Assembly (NCBI GenBank): GCA_003327425.1
Contig: QOQW01000001.1
Span: 372,001 to 436,000, forward strand
Length of the DNA: 64,000 nt
Reading direction: 5' to 3'
From: Candidatus Ozemibacter sibiricus
GTDB lineage: Bacteria; Muiribacteriota; Ozemobacteria; Ozemobacterales; Ozemobacteraceae
This document shows positions 1 through 64,000 of the stretch, one piece after another (within the stretch, counting starts at the first letter, position 1; each line of letters starts with the position of its first letter). Below the pieces are notes generated by a model. The model made no database searches and was not told where the DNA came from. It was given only the letters and a program-made list of their open reading frames with translations. Made by a program: the position numbers and the translations under genes.

Positions 1-16
1 CCGCGGTCATGCCCAT
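1..16 (-). CDS. start of a further operon gene, cut by the window edge
   Basis: Only the first five or so codons lie in the window. Reading leftward, an ATG at 16 is followed by a second in-frame ATG at 10, giving Met-Gly-Met-Thr-Ala. A purine-rich Shine-Dalgarno-like AGAGGA lies just upstream; its spacing fits the second ATG better. It begins 25 bases after the stop of the leucine dehydrogenase-like gene, so it is probably the next gene of the same operon. Its function cannot be seen. Confidence 0.35.
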
Positions 17-41
17 GCTTCCTCTCGTGGCGCGACGGCGC

Positions 42-1118
42 TCAATGCTCGGCCGGCAGGAAATTGCGGCGGATGTCGCGGATGGTCCGGATCCGTTCCA
101 GGGCGAGCTCGTTGGCCGCCACATGGGTGGGGATCCCTTTCTGGCGCGACAGCCGCAGGATGGTCTGAATGGTGTGGAACAAGTTGTTGATCTTGTGGTT
201 GGCCGTGGTTTCGTCGTAGCCCCCCAGCTCTTCGGCCGCGTTGATGAGGCCGCCGGCATTGATCACGAAATCGGGAGCGTAGATGATGCCGCGGGCGTGC
301 AGGCGGTCGCCGGCCTGATCGCTTTCGAGCTGGTTGTTGGCCGCTCCGGCCACGATCTTCGCCTTGAGGCTGTCGATCGCAGCGGGGGTCAGGATGCCGC
401 CCAGGGCGCAGGGAGCGAACACATCGCACTCGACCGCGAAGATCTTGTCGGGGGCGACCACCTCGGCTTGCAGGTGGGTGCGCAGTTTCTCGATGCGGCG
501 GGAATCCGGGTCGGCCACGATCAGCGCCGCCCCTTCCTCGCCGAGCAGGCGGGCCAGTTCGAGCCCGACCGCCCCCACTCCCTGGATCGCCACCCGCCGA
601 TTGCGCAGGGCGCTGTCGCCGTAGACCTCCTGCAGACAGGCCTGGATGCCTCGGAACACGCCCATGGCGGCCTTCTGGGCCGGATCGCCGCTGCCGCCGC
701 GGCGCTTGTTCAGACCGACCACGAAGCGGGTCTCCTGGGCGATCACCTCCATGTCGTCGACCGTCGTGCCGACGTCTTCGGCGATGAAGAACCGGCCGCC
801 GAGGCCTTCCACTTGCCGCCCGAAGGCCCGCAACAACGCTTCCGACTTGCCCCGGTGCGCATCGCAGATCAGCACGGCGCAGCCGCCGCCCAGGTTCAGG
901 CCGGCGGCGGCGGCCTTCATCGTCATGGCCTGGCTGAGCCGGAGCGCATCCTGCAGGGCGGCGTCCTCCGATTCGTACGGCTGGATGCGCAGCCCGCCCA
1001 TGGCCGGGCCCAGGGTGGTGTCATGGATGGCGACGATGCCGCGCAGGCCGGCGATCTCGTCGTGGCAGAACAGCACTTGCTCCACATCGAGGCAGGTCAT
1101 CGTATCGAGCAGGTTCAT
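42..1118 (-). CDS. Leu/Phe/Val dehydrogenase family protein, catalytic Lys replaced by Cys
   Basis: A 358-residue member of the leucine/phenylalanine/valine dehydrogenase family, which normally interconverts a branched-chain amino acid and its 2-oxo acid with NAD. The N-terminal substrate domain (about 1-140) and the Rossmann domain with GVGAVG (about 178-183) are both present. In Bacillus leucine dehydrogenase, two lysines 12 residues apart bind and deprotonate the substrate. Here the first is kept (MTMK), but the glycine-rich motif reads GGGC, so the general-base lysine is Cys. The downstream AEDVGTT motif with its Asp is intact. The ATG at 1118 has a GGAGG ahead of it and overlaps the phosphate butyryltransferase stop as ATGA; the longer reading frame is not needed. 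Fold is certain; activity is doubtful unless the Cys is compensated. Confidence 0.88.
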   Translation of the reverse strand: MNLLDTMTCLDVEQVLFCHDEIAGLRGIVAIHDTTLGPAMGGLRIQPYESEDAALQDALRLSQAMTMKAAAAGLNLGGGCAVLICDAHRGKSEALLRAFGRQVEGLGGRFFIAEDVGTTVDDMEVIAQETRFVVGLNKRRGGSGDPAQKAAMGVFRGIQACLQEVYGDSALRNRRVAIQGVGAVGLELARLLGEEGAALIVADPDSRRIEKLRTHLQAEVVAPDKIFAVECDVFAPCALGGILTPAAIDSLKAKIVAGAANNQLESDQAGDRLHARGIIYAPDFVINAGGLINAAEELGGYDETTANHKINNLFHTIQTILRLSRQKGIPTHVAANELALERIRTIRDIRRNFLPAEH

Positions 1119-2059
1119 CGGGCGACCTCCGAAGCCGACGGGGCCGGTTGCGGGTTCTGATGGCCGCGCTGCCAGAGGACGACGCCCAGCAGCAGCGAAT
1201 GGAACTTGGTGTCGTTGGCGTCGGCCCGCGAGGTCAGCACCACCGGGCACTGCGCCCCGTACACCAGTCCGCCCATGGCCGCCTCGGCGAAGTAATGGAG
1301 CGACTTGTACAGCACGTTGCCGGTCTCGATGCGCGGCACGATCAGAATGTCGGCGTTGCCCTGGATCCGGCCGCCGTATTTCTTGATCGCTGCCGACTCT
1401 GGGGAGATGGCCAGGTCGAGCGAGATCGGCCCTTCCACGATCACATCCGAGCGCCCGGCGTAGCGGGCGCTGACCTCCTTGGCCAGCAGGGTCGAGGGCA
1501 CCTTCTCGGAAACCTTCTCATTGGCCGACAGCAGCGCCACCCGCGGCGGTCGCGCCTCGAACCGGGCGAACGCTTCGACCGCGTTGTCGACGATCCGGCC
1601 CAGCGCCTCCGTATCGGGAGCGATGTTGATGGCGGCATCCGACATCAGGCGCAGGCCGGGCTGACGGCTGGTCTCGAAGAACAGCAGGTGCGACAGCAGG
1701 GGGTTCTTCTTCAACCCGTCCTTGGAGTTCAGCACCGCTTTGAGCAACGTCGAGGTCGGCACCAGCCCCTTCATCAGCAGATCGGCCTGCCCTTCCCGCA
1801 CCAGACGTACGGCCGTCTGGCAGGCCCGCGTCGGGTCGGCCTCCTCCAGGATGGTGACCCGTTCGTGGCGCGCCGTGTCGCCGTACATCTCTCGGATCTT
1901 GCCGGGATCGCCGATCAAGGTGGCCGACAGGATTCCCAGGTTGACCGCATGGATGACCGCATAGGCGCAGGCTTCATCCTGGGCCAGGGGAATGGCCACC
2001 CGGCAGGTGCGAGTGCGATCGAGCTCGTCGAGGACCCGCGTGAAGAACGCTGATGCCAT
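1115..2059 (-). CDS. ptb: phosphate butyryltransferase / phosphate acyltransferase
   Basis: A 314-residue phosphate acetyl/butyryltransferase family enzyme. It would exchange CoA of a (branched) acyl-CoA for phosphate, feeding butyrate kinase for ATP formation. Family hallmarks are the N-terminal region with a LIGDP segment, the central KGLVPTSTLLKAVL helix, and the C-terminal SRAD/NDTKFHS region. The length matches Ptb (about 300) rather than long Pta. The ATG at 2059 follows AGGAGG. It lies 31 bases after the acyl-CoA dehydrogenase and overlaps the next gene. In Bacillus, ptb is directly followed by the leucine dehydrogenase gene bcd, as here, which argues for isobutyryl/isovaleryl-CoA-type substrates at least as strongly as for butyryl-CoA. 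Confidence 0.9.
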   Translation of the reverse strand: MASAFFTRVLDELDRTRTCRVAIPLAQDEACAYAVIHAVNLGILSATLIGDPGKIREMYGDTARHERVTILEEADPTRACQTAVRLVREGQADLLMKGLVPTSTLLKAVLNSKDGLKKNPLLSHLLFFETSRQPGLRLMSDAAINIAPDTEALGRIVDNAVEAFARFEARPPRVALLSANEKVSEKVPSTLLAKEVSARYAGRSDVIVEGPISLDLAISPESAAIKKYGGRIQGNADILIVPRIETGNVLYKSLHYFAEAAMGGLVYGAQCPVVLTSRADANDTKFHSLLLGVVLWQRGHQNPQPAPSASEVAR

Positions 2060-2090
2060 GATACCTTCCTCCTGGAAAGGTGGTGTGAGG

Positions 2091-3236
2091 TCAGACGCCG
2101 AGCACGTACGAGGCGATGACCATGCGCTGGACCTCGCTGGTGCCTTCGTAGAGTTCGAGGATACGGGCATCGCGATAGTACCGTTCGACCGGGTAGTCCT
2201 TGATGAACCCGTACCCGCCGTGGATCTGGATGGCTTGATGGGCCACCCGGGTCGCCATCTCCGAGCCGTAGAGCTTGGCCATGGCCGCGTCCTTGGCGAA
2301 CCGCTTCTTGTTGTCCTTGAGCCAGGCGGCTTTCCAGGTCAGCAGCCGGGTGGTCTCGATCTCGAGCCGCATGTCGGCCAGCTTGTGGGCGATGCCCTGG
2401 AAATCGATCAGGGCCGAACCGAACTGCTTGCGCTCCTTCGCATACTTGCAAGCCGCTTCATAGGCGGCGCGCGCGATGCCGCAGGCCTGCGCTCCGACCC
2501 CGATGCGGCCGCCGTCCAGGGTGTCCATCGCGATGCGGAAACCCCGCCCCGGCGTGGCCAGGATGTTCTCCTTCGGAATGCGACAGTTCTGGAAGACCAG
2601 TTCGGCGGTGTTCGAGGCCCGAATGCCCAGCTTGTTCTCCTTCACTCCTACCGAGAAGCCTGGGGTGCCCTTGTCGACGATGAACGCCGACAGGCCGCGG
2701 ATCTTCGCCGCACGGTTGGTGCTGGCGATGATCACCGCGAAATCGGCCACGCCGCCATTGCTGATGAAGATCTTGCTGCCGTTGATGACCCAGGCGTCGC
2801 CATCGTCGACCGCCGTCGTCTCCTGATTCGAGGAATCGGACCCGGCGTTCGGCTCGGTCAGGCCGAAACAGCCCAGCTTTTCGCCGCTGGCCAGGGCTGG
2901 CAGGTATTTCCGTTTGATCTCTTCCGAGCCGTAGGTCATGATCGGATAGGCCACCAGCGAATTCGACAGCGACATGGTCACGCCCTGGGCGGCACAGGCT
3001 TTCGACACCTCTTCGATCACCTGGCAGTAGGTCAGGGTGTTGGCCCCCGCCCCGCCGTATTCCGGCGGGATGATGATGCCCAGGTAGCCCTGTCGGGCGA
3101 GGGCGCGGGTCAGCTCCATCGAGAATTCCTGCTTCTCGTCGAGCTCGGCCGCCACCGGCGCGATCACCGTCGCGGCGAACTCGGCCACCGTCTTGCGGAT
3201 CAGTTCCTGCTCGGGGGTCAGCTTGAAATCGATCAT
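2091..3236 (-). CDS. acyl-CoA dehydrogenase (short/branched-chain type)
   Basis: A 381-residue FAD enzyme of the short/branched-chain acyl-CoA dehydrogenase family, passing electrons to Etf. The N-terminal helical domain, the flavin-contacting motif GLTEPNAGSDS (about 126-136) and the KQFGSALIDFQGIAHKLADM helix are canonical. The catalytic base is in LYEGTSEVQR near the C-terminus, the position used by butyryl-CoA dehydrogenases. Its ATG overlaps the stop of the upstream EtfA gene (ATGA), so the two are translationally coupled and probably partners. Full length; exact chain specificity cannot be decided from sequence. Confidence 0.92.
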   Translation of the reverse strand: MIDFKLTPEQELIRKTVAEFAATVIAPVAAELDEKQEFSMELTRALARQGYLGIIIPPEYGGAGANTLTYCQVIEEVSKACAAQGVTMSLSNSLVAYPIMTYGSEEIKRKYLPALASGEKLGCFGLTEPNAGSDSSNQETTAVDDGDAWVINGSKIFISNGGVADFAVIIASTNRAAKIRGLSAFIVDKGTPGFSVGVKENKLGIRASNTAELVFQNCRIPKENILATPGRGFRIAMDTLDGGRIGVGAQACGIARAAYEAACKYAKERKQFGSALIDFQGIAHKLADMRLEIETTRLLTWKAAWLKDNKKRFAKDAAMAKLYGSEMATRVAHQAIQIHGGYGFIKDYPVERYYRDARILELYEGTSEVQRMVIASYVLGV

Positions 3237-4435
3237 CGGCCGGCCTCCTGTCGGGCGCGACGGACTTCGGCGGCCAGCACCGGCACGACCTGGTGCAGGT
3301 CGCCGACGATCGCCACATCGGCCGCCTTCATGATGGGCGCCTGCGGATCGCGGTTGATCGCCACGATGAAGTCGGCCCCGGCGATGCCGGCCAGATGCTG
3401 GATCGCTCCGCTGATGCCGCAGGCGATGTAGAGGCGGGGACTGACCGACTTGCCCGTCTGCCCCACTTGGTGGTCGTGGTCGATCCAGCCGCTGTCGACG
3501 GCCGCTCGCGAGGCGCCGACCTCGCCGCCCAGCGCGTCGGCGAGGTCGCGCAGCGCCTCGAACCCCTTGCTGCCGCCGACGCCCCGCCCGCCGGAAACGA
3601 TGATCGTCGCTTCGGACAGATCGACCTTCTTGCCGGTCTGTCGGATGACGTCGCGAAGGATGACCTTCAGGTCGGTCTCCTTGAAGGCCACTTTGACGGT
3701 CGTGATGGTGCCTCGCCGCTGATCGTCGCGCGGCAGGGGTTTCATGACTCCCGGGCGCACCGTGGCCATCTGGGGGCGGTGGTTCGGGCAGACGATGGTG
3801 GCCATGACATTGCCGCCGAACGCCGGCCGCGTCTGCAGCAACAGCCCGGTGCCTTCTTCGATGGCCAGGCCGGTGCAGTCAGCGGTCAGGCCGGTTTTCA
3901 GCCGGTTGGCCACTCGCGGCGCCAGGTCGCGGCCGATGCCGGTGGCGCCGATCAACACGATCTCGGGTTTCTGCTGCTGGATGACGCTGGCCAGGGCGCG
4001 ACAGTAGGGCGCGGTGCGATAGCCGGCCAGGCGGGGGTCGTCGACCACCACCACCTGGTCGGCGCCGTAGGCCACCAGCTCCTGGGCGAGCGGCTGCACC
4101 TCATGGCCGATCAGATACGCCGTCAGATTGACGCCGCGCGCCTGCGCCAGAGCACGACCGCAGCCCAGCAGCTCGCGGGCCACCTTGGCCAGACCGCCGT
4201 GGCGGGTCTCGGCGAACACCCCGACCCCGCGATAGTCGGCCAGATCCTTGCGCGGGCCATCCCCGGCCCGGGACAGGATCGCCTTGAATTTGCAGCTATC
4301 GACACAGGCGCCGCAATGGACGCAGGAATCATTGAGGAACGCTTTGCGATCGACGAGATCGATCGCATCGTAGGGGCATGCCTTCAGACAGGCGGCACAC
4401 CCGACGCACAGTTGCTGATCGATGAAAATGGCCAT
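3233..4435 (-). CDS. etfA: electron transfer flavoprotein alpha subunit with N-terminal 2[4Fe-4S] domain
   Basis: A 400-residue EtfA. Residues 1-60 form a ferredoxin domain with two clusters of cysteines (CVGCAACLKACP and CVHCGACVDSCK). A linker and the alpha domain follow, then the FAD-binding C-terminus with SVSPRLYIACGISG and AINRDPQAPIM motifs. EtfA proteins with this extension include CarE of the Acetobacterium caffeyl-CoA reductase complex, which bifurcates electrons between NADH, ferredoxin and the acyl-CoA substrate. The N-terminal clusters could therefore pass electrons to or from ferredoxin. Bifurcation is an inference; the domain order is directly visible. It lies 9 bases after etfB and is coupled to the following acyl-CoA dehydrogenase. 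Confidence 0.93.
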   Translation of the reverse strand: MAIFIDQQLCVGCAACLKACPYDAIDLVDRKAFLNDSCVHCGACVDSCKFKAILSRAGDGPRKDLADYRGVGVFAETRHGGLAKVARELLGCGRALAQARGVNLTAYLIGHEVQPLAQELVAYGADQVVVVDDPRLAGYRTAPYCRALASVIQQQKPEIVLIGATGIGRDLAPRVANRLKTGLTADCTGLAIEEGTGLLLQTRPAFGGNVMATIVCPNHRPQMATVRPGVMKPLPRDDQRRGTITTVKVAFKETDLKVILRDVIRQTGKKVDLSEATIIVSGGRGVGGSKGFEALRDLADALGGEVGASRAAVDSGWIDHDHQVGQTGKSVSPRLYIACGISGAIQHLAGIAGADFIVAINRDPQAPIMKAADVAIVGDLHQVVPVLAAEVRRARQEAGR

Positions 4436-4444
4436 GGCAGATTC

Positions 4445-5236
4445 CTAGACGAGACCTTTCTCCCGGAGGGTGTCCATCAAGGCCCGGACCGTCTGCGCCG
4501 GGTCTCCGGTCAGCACGGTGCCTTGGCCGCGGGGCGGCGGGGTGAAGGTGCGGCGCACCTGCGTCGGCGAGCCCTTCAGACCGATCTGCTCGAGGGGAAC
4601 CCCGAGATCGGCCGCCGACCAGACCCGGTAGGGTTTCTCGCGAAAGGCGCTAATGCATCCCTTGAGGGTCGGAATCCGCGGGTGGTTGGCTTCCTTGAGG
4701 CAGGTGACGAGAGCAGGCAGGGGCAGGGCCAGGATCTGGACCTCTCCCTCCACCGCCCGTTCCACGCGCAGCAGGCCGTCGCTTTCGCGCTGCAGGGCCT
4801 GGACATAGGTCGCCTGCGGGATCTGGAGGAACTCGGCCAGCTGCGGCCCGACCTGGGCGGTGTCGCCGTCGATGGCCTGCCGACCGCAGATGATCAGGTC
4901 ATACGCCCCGATCTTGCGGATGGCGGCCGCCAGAGCGCAGGCGGTGGCCAGGGTGTCGGCGCCGGCGAAGGCCCGGTCAGATAGCAGGATCGCCTCGTCG
5001 GCGCCCATGGCCAGGGTCTCGCGCAGCGCGGCCTCGGCCTGGGGGGGGCCCATCGACAGCACGATGACGCGCCCGCCCCCGTTCTGCTCTTTCAAGGTCA
5101 GGGCCATTTCGACCGCATGGCGGTCTTCCGGGTTGACGATGCTGGGAACGCCTTCCCGGATCAGGGTGCCGGTCTCGGGGTCGATCCGCACGTCGTTGGT
5201 GTCAGGTACCTGCTTGATGGGGACGATGATATTCAT
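4445..5236 (-). CDS. etfB: electron transfer flavoprotein beta subunit
   Basis: A 263-residue EtfB, the partner of the adjacent EtfA in moving electrons from (or to) acyl-CoA dehydrogenase. It begins MNIIVPIKQVPDT, the standard beta-subunit N-terminus. It carries the nucleotide-binding ICGRQAIDGDTAQVGPQLA segment (about residues 117-135) and the family recognition region around TCLKEANHPRIPTLKG. The start at 5236 is chosen from this conserved N-terminus; the reading frame upstream runs into the acyl-CoA dehydrogenase gene, whose stop is only two bases away. The beta FAD site of bifurcating Etfs cannot be confirmed by eye. Confidence 0.92.
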   Translation of the reverse strand: MNIIVPIKQVPDTNDVRIDPETGTLIREGVPSIVNPEDRHAVEMALTLKEQNGGGRVIVLSMGPPQAEAALRETLAMGADEAILLSDRAFAGADTLATACALAAAIRKIGAYDLIICGRQAIDGDTAQVGPQLAEFLQIPQATYVQALQRESDGLLRVERAVEGEVQILALPLPALVTCLKEANHPRIPTLKGCISAFREKPYRVWSAADLGVPLEQIGLKGSPTQVRRTFTPPPRGQGTVLTGDPAQTVRALMDTLREKGLV

Positions 5237-5238
5237 GA

Positions 5239-6372
5239 TCAGAGGCGCTCCGCGATCTTGTTGCGCAGGATCTCCGAGGTGCCCAGGGCGATCTTCAGGA
5301 AGCGGGCATCCCGGAACAGTCGTTCGACGCGGCTGGGACGCACGTAGGCCTTGCTGCCCATCGCCTGCATCCCGAAATCGGCCACCCAGAAGGCGGCTTC
5401 GGTGGCGAAGATCTTGGCCATGGCGGCCTGCTGGAAGCACGACCCCTTGGCTCCCGCCAGTTCAACGGCCTGCCAGACATGCAGGCGGGCGGCATCGACC
5501 TTCAGCGCCGCATCGGAAAACCGCCACTGCAGCGATTGGAAACTGCCGATCGGCCGGCCGAACTGTTTGCGGCTCTTGGCGTGGTGCGCCGCGTCGTCGA
5601 AGACCTGCTGGCCCAGGCCGGTGGCGATGGCCGCGACGCAGATCCGCAGTTCGTTGACCATCCGGTCGTAGAGGTCATGGCCGAAGCCCGCCACCCCTGC
5701 CACATGGCTGGCCGGCACCACCTGGCGTTCGAAAACGACGGGCGCGGCCTCGAGGCCGTTCATGCCGAGCGTCGCATGGACCTCGCCGATCTTCACCTGC
5801 GGGCTCGGCAGCCGGATCAACAGCATGGTCGAGCCCTGGCCGCCCTCGCCCTCGGCCTTGGTCAGGGTGACCAGCCACCGGGCCCGGCCGGCCCAGTTGA
5901 CGTAGGCCTTGCCGCCCGATACCTCATACTGCCCGTCGTCGCGGCGGCGGCTGGTGGTGGTCAGGGCGCCCAGATCGCAGCCGGCCTCCGGCTCGGTGGC
6001 GGCCAGCGAGCAGATCGCTTCGAGATTGGCCGCCTGGCGCGCCAGATCGCGATGGTCGGGCACATTGAAACAGGCGAGGTTGGTGCGAATGCCGATGACG
6101 ACTTGCTGCGCCGCCAGCCAGGCCACCACCGGGGATTGCCGCCCCAGCTCTTCGACCAGGAGGGTCAGGTGGAATAGCTCGAGTCCTTGACCTCCCAGCT
6201 CGACCGGTAGGAACGGCTGTAAAATCCGCCGGTCGCGCAGGGAGGCCAGCAGGTGGTCAGGCAGGCGGGCGGTGCGGTCCATCTCCTCGCTCGCCGGAGC
6301 GAGGACCTCGGTCGCGAAGTTCCGCCATTCGGTTTGCCAGGAAAGTTCTTGATCGGACAATTCCAGATGCAC
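5239..6372 (-). CDS. acyl-CoA dehydrogenase-like protein lacking the usual catalytic Glu
   Basis: A 377-residue acyl-CoA dehydrogenase homologue starting at GTG (6372) with an AAAGGA ahead. The fold is intact: a flavin-contacting segment (SLAATEPEAGCDLGAL) and the RKQFGRPIGSFQSLQWR helix. But the site that reads YEGTSE in the operon's other acyl-CoA dehydrogenase reads IALGTSE here, so the catalytic Glu is Leu. At the alternative base position used by isovaleryl-CoA and long-chain enzymes (Glu directly before the Arg of an ER[IL] motif), this protein has NELR, with the acid one residue out of place. It may use another base, act on a different substrate, or be a non-catalytic partner. It lies between buk and etfB in the same operon. 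Confidence 0.85.
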   Translation of the reverse strand: MHLELSDQELSWQTEWRNFATEVLAPASEEMDRTARLPDHLLASLRDRRILQPFLPVELGGQGLELFHLTLLVEELGRQSPVVAWLAAQQVVIGIRTNLACFNVPDHRDLARQAANLEAICSLAATEPEAGCDLGALTTTSRRRDDGQYEVSGGKAYVNWAGRARWLVTLTKAEGEGGQGSTMLLIRLPSPQVKIGEVHATLGMNGLEAAPVVFERQVVPASHVAGVAGFGHDLYDRMVNELRICVAAIATGLGQQVFDDAAHHAKSRKQFGRPIGSFQSLQWRFSDAALKVDAARLHVWQAVELAGAKGSCFQQAAMAKIFATEAAFWVADFGMQAMGSKAYVRPSRVERLFRDARFLKIALGTSEILRNKIAERL

Positions 6373-6416
6373 GAAGGAATCCTTTCTTGTCGGTCAGGAA
6401 AGCTTGTCTGCCCGAC

Positions 6417-7496
6417 TCAGGGAAGCTCGTCGTAGTTGCGGGGTTCTTCTTCCCCGCGCAGAACGCGCAGGCCCCCTTGGGCCAGAGCGGCCAGTTCATC
6501 CTCGCCCGGGATCACCTCCACGGGGGCGAAGCTCTCGACATACTCGCGGACCCGCGTGGTGATCTGCTTGCTGTGGGCGATGCCACCGGTCAGGATGATC
6601 CGTTTGACTTTGCCGCGCAGGGTCGCGACGAAGGCGCCGATCTCTTTGGCGATCTGGTAGCACATGCCGGCCAGGACGAGGCGCGCATAGTCATCGCCCT
6701 GCTCGATCCGGCGTTCGACTTCGACCAGGTTGCTGGTGCCCAGGTAGTTCACCAGGCCTCCCCGGCCGACCAGCATGCGTTTGATCTCGGCTTCGGTGTA
6801 CTTGCCGGAGAAGCACATCTTGACCAGCTCGAGGGTGGGCACCGTCCCTGCCCGCTCGGGCGTATAGGGGCCGGCATCGAGTCCGTTGCTGCAATCGATG
6901 CACCGCCCATGCTCGATGGCGGCCACCGAGATGCCGCCGCCGAGATGCGCGGTCACGAAGTTCTCTTCCCGGAAATTCCAGCCTTCGCGGGCGCAGAGCT
7001 GCCGCGTGACCGCCATGATGTTGAGCGCGTGCCACAGGCTGTGACGGGGAATCTCCTTGAGGCCCGACAACCGGGCGATGTCGATGATCTCGTCGACGCA
7101 CGGCGGATCGACGATGAACGCCGGAATGTGGAAATCCCATTGGAAGCCAAAGGCCAGGATGCAACCGATGTTGCTGGCATGCTCGCCGAACCGGTTGGTC
7201 GAGACGTCCTCCAGCATGCGGGGCGTGACCCGATAGGTGCCGCTGGGCATGGGCCGCAGCAGACCGCCGCGTCCGACCACGGCCGACAACTGGGTCGGTT
7301 TGACCGATTGCTCTTTGAGGAATTCCAGCATGACCTGCCGGCGCAGCCCGTACTGGTCTTGGATGCGAGGGAACTTTTCGAGTTCGGAGGCGGGATGTTC
7401 GACCTTCTTGACCGCCACGGGGACGTCATTGTCGAACAGGCCCATTTTGGTGGAGGTCGAACCGGGGTTGACGACCAGGATCCGGTAGGTGCTCAT
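6417..7496 (-). CDS. buk: butyrate kinase (branched-chain fatty acid kinase)
   Basis: A 359-residue ASKHA-family acid kinase that makes ATP from acyl phosphate. The phosphate-1 motif (ILVVNPGSTSTKMGLF) is at the N-terminus; HLGGGISVAA and the CSNGLDAGPYTPERAGTVP segment are typical of butyrate kinase rather than acetate kinase. The adenosine motif appears as RIILTGGIAHSK near residue 300. With Ptb it completes the acyl-CoA to acid plus ATP route. The start follows nine bases after the upstream dehydrogenase-like gene. Known butyrate kinases also accept isobutyrate/isovalerate, matching the amino acid dehydrogenase neighbours. Confidence 0.94.
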   Translation of the reverse strand: MSTYRILVVNPGSTSTKMGLFDNDVPVAVKKVEHPASELEKFPRIQDQYGLRRQVMLEFLKEQSVKPTQLSAVVGRGGLLRPMPSGTYRVTPRMLEDVSTNRFGEHASNIGCILAFGFQWDFHIPAFIVDPPCVDEIIDIARLSGLKEIPRHSLWHALNIMAVTRQLCAREGWNFREENFVTAHLGGGISVAAIEHGRCIDCSNGLDAGPYTPERAGTVPTLELVKMCFSGKYTEAEIKRMLVGRGGLVNYLGTSNLVEVERRIEQGDDYARLVLAGMCYQIAKEIGAFVATLRGKVKRIILTGGIAHSKQITTRVREYVESFAPVEVIPGEDELAALAQGGLRVLRGEEEPRNYDELP

Positions 7497-7504
7497 CGCT
7501 CACC

Positions 7505-8578
7505 TCAACGGGTAGGCTTGTAGATCTTCTTCAAGGTCCGGATGCGGCGCATGCGGTCGAGGGCCCATTCCCGGGCGATCTTCGTCGGGGTCTGTCGGGT
7601 GGTCTGAACCTTCACCAGCAGCTCTTCGGCCAGGCCGTAGACTCGTTCGACCGTCGGCAGGCAGGTCTTGGTCGGGATGCCATACATGTCGGAATTGACC
7701 ATGATGATGTCCCCAGCGCTCAGGAGGAAGTCGGGGAGATAGAGGATCCCCGATTTGGCCAGCAGGTCGGCGACCGAATCATCCGAGAGCTGGTTGGTGG
7801 CGGCTCCGGCGACGATCTTGCATTTGAGCCGGCCGACCGTCTCGGGCGTCAGCAACCCCCCCAGGGCGCAAGGGGCCAGGATATCGACCGGGTGGAAGGG
7901 AATTTCCTCGGGAGGCACCATTTCGATTCCAGGGTAACGGTCGCGGGCCGCTTTCACTTTCTCGAAGTACAAATCGGACACCGACAGGCGCGCCCCTTCT
8001 TTGGCGAGAAGCTCGAGCAGGGCCGTTCCCACCTTGCCCAGGCCCTGCACCGCGATCTTGCGGTCTTTCAGGGAGGCGGTCCCGAACACCACCTTGGCGG
8101 CCGCTTTCATGCCGAGAAAGACGCCGCGGGCGGTGATGGCGCTGTAGTCGCTTTCCACGCCCTGGCCTTTCAACAGGCCGGCGACGAACTGGGTCTCCTT
8201 CCCTATGACATCCATGTCTTGACTGGTGGTGCCCAGTTCGGCCGAGGCGATGAACCGTCCGCCCAGGCTTTGCAGGAAGATCCCGAAGGCCCGGAGCATG
8301 ACTTCATTCTTCTCTTCAGGATTGGCCCAGATGATGGCCTTGCCGCCGCCAGCATCGCACCCGAACAGGGCGGCCGACAGGGAAGCGCTTTCGGAAAGCC
8401 GCAGGGCATCCCGGCAGAGCTCATCCTCCGAGGCGTAGTTCCAGCACCGAACCCCACCGACGGCCGGCCCCAGAGAGGAATCATGGATGGCCAGCACGCC
8501 GCGCAGCCCGCTATCCCGGTGTTGGAAGAACAGGAGGTTCTCGTGGCGGTTGCGCCCCATTTCCGCAAATACACCCAT
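7505..8578 (-). CDS. second Leu/Phe/Val dehydrogenase family protein, first gene of the operon
   Basis: A 357-residue paralogue of the protein at 42-1118, sharing SEDE..C.DALRLS, the GLGKVG Rossmann loop and the C-terminal ALDRMRRIRTLKK end. Here the glycine motif is GGGK, so the catalytic lysine is kept. But the lysine 12 residues earlier (MTxK in active enzymes) is Ser within ASLSAALFG, and the Asp of AEDVGTT is shifted to SAELGTT. It is therefore degenerate in a complementary way to its paralogue. The ATG at 8578 is chosen for its AGGAG; upstream ATGs lack one. It is the promoter-proximal gene, about 30 bases after the predicted transcription start. Confidence 0.86.
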   Translation of the reverse strand: MGVFAEMGRNRHENLLFFQHRDSGLRGVLAIHDSSLGPAVGGVRCWNYASEDELCRDALRLSESASLSAALFGCDAGGGKAIIWANPEEKNEVMLRAFGIFLQSLGGRFIASAELGTTSQDMDVIGKETQFVAGLLKGQGVESDYSAITARGVFLGMKAAAKVVFGTASLKDRKIAVQGLGKVGTALLELLAKEGARLSVSDLYFEKVKAARDRYPGIEMVPPEEIPFHPVDILAPCALGGLLTPETVGRLKCKIVAGAATNQLSDDSVADLLAKSGILYLPDFLLSAGDIIMVNSDMYGIPTKTCLPTVERVYGLAEELLVKVQTTRQTPTKIAREWALDRMRRIRTLKKIYKPTR

Positions 8579-8615
8579 GCGACACTCCTGCAGATGGATT
8601 GAAAACCGGTGTGTC

Positions 8616-8644
8616 ATGCTAGCACCGGGTCTGCACCCTGTCAA
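8616..8644 (-). promoter_or_regulatory. sigma70-type promoter of the acyl-CoA/amino acid operon
   Basis: Reading leftward: TTGACA (8644-8639), a 17-base spacer ending in TGC, then TAGCAT (8621-8616). This gives a perfect -35 and a TG-extended -10. Transcription should begin near 8609, leaving a leader of about 30 bases before the ATG at 8578. It is the only promoter-like signal seen upstream of the eight tightly packed genes. Confidence 0.75.
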
Positions 8645-8695
8645 CGCACTGGCCGAAAATCAACAGCTCCTCCATGGGAGTGGAAGACCCGGCCT

Positions 8696-9358
8696 TCATC
8701 GGCAGGAATCGGCCTGGAGGAATGGATTGGTGCGCTTCTCCAAAGCGATGGAGGTGGCGGGGCCGTGCCCTGGCAGGACGCGATGGCCGTCGCGCGGCAG
8801 GAGGCGTTCTCTGATCATTTTGACCAGAAGGGTTCCGTCCCCGCCGGGAAGATCTGACCGGCCGATCGAACCGGCGAACAAGGTGTCGCCCGTGAACAGC
8901 AGCCCCGGGAAGGCCAGAACCAGGCCGCCGGGCGTATGGCCGGGCACGGCGATGATCTCTCCGGTGAATCGTCCCAGAGGCAGGGTGTCGCCGTGGCTCA
9001 GGCAGGTATCGGGGGGCGTGGTCGAAAACCCGAATCCCAGCATGATCGAGAGATTGAGGGAGGGGTCTTCCAGCATGGGAGCGTCTTCCCGACTTATCAG
9101 CACCGGTGCGCCCAGCCGCTGGCGAAAGGCGGTCACGCCGAGAATGTGATCGCCATGGCCATGGGTGAGGAAGATCGACCATTTCTTGAGGGCCAGTTGA
9201 TCGAGGCGGGCTTGCAATTCGACGGCCTCCTCGGCCGGATCGATCAGGAGTCCAACCTTGGCTTCCTCGTCGTAGACCAGATACGTATTCACTTCCAGCG
9301 GACCCAGAACAAAACGCTCCACCCTGGGCGCGCCGGTCGGTGGCAGCACGGACGTCAT
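8696..9358 (-). CDS. metallo-beta-lactamase-fold hydrolase (glyoxalase II-like)
   Basis: A 220-residue cytoplasmic MBL-fold hydrolase. The binuclear metal site is visible as THGHGDH (about 65-71), then PGHTPGG, the FTGDTLF aspartate and the C-terminal PGHGP histidine. Short YcbL/GloB-like proteins of this layout hydrolyse thioesters such as S-lactoylglutathione, but the substrate here is unknown. Two in-frame ATGs occur; the second (9358) has GGGAGG at a normal distance, while the first (9364) is too close. It is the last gene after the epimerase and hpt on the same strand, with a 63-base gap. Confidence 0.88.
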   Translation of the reverse strand: MTSVLPPTGAPRVERFVLGPLEVNTYLVYDEEAKVGLLIDPAEEAVELQARLDQLALKKWSIFLTHGHGDHILGVTAFRQRLGAPVLISREDAPMLEDPSLNLSIMLGFGFSTTPPDTCLSHGDTLPLGRFTGEIIAVPGHTPGGLVLAFPGLLFTGDTLFAGSIGRSDLPGGDGTLLVKMIRERLLPRDGHRVLPGHGPATSIALEKRTNPFLQADSCR

Positions 9359-9421
9359 GGTCATCCCTCCCCTGACTATAAGGTGCCGAGGTGTACGCTG
9401 GGCAAGAGGCTGGCTGGTGCC

Positions 9422-9997
9422 TCAGCCATGGGACTGGGCATATCGCGAGGGCTTGAGGACTCCGATATAGGGAAGATTGCGATAGTAGTCCTGGTAGTCG
9501 AGACCGTACCCTACCACGAATTCGTTGGGCAGGACGAAGCCGCAATAATCGATGGTGACTTCTTTCTTGCGGCATTGGGGTTTATTGGTCAGGGCACAGA
9601 TCTTCAGGCTCTTCGGATGCCGGTCGTGCAGCAGGCTGGCGATGTAGGCCAGCGTCAGACCGGTGTCGACGATGTCTTCGACGATCAGGACATTCTGGCC
9701 CTCGACCGACTGGTCGAGATCCTTCATGATGCGGACCACGCCAGAACTCTGGGTGGAATGACCATAGCTGCTGACCGCGATGAATCCTGTCTGGACCGGC
9801 ACCGTGATGGCACGGGCCAGATCGGCCATGAATACGAAGGCGCCTTTGAGGATGCAGACCAGAAGCAGTTCTTCGCCTTGGTAGTCGGCCGAGATCTGCG
9901 CGCCCAGTTCAGCGATCCGGGCATTGATCTCTTCTTGGGAGATGAGAATTCGATCGATGTCAGGGTGGATGTCGGTGACGGGATGGAGGTCGCTCAT
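9422..9997 (-). CDS. hpt: hypoxanthine phosphoribosyltransferase
   Basis: A 191-residue purine salvage enzyme joining hypoxanthine/guanine to PRPP to make IMP/GMP. The PRPP loop [14 protein letters not shown] is clear near residue 112. The flexible-loop SSYG motif is about 30 residues earlier, and the purine-contacting C-terminal FVVGYGLDY is typical of Hpt. The ATG at 9997 overlaps the epimerase stop as ATGA, which fixes the start; the seven-residue longer reading frame is not needed. Length and motifs match bacterial HPRT (about 180). Confidence 0.94.
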
Positions 9998-10926
9998 CGG
10001 ATGGCCTCCTTGGCCCATTCCAGCGTCTTACGGAGACCTTCTTCCAGGGAAGTGGTCGGTTCCCACCCCAGGAGGGTGCGGGCGCGGGTGATATCGGGGC
10101 GGCGACGGCGCGGGTCGTCCTGGGGAAGCGGCCGTTCGACGAGCGGCACGGTCGATCCGGCCAGGCGCCGAATGGTCTCGGCGAACTGCCGGATGGTGAT
10201 TTCTGCAGGGTTGCCGAGGTTGATCGGGTTCTGGTCTCCACGCTCCATGGCGGCCACGATTCCTTCGACCAGATCGCTCACATAGCAGAAGCTCCGGGTC
10301 TGCGATCCGTCGCCGAACAAAGTGAGGGGTTCGCCGCGCAGGGCCTGCGAGATGAAGGCCGGGACCACCCTGCCATCATTGAGCCGCATGCGAGGCCCGT
10401 AGGTGTTGAAGATCCGGATGATTCGGATGTCGACGGCGTGGGCGTTGCGATAGGCCACCATCAGCGCCTCGGCGAAGCGCTTGGCTTCGTCATAGCACCC
10501 GCGCGGGCCGACCGGGTTGACGTTGCCCCAATAGCTTTCGACCTGAGGATGCACTTCGGGATCGCCATAGACTTCGGAGGTCGAGGCGAGCAGGATGCGG
10601 GCTTTGTGATGGCGGGCGATGCCCAGCATGTTGTGGGTCCCGAGGGCGCCGACCTTCAATGTTTGGATGGGGAGCTTCTGGTAATCGATAGGACTGGCCG
10701 GAGAGGCGAGATGGTAGATGCGGTCGACCTTCTCGGCGAGGTAGATGGGCTTGCTGATGTCATGTTCGATGATCACCAGACGGTCGTTCCCTTCATGCTG
10801 GGATAGATTGTTCCGCGAGCCCGTGATGAAATTGTCGATGACCACCACGCGGTGGCCTTCGGCCAGCAGGCGGTCGGTGAGATGGGAGCCGATGAAGCCG
10901 GCTCCCCCGCTGACGACGATGCGCAT
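9994..10926 (-). CDS. UDP-glucuronate decarboxylase-like NAD-dependent epimerase (UDP-xylose synthase)
   Basis: A 310-residue extended short-chain dehydrogenase. The NAD motif GGAGFIGSH is at residues 7-15. The catalytic Thr/Ser region STSEVYGDP and the Tyr-Lys pair in [11 protein letters not shown] match the UXS subgroup, which decarboxylates UDP-glucuronate to UDP-xylose; [10 protein letters not shown] and the [14 protein letters not shown] segment support this. A role in surface polysaccharide is inferred. The ATG at 10926 has a GGGGGAA ahead; the 20 residues upstream in the reading frame cross the promoter and are excluded. First gene of a three-gene unit with hpt and the MBL hydrolase. 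Confidence 0.9.
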
Positions 10927-10957
10927 GCGCGTTCCCCCGGTCGAATGGAATGCGGAG

Positions 10958-10986
10958 ATTGAAACATCATGGTCGGTGGATGTCAA
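10958..10986 (-). promoter_or_regulatory. promoter of the epimerase-hpt-hydrolase unit
   Basis: Leftward TTGACA (10986-10981), 17-base spacer, TTCAAT (10963-10958) preceded by TGT. Perfect -35, weak -10 with TG extension. The predicted start near 10951 gives a leader of about 25 bases. It faces away from the htrA gene, so the 10927-11092 gap holds divergent control signals. Confidence 0.6.
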
Positions 10987-11092
10987 GGCGCCAGACCAGG
11001 GATGGTCGGAAGACCGTTCGCTTTTGGGAACCTCCGCGGGGATTCGCGGTCAAAAGCTGGCGATGTTCCAAATTCTGCGAGGAGGTCGATCC

Positions 11093-12601
11093 ATGAAATC
11101 TTGTCATGTCGAGAAGGCGGGGCGCACCTTGCCTTTCCTGCTGGTCCTCGGTCTGTCGCTCCTGTTGACCGCTCCGGTCTGGGGACAGGTCCCGCCGAGC
11201 GTGCGCGAACTGCAGGATACCTTCATCAAAGTGGCCCGTACGCTCAAATCGAGCGTCGTCAATATCCGGGTCGAGAGGGAAACCAAAGCCAGCGGCATCC
11301 AGTGGTTCGATCCTGATGATGAGAACAACCCGGGCGGGGCCCCGTTCGACGATTTCTTCCGCTATTTCTTCCGGCAGATGCCCCCAGGTCGGCGCTTCCA
11401 GCGCCCGCCCACCTTCAAGTCGGAAGCCGCCGGATCTGGTGTCGTCTTCAACTCCCAGGGAGTCATCCTTACCAACAATCACGTGGTGAAAGGGGCCACA
11501 TCCATCGTCGTCAAATTCGCCGATGGGCGTGAACTCAAGGCCGAAGTGGTCGGCCAGGATCCGCAGAGCGATCTGGCGGTCATCAAGGTCGATTCGCCGA
11601 CGCCGTTGGTCCCGGCCAGATTCGGGGATTCGGACAAGGTCGAGGTCGGCCAGTGGTGCATCGCGGTCGGCAATCCCCTCGGGCTCGAGCAGACGGTAAC
11701 GGTGGGCGTGGTCAGCGCCGTCGGCCGCTCAGGCATCGGGGCGTCGCCCATCGAAGATTTCATCCAGACCGATGCCAGCATCAATCCTGGCAATTCCGGC
11801 GGGCCCCTCGTCGACCTCGAGGGGAATGTGATCGGCATCAATACGCTGATCTTCACGGCGCCCGGCAGCGGCATCGGCTTCGCCATCCCGTCCAACATGG
11901 CGGTCCGCGTCGCGCAGCAGATCGTCGAACATGGATCGGTCGAGCGGCCCTTCATTGGCATCACCATGCAGCCGGTCACCCAGGAACTGGCCGACCACTA
12001 TGGCCTCAAAGACAAGAATGGCGCGGTGGTGATGGATCTGGTGCCTGATGCGCCCGGGGCCAAGGCCGGTCTCAAGCAGATGGACATCATCCGCTCGATC
12101 GATGGGCGCCCGATGCGTTCCACCAGCGATGTGCAGAAATACGTGCTGGCGCAGAAGATCGGCCAGACGATCACGCTCAATGTCCTGCGCAACGGCGTCG
12201 AAAAGAACATCGAGGTCAAACTCGAGAAAATGCCGCGTTCCTACGGACTGCGCGATCCGGAAGACCTGGCCGGGAGCGAGCCGCGCCTGGGGAAATCGCC
12301 GCGGTCGGCGCTCGGCAAGTGGGGCTTCGCCGTGCAGGAACTGACGCCCGAGCTGGCCAAAGGGCTCGGCCTCGACCGCCAGGAAGGCGTGGTGGTCAGC
12401 GATGTCCGGCCCGGTACGCCTGCCGCCAAGGGCGGTCTGATGGTGCGCGATCTGATCACCCAGGTGAATGGGCAGCCGGTCAAGGACGAACGCTCGCTCG
12501 TCGAAGCCCTGAGCAAGGGCGATGCCTCGAAGAAGAGCGCGGTCTTCGTGGTGGTACGCGATGGCAGCCCGATGTTCCTGGTGATCCCTGCGGCTGAATA
12601 A
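11093..12601 (+). CDS. periplasmic serine protease, HtrA/DegP family
   Basis: A 502-residue trypsin-like protease with two PDZ domains, for envelope protein quality control. A signal peptide (hydrophobic core about 13-30, ending near VWG) precedes the protease domain. The catalytic triad is His130 (TNNHVV), Asp160 (SDLAVIK) and Ser235 (GNSGGP). PDZ1 lies near 275-365 and PDZ2 near 410-500. The start at 11093 has GAGGAGG eight bases upstream and begins the signal peptide; the frame is open far upstream but those starts lack support. Length and domain order are those of full DegP/DegQ proteins. It is a single-gene unit ended by a good terminator. Confidence 0.95.
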   Translation: MKSCHVEKAGRTLPFLLVLGLSLLLTAPVWGQVPPSVRELQDTFIKVARTLKSSVVNIRVERETKASGIQWFDPDDENNPGGAPFDDFFRYFFRQMPPGRRFQRPPTFKSEAAGSGVVFNSQGVILTNNHVVKGATSIVVKFADGRELKAEVVGQDPQSDLAVIKVDSPTPLVPARFGDSDKVEVGQWCIAVGNPLGLEQTVTVGVVSAVGRSGIGASPIEDFIQTDASINPGNSGGPLVDLEGNVIGINTLIFTAPGSGIGFAIPSNMAVRVAQQIVEHGSVERPFIGITMQPVTQELADHYGLKDKNGAVVMDLVPDAPGAKAGLKQMDIIRSIDGRPMRSTSDVQKYVLAQKIGQTITLNVLRNGVEKNIEVKLEKMPRSYGLRDPEDLAGSEPRLGKSPRSALGKWGFAVQELTPELAKGLGLDRQEGVVVSDVRPGTPAAKGGLMVRDLITQVNGQPVKDERSLVEALSKGDASKKSAVFVVVRDGSPMFLVIPAAE

Positions 12602-12669
12602 TGATGACCCCTGGTGGCAGCGGGCGCGGGCCCGCTGCCATAACTCCCTGATCCTCTCTCTCACCTGGT

Positions 12670-12700
12670 CCCCTGGAAGCTCGCCTTCCGGGGGATTTTT
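12670..12700 (+). terminator. intrinsic terminator after htrA
   Basis: A ten-pair stem (CCCCTGGAAG with CTTCCGGGGG, one G-T pair) around a five-base loop, followed by ATTTTT. It lies about 70 bases after the htrA stop. Confidence 0.8.
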
Positions 12701-12770
12701 CTCTTCACAAAACCGCCCCCCTGGCCGATGAAGGAGTCACCTTCACCTGTGCCAACGGGAGTCTGGGATC

Positions 12771-12929
12771 ATGATCAAGGAAATGCTCTTCGCCGTCACT
12801 CTCATCCTGGTCTTTTCGGTCGGCGTTGGGGTTCTCTTCGTGCGGACCATGGCCGAACTGCTCGAGATCCTCTTTGGCACAGCCCATGAACCCTCGGCAG
12901 TGCCTCCCACCCTGTCCAAGCGCGGTTGA
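12771..12929 (+). CDS. small single-span membrane protein (52 residues), unrecognised
   Basis: A short reading frame between the htrA terminator and the convergent lipoprotein gene. The ATG at 12771 has GGGAG about ten bases upstream. The product starts MIKEML, has one hydrophobic helix (about residues 6-24), then a short amphipathic stretch and a Pro/Ser/Lys tail. Third-codon positions are mostly G/C, as in neighbouring genes, which favours real coding. I do not recognise a family, and no clear promoter is visible. It could be a small envelope-stress protein or chance. Confidence 0.42.
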   Translation: MIKEMLFAVTLILVFSVGVGVLFVRTMAELLEILFGTAHEPSAVPPTLSKRG

Positions 12930-12954
12930 GATCGATTGGCGCGCCACCGGTCGG

Positions 12955-13563
12955 TCACTGCTTGAGGGTGCCGTGGATATTGCAGTGGAAGAAGCGGCGC
13001 CCGTCCCGAATGATGATGGAATAGGTGCCGCCGCTCGGGCATGAGGGCGGTATGGTGAAGATGCCTTCTTTGACCAGGCGTTCCGGGTCATAGCGGGCGG
13101 TTTTCTTCTGGGTCTTCTGATCGTAGAACAGAATCCCGCGTACCAGGGACTTCATGGCGGCGAAGCACTTGAGCCGCGCGTTCTTCTCGTGGTCATTGAT
13201 TTTTTTCAAGACCTCGACATAATTCCGGCGGGAACGAGCATACCGGGAAATGGTGGTGCGTCGTTCCTGGGTGTCGACCTTGGGGGAGGATTGATTGGTG
13301 ATGTCCTCGACCAGATCGAGATAGGATTTCTGAAAGTCTCGATGGACTTCCTGGAATTTGTACTGGTCGAAAATGCTGAGGGTATCAGAGGCTTCTACCA
13401 CGATGGGCTGATTGCTAGGAAGGGGCGAGATCACTTCCGTGGGAGGCGGGGCAGGTTCCTCGCCGCACCCGGAACACCCCGCCATCAGGCATAGCAGTAC
13501 GGCCGCCAGGGCGAGCAGGCTGCGGCGGCCAGACGAGACCACCGCCGCAGACCCGACTCCCAT
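12955..13563 (-). CDS. predicted lipoprotein with C-terminal cysteine/histidine motif, unknown function
   Basis: A 202-residue exported protein. The N-terminus has Arg residues, a hydrophobic run and the lipobox LMAGC, giving a predicted lipid-anchored Cys at about residue 26. The middle is charged and probably helical. The last 30 residues contain CPSGGTY and, some 15 residues later, CNIHG. That Cys/His pattern is common at the C-termini of type IV pilin-like proteins of some deep-branching bacteria, from memory of such proteins; a metal or disulphide link is possible. The start at 13563 best suits the signal peptide, but no strong ribosome site is seen and an upstream ATG near 13653 is possible. 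Confidence 0.7.
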   Translation of the reverse strand: MGVGSAAVVSSGRRSLLALAAVLLCLMAGCSGCGEEPAPPPTEVISPLPSNQPIVVEASDTLSIFDQYKFQEVHRDFQKSYLDLVEDITNQSSPKVDTQERRTTISRYARSRRNYVEVLKKINDHEKNARLKCFAAMKSLVRGILFYDQKTQKKTARYDPERLVKEGIFTIPPSCPSGGTYSIIIRDGRRFFHCNIHGTLKQ

Positions 13564-13701
13564 GGGGCGCAGCCCCGGGGGGCGGGCCTTCCCACACGAC
13601 GGGTTCGGTGGAAAGGCGCTCTCGGTTGACGGTTGCACGATCACCTTCAAGCCCATCATCTTATGACCCCACCACCGAGAAGTCAAACCGACGAATGAAA
13701 G

Positions 13702-13730
13702 TTGAACCAGGGGGGGGGGTGTGCTATACT
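13702..13730 (+). promoter_or_regulatory. promoter with a G10 tract in its spacer (FHA-kinase-phosphatase operon)
   Basis: TTGAAC (13702-13707), a spacer of exactly 17 bases, and TATACT (13725-13730) preceded by TGC. The spacer includes ten consecutive G residues (13710-13719). The predicted start is near 13737, with a GGGAGGGG ribosome site before the ATG at 13766. Slippage in the G tract would change the -35/-10 spacing and hence expression. Confidence 0.75.
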
Positions 13731-13765
13731 CGCCTCACCATTTTGTACCTAGGGAGGGGTCTTTG

Positions 13766-14941
13766 ATGTCTGATCAATCCAAGAAAACCGTCTTCCGAAA
13801 GGTGGTCGTCCCGGCCGAAGAGAAGAAGAAATACCTTGTCGGGAACACTCCCCCTTTCCTAGGGCGACCGTATGAACTGCCCACCACCGACTTCACCATC
13901 GGCCGCGAAGATGGCCGGGATCTCCAGATTCCCAATGACATGGTCTCTCGGCACCATGCCACCATCACCTTCCAGGATGGAAAGCATTTCATCACCGACA
14001 ACGAGAGCTCGAACGGGACAGCCATCAACGGCAAACCGATCCCTCCCCGGCAGCCCATCCAGCTCAATCACACCGACGTCATCAAGTTCGATGTCTTCGA
14101 ATTCATCTACGTCGATTCCGCCCGGGCCGACCTCTGGGAGACCCTCAAGCCCCTGTCCCGGGAAGGCGCCCAGCTGATCACCTTGTACAGCCCCAAAGGG
14201 GGCGCCGGTCTGACCAGCATCGCGGTCAATCTGGCCCACACCCTGGCGAACATGTCCGGCAAGAACGTCGCCATCGCCGATTTCAACCTGCGCTTCGGCG
14301 ACGTGCTGACCTATTCGGTGGGGAAAGTAGGATTGTCGATCCACGAACTGATCCAGGAGGCGGAGATCACCGGCGAGCGTATCACCAAGTACCTCCAGAA
14401 AGGTCCCGGCTATAGCTATCTCCCGGCTCCCAATAAAACCGAATATGCTGAGCTGGTCAAGGCCGAGCACGCCCGCAAGGTGTTGTGGAGCCTCGAGGCC
14501 AACCACGACTTCGTCATCGTCGATCTCAAGAACGAAATCGATGATGTCTCCCTCACCGCCTGGGAGATCTCCAACCTCATCTACGTGGTGGGCAAGCCCG
14601 AGATCGGGCAGATCCTGGCCACCAAGAAGATCCTGGAGATCATGCATCAGCTCAAATATCCCGAGACCAAGGTCAAGGTGCTGATCAACATGATCGGTCG
14701 CGAAGGCACGGTTCCGGCCGAACAGATCAAGAACCTGCTCAAGCGCGACTTCGGCACCCTTCCCTTCGCCCCTGAAGATGCGGTCCTGACCTCCAATGGC
14801 GGCCAGCTCTATGTCAAGGAACGGCCCGATTGCGGGCTGTCCCAGGGCATCAAGCGGTTGGCCGCGGACATCTGCGGACAGAAGGCCGAAATCCCTGAAG
14901 GCGGGATCTTCAGCAAGCTCAAGGCCATTCTCGGCTTCTGA
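13766..14941 (+). CDS. FHA domain-TadZ/CpaE-like ATPase fusion
   Basis: A 391-residue protein. An FHA phosphothreonine-binding domain (about 40-115) is recognised by GR at 46-47, SRHH at 61-64 and NG at 83-84. The remainder is a ParA/MinD-superfamily domain like CpaE/TadZ, which position pilus or secretion machinery. The P-loop reads KGGAGLT, with Leu in place of the second lysine of KGGxGKT, so nucleotide hydrolysis is doubtful; TadZ proteins often have atypical P-loops. Only five bases separate it from the Ser/Thr kinase gene, so its FHA domain is probably read by, or a substrate of, that kinase. The start is set by the ribosome site at 13752-13759. Confidence 0.88.
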   Translation: MSDQSKKTVFRKVVVPAEEKKKYLVGNTPPFLGRPYELPTTDFTIGREDGRDLQIPNDMVSRHHATITFQDGKHFITDNESSNGTAINGKPIPPRQPIQLNHTDVIKFDVFEFIYVDSARADLWETLKPLSREGAQLITLYSPKGGAGLTSIAVNLAHTLANMSGKNVAIADFNLRFGDVLTYSVGKVGLSIHELIQEAEITGERITKYLQKGPGYSYLPAPNKTEYAELVKAEHARKVLWSLEANHDFVIVDLKNEIDDVSLTAWEISNLIYVVGKPEIGQILATKKILEIMHQLKYPETKVKVLINMIGREGTVPAEQIKNLLKRDFGTLPFAPEDAVLTSNGGQLYVKERPDCGLSQGIKRLAADICGQKAEIPEGGIFSKLKAILGF

Positions 14942-14946
14942 TCTCG

Positions 14947-16716
14947 ATGCCCGATTACACTGGCAAACGGGCTGGCAACTATACCATTGTCCAGAAGCTG
15001 GGTGATGGCGGCTTTGCCACCGTCTATCTCGCCCAGCACACGATCCTCGAGAAAAAGGCGGCCGTCAAATTCCTCCTCGAGGAGTGGGTCAACGAACCCG
15101 ACGTGGTGAGTCGCTTCTTCGACGAAGCGCGCACCATGGAGCGCCTCAAGGATCACCCCAACATCATTTCGATCATCGACATCGCCAGCCACGAGCAATG
15201 CCAGCAGGAGGGCCTGCCTCCCTACTTCATCATGGAGTACGTGGATGGCAAGTCGCTCGAGCAGCTCATCCATTCCGACGAGGGGTTCACGCTCGAGTTC
15301 GTCATCAATGTCATCAGTTGCGCCCTTTCCGCGCTCGATCACTGCCACAAGATGGGCGTCGTCCATCGCGACATCAAGCCCAGCAACATCCTGTTGAAGA
15401 GCGACGGCACCGTCAAGCTCACCGATTTCGGCATCGCCAAGGCCAAGGTCAACACGAGCAAGACGGGAGCGGGGCTGACCCTCGGTTCGACCGATTACAT
15501 GTCGCCCGAGCAGGCGCTCGGCAAACGCGATCTCGACCATCGTTCCGATATCTACTCGCTCGGGGTGACGTTGTACGAACTGGTGACCGGGAAGTTGCCC
15601 TTCGTGGCCGACAATCCCAATTCGGTCGCCCTCATGCACATCCAGGAAAACCCCAAGCCGCCGATCGAGATCAATGACGCGGTGCCGCCCCGCTTGAACG
15701 ACATCATCCTGAAGGCCATGGAGAAGAAGCGGGAAGACCGCTTCCAGTCCTGTCAGGAATTCCTCGACGCGTTGAAGAAGCTCGATGAGCCCGAACCGCC
15801 GGTGGTGGCCGAGGTCGAGACCGTCGACCTGTCCAAGATGAAGGCCGAACTCCCCGAAGAAAACCTGATGGACAAGGAATCGGGCATCACACCGGCCGTG
15901 CGCGCCACCCGCTCCCAGGCGGCTCTGGCCGGCCCTTCCCCCGTTCGGCTCGTGTTGTTCTGGGTGGCCGTCGTCCTCGCGTTCGCCTTGATCATCCTGG
16001 GCGGTTTCAAGGCCTATCAATATTTCCAGCTTTGTCCGGTGACCTTCTCCTCCATCCCGCCCGGAGCCCAGGTCGCCCTGGATGGCAAGGTCATCGGCAC
16101 GGCTCCCGTCACTTTGTCGGTAGGGCCCGCGCCCGCTCGCGTAGTCATGACGCTCGAGGGCTTCCACCCCCTGGCGGCGCGTCTCGAGCCCACGCCGGGC
16201 AGGCCGTTGTCGTTCGAACGCACCCTGCGCAAGCTCGAGCCCCAAGCCCTCGAGGACATCCGGGCCGGGATCAAGGCCTACGAAGCCGCGGCCGCCGGTC
16301 CGGCCAAGAATCGGCAGCAGGCCATGGCCGACGCCCTCCGCCGGCTCGGGCGCCACCTCGACGATCACCCGGCCGCCGATGAAGCCCATCTCGAATTCGT
16401 GCGGTTCTGCATCAAGCACTCCCTGCTGCCCAATGGCGAAGTCTACTACCGCCATCGCTTGTCCAAATTCCCCGATCACCCGCTCTATCTCACCATGCTT
16501 GGCATGCTCCTGGCGGCCAAGGGAGCCGCCGACGAAGCGCTCGATCTCTACACCAAAGCCTGGTACAAAGATCCTGACAGTGTCATCCTGCTCAATGCCC
16601 TCGGGGATTTCTTCCTCGCCAAGAAGGATACCGTCCGGGCCGAGCAGTATTTCAAGCTCTCCATTTTCCTCGACCCGACACAGGACGAAGTCCTCCAGAA
16701 ACTCCAGGGCCTGTAA
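14947..16716 (+). CDS. membrane Ser/Thr protein kinase with PEGA and TPR extracytoplasmic region
   Basis: A 589-residue Hanks-type kinase. The glycine loop GDGGFATV, Lys41 (AVKF), HRDIKPSN (140-147), DFG (160-162) and SPEQALG activation segment are intact, so it should be active. A juxtamembrane linker rich in acidic residues leads to one transmembrane helix (about 332-358). Outside are a PEGA-type domain (SSIPPGAQVALDGKVIGTAP) and a helical region with two or three TPR-like repeats near the C-terminus. PknB-like kinases sense the cell envelope through such regions. Second gene of a three-gene operon with the FHA-TadZ protein and a PP2C phosphatase. Confidence 0.93.
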   Translation: MPDYTGKRAGNYTIVQKLGDGGFATVYLAQHTILEKKAAVKFLLEEWVNEPDVVSRFFDEARTMERLKDHPNIISIIDIASHEQCQQEGLPPYFIMEYVDGKSLEQLIHSDEGFTLEFVINVISCALSALDHCHKMGVVHRDIKPSNILLKSDGTVKLTDFGIAKAKVNTSKTGAGLTLGSTDYMSPEQALGKRDLDHRSDIYSLGVTLYELVTGKLPFVADNPNSVALMHIQENPKPPIEINDAVPPRLNDIILKAMEKKREDRFQSCQEFLDALKKLDEPEPPVVAEVETVDLSKMKAELPEENLMDKESGITPAVRATRSQAALAGPSPVRLVLFWVAVVLAFALIILGGFKAYQYFQLCPVTFSSIPPGAQVALDGKVIGTAPVTLSVGPAPARVVMTLEGFHPLAARLEPTPGRPLSFERTLRKLEPQALEDIRAGIKAYEAAAAGPAKNRQQAMADALRRLGRHLDDHPAADEAHLEFVRFCIKHSLLPNGEVYYRHRLSKFPDHPLYLTMLGMLLAAKGAADEALDLYTKAWYKDPDSVILLNALGDFFLAKKDTVRAEQYFKLSIFLDPTQDEVLQKLQGL

Positions 16717-16729
16717 GAGAGGAGGGACC

Positions 16730-17488
16730 ATGGACTACAAATGGTTCGCCATCAGCGATGTGGGCAAAGTTCGAACCAACAACGAGGATGCCTATTTCGC
16801 CACCGATAAATCCGGCGTGTTCATGGTTGCCGACGGGATCGGCGGACACAAATCCGGGGAAGTGGCGTCCGCCAAAACACGAGAGATCTTGCTGCAACGC
16901 CTGTCGCAACTGCCTGCCGGGGAACCCCTGGAGCCGCTGCTGCGAGAGGCCTTCCTCGAAGCCAATGCCAAGGTGCGCGAGCAGGCCGCCTCCGCCCCGG
17001 AATACCAGGGCATGGGTTGTACCTGCGCCGTCCTGGCTCTACGCGAAAACGAATTCTCCCTGGCCCATGTCGGGGACTCCCGCATCTACCTCTATCGCAA
17101 GGGGACGCTCAAACAGGTCACCCGCGATCATTCCTATGTCGAAGAGCTCTTCATCAGAGGCCTCATTACGGAAGAAGAAAAGATCGACCACCCGTACAAA
17201 CATCAGATCACCCGCTACATCGGCTCTTCCGCCAAGCTCGAAGTCGACATCACCTCCGGGCCGGTCTACAACGGCGATGTCTTCCTGCTGTGTTCCGATG
17301 GTCTGACCGACGAGGTCGGCCCCGACAAATTGCAGCAGATCTTCGATCGCAACCTCGAGCCCAAGGAGACCGCCGAGGCCATGGTCCAGGAGGCGCTGGC
17401 CGCCGGCGGCCATGACAACGTCACCGTCGTGGTGGTCAAGATCACCGGCAAGAAAACCAGTTTCTTCAAGAAGATCCTGGGCTGGTGA
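16730..17488 (+). CDS. PP2C-family protein serine/threonine phosphatase
   Basis: A 252-residue cytoplasmic phosphatase, probably reversing phosphorylation by the adjacent kinase. Metal-binding PPM motifs are complete: NNEDAYF, VADGIGGH, the GMGCTCAV strand, HVGDSRIYL, SDGLTDE and HDNVTVV. The length is that of bacterial Stp/PrpC enzymes. The ATG at 16730 follows GAGAGGAGG, 13 bases after the kinase stop. A long reading frame running in from 16379 is only overlap with the kinase. Confidence 0.95.
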   Translation: MDYKWFAISDVGKVRTNNEDAYFATDKSGVFMVADGIGGHKSGEVASAKTREILLQRLSQLPAGEPLEPLLREAFLEANAKVREQAASAPEYQGMGCTCAVLALRENEFSLAHVGDSRIYLYRKGTLKQVTRDHSYVEELFIRGLITEEEKIDHPYKHQITRYIGSSAKLEVDITSGPVYNGDVFLLCSDGLTDEVGPDKLQQIFDRNLEPKETAEAMVQEALAAGGHDNVTVVVVKITGKKTSFFKKILGW

Positions 17489-17527
17489 CGTTTCGCCCGA
17501 GGGCGGGCCGTTCCCGTCCATTCCAGG

Positions 17528-17563
17528 CAGGGGCCTCCATGGCGCGATCCACGGAGGCCCCTG
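17528..17563. terminator. bidirectional hairpin between convergent operons
   Basis: A perfect 11-base inverted repeat (CAGGGGCCTCC with GGAGGCCCCTG) around 14 bases. It is followed on the plus strand by a pyrimidine-rich CCTTTCTT-type stretch. It lies between the phosphatase and the TadZ gene that meet head-on. Confidence 0.65.
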
Positions 17564-17605
17564 ACCTTTCTTCGGAATTCGGGGCGAGCGGCGGCGGGTG
17601 GGAGG

Positions 17606-18817
17606 TCAGAGACCGAAGACCTCCCGAATGAGGGAGAACATGTTCCAGGTGCCCTTTTCGGGCTCCTCGCCGACCAGACGCTGGCACAGCTTGTCGACCG
17701 CCATGAAGAGAGGCGAGCCCTCGAGCCGCTGCATGACGAAGGGGACGCCGGCATTGATCGAGGGGATGACGATGTCGCCTTCGCTGGGAATGAAATGGCT
17801 GATCGCGTACCGCAGCGAACTCTCGACGCGGGAAGGCTCGAGCCCCATCGCCTTGAAAGCGCGGTTGAGCACCACCTTGACTTTTTCGCGCGGAATTTTG
17901 AGCCGTTGCAGCAAATCGAGCAGGACCTTGGTGTTCTTCACGAAGGTCAGCTCCATGGTCATCATGAGGAAGATCAGATCGCTCATCTCGAGGATCATCA
18001 TCTCGAGGTCGGTCAGTTGGTTGTGGGTGTCGACGATGACGAAATCGTAGTTGGCCCGCAGAATCTCCAGGACCTGCTCGACGAACTCGGTCTTGATCTT
18101 GTTGGCCAGCTCGGGCGAAGGCGGTGGGAGGAGGACTTTCAGGCCTGATGAATGGGGAGTCAGCTGCTCTTCGATCTTGGCGATCTTGAGTGGTGGCCGG
18201 CAGAGGGAAAGTTCATAGATGTTGCGGTCGCAGGGCAGGCTGAGCAGGATCGCCTGGTCGCCGAAGGCCAGGTTGAGATCGACCAGCACCACTCGCTTCC
18301 GCCACTGGCGGGCGAGCATGACCGCCGTGTTGGCCGACATGACCGACTTGCCGGCGCCGCCCTTGACGTTGAAGAAGGTGACGATCTGTCCGAAGACGGC
18401 CTTGGTGAGGCCATGCTCGAGGAGGATCGGCGCGCGCCGGGAATACAATTCTCGCGTCTCGCGGGCGAACCCGGGATAGAGGCCGATCAGCCGCAGAATG
18501 AAATCCCGGGGGATGAACATGACCTGGAAATCCTGATACCCGACCAGGGTGCACAACGCATTGGTGCCGTTGAGGATCTCGACTTCACCATAGGTATCGC
18601 CCGGGTCGAGGGTGAAGAGGGTTTTTTTCTTTCCGGCATGGGATTTGATGACCGAGACCTGCCCTTCGACCACGAGGAGGAACTCTTCGAGTGTTTCCCC
18701 TTCCTTGAGGATGGTGGTTCCCGACGTGAATTTGTTGAAACGACAGGCTTTCTTGATCTTCTCGACCTCGCGGGTCGGAAGGGTACTGAAAAAAGAGAAA
18801 TTCTTCAGATCGATCAT
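17606..18817 (-). CDS. cNMP-binding-like domain fused to TadZ/ParA-family ATPase
   Basis: A 403-residue protein. Residues 1-120 form a Crp-like cyclic-nucleotide-binding beta barrel (LKEGE..EEFLLVVEGQVSVI, DTYGEVEIL). The phosphate cassette has GE, but the usual PR-[SA]A arginine is absent (GTNALCT), so nucleotide binding may be lost. From about 143 there is a ParA/MinD ATPase with an intact deviant Walker A (KGGAGKS, 152-158), VLVDLNLAFGDQA and VIVDTHNQLTD. This is the likely active counterpart of the P-loop-defective FHA-TadZ in the neighbouring convergent operon. Such proteins localise pilus or secretion systems. GAGGAG precedes the ATG. Confidence 0.88.
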   Translation of the reverse strand: MIDLKNFSFFSTLPTREVEKIKKACRFNKFTSGTTILKEGETLEEFLLVVEGQVSVIKSHAGKKKTLFTLDPGDTYGEVEILNGTNALCTLVGYQDFQVMFIPRDFILRLIGLYPGFARETRELYSRRAPILLEHGLTKAVFGQIVTFFNVKGGAGKSVMSANTAVMLARQWRKRVVLVDLNLAFGDQAILLSLPCDRNIYELSLCRPPLKIAKIEEQLTPHSSGLKVLLPPPSPELANKIKTEFVEQVLEILRANYDFVIVDTHNQLTDLEMMILEMSDLIFLMMTMELTFVKNTKVLLDLLQRLKIPREKVKVVLNRAFKAMGLEPSRVESSLRYAISHFIPSEGDIVIPSINAGVPFVMQRLEGSPLFMAVDKLCQRLVGEEPEKGTWNMFSLIREVFGL

Positions 18818-18845
18818 GATGACGTTCTCCTCGCCTTCGGGTCGG

Positions 18846-18874
18846 AGTATAACCTACCATCGGACAGGAGTCCA
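18846..18874 (-). promoter_or_regulatory. promoter of the cNMP-TadZ gene
   Basis: Leftward TGGACT (18874-18869), 17-base spacer, TATACT (18851-18846). The -10 matches five of six positions and the -35 four of six. The predicted start is near 18839, about 20 bases before the ATG. The same intergenic gap must also serve the divergent gene at 18937, for which I see only a weak TAGAAT at 18909-18914. Confidence 0.55.
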
Positions 18875-18936
18875 TCTCCGAGGAGGAAACTTTTCCATAG
18901 AAATGTAGTAGAATGAATCACCGGGGAGGAAGCGCG

Positions 18937-20178
18937 ATGGTGAGATTCCTGCGACGTCTGACGATCTGGGTGATTCTGATCCTTGTCCTGATTGGCGGCC
19001 AGGCTTGGGCTGGCGACTCTCCTTTCGCTGAGCGACCGGTCGTCATTGGGACGATACAGACCTCCTCCCTTCCTCCCATCAAGCCAGGTGAGCGCATCAC
19101 CGGCACCGTCGATGTCGGCACCTCGCTCAATATCCGTACTGGCCCGTGGGGAGATGTCATCGGCTCGTTCGGGCCTGGCGATCGATGCGTGATCGTCGGC
19201 CAGGTCGGCGATTGGTACAAGATCGAGTACAAAGGCCGGATCGCGTATGTTCATTCGGCCTACGTGCGCCGTCCCGGAGAAGGGCCCAAACCGTTTCCCC
19301 GACAGGGTTGGGTGAACTCTGCCCTGGGGCTGAAAGTGCGCCGGGTTCCACATGGCGATGTCATCGGCAAGCTGAAAGACCAGCAGCATGTGGAGATTCT
19401 TGGCGATGCCGGCGATTACTACAAGATCCGGTGGGGCGACAACGAAGCGTTCGTCGACAAGCGCTACATCGATACCGACAACCCCGCCCAACCCGGTGGC
19501 GACGGAATCGAGCCCATGAACTTCACCGGCTATGTCAGCCCGGCCGCTGGCCTCAACGTCCGGACTGCCCCCTGGGGGTCCATCGTCACCGCCCTGCCCC
19601 AAGGTGCGGCCGTCAAGGTGACGGGCAAAGTCAACGACTGGTACCGGATTTCCTTCAACGGAAAGACCCGATATGTCCATGCCAGCTATATCGTGAAAGA
19701 TCCGCGTCAGGTCGGTGTGGACACCCAGCCTGCCGATGATCCCGCGGTCTCGACGGGGTCCGGCACTCTGCAAGAGCGGATCGTGCGATGCGCTCGCAGT
19801 CTGATTGGCAGCACCCGCTTCCGGGGCCCGGAAGTCGATTACGGCAACAAGGCCTGTGCCCAGGTTGCCTCGACCGCTCTGAAGAATGCCGGGGCCATGA
19901 ACCGGGTGGTGCTGAACGTTCGCTCCCTGGTGGCCGATCTCAAAGCTCAGGGCTGGCGGGAGGTATCGGTGCCGCCGTTCAAGGAAGGCGACGTCATCAC
20001 CTGGAAAACCTACGATTACACCGGAGACGGCGTGAAAGACCCCGACACTCACGTCGGCATCATCGTCAAGGAAGGCAACACCTACATGGCCATGAACAAC
20101 TCCTCTCGATTGCGCATGCCGCGACTCAGTCCCCCCTATTCGATCGGGCCGGTAACCCGCGTCTTGCGCAAGCCCTGA
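18937..20178 (+). CDS. secreted three-SH3-domain protein with C-terminal NlpC/P60- or CHAP-like peptidase domain
   Basis: A 413-residue exported protein. The signal peptide (MVRFLRR, then hydrophobic to AWA) is followed by three bacterial SH3 repeats, each with a G.LNVRTGPWG-like strand and a DWYKI-like strand (about 50-110, 125-180, 200-260). The C-terminal domain (about 280-413) has a conserved-looking Cys in NKACAQVAS and a His in DTHVGII, the order expected of papain-like wall peptidases. It probably binds and trims peptidoglycan. The start at 18937 is set by GGGAGG and the signal peptide. Followed two bases later by a propeller protein gene. Confidence 0.85.
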   Translation: MVRFLRRLTIWVILILVLIGGQAWAGDSPFAERPVVIGTIQTSSLPPIKPGERITGTVDVGTSLNIRTGPWGDVIGSFGPGDRCVIVGQVGDWYKIEYKGRIAYVHSAYVRRPGEGPKPFPRQGWVNSALGLKVRRVPHGDVIGKLKDQQHVEILGDAGDYYKIRWGDNEAFVDKRYIDTDNPAQPGGDGIEPMNFTGYVSPAAGLNVRTAPWGSIVTALPQGAAVKVTGKVNDWYRISFNGKTRYVHASYIVKDPRQVGVDTQPADDPAVSTGSGTLQERIVRCARSLIGSTRFRGPEVDYGNKACAQVASTALKNAGAMNRVVLNVRSLVADLKAQGWREVSVPPFKEGDVITWKTYDYTGDGVKDPDTHVGIIVKEGNTYMAMNNSSRLRMPRLSPPYSIGPVTRVLRKP

Positions 20179-20180
20179 CC

Positions 20181-21191
20181 ATGGTCCGCCGTCTTCCTCT
20201 CTCCGGGCTCACCGCGCTGGTGTGGGCGGTGATGGGCATGGTTTCGCTCTGGGCGCCGGCCGGGACCGCCTGGGAACTCCCCTACGGCGCCGGGAAAGGT
20301 CAGGTCGGTTTCCTCAACCACAAGGTTCGCCAGATCTTCGAAGAGGCTTCCCCGCTCGGCCCTTTGGCGTTCCGAGTCTTTCGCGAGCAGGCCTGGGTGC
20401 TCGATTCCCTCCAGTCGCGCATCCTGGTCCTCGATGCGAATGGGCGGCTGGCCCAAACCATCGTCATCCCTGGTCTGGCGTCGAACACGTTGCTCGAAGA
20501 TCTGGCGCTGGTCCCCGGGCCGGATGGCCGTGTCGAATCAGTCTGGATCGGAGACGGAGCCGATGCACGATTGCGCCGCGTCCGGGTGGCCGATGGGACG
20601 GTGATGGCCGAGGCGGGCGGGGCCGGCGATGCTCCTGGCCAATTGCGGCAGATTCACCAGATTGAAGCCAGCCCCGCTGGCGAGGTATGGGTCGGCGATC
20701 TGGGGCGGGGGCGTCTGATCCGCTTCGATGGAGAGGGGAAGTGGCGGTGCGAACTGCCCTGGTCGGGTTCCGGCTTCGCCTTGCACCCACATGGGGGCGT
20801 TTCGACCCTGTCCTTTAGCGAGAAGGTCGGCTACCTCTGGCGCACCTTCAACCAGGAGGGGCGTTTGCAACAGGTGGTCCACCTCGGGTGGGCCGACCAT
20901 CTCAACCCCCGCATCTGGGGCCTCACCGCAGAGGGCGGGCTGATCGTCTCCTTCGTTCCCCCCGGCGGATTCCGTGGCTGGTTGCGCCTGGTCGTCTTCC
21001 ACCCATCAGGGCGGTCAGGGGTTCCGTTGCAGGTCGTTCCGCCTCTGGCGATGAATCGGTTCCTGGATTTCGACCCCGGTCCTTGGCCGGCTGCAAGCGT
21101 GCCGAAAGGGTGGCTGGCCCGCGGCGATTTCGAAAGAGCCCCGGAAGGTCGTTTCGTGATCGAGCGATGGCCTAAAGAGGTGCGGCCATGA
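20181..21191 (+). CDS. exported beta-propeller-like protein, unknown function
   Basis: A 336-residue protein with a signal peptide (core about 6-30). The body has recurring short strands such as RILVLDANGRLAQTI, VWIGDGADARLRRV and VWVGDLGRGRLIRFDGEGKW, suggesting NHL/SMP-30-like propeller blades. No catalytic motif is visible. It begins two bases after the SH3-peptidase stop and overlaps the next gene, so all three are co-expressed. I do not recognise a specific family. Confidence 0.75.
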   Translation: MVRRLPLSGLTALVWAVMGMVSLWAPAGTAWELPYGAGKGQVGFLNHKVRQIFEEASPLGPLAFRVFREQAWVLDSLQSRILVLDANGRLAQTIVIPGLASNTLLEDLALVPGPDGRVESVWIGDGADARLRRVRVADGTVMAEAGGAGDAPGQLRQIHQIEASPAGEVWVGDLGRGRLIRFDGEGKWRCELPWSGSGFALHPHGGVSTLSFSEKVGYLWRTFNQEGRLQQVVHLGWADHLNPRIWGLTAEGGLIVSFVPPGGFRGWLRLVVFHPSGRSGVPLQVVPPLAMNRFLDFDPGPWPAASVPKGWLARGDFERAPEGRFVIERWPKEVRP

Positions 21192-22048
21192 AACGGCGGG
21201 AAGGGGCCTTGGTCTTCGTGGTTCTCTGGGTGTTGGGCAGCGCTCTGGACGCAGCTCGAGCGCAATCCGCCCAGACCATCGACAAGCAATTGGTGGCGAA
21301 CATCCCTGCTGTTGCCCCTGCCTCATTGATTGGAGTGCAGGTGGCCGGGTCCCAGGCCTGGGTGGCCGCCGCCAACGGGACCATTCTGGCTTTCGACCTG
21401 GGATCGGGCGCCCCCGTGTCACCGCCTGCCATCGCCAGTGGACTCGAACCAGGCGTGCTCGATTTCGGGGTGCGGCAGGGAGCGCCCGTGTTCCTGACCT
21501 CTGCCGGAACCCTGGCTGGTCAGCTTGATCGGTCATGGCCGGTCGGGCCGTTCGAGGCCTGCGCCCTGGAGGTGGCCGAAGATGGGGCCCTGCTGCTGCT
21601 GGGCGGTTCGTCCGCCCTCTATTTTCAGCCCGGGGCGACCTTCCCGACGAAGATTCCCGATCTCTATCCGGCGATTCCGCTGGCCGACGGCTTCCTGTGG
21701 GCGATCACCCGCCATCCCACCTTCCGCACCTGGCAGGCCGAACTCCTCGATGACCTGGGCAATCGCATGAAACGGGTCTGCCGCTTCAGCAACCAATTCC
21801 AACCGGAAGGCCTGCGTCTTGGCCCGCCCGGCCCCGAGGGCGAACTGCTGGTCTCGACCTTCGGGGAAGGGGGCCGGTGGCTCTCGCTGGTGGCGCCCAA
21901 TGGGCGCATGCTGTGGCGGCTGCCCGCCCCTGACCCGATCTGTCGGCGCGATCTGGCCTGGGGGCCAGACGGTCGTCTGCTGGTGCTCGAGCTGGTCGAT
22001 GGTCAGGTCTGCCTGCGGCGATGGGTGTTCGGCAACCCGGAAGGGTGA
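21188..22048 (+). CDS. exported propeller-like protein, unknown function
   Basis: A 286-residue secreted protein with a signal peptide (MKRREG, hydrophobic to ARA). Its strand pattern (WVAAANGTILAFDLGSG, ALLLLGGSSALYFQPG, LAWGPDGRLLVLELVDG) resembles the preceding protein, to which it may be distantly related. The ATG overlaps the previous stop as ATGA. It is the last gene of the SH3-peptidase unit and ends ten bases from a convergent gene. No known function. Confidence 0.72.
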   Translation: MKRREGALVFVVLWVLGSALDAARAQSAQTIDKQLVANIPAVAPASLIGVQVAGSQAWVAAANGTILAFDLGSGAPVSPPAIASGLEPGVLDFGVRQGAPVFLTSAGTLAGQLDRSWPVGPFEACALEVAEDGALLLLGGSSALYFQPGATFPTKIPDLYPAIPLADGFLWAITRHPTFRTWQAELLDDLGNRMKRVCRFSNQFQPEGLRLGPPGPEGELLVSTFGEGGRWLSLVAPNGRMLWRLPAPDPICRRDLAWGPDGRLLVLELVDGQVCLRRWVFGNPEG

Positions 22049-22058
22049 CCTCGATCCC

Positions 22059-23216
22059 TCAATCGTAGAGGAAAAACCGCTCGCGCGCCTGGCAGAACGC
22101 CGTGCATTCTTCCTGGGCTCGCTCCATCAGCTCGGAAAGGTCGACATCGGAGAGCAGACCTTCGCGCAGCCAGGCGTTCCCGGCCAGCCGATCGAAGAAG
22201 GGCATGGTGTCGCCGGCGCGGGTCAGGAACGTCACCTGGCCCGGATGACTGCGCATCAGGCTTTGGATGACCTCGAGCCCGAAGTGGACCGCCTGATCGA
22301 CGGTGGGGGAGTCTGACCGCAGCAGGATGCCCTGACAGGCCTGGTGTTCGAATGTGCCGAACGTCGGGCGGAACTCGCAGCGAACGGCCGAGACCCCCTT
22401 CGGAAGCCGGTTGCCCAGAGCGGCCAGCCACCGATCGGCGTTCACCCACGGTGCTCCCAGCATACGGAATGGAGCTGGGGTGCCCCGCCCCTCGGACACG
22501 TTGAGGCCTTCGAACAAGCATGTTCCGGGATAGAATGCCGCCGTCGCCGGATCAGGCATGCTGGGAGAGGGGGGCGTCCAGGGTACCCCCAGCCCGGTGA
22601 ACGGCTGGCGGCGGCGATATCCGCGGCAGGGCCAGACGATCGGGGCTGGAGCACCGCTGGTCGAGGCGTACCATCTGGCGAGTTCGCCAGGGGTCAACCC
22701 ATAGCGGAGCGGAACGGCGACATGACCCACGAAGGATTCGAATCCGGGGGTGAGGGCGGGCCCTTCCACGATGTGCCCCCCGATGGGGTTGGGCCGGTCG
22801 AGGACATGCACGGGCCGGCCAAGGGCGGCTGCGCTGTCGATGACATTGCGGAGGGTCGAGATATACGTGTAGAAGCGGACGCCGACGTCCTGTATATCGT
22901 AAACGATCAGGTCGAGGTCTTCGAGATCCTGACGGGTCGGGGCCTGCCGGGGTCCGAACAGGCTGATGATCGGAACGCCCAGTGTCGGGTGGACGGTGTG
23001 CTCGACATCTTCGGCGTCGGGAGCATTCGACCAGAACCCATGCTCAGGAGAGAATAAACGCACCAATTGCAGTCTGGGGTGCCCTGCCAGGCGCTTGGCA
23101 ATATGCACGCCGTGCCGGTCTCGGCCCGAGGCGTTGGTGACCAGGCCGACCCGGCCTTTCAGTTGGGGGTCAGCGAGAAACCCTTCTAGCCCGTAGTCGA
23201 AGGAGGTCTCAGGCAC
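22059..23216 (-). CDS. DUF1343 / NamZ-like exo-beta-N-acetylmuramidase
   Basis: A 385-residue protein of the DUF1343 family, whose characterised member (Bacillus subtilis NamZ/YbbC) removes terminal MurNAc from peptidoglycan fragments. Family motifs are GRVGLVTNASGRDRHGVHIA, LFSPEHGFW, LDLIVYDIQDVGVRFYTYISTL, LDRPNPIGG and CLFEGLNVSEGRGT. There is no ATG in the conserved N-terminal region. A GTG at 23216, overlapping the folC stop by eight bases, best matches the family start; the longer frame reads through folC. No signal peptide is seen, so it may act on imported fragments. It fits wall recycling alongside the nearby peptidase and PBP genes. Confidence 0.85.
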   Translation of the reverse strand: MPETSFDYGLEGFLADPQLKGRVGLVTNASGRDRHGVHIAKRLAGHPRLQLVRLFSPEHGFWSNAPDAEDVEHTVHPTLGVPIISLFGPRQAPTRQDLEDLDLIVYDIQDVGVRFYTYISTLRNVIDSAAALGRPVHVLDRPNPIGGHIVEGPALTPGFESFVGHVAVPLRYGLTPGELARWYASTSGAPAPIVWPCRGYRRRQPFTGLGVPWTPPSPSMPDPATAAFYPGTCLFEGLNVSEGRGTPAPFRMLGAPWVNADRWLAALGNRLPKGVSAVRCEFRPTFGTFEHQACQGILLRSDSPTVDQAVHFGLEVIQSLMRSHPGQVTFLTRAGDTMPFFDRLAGNAWLREGLLSDVDLSELMERAQEECTAFCQARERFFLYD

Positions 23217-24501
23217 GGGATCCACCGGGCAGGCCTTTGAGGCGCAGCAGATCGGCGACGAGGTACAGCGAGCCGGAAAGCAGGATGGTTCTGGCGTTCT
23301 GGCCGGCTTCAAGGGCCTCGGGAAGGGTGGGGTACCATTTCCATCGTACGTCGAGCGGGGCGATCTGAGCGTCGAATTCAGATCGCGTAAGCGCCCGGGA
23401 CGAAGTGGGGGGAACGAAGGCCAGGGTATCGGCATAGGGGGCGAGGGCGGCGGCCATGGCCGGGCCTGGTTTCTTCTGGAGGGAGCCAAGAATCAGGTGA
23501 CAAGGACGCTCGAGCGGGAATCTATCGAGAAACCCGGTCAAGGAGGCCAGCCCTTCAGCATTGTGGGCGCCGTCCACCAGGATCGGGGGATTCCCGGGGA
23601 GCCATTGCAGCCGTCCCGGCCAGGAGACGCGCGAAATCCCGCGGGCGATGGCCGCCGGGGGGATTTCGAAGCCATGATCTGAGAGGACTTGTACAGCGGC
23701 CAGGACCAAGGCCAGGTTGTCGAGCTGATGGAGTCCTGGGAGCGGCAGATGAACATCGCCGTCCACACCACGAAGGCGCAGCCGGTGCCCATGCGCGGTG
23801 CTCTCGATGACGTCGAAGAAGTTCTGTGGATGCGCTTCGATCAGGGGCGATCTGGCCTTCTGGCAGACTTCTCGGAAGATGGCCAGGATTTCGGGGTCTC
23901 GCTCAGCAGTGATCAAGGGCCGCTTCGGGCGTAGAATGCCGAGTTTCTCGCGGGCGATGGAGGGGCGATCGGGACCGAGCAGTTCTCGGTGGTCGGTTCC
24001 GATGTTGGTGATGATGGAGACCTCGGGATGGCAGACGTTGGTGGCATCGAGGCGGCCGCCCAATCCGACTTCGACGACGGCGAGGTCGAGATCGGCTTCG
24101 CGAAAGGCGAAGAAGGCGAGCGCGGTGACCAGCTCGAAAAAGCTGGGGGGGCCGAGCGAGGATTCGCGGTCCATAACGCTGACGATGTCCTGGAGGGCGG
24201 TGGCGCCGGCGATCCAATGCTTCGCCGGCATGGGCCCGGTCTGCAGGCGGATGCGCTCGGTCAAGTCGACCAGGTGCGGAGAAATGGTGGACCCGACCTG
24301 GTAGATGTCGGTCGCTGCCATGATGGATTCGAGAAGCACCGTGACCGACCCCTTGCCATTGGTGCCCCCGATCAACACAGCAGGGTACTGGCGTTGCGGA
24401 TGATCCAGCCGCTCCATCAGGTATTCCATGCGATGGAGGCCGAAGGGGCCGGTCAGCAGATCTCGACTCGTGAGCCATTCGATGACGTCGGGAAGATCCA
24501 T
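23209..24501 (-). CDS. folC: folylpolyglutamate synthase / dihydrofolate synthase
   Basis: A 430-residue Mur-ligase-family enzyme adding glutamate to (dihydro)folate. The P-loop IGGTNGKGSV is near residue 45. SPHLVDLTERI, EVGLGGRLDATN, NIGTDHRELLG and VDGAHNAEGL follow in the usual FolC order. The ATG at 24501 has GGAGGG nine bases ahead; the upstream extension of the frame is excluded because it crosses the promoter region. It overlaps the NamZ-like gene downstream. Full length for FolC (about 420). Confidence 0.94.
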   Translation of the reverse strand: MDLPDVIEWLTSRDLLTGPFGLHRMEYLMERLDHPQRQYPAVLIGGTNGKGSVTVLLESIMAATDIYQVGSTISPHLVDLTERIRLQTGPMPAKHWIAGATALQDIVSVMDRESSLGPPSFFELVTALAFFAFREADLDLAVVEVGLGGRLDATNVCHPEVSIITNIGTDHRELLGPDRPSIAREKLGILRPKRPLITAERDPEILAIFREVCQKARSPLIEAHPQNFFDVIESTAHGHRLRLRGVDGDVHLPLPGLHQLDNLALVLAAVQVLSDHGFEIPPAAIARGISRVSWPGRLQWLPGNPPILVDGAHNAEGLASLTGFLDRFPLERPCHLILGSLQKKPGPAMAAALAPYADTLAFVPPTSSRALTRSEFDAQIAPLDVRWKWYPTLPEALEAGQNARTILLSGSLYLVADLLRLKGLPGGSRA

Positions 24502-24530
24502 GGGTGAAGCCCTCCGTTGCAATGGGCAGC

Positions 24531-24539
24531 AATATATCA
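24531..24539 (-). promoter_or_regulatory. extended -10 before folC
   Basis: Leftward TGA then TATATT (24536-24531) in a locally AT-rich spot about 30 bases before the folC ATG. No convincing -35 is seen 17 bases upstream, so the TG extension would have to compensate. Confidence 0.4.
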
Positions 24540-24594
24540 AAAGGACCCGATGGCTGGGAAGGCACTCCTCGCGGGGGGCCTCTGTCTCAGTCCC

Positions 24595-24622
24595 TTGATC
24601 TTGCCGATAGGAATGGTATACC
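24595..24622 (+). promoter_or_regulatory. promoter of the PBP1A-cyclase unit
   Basis: TTGATC (24595-24600), 16-base spacer, TATACC (24617-24622) preceded by TGG. The predicted start near 24629 leaves a leader of fewer than 20 bases before the ATG at 24647. Confidence 0.5.
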
Positions 24623-24646
24623 TTGGCTGGGAAGGTAGGTGTTGGT

Positions 24647-27079
24647 ATGTTTTTTTCCGACGACCCCGATCCTCTCGATGACCTCGACCCGGAATCCAAT
24701 GACCATGAAACCGATGATGAGGAGGCCGATGAGGAAGAACCCTCCGTCACCCAACGGGTCATTGCCTGGCTGTGGTTTTTCTTCAAATTGGGCTTCGCCT
24801 TGTCGGTGCTGTTCATCATCATTGTGGCCGGGGCCTTGTTTGGCATCGTCAAGGGCTTTTCCGAACGCATCCCCATCGTCTCCGATCGCTCGTATCGACC
24901 CAGCCTGACCAGCCAGGTCTTCGATTGCAAGGGCCGTCTGATGGCCCGGTTGCACGCCGAGGAGAACCGCACCCGGATCCTCTCGGCCAACGAGATCCCC
25001 CTCCAGATGCGGCAAGCGGTCATCGCCATCGAAGATGAGCGCTTCTACCAGCATTATGGCATCGATTTCGTCGGGATCGCCCGCGCCATGGTGAAGAACA
25101 TCCAGGCGGGCAAAGTCGTGCAGGGGGCATCCACCCTGACCCAGCAACTGGTCAAGAACGCCTTCTTGACCAGCGAGAAGACCTTGAAGCGCAAGGCCAT
25201 CGAGGCGATGATGGCCTTTCAACTCGAACGGAAATATTCCAAAGAAGAGATCCTGACGCTGTATTTGAATGAAATTTATTTCGGGCATGGGGCCTATGGT
25301 CTCGATGCCGCGGCCAGACTCTACTTCAACAAAGATCCGATGGAGCTGACCCTTCTCGAATGCGCGACCCTGGCGGGCATTCCCAAGAGTCCGGTGGCGT
25401 TCTCTCCTCGGAAGAACCCGCAGGCCAACAAGGCGCGCCGGGAACTGGTGCTGGCCAAGATGGTCGAACTCGGCTTCATTTCGCCCGCCGATTACGAAGC
25501 CGCCCGCAATCAACCGCTGGTGCTGGCTCCCGAGAAACCCGAGGTGATGCTGGCGCCGTATTTCGTCACCTATGTTCGCGATATCCTGCTCGAGAGATAT
25601 GGCGCAAATCTCGTCTACAACGGGGGCTTGAAGATCTACACCACGCTCGACCTCGACTGGCAGAAATATGCCGAAGAGGCCATGGACAACTCGGAGATCT
25701 TCCAGAAGCGGCCCCTGAGCAAAGATCCATTGATGAGCGGCTCCCTCGTCTGCCTCGATCCTCACAATGGTCATATCAAGGCAATGTATGGGGGGCGCGA
25801 TTTCGAGAAATCGCAGTTCAACCGGGTCACCCAGGCGCTGCGGCAGCCGGGATCCTCCTTCAAGCCGTTCGTCTATGGCTGTGCGCTCGAGAACGGGGCC
25901 CTGCCCAACGATTTCATCGTGGATGAGCCCATCAGCTATACCAACCCCTGGTCCAAGAAGGTCTGGGCGCCCAAGAACTACGATCTCAAATTCCATGGTA
26001 CCGTCACCCTGACGAAAGCTCTGTGCAACAGTTTCAATATTCCGGCGGTCAAGTTGATCGATCAGTTGACCCCGGCCAAGGTCATCCGGTTCGCCCGGAA
26101 ACTGGGCATCACCGCGCAGATGGAACCCAACCTGTCGCTGGCCCTCGGCTCGGGAAACTTCACGCCGCTCGAGATGGCCTCGGCCTACGGGGTGTTCGCC
26201 AATCAAGGCATCTATGCGCCCCCGGTGGCCATCACTCGCGTGGAAGATCGGGATGGCAATATCCTCGAGGAGAGCCTGCCGCGGGTCAAAGAGGTGATGA
26301 AGGCGGTCCATGCCACGATGATCGCCGACATGCTGCGGGTGGCCGTTGAGAAGGGCACCGGCCGACGGGCCATCATTCCAGGCCGGTCCATCGCCGGCAA
26401 GACCGGCACCACCAACAACTATGTCGATGCCTGGTTCAACGGGTTCACTCCCGAACTCGTGACGATCGTGCAGTTCGGCTACGACATGCCCAAAAGTCTT
26501 GGGCCCAAGATGGCAGGCGGAACGGTGGCGGCTCCGGTCTGGCATGCCTTCATGTCGAAAGTGCTGAAAGACCTGCCGCCCAGCGACTTCCCCGTCCCCG
26601 AAGGGGCGGTGCGAGTCGGTCTCTGCATGTCGAGCGGCAAGCTGTCGTGCAAGTCCTGCCCGGGGGAAACCGTGGTCAAGATGACCTTCCCGATCGAATC
26701 GGTGCCTCGGCAGGAGTGTCCGTTCCATGGCTCGGGCGCTCGGGTCCGTGGCGATGAGAACGAAGGGGCCGAATTCGCGGCCGACCGGGCTGGCGGTGGA
26801 GCTGGGGATGCGGCGATGACGGATTTCGCCCCCGACCCCGATTTCTTCCAGGTGGACTATCGCAGACCGGTGGCGGCGGGGGCGGCCGCGCCAGCGTCGC
26901 GCGGGACGGGGCCGCAGCCCCCTCCGGCGGTGGTGGTCTCGGCCGACGCGCCCGATGGCTTGGATGATGATGCCCTGGCCAATGCCGAAGCCGTCGAAGA
27001 AGACGAGCCGGTCATCGTCACGCCTCGCGAACCCGGCGTGGTGATGCGCGGTCCTACCGAGTTCCGCGAGACCTACTAG
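24647..27079 (+). CDS. penicillin-binding protein 1A, bifunctional
   Basis: An 810-residue class A PBP. An acidic cytoplasmic N-terminus (about 45 residues) leads to one membrane anchor. The GT51 transglycosylase has IEDERFYQHYG and GASTLTQQLVKN. The transpeptidase has SSFK as SxxK (around residue 402), a NSFN SxN-type motif and GKTGTTNNY as KTG. The C-terminus adds about 120 residues of acidic, Gly/Pro-rich sequence after a Cys-containing segment (CMSSGKLSCKSCPG), longer than most PBP1A. The ATG at 24647 follows AGGTAGG; a TTG further up is less likely. Fifteen bases later begins a membrane cyclase gene. Confidence 0.93.
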   Translation: MFFSDDPDPLDDLDPESNDHETDDEEADEEEPSVTQRVIAWLWFFFKLGFALSVLFIIIVAGALFGIVKGFSERIPIVSDRSYRPSLTSQVFDCKGRLMARLHAEENRTRILSANEIPLQMRQAVIAIEDERFYQHYGIDFVGIARAMVKNIQAGKVVQGASTLTQQLVKNAFLTSEKTLKRKAIEAMMAFQLERKYSKEEILTLYLNEIYFGHGAYGLDAAARLYFNKDPMELTLLECATLAGIPKSPVAFSPRKNPQANKARRELVLAKMVELGFISPADYEAARNQPLVLAPEKPEVMLAPYFVTYVRDILLERYGANLVYNGGLKIYTTLDLDWQKYAEEAMDNSEIFQKRPLSKDPLMSGSLVCLDPHNGHIKAMYGGRDFEKSQFNRVTQALRQPGSSFKPFVYGCALENGALPNDFIVDEPISYTNPWSKKVWAPKNYDLKFHGTVTLTKALCNSFNIPAVKLIDQLTPAKVIRFARKLGITAQMEPNLSLALGSGNFTPLEMASAYGVFANQGIYAPPVAITRVEDRDGNILEESLPRVKEVMKAVHATMIADMLRVAVEKGTGRRAIIPGRSIAGKTGTTNNYVDAWFNGFTPELVTIVQFGYDMPKSLGPKMAGGTVAAPVWHAFMSKVLKDLPPSDFPVPEGAVRVGLCMSSGKLSCKSCPGETVVKMTFPIESVPRQECPFHGSGARVRGDENEGAEFAADRAGGGAGDAAMTDFAPDPDFFQVDYRRPVAAGAAAPASRGTGPQPPPAVVVSADAPDGLDDDALANAEAVEEDEPVIVTPREPGVVMRGPTEFRETY

Positions 27080-27094
27080 CCCCGGGAGGCGAGC

Positions 27095-28660
27095 GTGCAG
27101 AACCGTCTGCTGACCATCATGTTCCTGGATGTTCAGGGCTATACGAAGCGGACGGCACAGGCGACGCGGGAGGAGATGACCCGCTACGTCGAAGAGATCC
27201 GGGCGTTCGTCGACAAACACATCGCCAGATTCCAGGGCACCCTGGTCAAAACCATGGGCGACGGCTTCCTGGTCTCCTTCGAGTCGCCCACCAACGCCGT
27301 GCAATGCGGGCTGGAGATGCAAAAGCAGATCCGGCTGAAGAATGCCACGCTGCCCAATCCGAACCACTACACCCATTTCCGGATCGGCATCAATACTGGT
27401 GAAGTGAGCATCGACGAAAAGGGCGACCTGTTCGGCGACCCCGTCAATATCGCGGCGCGCATCGAAAGCTTCGCCGAACCGGGCGAAGTCTTCATTTCCG
27501 AGGCCACCTACCTGGCCATGAACCGCAATGAGGTGGGCGCGGTCGATCTCGGCCCCCAGTCGTTCAAGAACGCGACCAAGGAGATCCGCATCTACAAGGT
27601 TTCGGCCGAACGGGAGGCCCGCAAAGCGGGGGGGACCAAAAGTCCCGCCGCGAGCCAGACCGCGCCACCGCCGGCCACGGGCCGGCAGGCCTGGCGCCCG
27701 CTGATCGTGGGGCTGGCGATTCTGCTGGCAGGCGGAGCCCTGTTCCTGGTCTACAAGCGGTGGGTCGCGCGCGCGGTCCGCTTGGCCACCGAACGTCCGG
27801 CGGTTGGGGGCGCGCCCAATGCGGCTCGCCGCGAGCCGTCGGCGCCTTCCGAGATGCTCGTGGGCGAGCCTTCCCCGGGGATGGAGACCGCCAGCCGGGT
27901 CGCCGCTCTTCCGGCCATGCCGCCTGGCGAGCCTCACCCCGGAGAAAGACCTCTCCCGCCTGGCATAGGTGCTCCATTACCCGGCCAAGGCCCTGGACGT
28001 CTGCCAGAGCCCTCACCCATGGGGCCTCCTCCGGCGGGGGGGCATGGCCGCTGGCCGCCGACGGCCTTCCCATCGGGATTTCCTCCGGCCGACCGCTCGC
28101 CTGGTCCGCCGCCGGGAGACCAACGGCCCTGGCCTTCTCCTCCTGGCCCCACGCCCGATGAGACTCCTCCCTTCCCCCCTCCCCAGGGGACCCCGCCGCC
28201 CTCCTCCGGCGAGGGACCGGGGCCGTGGCCTCCCGATAACACAGGCTCTGGGAGGGATTTCCCTGCGGTGGTCCTGGTCCGGTTTCCTGGGGCCAATCGG
28301 CCGCCTCCCGTGCAAGAACTCCTGGACCGGGTCGATCAAGCTGCTGCGCAGAGGAATTTCGCCGAGGCCGCCGAGTTGGTCGGCCAGGCGGCGGCTGTGG
28401 GCAGACGTCTGGGGTGGGAATTCTCGTCGCTCGATCTGGCTCGCATGGCCAAGATCATGATGCAGGCAGGATATCCCAAAAAGGCGGCAACATTGCTCGA
28501 AAAAGCGATCGAGCTGGCGCCTGGCGATCAGCCCCAGCTCCGCCATCTCCTCATCGGCATCCTCGAGCGGTTGGAACGACGAGTTCCGGGTAAAGCGGGC
28601 CCGGGGCGGCCCGGTCGGCCTCCCCTCTGGGGGTCGAGGATGGGCCCGGGCGAACGCTGA
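27095..28660 (+). CDS. class III adenylate/guanylate cyclase with a Pro-rich and TPR-like C-terminal region
   Basis: A 521-residue protein starting at GTG (27095) with GGGAGG. The cyclase domain is at the very N-terminus: FLDVQGYT and KTMGDGFLVSF carry the two metal aspartates, and DLFGDPVNIAARI carries the substrate/transition-state residues. It therefore looks active. One membrane helix (about 200-222) follows, then about 160 residues very rich in Pro/Gly, then a short helical TPR-like region (about 405-490). Most class III cyclases have the sensor before the catalytic domain; here everything beyond the membrane is C-terminal. Coupling to PBP1A suggests an envelope-sensing role, by inference. 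cAMP versus cGMP cannot be decided. Confidence 0.88.
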   Translation: MQNRLLTIMFLDVQGYTKRTAQATREEMTRYVEEIRAFVDKHIARFQGTLVKTMGDGFLVSFESPTNAVQCGLEMQKQIRLKNATLPNPNHYTHFRIGINTGEVSIDEKGDLFGDPVNIAARIESFAEPGEVFISEATYLAMNRNEVGAVDLGPQSFKNATKEIRIYKVSAEREARKAGGTKSPAASQTAPPPATGRQAWRPLIVGLAILLAGGALFLVYKRWVARAVRLATERPAVGGAPNAARREPSAPSEMLVGEPSPGMETASRVAALPAMPPGEPHPGERPLPPGIGAPLPGQGPGRLPEPSPMGPPPAGGHGRWPPTAFPSGFPPADRSPGPPPGDQRPWPSPPGPTPDETPPFPPPQGTPPPSSGEGPGPWPPDNTGSGRDFPAVVLVRFPGANRPPPVQELLDRVDQAAAQRNFAEAAELVGQAAAVGRRLGWEFSSLDLARMAKIMMQAGYPKKAATLLEKAIELAPGDQPQLRHLLIGILERLERRVPGKAGPGRPGRPPLWGSRMGPGER

Positions 28661-28687
28661 AGTTCCCTGGTCGCGGCGGGGGAACTT
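28660..28687 (+). terminator. hairpin after the cyclase gene
   Basis: An eight-pair stem (AAGTTCCC with GGGAACTT) starting at the stop codon. There is no T-run after it, so termination is uncertain. The gap to 28883 shows nothing else I can name. Confidence 0.35.
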
Positions 28688-28882
28688 GCCTTGGCCGTGC
28701 AACGGCCGGCGCCGATGCTGGCCTGGGGCACATTCGATCCCCTGGTCATGGCCGCGAATCATGATCCCATCGCCGGATGATGGGTGCGCCGTTGTTCGGC
28801 GATCGCCGGAAGGAGCCGTTCGCGCTTCGGTCCCGGTCGTCAGGTGGCCCCGGTCGTCAGGTGGCGGAAGGCGACTGTGGGG

Positions 28883-29824
28883 TCAGGACGCGGGGTCGAG
28901 GCTGGAGAAGGCCTTCATCTTCAGGCGGTCTTCGTAGGCCTTCAAAAAATCGGTGGCGACGTCTGACAGGTCGGCGAGCGTGAGGTGGTCCTCGCCCCCG
29001 AACACCTCCGGTTCCCGCGCGATCCGGATGCCGATGGTCTCGAGCAGTTCAGCGGGCACATTGAGGGAGTGGTAGCGGGGAATGTCGGCGAACCGATAGA
29101 CGGTTTCCTCGGGGGCGGTCAGGGCCAGGCGGTCGGCGGCCAATCGATAGAAGAACATGGCGGCCTCGGCGCGCCGCAACGGGGTGTTGCCCAGGTCGGC
29201 TGCCCGGGCGCCGCCCGCCGGGAGGAAATGGCGGGCTTCGATCGCCTCGCCGCGGACCTCGGTCGGATCTCCGGTGATAGGCGGACAGCCTTGCAGCAGC
29301 AGATTGCCGACCTTGACCAGGTCGTCCAGGGTGGCGGGGCGATTCATGTCCTGGGTGGCCTTCCAGGTTCCCAGGCGCGAGAAGGTGGTCTGCGCTTCCC
29401 GGCAGGCGAAGGGAGACTCGACGCGGGAAGGCGCCCATTCCGGCTGAACCCGGAGCGCTTCTGGCCGGCTCATGCCCATCGACCCGAACGCGAACAGCGC
29501 CAGGGCGGACCCGAAGAGGAAGCCGCCGCCCAGGTGTTTCAAGCGCGAACGGGTCGGCAGGGAGAACATCGCCTCCCAACGTCGGCGGAGCCGGGTGGTC
29601 AGGTGCATGCCGCTGCCGCAACCGCCGCAGAACATGGCTTGTGGCACGTTGGGGCGCCCGCAGGTGGGGCATGGCACCATGACGCGGTAGCCGCAGGACG
29701 GGCAGAGCGCAGCAGTGGAGGCGATCGGGGTTTCGCAGCGGGGACAGAAGTCGCGCACGGGTAACTCCCCTTGTCCGGTACTTCCTGAGGTTGCCGGCCC
29801 AGTGGACGGCAGGTGAGAGGTCAT
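28883..29824 (-). CDS. membrane protein with N-terminal zinc ribbons and a C-terminal SLH-like region
   Basis: A 313-residue protein. Residues 27-70 contain four CxxC pairs in two zinc-ribbon-like units (CPRC...CPSC, CPTC...CGGC), then one membrane helix (about 98-118). The outer part has two stretches resembling S-layer homology motifs: TPLRRAEAAMFFYRLA followed by FADIPRYHSLNVPAELL, and an earlier degenerate copy. SLH domains tether proteins to wall polymers. The start at 29824 follows an AGGTGA that is close to the ATG; upstream frame lacks support. It lies 133 bases downstream of hfq on the same strand. The SLH call is by eye and moderate. Confidence 0.68.
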   Translation of the reverse strand: MTSHLPSTGPATSGSTGQGELPVRDFCPRCETPIASTAALCPSCGYRVMVPCPTCGRPNVPQAMFCGGCGSGMHLTTRLRRRWEAMFSLPTRSRLKHLGGGFLFGSALALFAFGSMGMSRPEALRVQPEWAPSRVESPFACREAQTTFSRLGTWKATQDMNRPATLDDLVKVGNLLLQGCPPITGDPTEVRGEAIEARHFLPAGGARAADLGNTPLRRAEAAMFFYRLAADRLALTAPEETVYRFADIPRYHSLNVPAELLETIGIRIAREPEVFGGEDHLTLADLSDVATDFLKAYEDRLKMKAFSSLDPAS

Positions 29825-29957
29825 CTCACCTATCGGCAGGAACGGACGTCGGGCGAAGCCCGAGCGGGCTGAGAAGATGGCTGGAAATGGCGAATCCCTC
29901 TTCTGCCGCCGTCGGTGACCGCTCGCGAGGGCGGCGAAGAGAGGCAGGAACAATCAA

Positions 29958-30431
29958 TTAGAGGGGCTTGGGGGGCTTGCGCGGCGGCGGTGGTTCGTCG
30001 TCGATCCGGATCTTCTTGCGCGGCGGTGGCGGGTCGCGCTCATCGTCGATGTACATGCGCGGCGGCGGCTTGGGAGGCCGGACGGGCATGGGCGGTTCAT
30101 CGCCAGGCGGGGCCCGGCGGGGGCGGGGCGGGGGGCCGCCCGGGCCCACGCCAGCCGCCCCGGGGAGGCGGCGCGCGCCGGCGCCCGGCCCGCCGCCGCG
30201 CGTCGCGGCGCTGGGGCGTTTGCGCTTGGGCAGAGCGGTGATGTAGAGGATCGCCGATTTGTAGATGACTTCCGATTTGTCTTTGAAATTGAGGGTGATC
30301 GAGAACTGATCGTAGCCTTTGACCTTCCCGCGGAGGGTGGTGCCCGTGTTGAGGACGACCTCGACCGGCTGGTGCTTCTTCCTGACCATCGACAGGAACA
30401 TGTTCTGGATCTGGGATTTGTATTGGGACAT
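29958..30431 (-). CDS. hfq: Hfq-like RNA-binding protein with a long Pro/Arg/Gly-rich tail
   Basis: A 157-residue protein. Residues 7-67 align well with Hfq: a Q-N-x-F-L N-terminal helix, PVEVVLNTGTTLRGKV as Sm1, the YDQFSITL strand, and Sm2 as VIYKSAI. In most Hfq the last motif is YKHA, so the conserved His is Ser here. Residues 70-157 are a low-complexity tail rich in Pro, Arg and Gly, ending in two repeated IDDE acidic patches separated by proline and basic runs. The core should form the RNA-binding hexamer; the tail is likely disordered. A GAGGAGG precedes the ATG. It follows the cNMP/chemoreceptor-tip gene by 22 bases, so the two are co-transcribed. Confidence 0.87.
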   Translation of the reverse strand: MSQYKSQIQNMFLSMVRKKHQPVEVVLNTGTTLRGKVKGYDQFSITLNFKDKSEVIYKSAILYITALPKRKRPSAATRGGGPGAGARRLPGAAGVGPGGPPPRPRRAPPGDEPPMPVRPPKPPPRMYIDDERDPPPPRKKIRIDDEPPPPRKPPKPL

Positions 30432-30453
30432 GCTTCCCTCCTCGGGGGATGAC

Positions 30454-31140
30454 TTACTTCATCATGGCCAGAGCCTTGGTCTTGCTCTGGAGGGCCTTGA
30501 GCAGCTCATCGATCTTCTTGGCTTCCATGGCCGAATCCTCGGCCAGCTTCTTCATCTCGGCGGCGACCACCGAGAAGGCGGCGCCAGCCGCGCCGACACG
30601 CGCCGCTTCGATCGACGCGTTCAGCGAGAGCAGATTGCTCTTGCGGGCGATCTTGCTGATGACGCGGATGACCTCTTCCATCTGCTTGGCCGAGGCTTCG
30701 AGTTCTTTCAAAGAGACGTTGGTCTTGCGCAGGCGTTCGGTCATCATCTTCAAGATCTGGAAGGCGATCTCGGGGGTCGAGCTCAGCAAGGCCTTGAAGT
30801 CGTTCTTGGTGATGACCAGGAAGACGGTGTCCTGGACGGTGACCACCGAGGCGGAGCGCGGCATGTCGTCGATGACCGCCATGTCGCCGATGACCATTTC
30901 CTTGCCCAGCGTGGCCAGCACCGAGTCGGTGCCCGAGCTGGTTCGCTTCAAAATGTTGACCTTGCCGCTTTTGATGATGTACAGGGCGTCCCCGGGGTCG
31001 CCTTCCTTGAAGACCACCGTTTTGGCAGGAACGGCCTGCTCGACGGTGATGGCGGAGAGGTCGAGCAAGGCCTTTTCGGAAAGGCTCGTGAACAGCGAGA
31101 CCTTGCTGAGGAATTGGATTTTTTCGAGTTCGGAGGACAT
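30454..31140 (-). CDS. Crp-like cNMP-binding domain fused to a chemoreceptor signalling tip
   Basis: A 228-residue soluble protein without a DNA-binding domain. Residues 10-125 form a cyclic-nucleotide-binding barrel; the phosphate cassette reads IGDMAVI...PRSAS, with the binding arginine kept and the usual Glu as Asp. Residues 150-215 match the conserved hairpin tip of methyl-accepting chemotaxis proteins ([20 protein letters not shown], then [13 protein letters not shown]). Methylation helices and a membrane span are missing. It could link cyclic nucleotide levels to a CheA/CheW-type partner, or simply use the tip to dimerise. The start at 31140 is chosen by alignment to the barrel; the longer frame crosses the promoter. 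First gene of the hfq unit. Confidence 0.84.
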
Positions 31141-31223
31141 GCCTTCTGGGAACTCCCGCCAATCATTCCGGGGTGGCCGGAAAACAGCCGATCCGTCACG
31201 GAACGGGACGTCCCGGACGCCCC

Positions 31224-31252
31224 ATCCTAGCACCCGTTCTCAGCCCTGTCAA
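31224..31252 (-). promoter_or_regulatory. promoter of the cNMP-chemoreceptor-tip / hfq unit
   Basis: Leftward TTGACA (31252-31247), 17-base spacer ending TGC, TAGGAT (31229-31224). Perfect -35 and TG-extended -10, very like the promoter at 8616-8644. The predicted start is near 31217, about 77 bases before the ATG. Confidence 0.72.
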
Positions 31253-31365
31253 CGACCGCCCCTCCTGGAATCCAGGGAGCGATCCTTCCATCCCTCGGCT
31301 GTCGGGCAGGGTTTCCGAAGGGCCGAACGCTGGTTGGTCGCCTATCCCCGAGGGCCGGTGGGGTG

Positions 31366-31374
31366 TGCTATCAT
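31366..31374 (+). promoter_or_regulatory. extended -10 before ychF
   Basis: TGC followed by TATCAT (31369-31374). No -35 is seen at 17 bases. It would start transcription about 32 bases before the ychF ATG, and it shares the TGCTA core with several other promoters in the window. Confidence 0.45.
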
Positions 31375-31411
31375 GACCTCACCTCACTCGCAGACGCAGA
31401 AAGGTCACCGT

Positions 31412-32497
31412 ATGAAAGTAGGACTGGCGGGCCTGCCCATGTCGGGCAAGACCACCGTATTCAATCTGGCGACCCGGGCCAATGCCCAGGTTCGCGATTT
31501 CCTCGCCCAGAGCGAGGAGGTCAACACCGGCGTCATCAAGGTTCCTGATGCCCGTATCGACTATCTGGCGAGCATCTACAAGCCCAGGAAGACGATCTAT
31601 GCGACCGTCGAATTCACCGATATTCCCGGGGTCTCGAAGGACGAAGTCGGCTTCTCTCGCAAAACGCTCGGCCATATCCGGGTGTGCGATGCCCTGCTGC
31701 TCGTCATCCGGCTCTTCGGCGGTTCGGAGGTGCCGCATATCCGCCAGACTGTCGATCCGGCGCGCGACCTCGACGAACTGTGCCTCGAGTTCGTGCTGGC
31801 CGATCTCGAGCTGGTAGAGAAACGTCTCGAGCGTTTGACCAAAGATTTGAAGGTCGGCAAAAAGCCCGAATCGGCCAGGGAAATGGACGTGATGACCCGC
31901 TGCCAGAAAGTGCTCGAGGCGGGGAAATTCCTGTCCACCGAGACTTTCAGCCCGGAAGAGGAACATCTCCTCAAGACCTACCGGTTCCTGACCCAGCGCC
32001 CGATGATCGTCGTTGGCAACGGCAGCGACGACCAGGTCAAGAATCCGGCCGACCCGGTGGTGAAGAGCTTTTTGGCTGCCTGCGAGGGTCGCGGGCTGTC
32101 GGCCCTCCTGATCGCCGGCAAGACGGAGATGGAGATCGCCTCGTTGTCTCCTGAGGAAGAGGCCGCCTTCTTGAAGGAATACGGCATTGCCGAACCAGGC
32201 CGCACGCGTCTCATCCAGGAAGCCTATCGCATTCTCAACTACATTTCGTTCCTGACGGTCGGCGAGGATGAGGTTAGGGCCTGGCCGATCCGGCGCGGGA
32301 CGACCGCGGTGCGGGCGGCGGGAGCGGTCCACTCCGACATCGAACGGGGCTTCATCCGGGCCGAGGTGGTCGCCTACCGGGATTTCGTCGAGAAGGGGGG
32401 CATGGCCGGGGTCAAGCAGGCCGGGCTGGCCCGCCTGGAGGGCAAGGACTACATCGTCGAAGATGGGGATATCGTCCATTTCCGTTTTTCGATCTGA
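31412..32497 (+). CDS. ychF: YchF/Ola1-family GTP/ATP-binding protein
   Basis: A 361-residue P-loop NTPase of the Obg-related YchF family, which binds ribosomes and prefers ATP in studied members. The G1 loop is GLPMSGKTT (canonical GLPNVGKST), G3 is in EFTDIPGVSK, and the G4-like site reads VGNGSD. The C-terminal TGS-type region contains LNYISFLTVGEDEVRAWPI, RGFIRAEVVAYRDF and GKDYIVEDGDIVHFRF, the standard YchF ending. The ATG at 31412 follows AAAGG. The slightly unusual G1 suggests a divergent member. The 31141-31411 gap otherwise holds only the divergent promoters listed. Confidence 0.9.
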   Translation: MKVGLAGLPMSGKTTVFNLATRANAQVRDFLAQSEEVNTGVIKVPDARIDYLASIYKPRKTIYATVEFTDIPGVSKDEVGFSRKTLGHIRVCDALLLVIRLFGGSEVPHIRQTVDPARDLDELCLEFVLADLELVEKRLERLTKDLKVGKKPESAREMDVMTRCQKVLEAGKFLSTETFSPEEEHLLKTYRFLTQRPMIVVGNGSDDQVKNPADPVVKSFLAACEGRGLSALLIAGKTEMEIASLSPEEEAAFLKEYGIAEPGRTRLIQEAYRILNYISFLTVGEDEVRAWPIRRGTTAVRAAGAVHSDIERGFIRAEVVAYRDFVEKGGMAGVKQAGLARLEGKDYIVEDGDIVHFRFSI

Positions 32498-32554
32498 GAC
32501 GCGGGCCGTTCCCGCTCGTTTCCCCAGGTCGCAGGCGGCCGAGGCGGGGTGCCG

Positions 32555-35224
32555 ATGACTCTGCAGCGGCGGCTGGCCCAGGGGATCGGGGTGATCCTGG
32601 CCGGGCTTCTCATCTTTCTTGGTTTCACGACGAACTCCTTCCATCAGATCGATCAATTCATCACCTCCACTCTTTTCCAAGAGATCGAGATCGCCAGGGA
32701 CTACGAGCACCTGGCCGACCTGTGGGTGGAGATCGACGATCTAGTGCAGCAGCATCTGTCCGATCACCGACGGACCGCCGCCCTGGTTCCTGAGGAGATG
32801 GTCCAGCGCTTCGAGCAATCGCTGGAACGGTTGGACGGGAAGATGACCGAGCCGGCTTATCGGGCGTCGTTCGCGCCGGTCCAGGGCGCGGCCCAGTCCT
32901 ATCTCAAGAAGTTGCGCGACCTCGAGCGGCAGGCCGCCCGGCGGGCGGCCCTGGCCCGGCGGGAAATCCAACGGCGGGACGGCGCGGGGCAGGCGATGAT
33001 CACCAAGGTCGGCGACCTGCTGAGCCGATACCGGAAGATGATCGCCGACTTTTCGGAGACCCTCAAGAATGATGATTTCCAGGCCTCGCTCGGGACGACC
33101 TCGACGTTGATGGTCAAGATCTCGCGCATCGAACGCGATCTGGATATCGCCGAGAACGAGGTGGCGCTCTACCTCAGCTTGCGCAATGAGCCGTCCGCCG
33201 GGGTGGCCACGGCCCCGGTCGACCGGACCGCGGTCGCCGAGCGGGTGCAGAAGCGGTTGCAAGCGGTGATCGGCTTGCTGAGCCGATCGATCGAAGAGAC
33301 CACCAATCCGCTGCAATTGCGGGTCTTCAGCAGCATCCGGACCAAGATCCAGGAATTCCGGCGGAGCTTCGCCGAACTCCGGGATTCCTTGGAACATTCC
33401 GACAGCGAGAAGCTCGAACTCGACGATCTGGTCGGCACGCTGGCCAGCGATCTGGAAGCCCTGCGCCGGCGAGGGGTGGGCATGGCCTTTCGGGAGGCCC
33501 AGGTCTTCTGGCAGCGCATCGGTCAGACGTCAGAGGGCCTGCTCTCGCGGATCCGGGCCAATCGGCAGGCCGGGCTGGCCCTGCTCCTTCTTGTACTGTT
33601 GCTGGGATCCTATGTGGCCATCGTCTTCCCGCGTCGGATCGGCGGTCCCTTGATGAAGCTCGCCAGGGCGGTGGAAGAATTCCGCTTGGGGAAGGAGTTC
33701 CCGGAACCGGCCCCCACCGGGACCATCGAGATCGATACCCTGGCCAACGCCTTCCACCAAGGATCCCAACGGCTGAATGCCCAGGCCGCGCTCAATCAGA
33801 AATACCTCACTACCATCCGGGAACTCGACCAGGTCTATCGCGAACTGCAGAGCCCACCTGGCGAAGAGGAGCTGGATGCCCCGCGGCAGCGCCTCGAGAA
33901 GGCGGTCAACATGGTCCTGGAGCAACTGCTGGAAAACATTCCGCAGATCGATCTGGTGAAGTTGATGTATTTTCCGCGGGATGCCGAAGGTCGCCCGCAG
34001 ACCAATGGGCCCCTGGTGCGGCTGGGCGAGACGCATACCAGCCCCGCTTTCCGGGAAAGCCCGGAGTTCGCCGAGTATGCCGAATCGCTAGGCATGGCCC
34101 AGGGGCGTGAGGAGAGCATTCCCCTGGGAGAAGGCCTGACGGGCTGGTTCTTCTGCCATGTCACGCCGACCACCGTCGGCGTCAACGATCAAGGGTTGTT
34201 TCCGGTGTATCCGATCACCCCCATCCGCGATCTCCCCCCCCTCCAGGACCGCACCCTCGAGAAGGGGCTGCGAGGATGCCTGTACCTGGAGAAGATCCAG
34301 CGGCCGAATGTTCCACTCGACCTCGACAGCAGCACGGAAGTGCCCGCGCTGGGCGCCCTCTTCGTCTACTTTTCCCGACCCGATGTCCGGTTGTCCTGGC
34401 AGGATCTCTCATTCATCAAGATCATCGCCAGCCAGCTTGGTTCGGTGCTCGAAATCCACTACCTGCAAGTGGAAAGCGAGAAGATGCGGCGGATGGCCCA
34501 TCAGCTGCAGATGGCCCGGGAGATCCAGGAGAACCTCCTGCCGACCAGCATCCCGGAGGTTCCAGGCCTGGTCCTCGACGCCGCCAGCAAGCCGGCGGCC
34601 GATGTGGGTGGCGACTACTACGACTGTTTCCCGGTCGGGGCTACCCGTCTGGGGGTGGTGATCGCCGACGCGGCGGGCAAGAACGTGCCGGCGGCCATTC
34701 TGATGACCGTGCTCAAGACGACGCTTTCCACCATGGACAAGGAAACCATGACGGCTTCTGATGTGTTGACCAAGGCCAATGCCATCATCCTGCGCAACAT
34801 CACCAGCGATCGCTTCATCACGGCCATGTACGCTATAATCGATGCCGTGACCGGCGAGGTGGAACTCTCGTCGGCGGGCCACAATCCAGCGCTGATCGTC
34901 ACCGGCCACGGCGCCCAGCGTGCGATCCAGGAGAAAGCCGTGCCTGGCCTTCCTCTCGGCATCACGGAAGTCACCTATCTCGCCCAGCGCTTCCAGCTGA
35001 AACGCGGCGATCTCCTCGTCCTGTACACCGATGGGGTCACCGATGCCCGCAATCTGGCCAAGCAGTCCTTCGGGATGTCGGGGTTGAAACGGTACCTCGC
35101 CGGCCCGCGCACGGCGCGCATGGCGCACGGCTTGATCGAGGTGGTGCAGGAGTTCGCCGAAGGCATGCCCCAGCAGGATGACATCACCGCCCTGACCATC
35201 GAATTCCAGGGGAGAGCGGCATGA
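32555..35224 (+). CDS. membrane-bound SpoIIE/RsbU-type PP2C phosphatase with HAMP- and GAF-like domains
   Basis: An 889-residue protein. The first membrane helix (about 8-30) and a second (about 345-365) bracket a 310-residue, highly helical extracytoplasmic sensor with coiled-coil stretches. A HAMP-like segment (VFPRRIGGPLMKLARAVEEF) and a GAF-like domain (about 450-640) follow. The C-terminal SpoIIE phosphatase (about 650-885) has LPTSIPEVPG, ADVGGDYYDCF, IADAAGKNVPAAI, SSAGHNPALIV, YTDGVTDARN and QQDDITALTI. It would dephosphorylate an anti-sigma antagonist (STAS) protein; one is encoded 3 kb away. Start placed at the ATG (32555) rather than the GTG at 32549. Overlaps the methyltransferase gene. 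Confidence 0.9.
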   Translation: MTLQRRLAQGIGVILAGLLIFLGFTTNSFHQIDQFITSTLFQEIEIARDYEHLADLWVEIDDLVQQHLSDHRRTAALVPEEMVQRFEQSLERLDGKMTEPAYRASFAPVQGAAQSYLKKLRDLERQAARRAALARREIQRRDGAGQAMITKVGDLLSRYRKMIADFSETLKNDDFQASLGTTSTLMVKISRIERDLDIAENEVALYLSLRNEPSAGVATAPVDRTAVAERVQKRLQAVIGLLSRSIEETTNPLQLRVFSSIRTKIQEFRRSFAELRDSLEHSDSEKLELDDLVGTLASDLEALRRRGVGMAFREAQVFWQRIGQTSEGLLSRIRANRQAGLALLLLVLLLGSYVAIVFPRRIGGPLMKLARAVEEFRLGKEFPEPAPTGTIEIDTLANAFHQGSQRLNAQAALNQKYLTTIRELDQVYRELQSPPGEEELDAPRQRLEKAVNMVLEQLLENIPQIDLVKLMYFPRDAEGRPQTNGPLVRLGETHTSPAFRESPEFAEYAESLGMAQGREESIPLGEGLTGWFFCHVTPTTVGVNDQGLFPVYPITPIRDLPPLQDRTLEKGLRGCLYLEKIQRPNVPLDLDSSTEVPALGALFVYFSRPDVRLSWQDLSFIKIIASQLGSVLEIHYLQVESEKMRRMAHQLQMAREIQENLLPTSIPEVPGLVLDAASKPAADVGGDYYDCFPVGATRLGVVIADAAGKNVPAAILMTVLKTTLSTMDKETMTASDVLTKANAIILRNITSDRFITAMYAIIDAVTGEVELSSAGHNPALIVTGHGAQRAIQEKAVPGLPLGITEVTYLAQRFQLKRGDLLVLYTDGVTDARNLAKQSFGMSGLKRYLAGPRTARMAHGLIEVVQEFAEGMPQQDDITALTIEFQGRAA

Positions 35225-35892
35225 GCCCGCAGGTGGAGAGCGGCTCGCGCCACTACTGGGACCGCACCTGGTCCCGTTTCCTGCGCCATCAGGGCATGAT
35301 CGCGCCGTCGGCCAAGCTCATCCAGCAACTGATTCCCCACCTCCGACGGAATGACTGGGTGCTCGACCTCGGCTGCGGCGAGGGGCGCAATACGATCTAC
35401 CTCAGTCGGATCGGCTATCAGAGCGTGGGGCTCGACCTGTCCCGCAAGGCGGTCCAGGTGTTGGCCAACAACCTGTTCGAGGAAGAAGTGCGGGCGGTGG
35501 GGATGGTCGGCGACGCTCGGCGACTGCCTTTCCGGGCGGCGGTCTTCGATGGCCTGGTGGCCCATCACCTGTTCGACCACCTCGACGGCAAGGGGTTCGA
35601 GGCGGCGTTCGCCGAAGCGCGCCGGGTGCTGCGGCCGGGCGGGGTCATGCTGTTGACGATGGGCAGCTTCGGGCATCTGCGGGCGGACGCCCACGTGGCC
35701 TGCCGCGATGATGGCTCCCTGGTGTTCACGGCCGGGCCCAACAAAGGCATGCTGGTCCGACCTTTCGAGGCTGCCCCCCTCCACGACCTGGAGGCGCAAG
35801 GCTGGGACGTCCTCAAAGATGAGCTGACCCCTCGCGGCAGCAAGATCATGGTCTTGCGTCGCCGCGATTCCTCGGGGCCGGCTGCGGTCTGA
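35221..35892 (+). CDS. class I SAM-dependent methyltransferase, substrate unknown
   Basis: A 223-residue Rossmann methyltransferase. Motif I is VLDLGCGEGRN (about 47-57), the acidic end of strand 2 is VGLDLS, and the motif IV region reads FDGLVAHHLFDHL, followed by ARRVLRPGGVMLL. This is the UbiE/Methyltransf_11 pattern, from which no substrate can be inferred. The ATG overlaps the phosphatase stop, so it is translationally coupled to a signalling protein. It ends in an intrinsic terminator. Confidence 0.88.
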   Translation: MSPQVESGSRHYWDRTWSRFLRHQGMIAPSAKLIQQLIPHLRRNDWVLDLGCGEGRNTIYLSRIGYQSVGLDLSRKAVQVLANNLFEEEVRAVGMVGDARRLPFRAAVFDGLVAHHLFDHLDGKGFEAAFAEARRVLRPGGVMLLTMGSFGHLRADAHVACRDDGSLVFTAGPNKGMLVRPFEAAPLHDLEAQGWDVLKDELTPRGSKIMVLRRRDSSGPAAV

Positions 35893-35918
35893 CCGCGGTC
35901 AGCCGCGCGGTCCTTTTT
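35891..35918 (+). terminator. intrinsic terminator after the methyltransferase
   Basis: Seven perfect pairs (GACCGCG with CGCGGTC), eight-base loop, then CTTTTT. It starts at the stop codon. The rest of the gap to 36146 shows no gene or other signal I can name. Confidence 0.75.
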
Positions 35919-36145
35919 CCACCTTGTTAGGTTGACGCTGACGCCCCCGGGCCCACGTCGAGCGATCTTCTTCTCGGTCTGTCGCCCCACCTGAGCCAGG
36001 GTGGTGCTGTCGCTTCTTCGATGGTGTGAGAACCGGCTCGATCGCCTCTTCGGTGAACGGTACGGGAGGGTGGGGCAGAAGGCCTGAAGATCGACTGGAA
36101 GAAGAGCGAAAAGGCGGGAGAGAGGCGGCAGAAGAGGACGCCGGA

Positions 36146-37735
36146 TCAGGATGACGAGGTGGTGGGATCGAGGGGCGGATGGATGGCCTGGGCGGCGGTG
36201 ACGCGGTTGCGCCCGTTCTCCTTGGACCGGTAGAGTGCCTCGTCGGCGGCCTTGATCAGGGCCTCCGCTTCGGTGGCGCTGTCGGGATGGACGGAGACCC
36301 CGAAGCTGGCGGTGATGCGGATGGTCTTGCCATTGTGTTCGATGACTTCGTGTTCGATCGACTTGCGGACCCGCTCGGCGACGGCCAGGGCCCCGGCCAT
36401 GTCGGTCTCGGGGAGGACCAGGGCGAATTCCTCCCCGCCGTAGCGGACCGGCAGATCGTGGGTGCGCACCGCCTTGCGCATGATGGAGGCGACGCGTTTG
36501 AGCACCTCATCGCCGGTCTGGTGGCCGTAGGTGTCGTTCAGCTTCTTGAAGTGATCGATGTCGATCATGATCAAGGCGAGATTCCGCTTGAACCGGACCG
36601 CACGTTTGAACTCATCGGCCAGGCGCTGCTTGAAATAGCGGTGCAGGTAGAGATGGGTCATGCCGTCAGTGATGGCCTGCTCGTACAGCTTGGCGTTCTT
36701 GACGGCGGCCCCCAGCTGGACGGCGAAGACTTTGATCAAGCGCTGGTCGCGCTCGGTGAAATCGCCCTGGCTGATCTTTTCCGAGAGGTGCATGAGGCCG
36801 AGGAATTCGCCCTGATGGATGATGGGAACGATGATGAAGGTGTTGCCGAAGATGCGGCTGTCGAGTTCATTGAGGTGCAGGTCGTTCAGGCCATTGGCTG
36901 TGCGGATCAGAGGGACTTTGTGCTGCAGCAGGTGGTGGCAGAGGGGGGAATCGGCCAGCGGCAGGTGCTCGGGCAGATTGGCGGAATCGCCCAGGTGGCT
37001 GCACAGCGTGAACCGCTCGGTATCTTCGTCATAGAGCCAGATGCTGCCGCGGGTGACTTCGGAGATTTCGGAAGTCGCGTTCATGGCCATGTCGAGGAGG
37101 GTCTTCAGCTGCAGCTCGGAGGCGATCATCTGGGTGGCCTGGTACAGGATGCTCACCTCCTGGATCTTCTCGTCGAGCCGTTTATTGGTCTCGCGCAGCT
37201 CGGACAGGAGGAGGAAGTTGTTGATGGCCACCGAGATATTGCGGGAAAGGGTGGTGAGGAAGCTGGTCTCCTTTTCGGAGAAGGGGCTGCGTTTGAGTTT
37301 CTGGCCGACGACCAGCAGGCCGATCAGCTTCTCGCGGACTTTGAGGATGGAGATGCTGTTGAGGTCGTCGGCGGCGAACTGGGCGATCAGGTGCTTGAGG
37401 TACGGGAAATCGGCCGCACTGAAGGTGATGGGATCGGCCAGTTTCTCGAGGGCATCGACTTCTTCGCGCGTGAGGACGACGCTGGCCTTGCGGGCGGAGA
37501 GTTTCCAGGAGCAGCGGAGGGAGAGCTCCCCCGACATGCTGTCATACAGGAAGATGCCGCCCTTGCTGACGCCGAGGGTGCCTAGGAGCAGGTGCAGGAG
37601 CGATTTGAGCTGGGTTTCGAAGCTGGTGACCCGACAGAGTTCTTCCCCGATGTCGCTGAGGGCTTTCAGGACGTACTCGTACCGAAGAACCTGTTCTTGG
37701 TAGGATTGGTCCTGGGGTTGCCTCTCGTCGGCCAT
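36146..37735 (-). CDS. diguanylate cyclase with two GAF-like domains
   Basis: A 529-residue cytoplasmic protein making cyclic di-GMP. Two GAF-like domains (about 30-175 and 195-345) are joined by a helical linker. The GGDEF domain has MIDIDHFKKLNDTYGHQTGDEVL, the active-site signature GGEEF and the C-terminal ADEALYRSKENGRN. An inhibitory I-site, RTHD, lies five residues before GGEEF, so product feedback is expected. It begins eight bases after the STAS gene, suggesting that stress-type partner switching and c-di-GMP output are co-expressed. Confidence 0.94.
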   Translation of the reverse strand: MADERQPQDQSYQEQVLRYEYVLKALSDIGEELCRVTSFETQLKSLLHLLLGTLGVSKGGIFLYDSMSGELSLRCSWKLSARKASVVLTREEVDALEKLADPITFSAADFPYLKHLIAQFAADDLNSISILKVREKLIGLLVVGQKLKRSPFSEKETSFLTTLSRNISVAINNFLLLSELRETNKRLDEKIQEVSILYQATQMIASELQLKTLLDMAMNATSEISEVTRGSIWLYDEDTERFTLCSHLGDSANLPEHLPLADSPLCHHLLQHKVPLIRTANGLNDLHLNELDSRIFGNTFIIVPIIHQGEFLGLMHLSEKISQGDFTERDQRLIKVFAVQLGAAVKNAKLYEQAITDGMTHLYLHRYFKQRLADEFKRAVRFKRNLALIMIDIDHFKKLNDTYGHQTGDEVLKRVASIMRKAVRTHDLPVRYGGEEFALVLPETDMAGALAVAERVRKSIEHEVIEHNGKTIRITASFGVSVHPDSATEAEALIKAADEALYRSKENGRNRVTAAQAIHPPLDPTTSSS

Positions 37736-37743
37736 CGAAACGA

Positions 37744-38094
37744 TCAGGCTTTATAGGCCTTCACCGCGTCGGCTTCGGCATCGAACGCCTGGGCGAACTG
37801 CAACAGGCCCATCATCTCGAAGGTCTTGCGGTTGGTGGGGGTCAGATTGGTGAAGGCCAGGGCTCCCCCGGCTTCTTCGATGGCTTCGATGACGCCGATC
37901 AGGATCGAGATGCCGATGCTGTTGATCAACGGGGATTGTTCCAGGTTGATGACGATCTTCTTGATCCCTTTGCCCAGGCTGTCCGAGCAGATGGTGTCGA
38001 CCTGCTCCGCGCCAAGGTCGTTGAGATAGCCCTTGGTCCGGATGATCAGGACAGGCCCATCGACCTGGTGAACCAGTGAGAATTCCTCTGCCAT
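37744..38094 (-). CDS. STAS-domain anti-sigma factor antagonist
   Basis: A 116-residue SpoIIAA/RsbV-like protein. The STAS fold is seen in VLIIRTKGYLNDLGAEQV, KIVINLEQSPLINSIGISIL and FTNLTPTNRKTFEMMGLLQF. The Ser in INSIG is the usual phosphorylation site. It would be phosphorylated by an RsbW-like kinase (none in this window) and reset by a SpoIIE phosphatase such as those at 32555 and 43300. The ATG at 38094 has GGAG ahead and a good promoter; the much longer reading frame upstream is spurious. Confidence 0.92.
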   Translation of the reverse strand: MAEEFSLVHQVDGPVLIIRTKGYLNDLGAEQVDTICSDSLGKGIKKIVINLEQSPLINSIGISILIGVIEAIEEAGGALAFTNLTPTNRKTFEMMGLLQFAQAFDAEADAVKAYKA

Positions 38095-38125
38095 ATTGGC
38101 TCCTGCTGACCCCGAAATGATCTCA

Positions 38126-38154
38126 ATCCTATCAGATGTGCGGCGCCATTGCAA
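38126..38154 (-). promoter_or_regulatory. promoter of the STAS-GGDEF unit
   Basis: Leftward TTGCAA (38154-38149), 17-base spacer ending TGA, TAGGAT (38131-38126). The predicted start is near 38119, about 25 bases before the ATG. Confidence 0.62.
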
Positions 38155-38244
38155 CGCAGTCGGATCGTGCCCGAGAGGCAGATCCGGTGTGAGCTTACCA
38201 CAAATCCCAGGGGGAGACAACCGGAATCGCGCGAGGAATTTTCC

Positions 38245-38272
38245 TTGCCTTTTTTCCGATTTTCGATATTTT
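38245..38272 (+). promoter_or_regulatory. possible promoter of the 38284 membrane protein
   Basis: TTGCCT, 16 bases, TATTTT inside an AT-rich pocket unusual for this region. If used, the transcript would start only a few bases before the ATG at 38284, where no ribosome site is seen. Weak. Confidence 0.3.
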
Positions 38273-38283
38273 CGTTGACCCTG

Positions 38284-39033
38284 ATGTGGCGTTCCAGGAT
38301 ACAACATGGCGTCCGTTGGGCTGGCCTCCTGGTGGCCGTCCTGCTCCTCGCGCGCTGGGTGGCCCGAGCCGAGGCCGTGGCAATGCACGGACTGACGCCG
38401 GTGGGCCTGAAACTCTGGATCACCCAGCTGCAGTTCGCGGCGACCACGATAAGATGGTACTGGTGGGGAACCGGCCTGCTCGCCCTTCTGCTCGGATTGG
38501 TGGCGGGGCTGCCGTCGGCGATCTTCATTCCGGCCGGGCTGATCCTGCTGCCTCCGTGGGCTGTTCTGGCCGCTCTTGCGGCGGCCCAGACCGTGGCTTC
38601 GGCGGTGGTCTGGGGCATCGTGCGGCGCTTCCAGCTGGCCGATCCCGCCAAAGAGCTGTTCCCGCCGACCGTGGGCGATTTCGGGGCAGAGAGCATGCGC
38701 CTCACCTTCTGGCCTCGGTTGTTCCCTGCCTTCCCGCTGAGATTTCTCGATGCGGTGGCCGCGGCGCGGATCCCGCCGACCCACTCGCTGGCCATGCACC
38801 TGTTGCCGATGGCTCTGGGCAACACCTTGCGGCTGGCCATCCATGTCGGTTGGTTCCATTTCCTGCTGGCCGTAGTGGTCGATTTCCGGCCGTTCCCCGA
38901 CTGGGACCTGGGTTGGTTCCTGGCCTTGACCCTGGGTGAATGTCTGGGGTTCCTGCTCCCCGAAATGCCGGAAGTCGCCCCCGCTCCGGCGCGAGCGCGG
39001 CAGATCGTCAGGACCCTGGCCCGGCAGTCCTGA
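38284..39033 (+). CDS. multi-pass membrane protein, VTT/DedA-like at best
   Basis: A 249-residue protein with about five hydrophobic helices. The segment GLPSAIFIPAGLILLPPWAVLAALAAAQ, then a run ending in WGIVRRF, resembles the loop and helix of VTT (SNARE-associated/DedA) proteins: a proline-glycine turn and Gly/Ala-rich helices. The match is weak. No partner is obvious; it stands alone between the STAS and transketolase genes. Start at 38284 is the ATG nearest the first helix; no Shine-Dalgarno is seen and the frame is open upstream to 38149. Confidence 0.62.
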   Translation: MWRSRIQHGVRWAGLLVAVLLLARWVARAEAVAMHGLTPVGLKLWITQLQFAATTIRWYWWGTGLLALLLGLVAGLPSAIFIPAGLILLPPWAVLAALAAAQTVASAVVWGIVRRFQLADPAKELFPPTVGDFGAESMRLTFWPRLFPAFPLRFLDAVAAARIPPTHSLAMHLLPMALGNTLRLAIHVGWFHFLLAVVVDFRPFPDWDLGWFLALTLGECLGFLLPEMPEVAPAPARARQIVRTLARQS

Positions 39034-39120
39034 CCGTTGCCTCAGGACAAGGTTCTCATCTGGGGGCACCGCTTGGGCAGGGTCAGGGGCGTCCGCCGGG
39101 TGGCGTTTCCTTTCCTTGGA

Positions 39121-39129
39121 TGTTATAGT
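39121..39129 (+). promoter_or_regulatory. extended -10 before transketolase
   Basis: TGT followed by TATAGT (39124-39129), about 60 bases before the ATG. The -35 position (TGGCGT) is poor, so recognition would depend on the extended -10. Confidence 0.45.
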
Positions 39130-39187
39130 TACGGGCGGTCCGGTGCTTGATCCTGCCCGGCCGACCTGCAATGCCTGAGGAGGTTCC

Positions 39188-41050
39188 ATGAGTCGCCAGC
39201 CAGCGTTGATTCGCGAATTGAAACACCGGGCGGCCCGCATCCGGTGGATGTCGTTGAAAAGCACGGCCCAGGCCGGTTCCGGTCATCCGACGTCCTGCAA
39301 TTCGGCCGCCGACCTGTTGGCCGCCCTGTTCTTCCATGTCATGCGCTACGATCCCCAGAATCCTGGCTCGTCAGCCAACGATCGTCTGGTCCTGTCGAAG
39401 GGACATGCCGCTCCTGCCCTCTACGCGGCCTGGTGCGAAGCCGGATACCTGACCGAAGAGCAGGTCTATACCCTGCGGCAGATGAACTCGCCGATCGAAG
39501 GGCATCCGATGCCCTATCTGCCCTTCGTCGATGTCGCCACCGGGTCGTTGGGCCAGGGGCTCTCGGTCGGGCTGGGCATCGCCTTGCATCAGGCCAAGGT
39601 GATGAAGAATGACGCCCGCACTTTCGTCCTCTTAGGAGATGGAGAAATGGCCGAAGGCTCGGTCTGGGAAGCCTTCGCTCTGGCGGCTCACCTGAAGATG
39701 GACAACCTGATGGCCATCGTCGACGTCAACCGCCTCGGCCAGAGTCGTGAAACCATGCATGGGCACGACCTGCGGGCCTATGCGCGCAAGGTGGAGGCCT
39801 TCGGGTGGGAAGCCCTGACCTGCAACGGGCATGATTTCGAGGATATCCTGACCGCCTTCCAGCGTGCGCTCAAAGTCAAGGGAAAACCCGCCTGCATCCT
39901 GGCCAAGACGATCAAGGGGTACGGGGTATCGGCCATCGCCGACCTCGACAACTGGCACGGCAAACCATTGAAGCCCGGTCCTGAACTGGATAAGGCGCTC
40001 GAGGAAGTGGCGGCCGATCTGATGAAAACGCCGCCCAAGCCGTCGATTCCCAAGCCGTCGGCCACCCAGGCTCCGCCATTGGCCAGCGAACGGCCCGCCA
40101 GCTTCCCCCCGCCGCCCTATGCCCCGGACGCCAAGGTCGCCACCCGCCAGGCCGTGGGCGATGCCCTCCTGGCCCTGGGCGGGGCCGACTCGCGCATCTG
40201 GGTGATCGACGGCGATACCCAGAATTCGACCTATTCGCAGAAATTCGCCGACCGGTACCCCGACCGGTTCGTCGAATGCTTCATTGCCGAGCAGAACATG
40301 GCCGGTATCGCTGCCGGCCTGGCAGCCCGCGGGCTGATTCCGTTCGGGGTCACTTTCGGCGCCTTCCTGGCGCGGGCCTTCGACCAGATCCGCATGAGCG
40401 CGCTGTCTGGGCTTCCCGTCAAATTCCTGGGAACCCACGCCGGTATTTCGATCGGCGAGGACGGCCCCTCTCAGATGGCCCTCGAAGACCTCGCCTTCTT
40501 CCGCACCCTGCCGAATGGCGCGGTCCTGTACCCCTCGGATGCCGTTTCCGCCTATGGCACCATCCTGGCCCTGGCCAGGCACAACGGCCCGGGGTACGTG
40601 CGACTGTCACGGCCGGCGACCCCGATTCTGTACCCTGTCGGAGAGCAGTTCCCGCTGGGCGAGATCAAGATCATCCATGCCGGGAAAGCCCCCAAACTGA
40701 CCGTCATTTCGGCGGGAGTCATCATCCATGAAGTTCTGCGGGCGCTGAAGGATCATCCCAACGCGCATCAGGTCCAGGTGATCGACCTGTACTGCCTCAA
40801 GCCCTTCCCGACCGCGCAGGTGGCAGAGGCGGTGGGGGCGACCGGCGGCCGGGTGGTCGTCTTCGAGGAGCATGCGCCGGCTGGCGGCATCGGCGAGGCA
40901 GTGGCCACCGCCCTGGCGGGCAAGATCCGCGAATGGACCCACGTCGCGGTCGATCGCGTGCCCCGATCCGGGCCCCCCGAAGCCTTGCTGGCGTCGTTCG
41001 GCCTTTCGGCCAGCACCATCCGCGAGCGCCTCACCCAACTGCTGGCCTGA
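39188..41050 (+). CDS. tkt: transketolase, single-chain
   Basis: A 620-residue thiamine-diphosphate enzyme of the non-oxidative pentose phosphate pathway. The N-terminal half has AGSGHPTSCNSAADLLAALF, SKGHAAPALYA, GSLGQGLSVGLG and the ThDP motif GDGEMAEGSVWEA...VDVN. The pyrimidine half has the catalytic Glu in ECFIAEQNMAGIAAGLA and THAGISIGEDGP. A Pro-rich linker of about 30 residues joins the halves, which many bacteria encode as separate genes or as a longer 660-residue form. The short length resembles the animal-type subgroup. The ATG at 39188 follows GAGGAGG. Confidence 0.94.
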   Translation: MSRQPALIRELKHRAARIRWMSLKSTAQAGSGHPTSCNSAADLLAALFFHVMRYDPQNPGSSANDRLVLSKGHAAPALYAAWCEAGYLTEEQVYTLRQMNSPIEGHPMPYLPFVDVATGSLGQGLSVGLGIALHQAKVMKNDARTFVLLGDGEMAEGSVWEAFALAAHLKMDNLMAIVDVNRLGQSRETMHGHDLRAYARKVEAFGWEALTCNGHDFEDILTAFQRALKVKGKPACILAKTIKGYGVSAIADLDNWHGKPLKPGPELDKALEEVAADLMKTPPKPSIPKPSATQAPPLASERPASFPPPPYAPDAKVATRQAVGDALLALGGADSRIWVIDGDTQNSTYSQKFADRYPDRFVECFIAEQNMAGIAAGLAARGLIPFGVTFGAFLARAFDQIRMSALSGLPVKFLGTHAGISIGEDGPSQMALEDLAFFRTLPNGAVLYPSDAVSAYGTILALARHNGPGYVRLSRPATPILYPVGEQFPLGEIKIIHAGKAPKLTVISAGVIIHEVLRALKDHPNAHQVQVIDLYCLKPFPTAQVAEAVGATGGRVVVFEEHAPAGGIGEAVATALAGKIREWTHVAVDRVPRSGPPEALLASFGLSASTIRERLTQLLA

Positions 41051-41069
41051 TCCTCTACCGCCTTCCAAC

Positions 41070-41107
41070 AGGCTGGGCTCCTGGTCTTGGGGTCCAGCCT
41101 CTTTTCT
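41070..41107 (+). terminator. intrinsic terminator after transketolase
   Basis: Seven perfect pairs (AGGCTGG with CCAGCCT) around 17 bases, followed by CTTTTCTT. It lies 20 bases after the stop. Confidence 0.65.
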
Positions 41108-41344
41108 TGGCGCCCCCTGAGAAACGTAGTCAGAAGCTCCTGCCCCATCCTCAGAGTCGGGAATTACTCGCCTTTCCTCAAGTTATTGATAGGTCGTTGG
41201 GGTACCCCATGAAAGGGCGGCGCCTTCGCCGTCGATGGTCGGCCAGCCATTCGCAAAAAAATGAGGCAAGGGAAAAGTCTTCTGGCATCCACCCAGATCG
41301 GGATGTCGGTGGCGCCGTTGGTCATCGTCTGTGATTGTCTGTCG

Positions 41345-41390
41345 TTGTCGGCGTGACGATCCTTCGGAAAATAGCATCAGACGCCGACAA
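41345..41390. repeat. ten-base perfect inverted repeat
   Basis: TTGTCGGCGT (41345-41354) pairs with ACGCCGACAA (41381-41390), enclosing 26 bases that include a small TCC-TTC-GGA hairpin. The right arm overlaps the start of the first direct repeat; the second repeat has no matching left arm. Confidence 0.6.
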
Positions 41391-41458
41391 GGGTCATGGA
41401 TTTGTTTGCCTCCTTACTTCGGGCCGGGGTACCCCCCGGCTCATTTTTTTTCTGGGGC
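41382..41458 (+). repeat. direct repeat copy 1 with built-in intrinsic terminator
   Basis: 77 bases. The first 52 are identical to copy 2. The 3' part holds a seven-pair stem, GCCGGGG (41423-41429) with CCCCGGC (41434-41440), loop TACC, followed by TCA and eight T. This is a strong plus-strand terminator shape. Confidence 0.85.
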
Positions 41459-41505
41459 GAGGCATCGGAACGCCGGAAAAAGATTGTCAACAAAACTCGC
41501 TTGGG

Positions 41506-41584
41506 CGCCGACAAGGGTCATGGATTTGTTTGCCTCCTTACTTCGGGCCGGGGTACCCTCCCCGGCTCATTTTTTTCCTGGGGC
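41506..41584 (+). repeat. direct repeat copy 2 with built-in intrinsic terminator
   Basis: 79 bases, 124 bases downstream of copy 1. Differences are confined to the hairpin loop (TACCCT, two bases longer) and the T-run length (seven). Both stem arms, GCCGGGG (41547-41553) and CCCCGGC (41560-41566), are unchanged. It ends 37 bases before the uridine kinase start codon. Confidence 0.85.
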
Positions 41585-41605
41585 CTTCGCGAAATGACGG
41601 AAGTA

Positions 41606-41614
41606 TGCTACCAT
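41606..41614 (+). promoter_or_regulatory. extended -10 directly before the uridine kinase gene
   Basis: TGC followed by TACCAT (41609-41614); a poor TTCGCG sits 17 bases upstream. A start seven bases after the -10 would fall at or next to the ATG at 41622, implying a leaderless message. No ribosome site is visible before that ATG. Confidence 0.4.
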
Positions 41615-41621
41615 CCAGGCC

Positions 41622-42284
41622 ATGTACATCATTGGTATCTCTGGATTGTCCGGTTCGGGGAAAAGCAGCGTCTCGAAAGCGATCTGGGAATACTTTCCCG
41701 GTCAGGTGACCGTGCTCGAGCACGATATGTACTACTATGCCAAGAAAGATCGTCCCCCGATCAAGAACTACGACCATCCCGACGCCCTCGAGACCTCCCT
41801 GTTGATCAGGCACATCAACGAACTCAAAAGCGGGCGCCCGATCGAGCGGCCGATCTATGACTTCAAGGTCTCGGACCGGCTGCCGCAGACGGTTCGTCTC
41901 GAGCCGCGCCCCATCCTCGTCATCGAGGGGCTGTTGATCTTCTGCATTCCGGAGTTGATGCCACTGTTCGATCTGCGCATCTACATCGATGTACCGCTCG
42001 ATCAGGCCATCATCCGCCGCATCAAGCGCGATCACATCGAGCGGGGGCGCTCGGTCCAGAGCATCATTCAGCAGTATGAAAGCACCGTGCGGGATGCCGC
42101 CATCAATCTGGTGCTGCCTTCCCGCTACCTGGCGGACCTGATCATTCCCCAGGGGTCGAACAACCACGTCGCCCTGGAGGTCCTGTTCGGGAGGATCCGC
42201 GATCTGCTCGCTTCCGGGGGCAAACCGGCCGGGCTGATCAAGACTCGCCGACGCGGAACCGCGGCTCCCCCGGCGACGGGCTGA
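41622..42284 (+). CDS. udk: uridine kinase-like phosphoribulokinase/uridine kinase family protein
   Basis: A 220-residue P-loop kinase. Walker A is GISGLSGSGKSS (6-17). LEHDMYYY follows at the substrate site, then YDHPDALETSLL, RPIYDFKVSDR and the Walker B-like ILVIEGLLIF. The lid region has RRIKRDHIERGRS with several arginines. These match uridine/cytidine kinase, which salvages pyrimidine nucleosides, though close relatives phosphorylate other substrates. The C-terminal 20 residues are basic and probably disordered. Downstream of two terminator-bearing repeats. Confidence 0.88.
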   Translation: MYIIGISGLSGSGKSSVSKAIWEYFPGQVTVLEHDMYYYAKKDRPPIKNYDHPDALETSLLIRHINELKSGRPIERPIYDFKVSDRLPQTVRLEPRPILVIEGLLIFCIPELMPLFDLRIYIDVPLDQAIIRRIKRDHIERGRSVQSIIQQYESTVRDAAINLVLPSRYLADLIIPQGSNNHVALEVLFGRIRDLLASGGKPAGLIKTRRRGTAAPPATG

Positions 42285-42347
42285 CGACGACGCTGACGAG
42301 GACGCCGACGAGGAGGCGGCCCAAGCCCGCCGCTTCGCCTGCGTCGT

Positions 42348-43175
42348 CTATTTCCTGAATTCCCACGGCAGGTCGGTGGGCAAGGGGAAGATGGTGGGGG
42401 GCGGCAAGGGGATCCGCTCGAGATCAACGGCTCGCTCGCCCAGCTCGGCGCCCGGGGCGAAGGTCTCCACCAGGAACCGCCGGATCGTCTCTTTCTCATC
42501 AGGTGGCACGTTCTGCCAGTTGCGGGCGATCAGCGCGCGATGGAAATCGGCATTGACGAGCCACATTCGGCCCTCGGGGCTCAAGGTGGGAATCCGCTGC
42601 AGGATCTTGGCTTCCATGGCCCGCCGGGTGGGTTCATCCCAGACGATGACGCGCTGATCGCGCAGCCGCAGGGCCATCTCGACCAGTTCGAAGAAGGCGG
42701 CGAGCATGCGGCGATCGATGCGCGGCGGTCCCTCCAGGACCGCCTCATTGCCGTCCTGCAGGATGCGGCGGACCACCCTGGCCATCGCCAGGTTGGGGAA
42801 TTTCTGGGTTTCCTCGAGCAGGGAATCGCGGATGATCTGGCGCAGCACTCCCCGATCCTGGGGTTTGGCGGCCTCGACCTGCTGCCAGATCTTGCGGATT
42901 TCTTCCAGGGCGGCCAGCAGATCGCCACGGTGGGCCAGATATTCTTCCATGAGGGCGGCGCGGGCGGCCTCCTGTTCCCGCTGGGTGAGGGCGATGGCCA
43001 GGCCGAACTCCAGGCAGTTCAGGAACGCGTTCTGCTGGCCGACGGTCAGCGGCGGGGAGCCGGGAACCAGCACTCGCCTGGCTTCCGGGCCGTCGATGGG
43101 GTACCAGAACGACGCCGTCGCCCAAGCGGGGGTCACCAACAGGATCACCAGGACGAACATCAGCCGGCGTGCCAT
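42348..43175 (-). CDS. exported helical protein, unknown function
   Basis: A 275-residue protein with a signal peptide (MARR, hydrophobic to PAWA). The mature part is mostly charged and helical, without repeats or motifs I recognise. Near the N-terminus, PPLTVGQQNAFLNCLEFGLAIA could be a helix pair; the C-terminus is Pro-rich. The ATG follows GAGGAGG and a promoter is visible upstream. It ends 63 bases from the convergent uridine kinase gene. No function assigned. Confidence 0.72.
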   Translation of the reverse strand: MARRLMFVLVILLVTPAWATASFWYPIDGPEARRVLVPGSPPLTVGQQNAFLNCLEFGLAIALTQREQEAARAALMEEYLAHRGDLLAALEEIRKIWQQVEAAKPQDRGVLRQIIRDSLLEETQKFPNLAMARVVRRILQDGNEAVLEGPPRIDRRMLAAFFELVEMALRLRDQRVIVWDEPTRRAMEAKILQRIPTLSPEGRMWLVNADFHRALIARNWQNVPPDEKETIRRFLVETFAPGAELGERAVDLERIPLPPPTIFPLPTDLPWEFRK

Positions 43176-43239
43176 ACCGTCCTCCTCGTGGTGCGGGGGG
43201 CAGGTCCCGCAAGTCGATCAAGACCAGTGATTCGCTTCA

Positions 43240-43268
43240 AGGATACGATCATTCCCTTGCCCAGGCAA
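43240..43268 (-). promoter_or_regulatory. promoter of the exported-protein gene
   Basis: Leftward TTGCCT (43268-43263), 17-base spacer, TATCCT (43245-43240). The predicted start is near 43233, about 58 bases before the ATG at 43175. Confidence 0.5.
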
Positions 43269-43299
43269 GATGCCGCAGGGCTTCCCGTAGCCACGTTGC

Positions 43300-44535
43300 T
43301 CACACCTGCTTGGAGGTCGGAGGCGGGGTGGCGGTGGCGCGCGATGGGGCTTCGAGCGGGGCATCGAGCCGGAAGGTGATCAGCGTCTGGTCGTCGGGAG
43401 CCGGATAGCGCTGCAGATAGGTGGCAATGACGTCCAGGGGGGTGCCTCCCTGCTTGATCGCCTCTTCTTCCAGCAGGCGGCCGAGCCAGCCGAAGGGGTG
43501 GGCGCCGGGATCGCGCTTGTCCAGCTCGGTGATGCCGTCGCTCGCTAACAGCCAGGTGTCATGGGGAGCCAGCGCCAATTCCTTTTCATGGTAGGTGGGA
43601 TCAGGTTGCAGGCCGAGGGGAAAGGAGCTTTCGGTGGAAACGGCCTCCAGGCCTGCGGGACTAAGGCGGAACAGGCCTTCGTGCCCGGCAGACGCCACCC
43701 AGGCGCGGCGGCGGGCCGACTCGAGCCGGACCACCAGGGCGGTCACGAACAAGGTGAAGCGCTCCTGGATGAACATGGTCAGGCGCTGATTCAGCCGGCT
43801 CAGCAAGACCCGCGGCGACAGGGTGGTACGCAGTTCGTCGTAGATGAAGCCGTACATGAGCGGCACGAACTGGCCGGCCGACAGGCCTTTCCCCATCACG
43901 TCGCCGAGCACGAGCCAGCCCCCCTGCGGATCTGGAGAGATCAAGGCGAAATCGCCGCCGACCACCTGGCTCTGGCGGTTCCAGAAGCGGGTCGCAATCC
44001 CATTGAAGCGGAGGTGGTCGGCGGGCATCAGGGCTTTCTGGATGGTGCGAGCCAGCTCCATCTGCAGGTCGAGGCGGCTCTGCCGAGCCATCAATTCCTG
44101 ATTCTGGCGCTGGATGGTCTCGTCCAGCTCGCGACGGGCGGTGATGTCGGAGACGACCATGACCGAGCCCACCATTTCCCCGGTCGGCGTGAAGAGGGGG
44201 CTGGCGGTGATGGAGAACCAACGATGGCCGACACGCACTTCTTCTCGGAAGGGCCGGTCGTGGGAATAGCCTTTCAGGACTTCTTCGACCTTCCAGGGGG
44301 CCTTATGGCATTTCAGGATGTTTTCCCCTTTCAGCCGGACCATGGCGCTGCCCAGCATCTTTTCGGCCTGTGGATTCATGTAGAGCACGCGGTTCTCGTG
44401 ATCGGCGACGACCAGGCCCTCGCCGATCGACCCCAGCAGGTGGTTGGTCCAGGGGATGGCGAAGAGATCGGACAGGCCGAGCGTGCGGCAGACCTCGGCG
44501 GGGAGTGGGGAAGCGGGAGGAGGGGGATTCGCCAC
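43300..44535 (-). CDS. PAS domain-SpoIIE phosphatase
   Basis: A 411-residue cytoplasmic protein. A PAS domain (about 30-135) contains GEGLVVADHENRVLYMNPQAEKML and ends in VVSDITARRELDE. After a coiled coil, the SpoIIE/RsbU PP2C domain (about 165-390) carries VVGGDFALI, LGDVMGKGLSAGQF, ASAGHEGLFRL, ASDGITELD and PDDQTLITF, with the metal-binding acids present. It is a second candidate phosphatase for the STAS protein. The GTG at 44535 has AAAGGA ahead and follows the radC stop; an ATG at 44565 in the same frame would overlap radC and lacks a ribosome site. Confidence 0.88.
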   Translation of the reverse strand: MANPPPPASPLPAEVCRTLGLSDLFAIPWTNHLLGSIGEGLVVADHENRVLYMNPQAEKMLGSAMVRLKGENILKCHKAPWKVEEVLKGYSHDRPFREEVRVGHRWFSITASPLFTPTGEMVGSVMVVSDITARRELDETIQRQNQELMARQSRLDLQMELARTIQKALMPADHLRFNGIATRFWNRQSQVVGGDFALISPDPQGGWLVLGDVMGKGLSAGQFVPLMYGFIYDELRTTLSPRVLLSRLNQRLTMFIQERFTLFVTALVVRLESARRRAWVASAGHEGLFRLSPAGLEAVSTESSFPLGLQPDPTYHEKELALAPHDTWLLASDGITELDKRDPGAHPFGWLGRLLEEEAIKQGGTPLDVIATYLQRYPAPDDQTLITFRLDAPLEAPSRATATPPPTSKQV

Positions 44536-44548
44536 GGGCAAATTCCTT

Positions 44549-45253
44549 TCAGAGGAGGAGGCCATGCTCGCGGAAGCTGAAGTAGCCGAAGCCGCCCCGG
44601 CCCAGGATCACGTGATCGAGGAACCGCAGGTCGAGCGCGCGCGCAGCGGCTTCGAGGTTGCGGGTCAGTTCGAGATCGGCGGGCGAAGGGCGCAGCGCTC
44701 CCGAGGGATGGTTGTGCGCCACCAGCAGGCCGGTCGCGTGCAGGGTGAGCGCTCGTTTCATGACCACTTTGGGGTAGACCGCGGTCTGGGTTTCGGTGCC
44801 GACCGACAGGGCTTCGTCTTTGAGGATGCGGTTGGCGTTGTCCAGGTAGATGACGCGGAATTCCTCGATGGGAAGGTTGGCCATGATGCCGGTGAGGTAG
44901 GCCACCAGGTCGGAGGCTTGGGCGATGACCGGGGTGGTGCCGAACGCCTTTTTCTGCAGGATCTTGCCGGTCACCGCGCTCAGCAGGCGGATGAAGCGGA
45001 TGGCGCCGGGGCCGAGCCCAGGGATGTCGGCCAGGCGTTCCGGTGGAGCGGCGAACACCTCGGGCAGGCCGCCCAGTTCCGCCAGCAGGGTCTTGGCGAT
45101 CGGTTTGGTATCGATGCGGGGAAGGGCGTAGAACAGCAGGAGTTCGAGGATCTCGTGGTCGGCGAACGCGTCCAGGCCAGCTTCATCGAATCGGGCCCGC
45201 AGGCGCTCACGATGGCCGGCCAGGAGATCAGAAGCAGGAGGGCGGGGGGACAT
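44549..45253 (-). CDS. radC: RadC-family JAB/JAMM domain protein
   Basis: A 234-residue protein with an N-terminal helix-hairpin-helix region (HRERLRARFDEAGL to LADIPGLGPGAI) and a C-terminal JAMM metalloprotease-like domain with AHNHPSG and a following Asp, the expected zinc ligands. RadC is widespread; its once-claimed DNA repair role is unproven. The N-terminus matches the family, but the sequence just before the ATG is CCTCC rather than a Shine-Dalgarno, so translation may depend on the upstream gene, which ends 17 bases before. Confidence 0.92.
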   Translation of the reverse strand: MSPRPPASDLLAGHRERLRARFDEAGLDAFADHEILELLLFYALPRIDTKPIAKTLLAELGGLPEVFAAPPERLADIPGLGPGAIRFIRLLSAVTGKILQKKAFGTTPVIAQASDLVAYLTGIMANLPIEEFRVIYLDNANRILKDEALSVGTETQTAVYPKVVMKRALTLHATGLLVAHNHPSGALRPSPADLELTRNLEAAARALDLRFLDHVILGRGGFGYFSFREHGLLL

Positions 45254-45270
45254 GCGAAGGAGGGTGAGGT

Positions 45271-46107
45271 TCAGAGGGGGGCGAGTTCGTGCTCCACGAC
45301 GAAAACGTTGGAGTACAAGTTGGCGATGATCTGCTTCCCATTCTGGGTCAGGGTCAGGTAGGGGATGATGTCTTTGATGAACGGGTAGACGCTGTTCCAG
45401 TAGAATTTCGGGTAGCTCTTCCGGAGGTCGTCAGGGCTATGGTAGGAGAGCTTCTGGTTGACCCCGGTCTCTTCGAATTCGTAGAACAGGGCCGCCACCT
45501 TCTTGAGATATCGAGGGTCGCTCAGTTGCCCGATCAGATCGGAGGCCCGCAGAAAGGCGGCGAATTCTTCGGCTCCGATCTCGTCGGTCTCCTCGGGGAC
45601 GGGAAACCGGGTCAGTTCGATGTTGCGCTTGATCTGACGGGCATTGATCAGCTTGTGGTTGGCGAATCGTTCATCGATGAACAGTTTGGCCCGATCGACG
45701 TGGTACGGGGTGAGGGCGGCATCGGTGGCGCCTGGCGGCAGGGTGATGCGCTTGCCGCCTTTGCCAGTGGCATAATAGCCATCGCGGTCGTCGCGGCAGA
45801 CCCCTTTGACGTAGCCGATGTCGTGGCAGAGCAGGGAGATGATGAAGTTCAACCAGTCCTGGCTGGTGACGCCTCCTTCGCGAATCTGCTTGCCGCGCAG
45901 GATTTCCTGGCCGACCATGGTGACCAGGATGGTGTGCTCGACGTTGTGGTAGAGGGCGTCGCTGTTGGCGATGTTCTCCATGGCCATGCTGCCGGCCCAG
46001 CCGATGATGTCGGCGTAATCGGGATTCATCCCGCCGAAGGTCCGGCGGTACCCCTGCTGGAGCTGCCGGATGAACTCGTCGATCATGGTTTCCATGGGAT
46101 TGTACAT
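45271..46107 (-). CDS. HD/PDEase-type metal-dependent phosphohydrolase
   Basis: A 278-residue cytoplasmic protein. YHNVEHT (53-59) and LLCHDIGYVKG (about 91-101) give the His, His-Asp metal ligands of the HD superfamily. The YHNxxH spacing and a preceding helical region resemble 3',5'-cyclic nucleotide phosphodiesterases and related enzymes. A cAMP/cGMP phosphodiesterase would complement the two cyclases in the window, but this is inferred from one motif. The ATG is preceded by AGAGGA, and a promoter lies 40-70 bases upstream. First gene of a unit with radC and the PAS-SpoIIE gene. Confidence 0.78.
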   Translation of the reverse strand: MYNPMETMIDEFIRQLQQGYRRTFGGMNPDYADIIGWAGSMAMENIANSDALYHNVEHTILVTMVGQEILRGKQIREGGVTSQDWLNFIISLLCHDIGYVKGVCRDDRDGYYATGKGGKRITLPPGATDAALTPYHVDRAKLFIDERFANHKLINARQIKRNIELTRFPVPEETDEIGAEEFAAFLRASDLIGQLSDPRYLKKVAALFYEFEETGVNQKLSYHSPDDLRKSYPKFYWNSVYPFIKDIIPYLTLTQNGKQIIANLYSNVFVVEHELAPL

Positions 46108-46146
46108 GCGCGATCCTCTGGTCGTTCGAGAAAATGCTTCGGCGCC

Positions 46147-46175
46147 AGTCTACCAGGATTCCCCCAGGCCGGCAA
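46147..46175 (-). promoter_or_regulatory. promoter of the HD-radC-SpoIIE unit
   Basis: Leftward TTGCCG (46175-46170), 17-base spacer ending TGG, TAGACT (46152-46147). The predicted start is near 46140. The 46108-46435 gap contains this and the divergent pilT promoter and otherwise nothing I can name. Confidence 0.5.
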
Positions 46176-46299
46176 CCGCTCGGCGAACCTTGGAACTATT
46201 TTCGCTCAGCGGTCTGGTTCAGGGTTCAGGGCGATCCCTGGCGTGGCGGTCCTGATCGGGTGCGAAAGGAGCGCCCCCTCCACCCTTGGCCAGGATCAC

Positions 46300-46328
46300 T
46301 TGCAACTCTGGAAGGATGGGAGTAGAAA
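46300..46328 (+). promoter_or_regulatory. promoter of the pilT-pilT-cyclase unit
   Basis: TTGCAA (46300-46305), 17-base spacer, TAGAAA (46323-46328). The start near 46335 would leave a leader of about 100 bases, in which I see no clear structure. Confidence 0.45.
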
Positions 46329-46435
46329 ATGAGAGAGGCAATGGGCAAGGCAGGGGAACCCCTTTCCAAATCCTGAAAAAGGGTCGATGGAAAGGGTCGG
46401 TATCTCCACCGACCATTGTCCGCGGAAGGGAAGGC

Positions 46436-47512
46436 ATGGACGAACAACTGGCGGAAATCCTGTCTTTGTGCAAGAAGATGGGGGCGTCCGACGTGCACCT
46501 GAGGGCGGGCCTGCCTCCAGTCTATCGGGTAGGGGGGCGGATCCAGTTGACCTCCGGCCTTCCCTTGACCAATGACACCCTGAAGCGGTTCTTCGAGAAG
46601 ACCGCGCCACCGGTGACGCACAAAATGCTCGAGACGCAGCGGGACGTCGACTATTCGGTCTCCCTGCCGGGGGTCAGCCGGTTCCGGGTCAATTGCTTCT
46701 ACCAGAAAGGCCATCTGGCCTTCGTCTTTCGGCAGATTCCCTTCACCTTGCCGACCATCGATTCGATCAAGTTGCCCAAGGTCATGGTCGATTGCGTGCA
46801 GCGCAGCTCGGGGTTGTTCCTGCTATGCGGTCCCACCGGCTCGGGAAAGAGCACCACCATCGCCGCGCTCCTCCAGTTCCTCAATTCCACCTATCAGGTG
46901 AGGGTCGTCACCCTGGAAGACCCCATCGAATTCTTGTTCCGTGACGAAAAATGCGAGTTCCTGCAACGCGAGCTGCGTCGTGATTTCACCAGCTTCCCCG
47001 AGGCGCTGCGGGGGACCCTCCGGCAAGATCCCGATATCATCATGGTCGGAGAGATGCGCGAGACGGAAACTATCGAGCTGGCCCTGACCGCTGCCGAAAC
47101 CGGGCATCTCGTCATCTCCACGCTGCATGCCAGCAGCACGGCGTCCGCCATCGCCCGCATCCTCGGTGTCTTTCCCGCCGACGCCCGCGAGTTCATCCGC
47201 GACCAGGTGGCATCCGTGCTGATCGGCATCGTGGCGCAGGCGCTGATTCCGTCCAAGCGCGATCCGGCGGTGCGGGTGGCCGCCCGCGAAATCCTGATCA
47301 ACAATCCGGCGATCGCCAACCTGATCCGCAATGACAAGCACGAGCAGATTCCGATGTTCCTCGAGACCGGCACCGATGTCGGCATGATCTCGATGAATGC
47401 CGCCCTCGAGGACATGGTGGTGCGCGACGTGATCACCCCCGACCAGGCCTTCCCCTACAGCCCCGATCCCGAAGCGCTCCTGTCGCGCTTCGAACGCAAA
47501 GGTCTCCTATGA
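46436..47512 (+). CDS. pilT: type IV pilus retraction ATPase PilT, copy 1
   Basis: A 358-residue secretion/pilus ATPase. The N-terminal domain begins LAEILSLCKKMGASDVHLRAG. The ATPase has Walker A GPTGSGKST (about 138), the Asp box VVTLEDPIEFLF, Walker B DPDIIMVGEMRE and the His box TGHLVISTLHASS. The PilT-specific C-terminal helix appears as AIANLIRNDKHEQI (AIRNLIRE in most). It powers pilus retraction/twitching. The ATG at 46436 follows GGAAGGGAAGG; the 50-residue longer frame is excluded. It overlaps the second copy by ATGA. Confidence 0.93.
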   Translation: MDEQLAEILSLCKKMGASDVHLRAGLPPVYRVGGRIQLTSGLPLTNDTLKRFFEKTAPPVTHKMLETQRDVDYSVSLPGVSRFRVNCFYQKGHLAFVFRQIPFTLPTIDSIKLPKVMVDCVQRSSGLFLLCGPTGSGKSTTIAALLQFLNSTYQVRVVTLEDPIEFLFRDEKCEFLQRELRRDFTSFPEALRGTLRQDPDIIMVGEMRETETIELALTAAETGHLVISTLHASSTASAIARILGVFPADAREFIRDQVASVLIGIVAQALIPSKRDPAVRVAAREILINNPAIANLIRNDKHEQIPMFLETGTDVGMISMNAALEDMVVRDVITPDQAFPYSPDPEALLSRFERKGLL

Positions 47513-48555
47513 TCGACAGCCTGAACACGATCGTGGCCAAGGCCATGGCACTGGGGGCCCACGATGTGCATCTGAAGGCGGCCTTCGCGCCGATCGTGCG
47601 GGTGGCCGACGAGATCCGGCGACTCGACATGCCGCCGTTCTCGCCGAAAGAGATGGAGCGTCTCGTCTTCCAGATGCTCGATGAGCGCCGCCTCCAGATC
47701 TTCAGGGCCAAAGGGCAGATCGACTGCTCGTTCGAACTGCCCAACGGCGTGCGGGCGAGGGCCAACGTCTTTTTCCAGCGCAACAACCTGGCCTTGTCGC
47801 TGCGCCTGATTCCCCAGAAACCGCCAACCCTCGAAAAACTCGGATTTTCCCAGGACGTCATCGATCTCATCCTCAAGACCAATCGGGGCATGGTGCTGAT
47901 CACCGGAGCGACCAACTCGGGCAAATCCACCACCGCCGCCGCCGTGATCGATACTCTGGCGCAGCGCGAGTCGGTTCACGTCATCACCATCGAAGATCCC
48001 GTCGAGTATGTCTTCGGTTCCTACCCCTCATCCATCGTCAGTCAGCGTCAGGTCGGCGAAGACACCCCCAGCTTCAACCACGGGCTCACCTCGGCCCTGC
48101 GCCAAGATCCCGACATCCTGTTCATCGGCGAACTGCGCGATCAGGAAACCGTCGAAACCTGCCTGAAAGCCGCGGAAACCGGGCACCTGGTCATCGGGAC
48201 CCTGCATACCGCCAATGCGACGCAGAGCATTCTCCGTCTGATCAACATCTTTCCCTCCCATCAGCGCGACAACGTCCGGTTCATGCTGTCGAGCTGTCTC
48301 AAGGCCATCGTCTCGCAGGCCCTGCTGCCGATGCCCTCCCGGCAAGGGCGGGTGCTGGCCTACGAAGTGCTGCCCATGTTGCCATCGGTCTGCAATCTGA
48401 TCCGGCAAAAGAAGATCCACGAGATCGCCTCGATTCTTCGGGTGGGCCGACGCTCGGGGTGCATTCCCATGAGTGCGACCTTGAAAGATCTGCTCAAAAC
48501 CGGGCAGGTCAAAATGGCTGACATTCCGCCCGAATTGCGGGAAGACCTCAAGTAG
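47509..48555 (+). CDS. PilT/PilU-like pilus ATPase, copy 2
   Basis: A 348-residue paralogue of the preceding PilT. It keeps ALGAHDVHLKA, Walker A (GATNSGKST, with Thr-Asn in place of Thr-Gly), VITIEDPVEYVFG, DPDILFIGELRD and TGHLVIGTLHTAN, and a CNLIRQKKIHEIASIL helix in place of AIRNLIRE. Tandem pilT-pilU pairs are known in twitching bacteria, where PilU assists PilT; this arrangement fits. Translationally coupled to copy 1 and followed nine bases later by a cyclase gene. Confidence 0.92.
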   Translation: MIDSLNTIVAKAMALGAHDVHLKAAFAPIVRVADEIRRLDMPPFSPKEMERLVFQMLDERRLQIFRAKGQIDCSFELPNGVRARANVFFQRNNLALSLRLIPQKPPTLEKLGFSQDVIDLILKTNRGMVLITGATNSGKSTTAAAVIDTLAQRESVHVITIEDPVEYVFGSYPSSIVSQRQVGEDTPSFNHGLTSALRQDPDILFIGELRDQETVETCLKAAETGHLVIGTLHTANATQSILRLINIFPSHQRDNVRFMLSSCLKAIVSQALLPMPSRQGRVLAYEVLPMLPSVCNLIRQKKIHEIASILRVGRRSGCIPMSATLKDLLKTGQVKMADIPPELREDLK

Positions 48556-48564
48556 GCGGTGGCG

Positions 48565-49980
48565 ATGGGCCTGCTCGATCGCCTGACCGGCAGCGGCAAA
48601 GAGCTGGAAGAGCTGCGCAAGGAGCTGGCTTCCTGCAAGGAACGCCTGCGCCGCGCCGAATTCGAACGCGACGACTACCACAAGAAGAACCTGCACCTGA
48701 TCGACAAGACGCACGCCTTCTTCCAACGGCTGCGCCTGCTGGTCAGCACCCTGGACGATGAACACGTCGTCGCCCGTGCCTGGGATCTGCTCGACATGGC
48801 TCTCGGCATCAAGAAAGGCGGCATCTTCGATCGGACCGACCAAGGATGGGTGGCGGTCCATGCGGTGGGCTTCCCCAACAACCAACCCCCGATCATCCCT
48901 CTCGAGGAAGATTCGATGGCCACCTACGTGGCCGAGCACGGCGTTCCCCTCAGCATCCCCCAATTGCGCCAGCAGGATGACCTGGGGTACCTCGAGCGAC
49001 GGGGGGTGATCCCCGATATCAAGATCGCCTGTCCGATCCGGGTTCGGGGAAAGGTCGAGCGGGTTCTGCTCATCTGTTCCTACGCCGGCAACGTCTTCGC
49101 CAACGAGGATGATCTCGAGACGCTCGAGATGGTAACCACGCTGCTCGGGTTGGTGCAGACGAATGCCGCCATTCTCGCCGAACAGCGGCAGGCGCTGGCG
49201 CAAACGACCCAGGCCTTGCAGGAGCAGACCCAGGCCCTGGGCAGGCTGCGCAGCATCTTCCAGCGCCTGGTGGCCCCGGAAGTCATCGACCACCTCGAGA
49301 AGAATCCCGACGGTATCGTGCTCGGGGGCACCCGCCAGACCATCGTCATCATGTTCGTCGATATTCGCGGGTTCACGCAGATGTCCGAGAACCTGCCCCC
49401 CGAGAAGATCATCGAACTGCTCAACCGGTATTTCACGCGGGTGACCGATATCGTCCTCGAACACAAAGGAACCCTTGACAAGTTCATGGGCGATGCCGCG
49501 ATGGTGCTGTTTGGCACGCCCGTCCCCATCGATCAGCCGGTCGATCGGGCCGTGGCGGCCGCCTTGAAGATCCAGGACATGGTCCGGGACAACATGGCCG
49601 AATGGGTTTCGTTGGGGTTTCCCGCTTTCTCGGTAGGCATCGGGATCACCTACCAGGACGTCGTCGTAGGGAATGTCGGCTCGCAGAAACTCTCGAGTTT
49701 CACCGCCATCGGGGATGGAGTCAATCTGGCCTTTCGGCTCTCCTCCATTGCGCGAGGCGGGGAGATCCTGGTTTCCGAGTCGGTCTTCGAAAACCTCCAC
49801 GACTGGCAGGGCAAGGTCGAGCAGCGGCCCCAGATCCAGCTCAAAGGCAAGGCCGAGCCTCAGATCGTCTATGCTCTCTCCCGGTATGAACCCGGTCGCA
49901 CTGGTCTCTGCCCGCAATGCGGCGCGCCGGTCGCCGAGGGGGCCCGCTTCTGCGGCGGTTGCGGCTTTCGCCGCTTCTGA
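48565..49980 (+). CDS. class III cyclase with GAF domain and C-terminal zinc ribbon
   Basis: A 471-residue soluble protein. A coiled-coil start (about 10-50), a GAF-like domain (about 60-200) and a helical stalk (QALAQTTQALQEQTQALG) lead to a class III adenylate/guanylate cyclase (about 245-440). The metal Asp residues are in MFVDIRGFT and DKFMGDAAMVLFG, and the Asn/Arg pair in GDGVNLAFRL, so it should be active. The last 25 residues form a CPQC...CGGC zinc ribbon. Start taken as the ATG at 48565; a GTG six bases earlier is possible. Co-transcription with two pilT genes suggests cyclic nucleotide control of pili, as known for cAMP in Pseudomonas. Confidence 0.9.
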   Translation: MGLLDRLTGSGKELEELRKELASCKERLRRAEFERDDYHKKNLHLIDKTHAFFQRLRLLVSTLDDEHVVARAWDLLDMALGIKKGGIFDRTDQGWVAVHAVGFPNNQPPIIPLEEDSMATYVAEHGVPLSIPQLRQQDDLGYLERRGVIPDIKIACPIRVRGKVERVLLICSYAGNVFANEDDLETLEMVTTLLGLVQTNAAILAEQRQALAQTTQALQEQTQALGRLRSIFQRLVAPEVIDHLEKNPDGIVLGGTRQTIVIMFVDIRGFTQMSENLPPEKIIELLNRYFTRVTDIVLEHKGTLDKFMGDAAMVLFGTPVPIDQPVDRAVAAALKIQDMVRDNMAEWVSLGFPAFSVGIGITYQDVVVGNVGSQKLSSFTAIGDGVNLAFRLSSIARGGEILVSESVFENLHDWQGKVEQRPQIQLKGKAEPQIVYALSRYEPGRTGLCPQCGAPVAEGARFCGGCGFRRF

Positions 49981-50107
49981 AGGGGCCGGGTCGGGGCGAT
50001 CGTCCCCGGCTGAGCATTCGCGCCGCCGGAGGCGGGAGCCCCACGAATCCAGCCCTTCCCTCGGACCATGAACCGTTGAGCGAACATCCAGCCGACTGGA
50101 GGCCGGT

Positions 50108-50136
50108 TTGACAATGCCTGGGATCCGGCCTACCAT
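50108..50136 (+). promoter_or_regulatory. promoter of the giant envelope protein gene
   Basis: TTGACA (50108-50113), 17-base spacer, TACCAT (50131-50136). The predicted start is near 50143, about 55 bases before the ATG at 50199. A GC-rich imperfect hairpin around 49985-50012 may end the cyclase transcript, but it has no T-run. Confidence 0.65.
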
Positions 50137-50198
50137 CTTGCCAAGAGGACGACAGGCCGATGGCCGTCCCAAGAATTGAGGAACCTGGGAGGGAACCC

Positions 50199-53100
50199 AT
50201 GCTGACGAACGGAACAAGGTCGATCTTGGCCCTGGTGGTCCTGGGGTTGCTGTTCGGATGGTGCATGGCGGCACCGACCAGCAGCGCGGCCTCGTCAGGG
50301 GATCTCGTCCCGCTCTCCTTCCTGCCCCCTGCGCCGCCGGCCGGGCGGTTGTCCGCCACCCTGCGCTACATTCCCTTCCGCGATTTCGAAGAGATCTGGC
50401 AGAAGCATCCGCGAGGAGTGCTGATCCCGCGGACGGAATTCGAGCGATTGCGGCTCGACAAAGAAGCCTGGCTGGCGCGGACCCCGGCCAGTCCCCTGCC
50501 TCGACTCGATCAGCCGTTCATCCATGGGCGGTCGACCTTGACCGGGAAGGTCGCTGACAAGGTGGGGGTGTTCGATGCCGAGTTCGTGTTCGAAATGCCG
50601 GTCGATCGGTGGGCCCTCTTGCCCCTGCCGGGGGGCGATATCGGCCTGGAAGAAGTCAGGCTCGATGGCGAACTGGTCGGGGTGGTGGTTTCTCCATTTT
50701 CGGGCATCCAGGATGCCGAGGCCCCCAAGGGTCAGGTGGAGGTGCTGCAGCAACAGCGAAAGGCCGCGGCCGCGGCGGTTCGCCGGCCGGCTCTGACCAC
50801 CGGGCGGCGGGGTGCCGCCAACGATTTCTTCCTGGCGGTGCGCGGGGTAGGTTCCCATGTCGTCCGGGTCAGGTTCGTCTGCCCGCAGATCGATGATCCC
50901 GAGCGGAATGAACTGACCTTCCGGCTGCCGCGGCTGCCCATGCATACGTTCGCAGTGACCCTCGAACCGCCCGGCCAGTTCGCCGAGGTCGATCGCGCCG
51001 AAGGCACGCTCTGCCGCGACGAGAATGGCGTCACTCGAGTGGAAGGGGTCCTCGGCCCCACCGATCGGTTCACCCTGCGCTGGGCGCCGCGTTCCGAGGT
51101 GGCGCCCCATGAGCCTCCTCCCCAAGAACGGCCCGAAGAGGAGGGCGTGCGCGCCCCGGCACCGAGCCCCGCCGTCGCGGTTCCGGCCGAACCGCCCAGG
51201 GTCTATGCCGACAGCGCCACCCTGCTTTCGGTCGGAGAAGGCTACATCCGCAGCGATGCGGTGATCCGCCTGCGGATCGCCCGCTCCGGCCTTGACCGCG
51301 TGGCGGTACGGGTGCCGGCCGGCACCGAGGTGCTCGAGGTCCGCGCGCGCGACCTCGAAAGCTGGCGGGCCGAGGCGGTTGGCTCGGAGACCCGCGTGGT
51401 CTGTGTCTTCTCCTCGCAGATTCGCCAGTCGTGCGAACTGTCACTGGTGTGCGATACCAAGATGGAGGAGACATCCCAGACGGTCTCGCTGCCGGTCCAC
51501 GTCGTCGAAGGGGTCGAGCGCGATGCCGGCTTTCTGGGGGTCGAGGCCCGCACCTCGATCGAGCTCCGCAAAAGTTCCGACCTTGACCGAGAGCGCGGGC
51601 TGCAGGTCTCGGCAGTCGATGTGACCGATCTGCCGCCCGAGCTGGTCAGACGGGCTTTGCGGCCCATTCTGCTCTCCTATCGCTATTTTTCCCCGCCCCA
51701 GACCACCCCGCTGCGCGTGGAGGTCATCCGGCATCAGGACGTCGAGACCTTGACCGCTTCGATCGACCAGATGCGGGCGACCACCTATCTCAGCCACGAG
51801 CGGACCTCGATGACCAGTCTCGATCTGGAGGTCAAGAACAACGGCCGCCAGTATCTCGAAGCCTGGCTGGGCAGCGGGGCCGAGATCATTTCCGCTCAGC
51901 TGAACGGAGCGCCCGTCAAACCTTCGAGCCGCGATGACACTTCTTGCCTCATTCCGCTGGGCGGGGCTCACGGCCGCGCCGCTCCCGATGAGGCGTTCCA
52001 TGTCCGACTGACGTATCGGGCGCCCATCGGGGAATTCGGCCTCGCCCGCCGGCTGAAGGTTCCCCTGCCCAAGCTCGACATGCGGGTGTCCCGACTCGAA
52101 TGGACGCTCTACGCCCCCGAGAGCCATCCGTTGCTGGCGCTTCCGGGCGCCGTGGAGCGGCCCTATCGGAAGGCGTTGTTGCTGCCGTTCCTTTTCCTCG
52201 AGAATGCCGTCTTCCTGCTGACGACTCCGGAGGTTCTGGTCGGGGTGCTTCTGGTGTTGTTGATCGTCCGTTTCCTTGAGGCGTTCTGGAAGAGGCGAAG
52301 CCAGGCGGAACCTGCCCATCCTTCCATGAGCCGTCTGCTCGGCGGGGCGGCCCTGGTGGGATTCCTGTTCGTGCTCGGAATCGTGGCGGGGCCGATGATG
52401 GGCGTCACGGAGCGCCCCCCCTTGTTCGCGCCGCTTCCGCAGAAACAGGAACCGGCCTTCCCCATGGAGATGAGCTCCGCCGGCGCGCCCGCCCTTTCTG
52501 AGGAGATGGCCATGGGGGTCAGCGACCGGGAAGACGTTGCGGACAAAAGGAAAGATGCCAAGGCGGACGTGGTCGGCAGCAAACTGGTCTTGGAAGAGGA
52601 CGGCGCGGTCCAGAGCCTGGCCGCGCCCTCGCCGGCGCCCCGGACGAACCCGGCCGTCAAGCCCGCTGCGGCTCCGCCTCGGAAACGGGCCGGCCGCGAC
52701 CAGGGCGCGTTGCCCGTCGACCCGATCATTCCCCGAACCAACAATCAGATCTTCGTCGTTCGCAACGACGTGCCCGCGCTCGAGGCTCCTGTCGTGCGCG
52801 TGTTGGTGATGCTGGAGCCGGTTCGCCTCGGATGCCTGGTGCTCCTGGCCGTGATCGGCGGGCTCTGGTTCCTGGTCATTCGTGCCTGCGCCAAGGCCGG
52901 TCGCGGGTTCCTGGCCTGGCTGGCGGTCGCCGTCTACGCGGGGGCGCTGCTGGCGCTCGAAGAGGTGGTTCCCGGCGCTCAGGTTCCCGGTCTGGCGGTG
53001 ATCGCGCTCGGGGTGTTGGCGACACTCCTTGGACGTATGTTGGAGTCCCTCAGGGGTAAGGGAGCCGCCACGGTCACGACCGTCCTTCTTCTGCTGGCGT

Positions 53101-55523
53101 TTCCGTTGGGCGCCCAGGCCCAGGAACGCCGCGAGCCGGGCAAGGACCCGCGGGTCGAACAGATCATCGACGTGTACATTCCCTACAGCCAGCTGGGGGA
53201 ACGCCTGGCCACCGATGTTCCACTGGTCTTTCTCACCGACGAAGACTATCGTTACCTGCGCGACCTCGGACTGCCCGAGCCTGATCCTTCCCTCCGTCTG
53301 CCGCCGGTGGGGGTGACCCACGTCGCCTGTTCGCTGGTCGGCTCCGTGCGCGATGACGTGGCTTCCATGCACCTGGGCATGACGGTCGACCTGCTCGGGA
53401 AGGGCTTCAAGCTGATTCCGTTCCCGACCGGGCAGGTCGGCATTCGTTCCCTGCTGCTGGATGGCAAACCGGCCGTCCTCATTCCGGCCGCCGCGGCAAA
53501 GAACCTCTCAGCGGTTCCAGGTCGGGAGGCCTTGCCTGACTCCTCGGTCGTTCAGAACCAGGTGTTCCAGAGACCTGCTTTCGCCCAGGTGGCGAATGCC
53601 CCCTGGAGGCCCGAGACCCCGTCCGACACCGAGCATGCCATCGTCACCGACAAAGAAGGCCGGATCGTCATCGAGGCCGACCTGGTCAAAGACCTGCTGG
53701 GTCGCGGGCAGGCGGTCCGGGCTCGCGAAGGATTCGTTCTCGGGCTGCCGCCTTTCGCGGCCGCCACCCTTGATCTGACCATCGACCGGCCTCGCCAGTT
53801 CGTCGAGATCGAGCCGGCCGCCCGTCTGTCCACGAACGATGAGGGAAATACCACCCGGGTCACGGCCGTGCTGCAACCGGCGCGCACCTTGCGGGTCGAG
53901 TGGCGCGACCGGGGCAAAGCCGGGCCGGCCCCGGCGCCGCAGGACCTTGAACCCGCTTCCGCGCCTGTGGCCGCGCCCGTGATCGCGCAGGATCCCCGGC
54001 TGTTCGCCGACCATGCGGTCCTCTTCACGGTGGCGGAAGGGGTCATCACCGTTCGCGCTCAGGTGACCGTGACCATCGAACAGCAAGGGGTGGGGGAGTT
54101 CTCCTTTGCCATTCCCACCGGAGCGGAAGTGATGGACGTCACCGGTCCCGAGATCGCCAGCTGGGGCGTGACGGTGGCCAGTCCGGGGCAGGTGCTGAGA
54201 GTGGCTCTGCATGCCCAGCGCCGCGATCAGGTCGGGCTGGTCATCGAGCTGGAGCGCGCCACCCCCGCCATCAATGGGGAGTTCCCGCTCGATCTGCCGC
54301 GGCTGCTGGCGGCCGGTCCCCGCGCCCGGATCGAACGCCAGAAAGGCTACTTCGGCGTCGAGGTGGCCGAGGGGCTCGAGGCCAGGATGCTCGATACCCA
54401 GCCCGCGACCATGGTCGATCCGGCCGAGCTGCCTTCCTTCGTGCGGGAGCAGGCTCAGGGGTTCCTGCCCTTCGCGTTCAAGTTCCTGGCCGCGGTCGAG
54501 CCACGCATCCGTCTGACCAAACATCAGGAAATGAGTGTCAGCACCGCGCAGATCGATGGGGCGATCGCCCGCTCGCTGGTGACCAAGGAGGGCCGCGTCC
54601 TGACCCAGCTTGAACTGGTCGTGCGGAACAACAACAACCAGTTCCTGCTGCTCGAAAAGCTGCCCGAGCACCTGAAGATCCTGTCGGTGGTGCTGAACGG
54701 CGATCCGGTCAAGCCCGGGCTGGGCCGGGGCGGCGAGATCTATGTGCCCTTGATCAGATCGCCATTGAAGGGCAAGGCCCTGCAGCCGTTCGGTCTGGTC
54801 ATCTTCCTCGAGGGGAAGGGGCCCGCGCTCAAACGAGGAGGTCGGCTGGCCCTCCACCTGCCGGCTCTCTCGCTCGATATTGCGGAACTGACCTGGGCGG
54901 TTTCGATGCCCGAAGATCTGATGGTGCAGCCCATCAGCCCCGAATTCCTGCCAGGCCGGGGCAGCATCATATCGCTGCCTGGCGTGGTCGGCGGGGCGGG
55001 CGGCCGCCCTCTGATGTCCAATGTCCAGACGCAGTCGGTTCTGCAACGACCTGACGCGACTGCCGCCGGTCTCGGCCGCGCGGGAGGGGGAGTCCTGCCG
55101 GTGGTTCCGGTCATTCCGACCACGCGCAACCAGATGGTGGTGAACAGGAAAATGGTGGCGGCGGGGGCGCCGACCACCTTGCGCCTGGTGTTCCTGCGTG
55201 AATGGCTGGGATCGGAGCTGCTGCTGGGTCTGACCATGGTGGTGGCTGGCCTGCTGGCGTCGGTGTTGACATCGCTGCACCGGGGCACGTGGAAAGGCCC
55301 CGGGGTGAGCGTTCCCCTCATTCTGGGACTGGGGCTGGTGGTAGTGGGTATGGAATTCCTGTTCGGGGCTTCATCCGAGATCCCGGCGCTCCTGCGAGGC
55401 GCGTACCTCAGCGGATTGCAGGTCGGGGTGGTGCTGTTCCTCCTCTGGGCCCTGATGACATGGGTTCCTCCTGTGCCTGTCCGGTCTTCTGCGCCTGCCG
55501 AGCCTGACAAACCAGCTTCCTGA
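50199..55523 (+). CDS. 1774-residue internally duplicated exported/membrane protein, unknown function
   Basis: A very large protein with an N-terminal signal peptide (hydrophobic about 8-30). Two similar halves of roughly 800 residues can be aligned: for example SVGEGYIRSDAVIRLRI in half 1 with TVAEGVITVRAQVTVTI in half 2; LEVKNNGRQYLEAW with LVVRNNNNQFLLLE; and NGAPVKP with NGDPVKP. Each half ends in a similar IPRTNNQ / IPTTRNQ segment followed by membrane helices. Between the halves are about six hydrophobic stretches (52170-53120), the last resembling a signal peptide. Much of the rest looks beta-rich. No enzymatic motif is seen. A strong ribosome site (GGGAGGG) and promoter precede it. 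It looks like two tandem copies fused into one gene. Confidence 0.85.
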   Translation: MLTNGTRSILALVVLGLLFGWCMAAPTSSAASSGDLVPLSFLPPAPPAGRLSATLRYIPFRDFEEIWQKHPRGVLIPRTEFERLRLDKEAWLARTPASPLPRLDQPFIHGRSTLTGKVADKVGVFDAEFVFEMPVDRWALLPLPGGDIGLEEVRLDGELVGVVVSPFSGIQDAEAPKGQVEVLQQQRKAAAAAVRRPALTTGRRGAANDFFLAVRGVGSHVVRVRFVCPQIDDPERNELTFRLPRLPMHTFAVTLEPPGQFAEVDRAEGTLCRDENGVTRVEGVLGPTDRFTLRWAPRSEVAPHEPPPQERPEEEGVRAPAPSPAVAVPAEPPRVYADSATLLSVGEGYIRSDAVIRLRIARSGLDRVAVRVPAGTEVLEVRARDLESWRAEAVGSETRVVCVFSSQIRQSCELSLVCDTKMEETSQTVSLPVHVVEGVERDAGFLGVEARTSIELRKSSDLDRERGLQVSAVDVTDLPPELVRRALRPILLSYRYFSPPQTTPLRVEVIRHQDVETLTASIDQMRATTYLSHERTSMTSLDLEVKNNGRQYLEAWLGSGAEIISAQLNGAPVKPSSRDDTSCLIPLGGAHGRAAPDEAFHVRLTYRAPIGEFGLARRLKVPLPKLDMRVSRLEWTLYAPESHPLLALPGAVERPYRKALLLPFLFLENAVFLLTTPEVLVGVLLVLLIVRFLEAFWKRRSQAEPAHPSMSRLLGGAALVGFLFVLGIVAGPMMGVTERPPLFAPLPQKQEPAFPMEMSSAGAPALSEEMAMGVSDREDVADKRKDAKADVVGSKLVLEEDGAVQSLAAPSPAPRTNPAVKPAAAPPRKRAGRDQGALPVDPIIPRTNNQIFVVRNDVPALEAPVVRVLVMLEPVRLGCLVLLAVIGGLWFLVIRACAKAGRGFLAWLAVAVYAGALLALEEVVPGAQVPGLAVIALGVLATLLGRMLESLRGKGAATVTTVLLLLAFPLGAQAQERREPGKDPRVEQIIDVYIPYSQLGERLATDVPLVFLTDEDYRYLRDLGLPEPDPSLRLPPVGVTHVACSLVGSVRDDVASMHLGMTVDLLGKGFKLIPFPTGQVGIRSLLLDGKPAVLIPAAAAKNLSAVPGREALPDSSVVQNQVFQRPAFAQVANAPWRPETPSDTEHAIVTDKEGRIVIEADLVKDLLGRGQAVRAREGFVLGLPPFAAATLDLTIDRPRQFVEIEPAARLSTNDEGNTTRVTAVLQPARTLRVEWRDRGKAGPAPAPQDLEPASAPVAAPVIAQDPRLFADHAVLFTVAEGVITVRAQVTVTIEQQGVGEFSFAIPTGAEVMDVTGPEIASWGVTVASPGQVLRVALHAQRRDQVGLVIELERATPAINGEFPLDLPRLLAAGPRARIERQKGYFGVEVAEGLEARMLDTQPATMVDPAELPSFVREQAQGFLPFAFKFLAAVEPRIRLTKHQEMSVSTAQIDGAIARSLVTKEGRVLTQLELVVRNNNNQFLLLEKLPEHLKILSVVLNGDPVKPGLGRGGEIYVPLIRSPLKGKALQPFGLVIFLEGKGPALKRGGRLALHLPALSLDIAELTWAVSMPEDLMVQPISPEFLPGRGSIISLPGVVGGAGGRPLMSNVQTQSVLQRPDATAAGLGRAGGGVLPVVPVIPTTRNQMVVNRKMVAAGAPTTLRLVFLREWLGSELLLGLTMVVAGLLASVLTSLHRGTWKGPGVSVPLILGLGLVVVGMEFLFGASSEIPALLRGAYLSGLQVGVVLFLLWALMTWVPPVPVRSSAPAEPDKPAS

Positions 55524-55728
55524 AGAAGCCGGCGGCCTGCCCTGAGGATGGCGGGGACCTCTTCTGACCACGCGAAGAGGGCCCTGCGCAGGACTCGCCT
55601 GGCCGCGGAAGACAAGGCGGTTCCCGAGCGCGCCGCCAAGAACGCGATTCTCCCCCGCCTCGCCGGCGGACCGAACTGGCACGGAGGGGAGGCCAGCCTT
55701 GCCCCTGCCGGTCGGCATGTCATTTTTC

Positions 55729-55757
55729 TTGCCGCTGAGGCAAGAGCGCGTTACACT
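55729..55757 (+). promoter_or_regulatory. promoter of pckA
   Basis: TTGCCG (55729-55734), 17-base spacer, TACACT (55752-55757). The start near 55764 leaves a leader of about 50 bases. The gap from 55524 otherwise shows nothing distinctive. Confidence 0.5.
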
Positions 55758-55813
55758 GGCGCGAGAAAGAGGCCGGCCTGTTGGCCGTCCTACCTGGGAA
55801 AGGAGTTCGTGTC

Positions 55814-57415
55814 GTGAAGCACGAAAAGAGTCTCGGCAAGATCGGTTTGAAAGGGTTGCACCACATCTTCTGGGATGAACCCGTGTCGGTGCTCGTCGAG
55901 GAAGCCCTCCATCGACATGAAGGCTGCCTCGCCGAGAATGGAGCCCTCGTGGTCGAAACCGGAGCCCCTTCCGGGCGCTCGCCCAAAGATAAATACCTCG
56001 TCAAGACCCGCGATACGGGCGATGTCTGGTGGGGATCGGTCAACCGGCCGCTCGCTCCCGAAGTCTGGGATCGCCTGATGGCCTATGCCCGCAGCTACCT
56101 GCAGGGCCGGGAAGTCTTCGTCTTCAACGGGTTTGCCGGAGCCGATCCCGATCATCGCCTGCAGGTGCGGGTCATCGCCGAGCGGGCCTGGCATGCCCTG
56201 TTCGCCCGCACCCTGTTCATCGTCCCCAAGCCTGACGAAGTCCTCCACGACCCGCCCGATTTCACGGTGCTGAACGTCTGCGGGCTCAAAGCGCTCGATT
56301 ACAAGGCCCTCGGCCTCAACTCGGGCATCTTCGTGGTGATCAATTTCGCGGAACGGATGATTCTCATCGGGGGGACCAACTACGCTGGGGAGATCAAAAA
56401 GAGCATCTTCACGGTCCTCAACTACCTCCTCCCCAAGAAGGGCATCCTGCCGATGCACTGCTCCGCCAACGTTGGCAAACAAGGAGATACCGCCCTGTTC
56501 TTCGGACTCTCGGGAACCGGCAAGACCACCCTGTCGGCCGACCCCGACCGTCGGCTGATCGGCGACGATGAACATGGCTGGACCAATCACGGGGTCTTCA
56601 ATTTCGAGGGCGGCTGTTACGCCAAGTGCATCAAGCTGTCTCGCGAAAATGAACCCCAGATCTACAATGCCTTGCGGTTCGGTTCGGTGCTCGAAAACGT
56701 CATCCTGGACGATCGGCGCTGTCCCGATTTCGATGATGGCAGTCTGACCGAGAACACCCGCGCCACCTATCCGGTCGCCTACATCGACAATTGCGTGCAG
56801 GAAGGCATGGGCGGGCATCCCAAGAACATCTTCTTCCTGGCCGCTGATGCCTTCGGGGTTCTGCCGCCCATCGCCCGGTTGTCTTCCGAACAAGCGATGT
56901 ACCATTTCCTTTCCGGGTACACCGCCAAACTGGCCGGCACCGAGGCCGGGGTCGTCGAACCCACGACGACCTTCTCGGCCTGTTTCGGGGCGCCCTTCCT
57001 GGTGCACCACCCCTTTACCTATGCCCAGATGCTTGGAGAAAAGATGCGCCAGCACGACACGCGGCTATGGCTGGTCAATACCGGCTGGAGTGGCGGGGGC
57101 TACGGCATCGGCAAACGCATGAAGATCGGGTACACCCGGGCGCTGCTGAGCGCGGCCCTGTCGGGCGCCCTCGATCATGTCGGGTACGTTCCCGATCCGG
57201 TGTTCGGCCTCCAGGTGCCGCAGGAATGCCCAGGGGTACCGGCGGACATCCTCCAACCACGCAACACCTGGACGGACAAGGGCGCCTACGATCGGGCCGC
57301 GGCTGATCTTGCCCGCAAATTCGTCGAAAACTTCAAGGCCTTCGAAGATCGCGTCGCCCCTGAAGTCATTCAGGCCGGCCCCCGGCTCGAAGGGATCGCG
57401 CGCGCGGCGTCCTGA
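55814..57415 (+). CDS. pckA: phosphoenolpyruvate carboxykinase (ATP)
   Basis: A 533-residue gluconeogenic or anaplerotic enzyme converting oxaloacetate plus ATP to PEP and CO2, or the reverse in fermenters. TGAPSGRSPKDKY, MHCSANVGKQGDTALFFGLSGTGKTTLS (kinase-1 loop), IGDDEHGW (kinase-2) and NTGWSGGGYGIGKRM are the ATP-type PckA signatures; the length is normal. The GTG at 55814 has AAAGGAG eight bases ahead and matches the family N-terminus; the TTG at 55781 is less likely. Confidence 0.95.
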   Translation: MKHEKSLGKIGLKGLHHIFWDEPVSVLVEEALHRHEGCLAENGALVVETGAPSGRSPKDKYLVKTRDTGDVWWGSVNRPLAPEVWDRLMAYARSYLQGREVFVFNGFAGADPDHRLQVRVIAERAWHALFARTLFIVPKPDEVLHDPPDFTVLNVCGLKALDYKALGLNSGIFVVINFAERMILIGGTNYAGEIKKSIFTVLNYLLPKKGILPMHCSANVGKQGDTALFFGLSGTGKTTLSADPDRRLIGDDEHGWTNHGVFNFEGGCYAKCIKLSRENEPQIYNALRFGSVLENVILDDRRCPDFDDGSLTENTRATYPVAYIDNCVQEGMGGHPKNIFFLAADAFGVLPPIARLSSEQAMYHFLSGYTAKLAGTEAGVVEPTTTFSACFGAPFLVHHPFTYAQMLGEKMRQHDTRLWLVNTGWSGGGYGIGKRMKIGYTRALLSAALSGALDHVGYVPDPVFGLQVPQECPGVPADILQPRNTWTDKGAYDRAAADLARKFVENFKAFEDRVAPEVIQAGPRLEGIARAAS

Positions 57416-57444
57416 GCGGTCGCGGCGTTCCTGAACGCCTTCCC

Positions 57445-57480
57445 GTCGCCCCGGTCGTCGGCCGAACCGACCGGGGCGAC
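57445..57480. terminator. 13-base perfect inverted repeat after pckA
   Basis: GTCGCCCCGGTCG pairs with CGACCGGGGCGAC around ten bases, 30 bases after the pckA stop. No T-run follows, so it may act as a 3' stabilising hairpin or a weak terminator. Confidence 0.45.
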
Positions 57481-57514
57481 ACCGTTCGGGATCACCCCAC
57501 CGGGAAGCGACCAG

Positions 57515-57546
57515 AAAAAGACAGGCCCCCGTGGCGGGGGCCTGTC
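57515..57546 (-). terminator. intrinsic terminator after clpX
   Basis: Twelve perfect pairs (GACAGGCCCCCG with CGGGGGCCTGTC) around three bases, followed leftward by five T (A5 at 57515-57519 on the plus strand). It lies 39 bases after the clpX stop. Confidence 0.85.
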
Positions 57547-57584
57547 GCTGATGGTTGTCCGAAGACCTTGCCGCCGAGCCCCGA

Positions 57585-58871
57585 TCAGGCGGCCTCCATC
57601 TCGTCGCGGGCCTTAACGGTCGCTCCCTTGTCGGGGGCGGCTTCGAGCAGGGCGAGCTGGCGATCGACGTAGGCGCGATCGACGCGCAGGGCCGTGATCT
57701 TGGACTCGCGCAGATGGAACATGTCGTTGCGCAGGATCCGCTCGAAGACGTCACGCAAGCCACGGGCGCCGGTTTTGCGTTCCATCGCCACGTCGACGAT
57801 CCGTTCCAGGCCGTCGGTGGTGAAGGTGAGTTCGCAGCCATCCATCTCGCACAGTTTGACGAACTGGCGGACGATCGAATTCTTCGGCTCTTTCAGGATG
57901 CGGAGGAAGTCGGCCCGTTCGAGTCCGTTCAAGGCGACCTTGATGGGGAGTCGGCCGATGAACTCCGGGATGAACCCGAACTGCAGCAGATCGCTCGTCT
58001 CGACGTGATGGAAGAGACGGAAGTCGGCCTGATCTTTGGGAAGGGGATCGGTATTGAAGCCGATCGCCACATCTTTCCGCAGACGGCGTTCGATGATCTT
58101 CTCCAGGCCGACGAACGCTCCGCCGCAGATGAACAGGATGTGGCGCGTGTCGATCTTCACCACCTGCTGCGACATGGGGTTCTTGCGGCCAGCGGTCAAT
58201 GGCACGTTGGCGACGGTTCCTTCGATCAACTTCAGGAACGCCTGCTGGACACCCTCGCCGGAGACGTCGCGCGAGATCGAGACGTTGTTGGTGGTCTTGG
58301 CCTTCTTGTCGATCTCATCGAGGTAGACGATGCCTTTCTGGCAGTCCTCGACCTCATAGTTGGCATCGATCAACAGCGACAGCAGCACATTCTCGACGTC
58401 GTCGCCGACATACCCCGCCTCGGTGTAGCTGGTGCAATCGCCGATGGCGAAGGGGACCTTCAGGATTTTCGACAGGGTGCGGGCGATCAGGGTCTTGCCG
58501 CTGCCTGTCGGGCCGATCATCAAGATGTTCGATTTCTCGAACTCGACGTCGGTGGCATCGATCAGCGACAGGATTTTGTAGTGATTGTAGACCGCGAGCG
58601 AGATGACCTTCTTGGCGGTGTCCTGGCCGATGACGTAATCGGATAAGGCATCGTAGATGCGGGGCGGGGGATAGTCCTTGACCAGCTTCTTGAGATCGAT
58701 CGTGCCTTTCCCGCCTTCTTTGACCAGCGACGCCTTGTCGCGGGCGTTCTTCCGGCGGAAGATGTCTTCGGCGGTATCGACGCAGGTCTTGCAGAGCAGC
58801 AGACCGTCACGGCTTTGCACGAAATCGCCGCCCTTGCGAAGATCCTTGCCGCAGAACACGCAGAAACTCAT
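57585..58871 (-). CDS. clpX: ATP-dependent Clp protease ATP-binding subunit ClpX
   Basis: A 428-residue AAA+ unfoldase. The N-terminal zinc-binding domain has CVFC and CKTC. Walker A is GPTGSGKT, Walker [10 protein letters not shown], and RKNPMSQQ...[18 protein letters not shown] and GARGLR (sensor 2) follow. The [12 protein letters not shown] segment is diagnostic of ClpX. No clpP is adjacent, which is less usual; the upstream co-directional gene is an exported protease with its own terminator between. Own strong terminator downstream. Confidence 0.95.
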
Positions 58872-58908
58872 GGCTGACCCCCTGTTGGTGGTGATCGCCC
58901 CTCGATGG

Positions 58909-58940
58909 AAAAGGGCTGGAAGATTCGCTCCCAGCCCTTT
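58909..58940 (-). terminator. terminator between the M36-like protease and clpX
   Basis: Ten perfect pairs (AAAGGGCTGG with CCAGCCCTTT) around 11 bases. Read leftward it ends in CCCTTTTCC, a short T-run. It separates the protease gene from clpX. Confidence 0.65.
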
Positions 58941-58955
58941 CCCGGGTGGGGCGGC

Positions 58956-60614
58956 TTACTCGTCGTGCATCGAGCGGAACAGGCTGATCCGCTTGAGGTC
59001 GACGGCATCGAGCACGGACCCGTTGTAAACCGATTTGTTGAAGATGCCCCGGTCTTTGAAGATCTTGGTCAGAGCTTCGACGTTGGCACCCGCGTTCAGG
59101 TTCTTATCGGCGGCGATGATGGCGTTCGCCCCATCGAGGAACTTCGGGCTGCCCGCTTTCAGGTAATAGAAGCTGCTGTAGATGAGCAGGTCGGCCACCT
59201 TCGCGCCGAGGGCTTTGCGGATGTCCCAGAGGACGGCACCCCAGATCTTGCCGTCGGCATGCACCTCGCCCTGGATGTCTTCGGGATAGTGGAGGTTGTT
59301 GGTCAGAATGCGCAGGTAGGGTTTCCCCATCTTCGCGCAGGCCCATTCGCCCACCTTGTCGTCATCGGACAGGCTGCACGCGAAATAGTCGGCCTGGCCC
59401 TCGTTGATGGCGCCCGATTCGCCACTGTAGTTCAGTCTGACCACTTGATTGATCATGGCGTGGGAATATTCGTGGAAGCAGACGCTTTCTTCCTTGGCCA
59501 GGTCATTGAAGCGGTTGCCGTCGCCGAAGGCCATGGAATTCGACCACGGGCTGAAGAAGGCGTTGTCGTAATTCGTGCCGTAATGGACGGTGGCGGTGAT
59601 GGGCGTGTCGAGCTTGTTGAATCCCATTTCTTTGAAGAAATCATGAATGCGATTGATGTAGTGATAGATGTTCACTTCATCGAAATGGGTGTTCTCGGGC
59701 GGATAGATGTGGACATTGTCGCTGGCGGTGGACTCGGGGCCGTCTTCGTTCTGGACGTTGGCATAGAGTCCTTTCAGTGTCGAGGCGGTCAGATGTGGCA
59801 GATCGACGACGGTGGGTTCGCTGGCGGCCAGGGGATGATTGGGGAAGACCGCGCCCCGGCCGGTCGCGGTTTCCGGAGCGAAGGCCATCTGGTTGAGACG
59901 GGAAACCTCTTTCCCGGTATCGGCATCGATCAGGATTTCCCAGTCGCCCAAGGGAGACTGGCAGGAGAATTTCACATTGAACACCATGCGGCCGCGGCCG
60001 TCGGCCTGCGGCAGGATGGTCAGCTCGGCGCGGGGAATGCCGATGAGGCGCGTGGCGCCGATGGCCCGCTGGGCCGCCGCGATGGCCTGGAGCCGGCTGA
60101 GCGAGATCTGATTGGCGAACTCGCGGATGGTCGGCAGGGAGCCGTTGACCAGCCCGACCCGTCGATCCTTGCCGATGTGGACAGAGATGACGGCGTCATG
60201 CACTCGCACCCCGTCGACGACCATCTGCCAGGCGAAGTGCGACCCGCCGGCCGCCTCTTCGGCGCGCACGGGCGCCAGCAGATATTCGTCCTTGGTGTCG
60301 GGGATGTTGAACATGCGGGGATGGGAGCGGATGAACTGCCGAGCCGCCTCGGCCAGATCGCCGTTCAGGGGTTCGGACAAAGTGCCGCGCAGGCTCTCGA
60401 TCCGTTGGCCATCGGGGGCCACCTGGACCACCTCGAGGCCACGGGCCAGTGCCTCATCTTCGAACAAGGCATCGAGCAGGGTGGGGGATACCTTCACCGT
60501 CGGATGGGTCAGCGGTTTGCTATTGACGGTGGTGGGCGAGGCATCGAAGGCGGTAACGGTACAACTTACAGCGACGAGCAGGGCGGTCAGGACGAACAAG
60601 CGAAAACGATTCAT
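58956..60614 (-). CDS. exported metalloprotease, M36/fungalysin-like with FTP propeptide
   Basis: A 552-residue zinc protease. A signal peptide (MNRFRLFVLTALLVAVSC, possibly lipoprotein-like at its Cys) precedes a pro-region of the FTP/PepSY type (ARQFIRSHP to LIDADTGKEV, about 85-245). The catalytic domain has HEYSH (around 381), and the third zinc ligand is in GAINEGQADYFA about 25 residues later. This order is that of thermolysin-like M4/M36 proteases; GxINEGxADY favours M36. A GGGGAG lies nine bases before the ATG. Secreted protein degradation would supply the amino acid fermentation encoded at the other end of the window. Confidence 0.87.
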   Translation of the reverse strand: MNRFRLFVLTALLVAVSCTVTAFDASPTTVNSKPLTHPTVKVSPTLLDALFEDEALARGLEVVQVAPDGQRIESLRGTLSEPLNGDLAEAARQFIRSHPRMFNIPDTKDEYLLAPVRAEEAAGGSHFAWQMVVDGVRVHDAVISVHIGKDRRVGLVNGSLPTIREFANQISLSRLQAIAAAQRAIGATRLIGIPRAELTILPQADGRGRMVFNVKFSCQSPLGDWEILIDADTGKEVSRLNQMAFAPETATGRGAVFPNHPLAASEPTVVDLPHLTASTLKGLYANVQNEDGPESTASDNVHIYPPENTHFDEVNIYHYINRIHDFFKEMGFNKLDTPITATVHYGTNYDNAFFSPWSNSMAFGDGNRFNDLAKEESVCFHEYSHAMINQVVRLNYSGESGAINEGQADYFACSLSDDDKVGEWACAKMGKPYLRILTNNLHYPEDIQGEVHADGKIWGAVLWDIRKALGAKVADLLIYSSFYYLKAGSPKFLDGANAIIAADKNLNAGANVEALTKIFKDRGIFNKSVYNGSVLDAVDLKRISLFRSMHDE

Positions 60615-60643
60615 CTCTCTACTCCCCTATGAGGTTAAAAATA

Positions 60644-60652
60644 ATTCTACCA
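60644..60652 (-). promoter_or_regulatory. extended -10 before the protease gene
   Basis: Leftward TGG then TAGAAT (60649-60644) in an AT-rich patch 30 bases before the ATG. No good -35 is visible. The rest of the 60615-60918 interval contains only the hairpin at 60881-60909. Confidence 0.45.
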
Positions 60653-60880
60653 CTTTACCCACGGGGGAAGGAATCTCTTTTCGTTGCATTTCTGGGTGTA
60701 CCATATCTCGTGATTCATCATGATGAGGCGGCGCCTGGCGTGTGCCATGCATCCAGAGATGATACCAGGGGGTGCTGGGTGGAGGGCGAGGCGGAAGCCG
60801 CCTTCCTGGCGCTGGATCAGGGCCCTCGCCAGGCTGTTCTCCTGTGGGGAAGGCCAGGTGAAAACCCGCTGGAAGATGGA

Positions 60881-60909
60881 ACAGGGCGCCAGATGATCTG
60901 GCGCCCTGT
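60881..60909 (-). terminator. hairpin terminating the rpoD-tRNA transcript
   Basis: Thirteen perfect pairs (ACAGGGCGCCAGA with TCTGGCGCCCTGT) around a three-base loop, ten bases beyond the tRNA-Glu 3' end. The following T content is modest (TTCCATCTTCC), so it is a strong stem with a weak tail. Confidence 0.6.
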
Positions 60910-60918
60910 CCGAAGGAC

Positions 60919-60991
60919 CGCCCCCAGGGGGATTCGAACCCCCGCCGCAGCCTTGAAAGGGCTGTGTCCTAGGCCGCTAGACGATGGGGGC
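60919..60991 (-). tRNA. tRNA-Glu (TTC)
   Basis: A 73-base cloverleaf read leftward. The acceptor is GCCCCCA with TGGGGGC, the D-arm is GTCTAGCGGCCTAGGAC, the anticodon loop CTTTCAA has anticodon TTC, and the T-arm is GGGGG-TTCGAAT-CCCCC. The 3' CCA is not encoded. It follows the CAT tRNA on the same strand. Confidence 0.93.
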
Positions 60992-61010
60992 ATGATTGCC
61001 CGCGAGTGGG

Positions 61011-61083
61011 TGGGCCCAGCAGGGTTCGAACCTGCGACCAGCCGGTTATGAGCCGGCAGCTCTGACCGCTGAGCTATAGGCCC
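61011..61083 (-). tRNA. tRNA with CAT anticodon, probably tRNA-Ile2 (lysidine type)
   Basis: A 73-base cloverleaf. The acceptor is GGGCCTA with TGGGCCC (one G-T pair), the D-arm is AGCTCAGCGGTCAGAGCT, the anticodon loop is CTCATAA, and the T-arm is GCAGG-TTCGAAC-CCTGC. The C4-G69 and C5-G68 pairs are those recognised by TilS in E. coli tRNA-Ile2, and the TGGTCGC variable region also resembles it. Elongator tRNA-Met is the alternative. No encoded CCA. It lies 44 bases after rpoD. Confidence 0.9.
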
Positions 61084-61127
61084 GTGGGTCTGTTCAGTCT
61101 ACCACACTCGCCCCTCGCAGGCAAGTC

Positions 61128-62267
61128 TTATTCCATGTAAAATTCCTTCAATTTCTTCGACCGGCTCGGATGCCGCAGTTTGCGCAGCGCCTTGGCCTCG
61201 ATCTGCCGGATGCGCTCGCGGGTGACCCCGAACTTCTGGCCGACCTCCTCGAGCGTGCGTTGCCAGCCGTCTTCCAGACCGAAGCGGTATTTGATGACGC
61301 GGGATTCGCGTTCGGTCAGGGTCGACAACACCCGGTTGATCTGCTCCTTCAAGATCAGGTTGAAGGCGGTCTCGGCCGGCGGCAATGCCGATTTGTCCTC
61401 GACGAAGTCGCCGAGATGGGAATCTTCTTCGCCATTGATCGGGGTTTCCAGCGAGATCGGATCCATGGCCGTCTTCATGATGTTCTTGACCTTCTCGACC
61501 GGAAGGCCGACCTCTGCCGCGAGTTCTTCGATGGCCGGCTCGCGGCCGAGTTTCTGCATCATCTTGCGGCTGGCCTTGCGCAGCTTGTTGATGGTCTCGA
61601 CCATGTGCACCGGAATGCGGATGGTGCGCGCCTGGTCGGCGATGGCGCGGGTGATCGCCTGCCTGATCCACCAGATGGCATAGGTCGAGAATTTGTAGCC
61701 CTTGCGGTATTTGAATTTCTCGACGGCCCTGATCAGACCCTGGTTGCCTTCCTGGATCAGGTCGAGGAAGAGGAGCCCTCGCTTGGTATATTTCTTGGCG
61801 ACCGAGACCACCAACCGCAGGTTGGCTTCGATCAGCTTGCGCTGGGCCTCCTGGTCGCCGTGCTCGATGCGCTTGGCGAGCGTGATCTCTTCCTGGGTGG
61901 TGAGAAGGCGGATCTTGCCGATCTCGCGGAGGTAGACCCGAACGGAGTCGTCGATGTCATCGAAGTCCTGCTGGGCTTCGACGTAGTTCTCCTCCTTCTT
62001 GTCCTCCGGCATCCGGAGTTTTTCTTTGAGCTGGATCTCATCGTCATCGACGAGTTCGACGTTGGCCTCCATCAACAGGTCGATGACTTCCTCGAACACG
62101 GTGGTGTCGAGGCCGTCCGGCAGGACCTTGTTGATCTCCTGGTAGCTGAGGTAGCCCTGCTCCTTTCCCTTCTTGATCAGATCCTGCCGGATCTCTTCCA
62201 GGGTTTTCCCCGGGGCGGCAGGAGATGGCTGAGTGGCGACGGCGCGAGCCTGGGCGGTGCTGCTCAT
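61128..62267 (-). CDS. rpoD: primary sigma factor RpoD (sigma A)
   Basis: A 379-residue vegetative sigma factor. A short region 1.1 (ISYQEIN-type, about 25-80) is followed by [17 protein letters not shown] (1.2), the 2.1-2.4 block with [30 protein letters not shown] and [21 protein letters not shown], region 3, and region 4.2 with [21 protein letters not shown]. It lacks the long non-conserved insert of proteobacterial sigma70, as in Gram-positive and many deep-branching phyla. The ATG at 62267 has AAGGA at good spacing; the eight-residue longer ATG at 62291 overlaps dnaG and has none. Promoters in this window match the sigma70 consensus it should read. Confidence 0.95.
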
Positions 62268-62283
62268 GGATGGTTCCTTTTTC

Positions 62284-64000
62284 TTAGACATTTCTGCCGA
62301 GGAGGTCGATCTTGCGGCGCAGCTCGAATTGCTGGCGTTGCAGGTCGGCGAGCCTGGCTTGATCGCCGGCCTTCTCGGCCTTCGCGATCTGCGCCTGGAG
62401 ATCTTGGGATTCCCGCTTCAAGCGGTGGATCGCCATGCCTTTCACGCATTCCATGAACGGTTCGGGGGGGGCTTCCTCGAGCGCAATGATCAGGCCGCTC
62501 AGTCGGGACGCCAGTCTGGGTTCATCCAGGGCGCCGAGGAGGTCGGCGGGTTGCAGAGGGCCTTCGCCACGTTCGACCGTGTCGCGGATGAGTGAAAAGA
62601 TCTTCCCGAGATCGGGATCTGTGAAATCCGCTGAAGACAGGAGACTGCGAGTACGGGGGAATTCGTCGGGATGGTCGAGGAGATGCTTGAGCACCCACTC
62701 CTCGCGTCGCCGTTGCGCCGGCGGCACGGCGGAGGCAGGTTTCTCGGCAGGCGGGGCGGAGGACGTCGGTCGGTCCTGGGCAAACTGCGCTTCCAAGAGG
62801 TGGACGTCCAGGTCGAGGAGGCGAGCCATGGTCTTGATGGTTTCGCTGCGGGCGATGGGGCTCTCGATGGCCTTGATGTAATCCCGGAACTCACGGACCA
62901 GGCGCTCTTTGACGTGGACCTCCAAGGGGCGGGGCAAGCCGCGGGTGCGCATTTCCACGAGGAACGTGTAGATGTCCTGCGACGCCTTGAGACGCTCGAG
63001 GAACTTTTCGACTCCTTCCCGACGGATGAAGCTGTCGGGATCGTCCTTGGGGTCGGGGAACGACAGGATGCGGGCATTCAGCGGGGTATCCCGCTGCAGG
63101 GAGATGGCGCGGAGGGTGGCGCGCTGGCCGGCCTCATCCGCGTCGTAGGACAGATAGAGGGTCTGGGCATTGCGGGCCAGCAGTTGGAGCTGCTCGCTGG
63201 TGATCGAAGTGCCGAGGGTCGCTACCACGTTAGGCACCCCGCGTTGGACCAGGGAGATGACGTCGAGGAACCCCTCGACCACGATGGCGGCATTCTGGCG
63301 CCGGATCTGGGGAAGGGCGGCTTTGAAATTGAACAGCACCCGACGCTTGTTGAAGACCTCGGATTCGGGGCTGTTGAGGTATTTGGGTTCGTCGCTCTTG
63401 CCCAGGATCCGGCCGCCGAACCCGATGACCCGGCCGTGGGTGTCGAGAATGGGGATCATCAGGCGGTTGCGAAAGGTGTCGTAGTGGCCGGCCCCTGAAC
63501 CGTGCGCGCGGATGAGCCCGACTTTCTCGAGCAGCACCGTCGAATCGGCGTCTTTGGCGAACCGGCGGGCGAGCGCGTCGCCGGTCGGCGGGGCGAACCC
63601 GAGCTGGAAGGCGCGGGCGGTGTCCCAGTCGATCTCTCGAGTCTTCAGATACTCGCGGGCGGGCGCCCCGGTCTGAGCCTGGTAGAGCTGGCTGGCGTAG
63701 AATTTGGCGGCCTGCTCGAGCATCGCGAAGAAGGGGGCTTTCCGATCGGTCTCGGGGTCGACCGGCGCGGGCATCTCGATCCCCAGGCGTCTCGCCAGCA
63801 GCCGGACCGCCTCCGGGAAGGTCAATTTCTCGATCTCCATGAGGAAGGCGAAGACATCGCCGCCCTTCCCGCAGCCGAAGCAGTGGAAGATCTGCTTCTG
63901 GGGCACCACGTAAAAGCTGGGGGTCTTCTCCTGGTGGAAAGGGCACAACCCTTTGTACGTGCGACCGGATGGGATCAACCGCACATACTCTCCCACCAGT
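62284..64000 (-). CDS. dnaG: DNA primase DnaG, 5' end outside the window
   Basis: At least 571 residues, open at the right edge. The visible part starts within the zinc-binding domain, [21 protein letters not shown]...CFGCGKGGD; about 20-25 residues are missing. The toprim catalytic core follows ([27 protein letters not shown]). The C-terminal helicase-interacting region is joined by an Ala/Pro-rich linker. It makes replication primers. dnaG directly upstream of rpoD is the classic macromolecular synthesis operon order; rpsU, if present, would lie outside the window. Confidence 0.95.

Follow-up and report, generated by a model that had tools for sequence, protein, structure and literature searches.

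A co-inherited Ser/Thr kinase, PP2C phosphatase and two CpaE/MinD-like ATPases as a candidate phosphothreonine-controlled switch

ParA/MinD ATPases act in the positioning of pili, flagella, chromosomes and organelles, usually in the form of homodimers that a partner protein drives. The closest described relatives of the proteins analyzed here are CpaE of Caulobacter and TadZ of Eubacterium rectale, which are described, like the present ATPases, as a MinD/ParA-type ATPase preceded by an N-terminal signalling-type domain, with a deviant P-loop and a C-terminal tail (PMC13170226). The same source describes Caulobacter CpaE as a predicted homodimer (PMC13170226); E. rectale TadZ is reported to have ATPase activity despite the absence of both lysines (PMC10482377). 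In DgcB of Bdellovibrio, the FHA domain is described as binding the protein's own N-terminal threonine peptide (PMC6733907), and in T7SS subtypes and the Agrobacterium T6SS a membrane kinase, a PPM phosphatase and an FHA protein are reported to be tied to a membrane machine (PMC11217815).

Here, a locus of Candidatus Ozemibacter sibiricus is compared with these systems. It lies in a window of 64,000 nucleotides (contig QOQW01000001.1, positions 372,001 to 436,000), the whole stretch of DNA that was analyzed.

Layout of the locus and its kinase–phosphatase pair

The locus comprises the following features (window coordinates):

13766-14941, + strand: FHA domain and CpaE/MinD-like ATPase (FHA-ATPase), 391 aa, P-loop YSPKGGAGLT, Pfam FHA and AAA_31
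13787-13798, + strand: Thr8-Val9-Phe10-Arg11, N-terminal to the FHA domain, a motif conserved in orthologues
14947-16716, + strand: PknB-like transmembrane Ser/Thr kinase, with Pfam/NCBIfam matches and a hydrophobic segment
16730-17488, + strand: Stp1-type PP2C phosphatase, 252 aa, NCBIfam match, C-terminal tail KKTSFFKKILGW
17606-18817, - strand: cNMP-fold and CpaE/MinD-like ATPase (cNMP-fold ATPase), 403 aa, P-loop NVKGGAGKS, Pfam cNMP_binding and AAA_31

The FHA-ATPase, kinase and PP2C genes run in one direction, spaced by 5 and 13 bases, and the cNMP-fold ATPase gene converges on this trio, so that the two ATPase genes are separated by the approximately 2.7 kb that hold the kinase and the phosphatase. 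The initial annotation had described two TadZ-like ATPase genes facing each other, with the loops KGGAGLT in the FHA protein and KGGAGKS in its counterpart, and a kinase next to the former. Both genes, their orientation and both loops were re-read as claimed, and the adjoining gene downstream of the FHA-ATPase indeed encodes the PknB-like kinase.

Several other signalling and motor genes were observed in the window. A class III adenylate/guanylate cyclase domain accompanied by TPR-like repeats (27095-28660, +) lies at a distance of about 8 kb from the cNMP-fold ATPase. Further along are a SpoIIE-type phosphatase whose N-terminal region is long (32549-35224, +), a GAF-GGDEF protein (36146-37735, -) and two neighbouring T2SSE/PilT-like ATPase genes (46286-47512 and 47509-48555, +), after which comes a class III cyclase carrying a zinc ribbon (48559-49980, +).

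The kinase scored 329.7 bits against the NCBIfam model of PknB (PASTA kinases; NF033483), below its cut-off of 450. It has one strong hydrophobic/transmembrane segment at about residues 333-351, with PEGA and TPR matches C-terminal to it and no PASTA match in Pfam or NCBIfam. Since the PEGA/TPR part follows a single transmembrane segment, it is probably located outside the cytoplasm. The phosphatase exceeded the cut-off of the Stp1-type model (NF033484; 249.1 bits, cut-off 230) and continues beyond that model in an extra basic and aromatic tail (17450-17485, +), which resembles the tails of both ATPases. This end reads FFKK.[LF].W in nine of 13 complete copies (the window's and 12 others), the remaining four having different tails. 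The FHA-ATPase ends in [GA]GIFxKL[KR]... in 15 of 16 complete rows, L027 being the one that differs, and the cNMP-fold ATPase in TW.MF...[KR][ED]V... in all 15 orthologues. Where CpaE/TadZ proteins have a C-terminal amphipathic membrane helix, the tail here is conserved and hydrophobic/basic, with a hydrophobic moment that was not above background for the tails tested (45th percentile for the FHA-ATPase). As the hydrophobic moment singles out none of the tails, membrane binding rests on their conservation and on the CpaE precedent, which together suggest that both ATPases and the PP2C may sit at the membrane.

All-or-none inheritance of the four genes

Orthologues of the FHA-ATPase were found in 18 and those of the cNMP-fold ATPase in 15 of the 24 family genomes (G000-G023), which are part of the 56 genomes searched for each ATPase. 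Both were present in 15 genomes, the FHA-ATPase only in three, neither in six and the cNMP-fold ATPase only in none (Fisher p 0.0006, 24 genomes, relatedness ignored). The three FHA-only cases are fragmentary: in G004 and G022 the contigs end within the PP2C gene, and in G008, a genome that is 64% complete, the contig with the FHA gene is 4.5 kb long and no kinase or PP2C match was above the thresholds used. Of the 15 two-ATPase genomes, 13 have the four genes in a single block, a count that includes G016 and G023, whose blocks are broken by contig ends within the FHA gene. In G007 and G014 (genus g6), kinase and PP2C genes adjoin the FHA gene and the cNMP gene is on a different contig. The block is also retained in G003, where none of the other window genes searched for was detected in its 19.5 kb.

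In three genomes that lack the cassette, G006, G013 and G019, the lipoprotein-like and SH3 genes of its two flanks are separated by 496, 811 and 520 bases, respectively, with no fragment of the four cassette genes between them. The lipoprotein-like gene of G019 has the opposite orientation to that in the window, and the 2.5 kb on its far side were likewise free of any trace of the four genes; three genomes of the same genus (g11), G015, G018 and G020, all carry the cassette. This comparison leaves out G002, where the lipoprotein gene gave no match and the SH3 gene only a weaker, partial one, and G010 and G021, whose contigs end at the flank. The empty sites of G006, G013 and G019 outweigh the Fisher test because draft genomes can miss linked genes jointly. 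A distance-correlation test of the two ATPases gave a weak result (r 0.876, partial 0.657, against partial values of 0.625 and 0.828 for control pairs; 10 genomes).

Within the family, therefore, the kinase and PP2C genes and both ATPase genes are inherited together or not at all. The co-occurrence expected by the initial annotation, that of a conserved pair with unequal P-loops and different input-type domains beside a kinase, is borne out, the two ATPases being present together and absent together. This pattern is the strongest evidence that both act in one pathway with the kinase and the phosphatase.

A scan of genome contigs detected 17 FHA-ATPase loci, which, judged by the lengths of their contigs, are the same set as the orthologues already found. 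Among the listed matches of a 315-genome search (minimum completeness 80, mostly six candidates scored per genome), no full-length FHA-ATPase fusion appeared beyond family f1, the other matches covering the ATPase half only, and no fusion of FHA to CpaE or TadZ was found in the open literature searched. The loci lie in records titled Candidatus Riflebacteria, Rifleibacterium, Ozemobacter or Ozemobacteraceae, apart from a few with other labels: Methylomirabilis, Erysipelotrichia and 'uncultured bacterium', under which the orthologues L087, L096 and L091 appear, and 'bacterium'. These other titles probably reflect mistakes in naming or binning, or bins left unclassified.

P-loops, input domains and paralogues of the two ATPases

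The FHA-ATPase matched Pfam FHA with 71.4 bits (cut-off 20.7) and AAA_31 with 27.8 bits (cut-off 27). Its Walker lysine is replaced by Leu149, and across the orthologues from the 24 family genomes this position is Leu in seven of 18 and Ile in 11, never Lys, the count including L024 and L026, whose FHA genes are cut by contig ends and which are excluded from the tree and tail counts. The aliphatic residue is kept in orthologues with as little as 46% identity; the orthologue from another species of the same genus is 87% identical. No variation occurs at the signature Lys144, the P-loop glycines, Asp172 or Asp253, and Ser/Thr150 after the aliphatic residue is retained. The pattern KGGxGK[ST] with both lysines thus fails throughout, the signature lysine being present in 18 of 18 orthologues and the Walker lysine in none, so that the departure first noticed in the window extends to every FHA homologue checked. 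Random decay of the P-loop was ruled out by the same alignment, with Leu or Ile in all 18 and the remainder of the loop conserved. As read from these sequences, the loop of the FHA group is remodelled rather than decayed, and provides a natural example of an aliphatic residue fixed at the Walker lysine of a well-conserved protein.

The phosphothreonine-site residues of the FHA domain (G46, R47, S61, R62, H64, N83 and G84) are invariant in 18 rows, with GR, SR.H and NG all present. Ahead of the domain, KT[VI][FY]R is found in 17 of 18 orthologues, which makes Thr8 a possible phospho-target; compared with the self-peptide pattern (hydrophobic at +2 and +3), +2 is aromatic and +3 is Arg. The predicted structure has a MinD-like fold, with 3ea0 (Z 28.7, rmsd 2.3, 238 residues) and MinD 3q9l (Z 26.3) as nearest folds, the AlphaFold models of the FHA-ATPase and the cNMP-fold ATPase being only fair (mean pLDDT 79 and 69, respectively).

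The cNMP-fold ATPase scored 53.1 bits for Pfam cNMP_binding (cut-off 27.5) and 47.5 bits for AAA_31 (cut-off 27), and matched 3ea0 by sequence with an E-value of 2.3e-16. All 15 orthologues have the Walker lysine and match KGGxGK[ST] with both lysines. The front domain adopts the PF00027 fold, with CRP and PKA-R among its fold matches, as well as Trypanosoma PKA regulatory subunits titled cAMP-independent. In PF00027 domains an Arg holds the cyclic phosphate. The Gly-Glu of the phosphate-binding cassette is retained in the paired ATPase, and the Arg position is Leu88, with Leu in 15 of 15 orthologues, in agreement with the earlier reading of a cNMP-like domain without this residue. With an invariant Leu in place of the Arg, the domain probably does not bind a classical cyclic nucleotide, if it has a ligand at all. 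The window that encodes this Arg-less protein also contains class III cyclase domains.

At least five further CpaE/MinD-like proteins with varied front domains are encoded in the genome from which the window comes. In a tree of 93 ATPase domains, the family proteins fell into five groups, each behind a fully supported branch: receiver-domain CpaE (22 rows), FHA (16), paired cNMP (15), cNMP-B (16) and cNMP-C (10). The Walker residue is Arg in 14 and Lys in eight of the 22 receiver-domain CpaE proteins, Lys in all 16 cNMP-B proteins, and Arg (seven), Cys (two) or Asn (one) in the cNMP-C group (L002, L132-L140), in which Lys is lost in all 10. The Walker position therefore flips within a single orthologue group, the receiver-domain CpaE of the Tad locus (L003 (G000:C50), L064, L065, L069, L101-L118). 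The cyclic-phosphate Arg is present in 16 of 16 cNMP-B proteins, and its column is not kept in the cNMP-C group. The FHA group joins the cNMP-C paralogues (support 94/90) and the paired cNMP-fold ATPase joins sequences of another family (84/35), the program having warned of a long branch in both cases. Tandem duplication as the source of the pair was ruled out by this tree, in which the two are not sisters. On this phylogeny, the FHA-ATPase and the cNMP-fold ATPase are old paralogues, and the FHA group is set apart among its relatives by a Walker residue that is always aliphatic.

The initial annotation had taken the broken P-loop as a mark of an inactive partner. This part of the claim is not supported: the lysine is also absent from CpaE-like paralogues (Arg, Asn or Cys) and from 3ea0 (Gly), and E. 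rectale TadZ is reported as active without it. Loss of the Walker lysine is frequent among CpaE/TadZ relatives and, by itself, need not imply inactivity.

Possible readings of the cassette and comparison with known systems

The all-or-none inheritance, the intact FHA site, the oppositely fixed P-loops and the different front domains lead us to read the four genes as a single functional cassette that would act as a reversible switch of the CpaE/MinD type, controlling positioning or assembly through phosphothreonine; we give this reading about an even chance. Using its periplasmic PEGA/TPR part as an envelope sensor, the kinase would phosphorylate threonines, either its own, those of a partner or Thr8 of the FHA-ATPase. 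The mark would recruit the FHA-ATPase by docking. With its signature lysine and aliphatic Walker position, this protein might bind nucleotide weakly or turn it over slowly and thus serve as the phospho-set subunit, while the cNMP-fold ATPase would provide a normal nucleotide cycle, the two meeting either in a mixed dimer or in a common assembly at the membrane, and the PP2C would reset the state. A membrane Ser/Thr kinase and phosphatase joined to two unequal ATPases would directly link envelope sensing to spatial organization. A stricter version, in which an FHA-read, lysine-less ATPase and a normal-P-loop cNMP-fold ATPase blind to cyclic phosphate form an obligatory mixed dimer, so that phosphorylation directly sets an ATP-driven membrane cycle, appears rather unlikely.

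The ATPases could also be two separate homodimeric switches of one pathway, with phosphorylation as the signal for the FHA-ATPase, some other input for the cNMP-fold ATPase, and no division into active and inactive partners. That they are not sister paralogues, that their genes are on different contigs in G007 and G014, that Caulobacter CpaE is a predicted homodimer and that CpaE-type P-loops without Lys are common make this arrangement a real possibility, albeit one with less than an even chance, given that both ATPases are inherited all-or-none with the kinase and phosphatase and that their P-loop states are fixed oppositely (18 of 18 versus 15 of 15). Complete loss of nucleotide binding, which would make the FHA member a pure phosphothreonine-reading scaffold (a pseudo-ATPase), is harder to reconcile with the invariant Lys144, glycines, Asp172 and Asp253 and the retained Ser/Thr150, needless in an unused site, with 3ea0, which lacks the same lysine, and with the activity reported for E. 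rectale TadZ; despite an aliphatic substitution in 18 of 18 orthologues that is more drastic than the Arg or Asn found in other paralogues, we consider it improbable.

The pilus-positioning role proposed initially is not supported. The genome does have a Tad locus, on another contig (C50), comprising CpaB, a secretin, a receiver-domain CpaE, a TadA-type ATPase, two T2SSF proteins, a prepilin peptidase and a TadE-like protein, and this CpaE, with a Response_reg domain, has Arg at the Walker lysine. CpaB occurs in 21 of the 24 family genomes and in 17 of the 18 with an FHA orthologue. Together with the homology of both ATPases to CpaE/TadZ, this would fit accessory forms that take the place of the receiver-domain CpaE at the Tad pilus or modulate it there. 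However, no tad gene was found among the cassette neighbours examined, the conserved neighbours being the kinase and the PP2C, and the Tad locus already has a CpaE of its own. CpaB is retained in G002, G006 (as a fragment), G019 and G021, where no cassette was detected, and the receiver-domain CpaE in G019 and G006; since Tad genes are kept where no cassette was found, the Tad locus does not need it. Conversely, CpaB was not found in G022 (82% complete), which has the FHA gene; nor was it found in the cassette-less G013 (70% complete). The Tad pilus is thus not favoured as the object positioned by the cassette, and an accessory role there seems highly improbable.

Returning to the reading of a phosphothreonine-controlled cassette, its parts have separate counterparts in known systems. 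The best PDB sequence match for both ATPase domains is 3ea0, a ParA-family ATPase of Chlorobium tepidum that, like the FHA-ATPase, lacks the Walker lysine (KGGDGGS), but is a 245-residue chain without an FHA or cNMP domain and has Gly instead of Leu or Ile. DgcB resembles the FHA-ATPase in carrying an FHA domain on a catalytic output domain (PMC6733907), and its FHA structures (6hc0/6hc1) are among the best PDB FHA matches, but its output is a diguanylate cyclase (GGDEF), and the self-peptides of DgcB, GarA and OdhI have a hydrophobic +3 that the Thr8 motif lacks. Unlike the kinase–phosphatase–FHA modules of secretion systems, the cassette has no secretion genes, and its FHA reader is itself a MinD-like ATPase. 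With respect to CpaE/TadZ, an FHA or cNMP-fold domain replaces the receiver or pseudo-receiver domain, the pair lies outside a tad/cpa locus with a kinase and a phosphatase as neighbours, and the Walker lysine of the FHA-ATPase has given way to an aliphatic residue. The putative switch would thus be made up of CpaE/MinD-type ATPases with swapped input domains, coupled to a Ser/Thr kinase–phosphatase pair.

Follow-up and report, generated by a model that had tools for sequence, protein, structure and literature searches.

A cyclic-nucleotide-binding domain joined to the hairpin tip of a chemoreceptor is conserved beside an hfq paralogue in the uncultured family Ozemobacteraceae

Cytoplasmic chemoreceptors of the MCP family, for example TlpD of H. 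pylori and FrzCD of M. xanthus, have long signalling arms with methylation regions. In Treponema denticola, CheWS, an intracellular SAM sensor with a CheR-like domain, is anchored to the array by a CheW domain (PMC10653840). A literature search limited to open-access papers yielded neither a cytoplasmic chemoreceptor with a cNMP-binding sensor nor any other described pairing of a cNMP sensor with an MCP, in agreement with the original prediction, whose author knew of no such example. Here we describe a gene with this pairing in a 64,000-nucleotide stretch of DNA (the window) from a Candidatus Ozemobacteraceae genome of 5.68 Mb (phylum Riflebacteria). The reading frame runs on the minus strand from an ATG at 31140 to a stop at 30454. 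We refer to the product as the CNBD-tip protein (CNBD, cyclic-nucleotide-binding domain). The gene and its two domains are as follows.

30454 to 31140, minus strand: CNBD-tip gene, 228 aa; cyclic-nucleotide-binding domain plus chemoreceptor hairpin tip; 21 full-length orthologues
30778 to 31038, minus strand: cNMP_binding domain (PF00027, 82.7 bits, E 1.9e-23)
30472 to 30726, minus strand: MCPsignal tip match (PF00015 positions 20-104 of 172, 85.9 bits, E 3.9e-24)

Both Pfam matches are far above their cut-offs (27.5 bits for PF00027 and 34.6 bits for PF00015), the tip finds Tsr in the PDB (1qu7, E 1.6e-17), and the sensor half contains the motif PRSASV with the phosphate-cassette Arg. This confirms the proposed joining of a Crp-like barrel, with its binding Arg, to a chemoreceptor tip. 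The Pfam search returned no HAMP or further domain at meaningful score within the 228 residues, and no membrane-span-like stretch is present in the sequence. The C-terminus lies ∼40 residues beyond the turn, and the methylation helices and full-length signalling arms are missing. These absences had also been foreseen. The tip had been put at ∼60 residues; instead, ∼100 helical residues follow the sensor, arranged as two arms of ∼6 heptads each and corresponding to the tip part of PF00015 only.

The CNBD-tip protein resembles TlpD and FrzCD in having no membrane span, in the fusion of an input region to an MCP tip and, by prediction, in sensing the cell interior. It differs from them in the shortness of its arms and in having no adaptation region. 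With CheWS (PMC10653840) it shares the combination of an intracellular metabolite sensor with a fused array protein, this role being a predicted one for the CNBD-tip protein; the anchor of CheWS is a CheW domain and its sensor is CheR-like, whereas here the two parts are a receptor tip and a CNBD.

Structure searches with the CNBD-tip protein gave matches to the sensor half only, the best being cAMP-bound MtbCRP and GlxR and the CNB domains of PKG and PKA. Two elements of the predicted ligand site could be placed on the sequence.

30844 to 30894, minus strand: phosphate-binding cassette, residues 83-99 ([17 protein letters not shown]); R95 invariant, D86 at the canonical Glu position
30718 to 30723, minus strand: T140-N141 on the C-helix; invariant (22/22), in gapless alignment with MtbCRP T134/N135

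The alignment places residues 10-146 of the query on residues 4-140 of 3h3u. In M. tuberculosis CRP, T134-N135 contact the adenine of cAMP. The barrel and C-helix thus have the fold of CRP, GlxR and MtbCRP, and both R95 and T140-N141 align to cAMP contacts of MtbCRP; the differences are that the DNA-binding HTH of those proteins is replaced by a chemoreceptor tip and that most members have Asp in place of the cassette Glu. The cassette Arg is present in all 22 orthologous sequences, while the ribose-binding Glu position is Asp in 21 of them and Glu in one (L005). The Asp may make ligand binding weaker or change it. Because T140-N141 lie on the C-helix, the predicted ligand site falls on the very helix that continues as an arm of the tip.

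We counted 53 matches to the class III cyclase domain in the window's genome, many of them in ORFs of more than 1000 aa, and 8-87 in the relatives; cyclic nucleotides are therefore likely to be present in these cells. The window itself encodes one class III cyclase that has TM and TPR regions, at 27095-28660 on the plus strand and three genes away from the CNBD-tip gene. It is not among the genes common to at least six CNBD-tip loci. A conserved upstream protein of 607 aa was considered as an operon cyclase and rejected, as it is GAF-GGDEF-like and not a class III cyclase.

The search for this architecture in other genomes, suggested in the original prediction, was run and found it in nearly all sampled members of the family, with no second fusion among the candidates scored in other genomes. 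Of the 23 other family genomes, 21 contain a full-length orthologue (71-98% identity), so that 22 of 24 Ozemobacteraceae genomes carry the gene, the two without an orthologue being only 64 and 70% complete. Since both domains and the adjoining hfq-like gene are preserved with all 21 orthologues, the fusion is not a product of chance. The gene belongs to the core genes of the whole family, which is uncultured. It was found in 0 of 16 genomes from other Riflebacteria families, and a profile search of 382 genomes (∼340 outside the phylum), in which at most seven candidates per genome were scored, gave CNBD relatives only and no second fusion of this type. The candidates inspected were CRP-type or CNBD-PAS-histidine-kinase-like proteins. 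Three seeming two-domain matches from other phyla (L023, L030 and L182) were rejected, as they are CRP-type proteins whose C-helix or HTH had aligned by chance. Since at most seven candidates per genome were scored, and since the species-wide scan for the gene relied on peptide patterns specific to the family, a CNBD-MCP fusion of independent origin may exist elsewhere.

By profile score, the closest CNBD relatives are the family's own CNBD-PAS-histidine kinases:

L184, 1032 to 2480, plus strand, and L185, 573 to 2018, plus strand: CNBD-PAS-histidine-kinase-like proteins

They have the same GDM..D.QPRSA cassette and differ in their output, which is a PAS-histidine-kinase-like region and not an MCP tip. 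In one family member without the CNBD-tip gene, a 474-aa ORF (L024, from 1468, plus strand) combines a CNBD with a MinD/ParA-like ATPase in one fusion.

Within the CNBD-tip protein, conservation is by far the strongest in the tip. Among the 22 sequences, 45 of the 64 columns of residues 151-214 (70%) are invariant and the mean pairwise identity is 88.6%, compared to 28% of columns and 72.9% for the CNBD of the same sequences. The pairwise omega of the tip is 0.00-0.03, lower than that of the CNBD in every pair. We compared the tip, in Tsr numbering, with 56 chemoreceptor tips of Riflebacteria, one of them from another phylum. The trimer-core and turn residues that are 98-100% fixed in these MCP tips are all present in 22/22 orthologues, namely N376, L378, L380, N381, E385, A387, R388, G390, G393, F396, V398 and V399. 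In chemoreceptors, the trimer contacts include E385-R388' and F396 (PMC8144572), and determinants for CheA/CheW binding also reside in the tip region (PMC4692393). The turn is likewise preserved.

30583 to 30594, minus strand: predicted hairpin turn G183-A-A-G186; its two Gly are invariant (22/22) and are found in all 56 MCP tips too

These observations lead us to what we consider the best reading, one that we would put at about an even chance: the CNBD-tip protein would be a minimal soluble, cytoplasmic, adaptation-free chemoreceptor that feeds cAMP into the CheA/CheW array.

The same comparison also revealed differences. Fixed changes have arisen in the family at near-invariant MCP positions (T375S, A389V, G395A, Q374K, A379S, A383S, V403M and A413E), the first six of which are found in nearly all 22 orthologues. 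The equivalents of Tsr E391 and R394 have become alanine in the window's genus and are retained in most relatives; the L012 orthologue, for one, has VGEAGRAF intact. The tip is 43-47% identical, over 72 residues, to the tips of the six MCPs encoded by the same genome. Judged from its sequence, the tip is a distinct, strongly selected subfamily rather than a copy of one of the genome's own MCPs. The fixed changes could reflect a coupling surface that is altered or lost. In one alternative, the protein would still bind the array, but as a modulator or decoy: with its altered tip it would cap or dilute the MCP trimers or block CheW sites in one nucleotide state, without activating CheA itself. 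Such a role would fit a very short protein without adaptation arms that has kept the trimer-contact core and yet carries fixed substitutions at no fewer than eight near-invariant positions, and it would fit the loss of the E391 and R394 equivalents in the window's genus. However, K374 and S379/S383 are likewise found in some ordinary MCPs, though in a minority of them, and we think this alternative unlikely.

The original prediction named a genome without che genes as evidence against a receptor role. The window's genome, in fact, encodes CheA, CheW, CheR and CheB together with six ordinary MCPs; there are nine CheW-domain matches, four of which belong to CheA kinase cores. CheA was found in all 20 sampled genomes that bear the CNBD-tip gene. 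The one sampled family genome without CheA, which is only 70% complete, is also without the CNBD-tip gene. In genomes with a single CheA, e.g. G006, G011 and G015, four ordinary MCPs accompany the CNBD-tip protein. We inspected the proximity of CheA to flagellar genes in three relatives. In L095, flhB-, flhA-, flhF- and flhG-like genes precede the best-conserved CheA; the flhF- and flhG-like genes were confirmed as encoding an SRP54-type GTPase and a ParA-type ATPase. L093 has the same CheA/flagellar gene order, and L094 has flagellar basal-body and hook genes near CheA. From this proximity, the predicted target is likely to be the flagellar chemotaxis array.

A kinase-less CheA-like protein with Hpt-P2-CheW organization, devoid of the dimerisation and ATPase domains, is conserved beside the core CheA:

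L066, 7951 to 9753, minus strand; L094, 10915 to 12567; L095, 10355 to 11959; L093, 7952 to 9553: kinase-less CheA-like protein

The CNBD-tip gene itself is not adjacent to che genes, a point against the receptor reading. Its neighbours on the same strand are the following.

29958 to 30431, minus strand: hfq2, a second, divergent Hfq paralogue (PF17209, 59.8 bits; YKSA for YKHA; DPPPPRK tail motif)
28883 to 29824, minus strand: third gene of the cluster, a double-zinc-ribbon protein (PF12773) with a probable membrane span; start codon uncertain

hfq2 begins 22 bp downstream of the CNBD-tip gene and adjoins it in 22/22 loci, while the upstream genes vary between genera. We infer co-transcription from the short gap and this adjacency, and selection on the pair is clear. 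The adjacency to hfq, which had been proposed as a check in other genomes, is thus borne out. The neighbour had been taken for the RNA chaperone hfq; an Hfq-domain gene does adjoin the CNBD-tip gene, but it is the divergent second paralogue and not hfq proper. Ozemobacteraceae genomes have two Hfq matches each (cut-off 27 bits), a canonical one of 84 bits with YKHA and hfq2 of ∼60 bits with YKSA. In the window's genome, the canonical gene with YKHA is on another contig (C35:189177-189350), and hfq2 shares 37% identity with it across 54 residues. hfq2 has a long Arg/Pro-rich tail; among the 21 copies that a script captured, 19 have DPPPP[KR]K at its end. This tail end is a possible short binding motif. 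We also considered hfq2 as the flagellar protein FlgV and rejected this, because FlgV is a two-TM protein without the Sm fold (PMC11607428) and hfq2 scores 59.8 bits as Hfq. Relatives of the zinc-ribbon gene lie within 2 kb behind hfq2 in 19/22 loci; in some genomes the gene is on the opposite strand or behind inserted genes. The zinc-ribbon protein has an SLH-like end.

This neighbourhood raises a further alternative, in which the partner lies outside chemotaxis: the tip fold would have been co-opted to scaffold the Hfq paralogue, the zinc-ribbon membrane protein or some further protein, and RNA handling or an envelope function would thereby come under the control of cAMP. Strict and exclusive adjacency to hfq2 and the zinc-ribbon gene, not to che genes, speaks for it, as do the many fixed positions at which the tip deviates from MCP tips. 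Against this stand the MCP trimer and CheA/CheW-proximal residues that the tip has kept, as well as the presence of CheA in every sampled carrier and the joint absence of CheA and the gene from the incomplete family genome mentioned above. We consider this alternative rather improbable.

AlphaFold, run with 22 and with 98 sequences and without a control MCP fragment, predicted a confident barrel followed by one continuous helix over residues 123-226 rather than a hairpin, which speaks against the receptor reading. Adding the 56 MCP tips to the alignment raised the confidence and left the continuous-helix fold unchanged. A straight coiled coil would hardly explain why the turn Gly are invariant despite variation at the positions between and after them. 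In a plain dimerisation helix one would expect the core positions to be kept but not so many surface positions, and the conservation of both kinds in the tip argues against a mere dimerisation helix. Hence, the notion that the C-terminal helix is just a dimerisation coiled coil resembling an MCP tip, in a generic cAMP-binding dimer, to which the straight AlphaFold helix and a heptad pattern continuing through the tip would be congenial, appears very improbable in view of the PF00015 score, the Tsr match, the fixed surface and core positions in the most conserved part of the protein and two invariant turn Gly that a coiled coil does not need.

We therefore return to a soluble receptor that feeds cAMP into the array as the reading to be preferred. 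The fusion and its conservation, the preserved trimer-contact core and the co-occurrence with CheA and with class III cyclases are observed; the nucleotide binding, the hairpin fold, the array contact and the direction of signalling are what we infer. In this mechanism, a CRP-like dimer would bind a cyclic nucleotide, cAMP being likelier than cGMP. The nucleotide would touch the C-helix, and the same helix would continue unbroken as the descending arm of the chemoreceptor hairpin, so that nucleotide occupancy would alter the packing of the tip. The tip would bias the activity of CheA from within the CheA/CheW array, which it would probably enter by forming mixed trimers with ordinary MCPs. Lacking methylation arms, the protein would not adapt; through it, the cAMP level of the cell would determine the operating point of the array. 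A more specific form of this proposal, which we put forward tentatively and hold to be somewhat doubtful, is that a cAMP-gated, adaptation-free minimal receptor, with the C-helix serving as receptor arm, couples the second messenger directly to CheA within mixed trimers and has the smallest signalling tip known. The original prediction is, on the whole, partly supported: its main part is plausible, and its identification of the neighbour as hfq is incorrect.

If the preferred reading is true, the metabolic signal cAMP would be wired directly to the chemotaxis kinase in these bacteria, with no gene-expression step, and an array-competent receptor could be built from ∼100 helical residues without a methylation region. 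The CNBD-tip protein is a very small natural module with which to probe the minimal needs of a chemoreceptor. As a core gene of an uncultured family, it bears on how motility is controlled in this family, in which, by the predicted role, an internal messenger could steer swimming.
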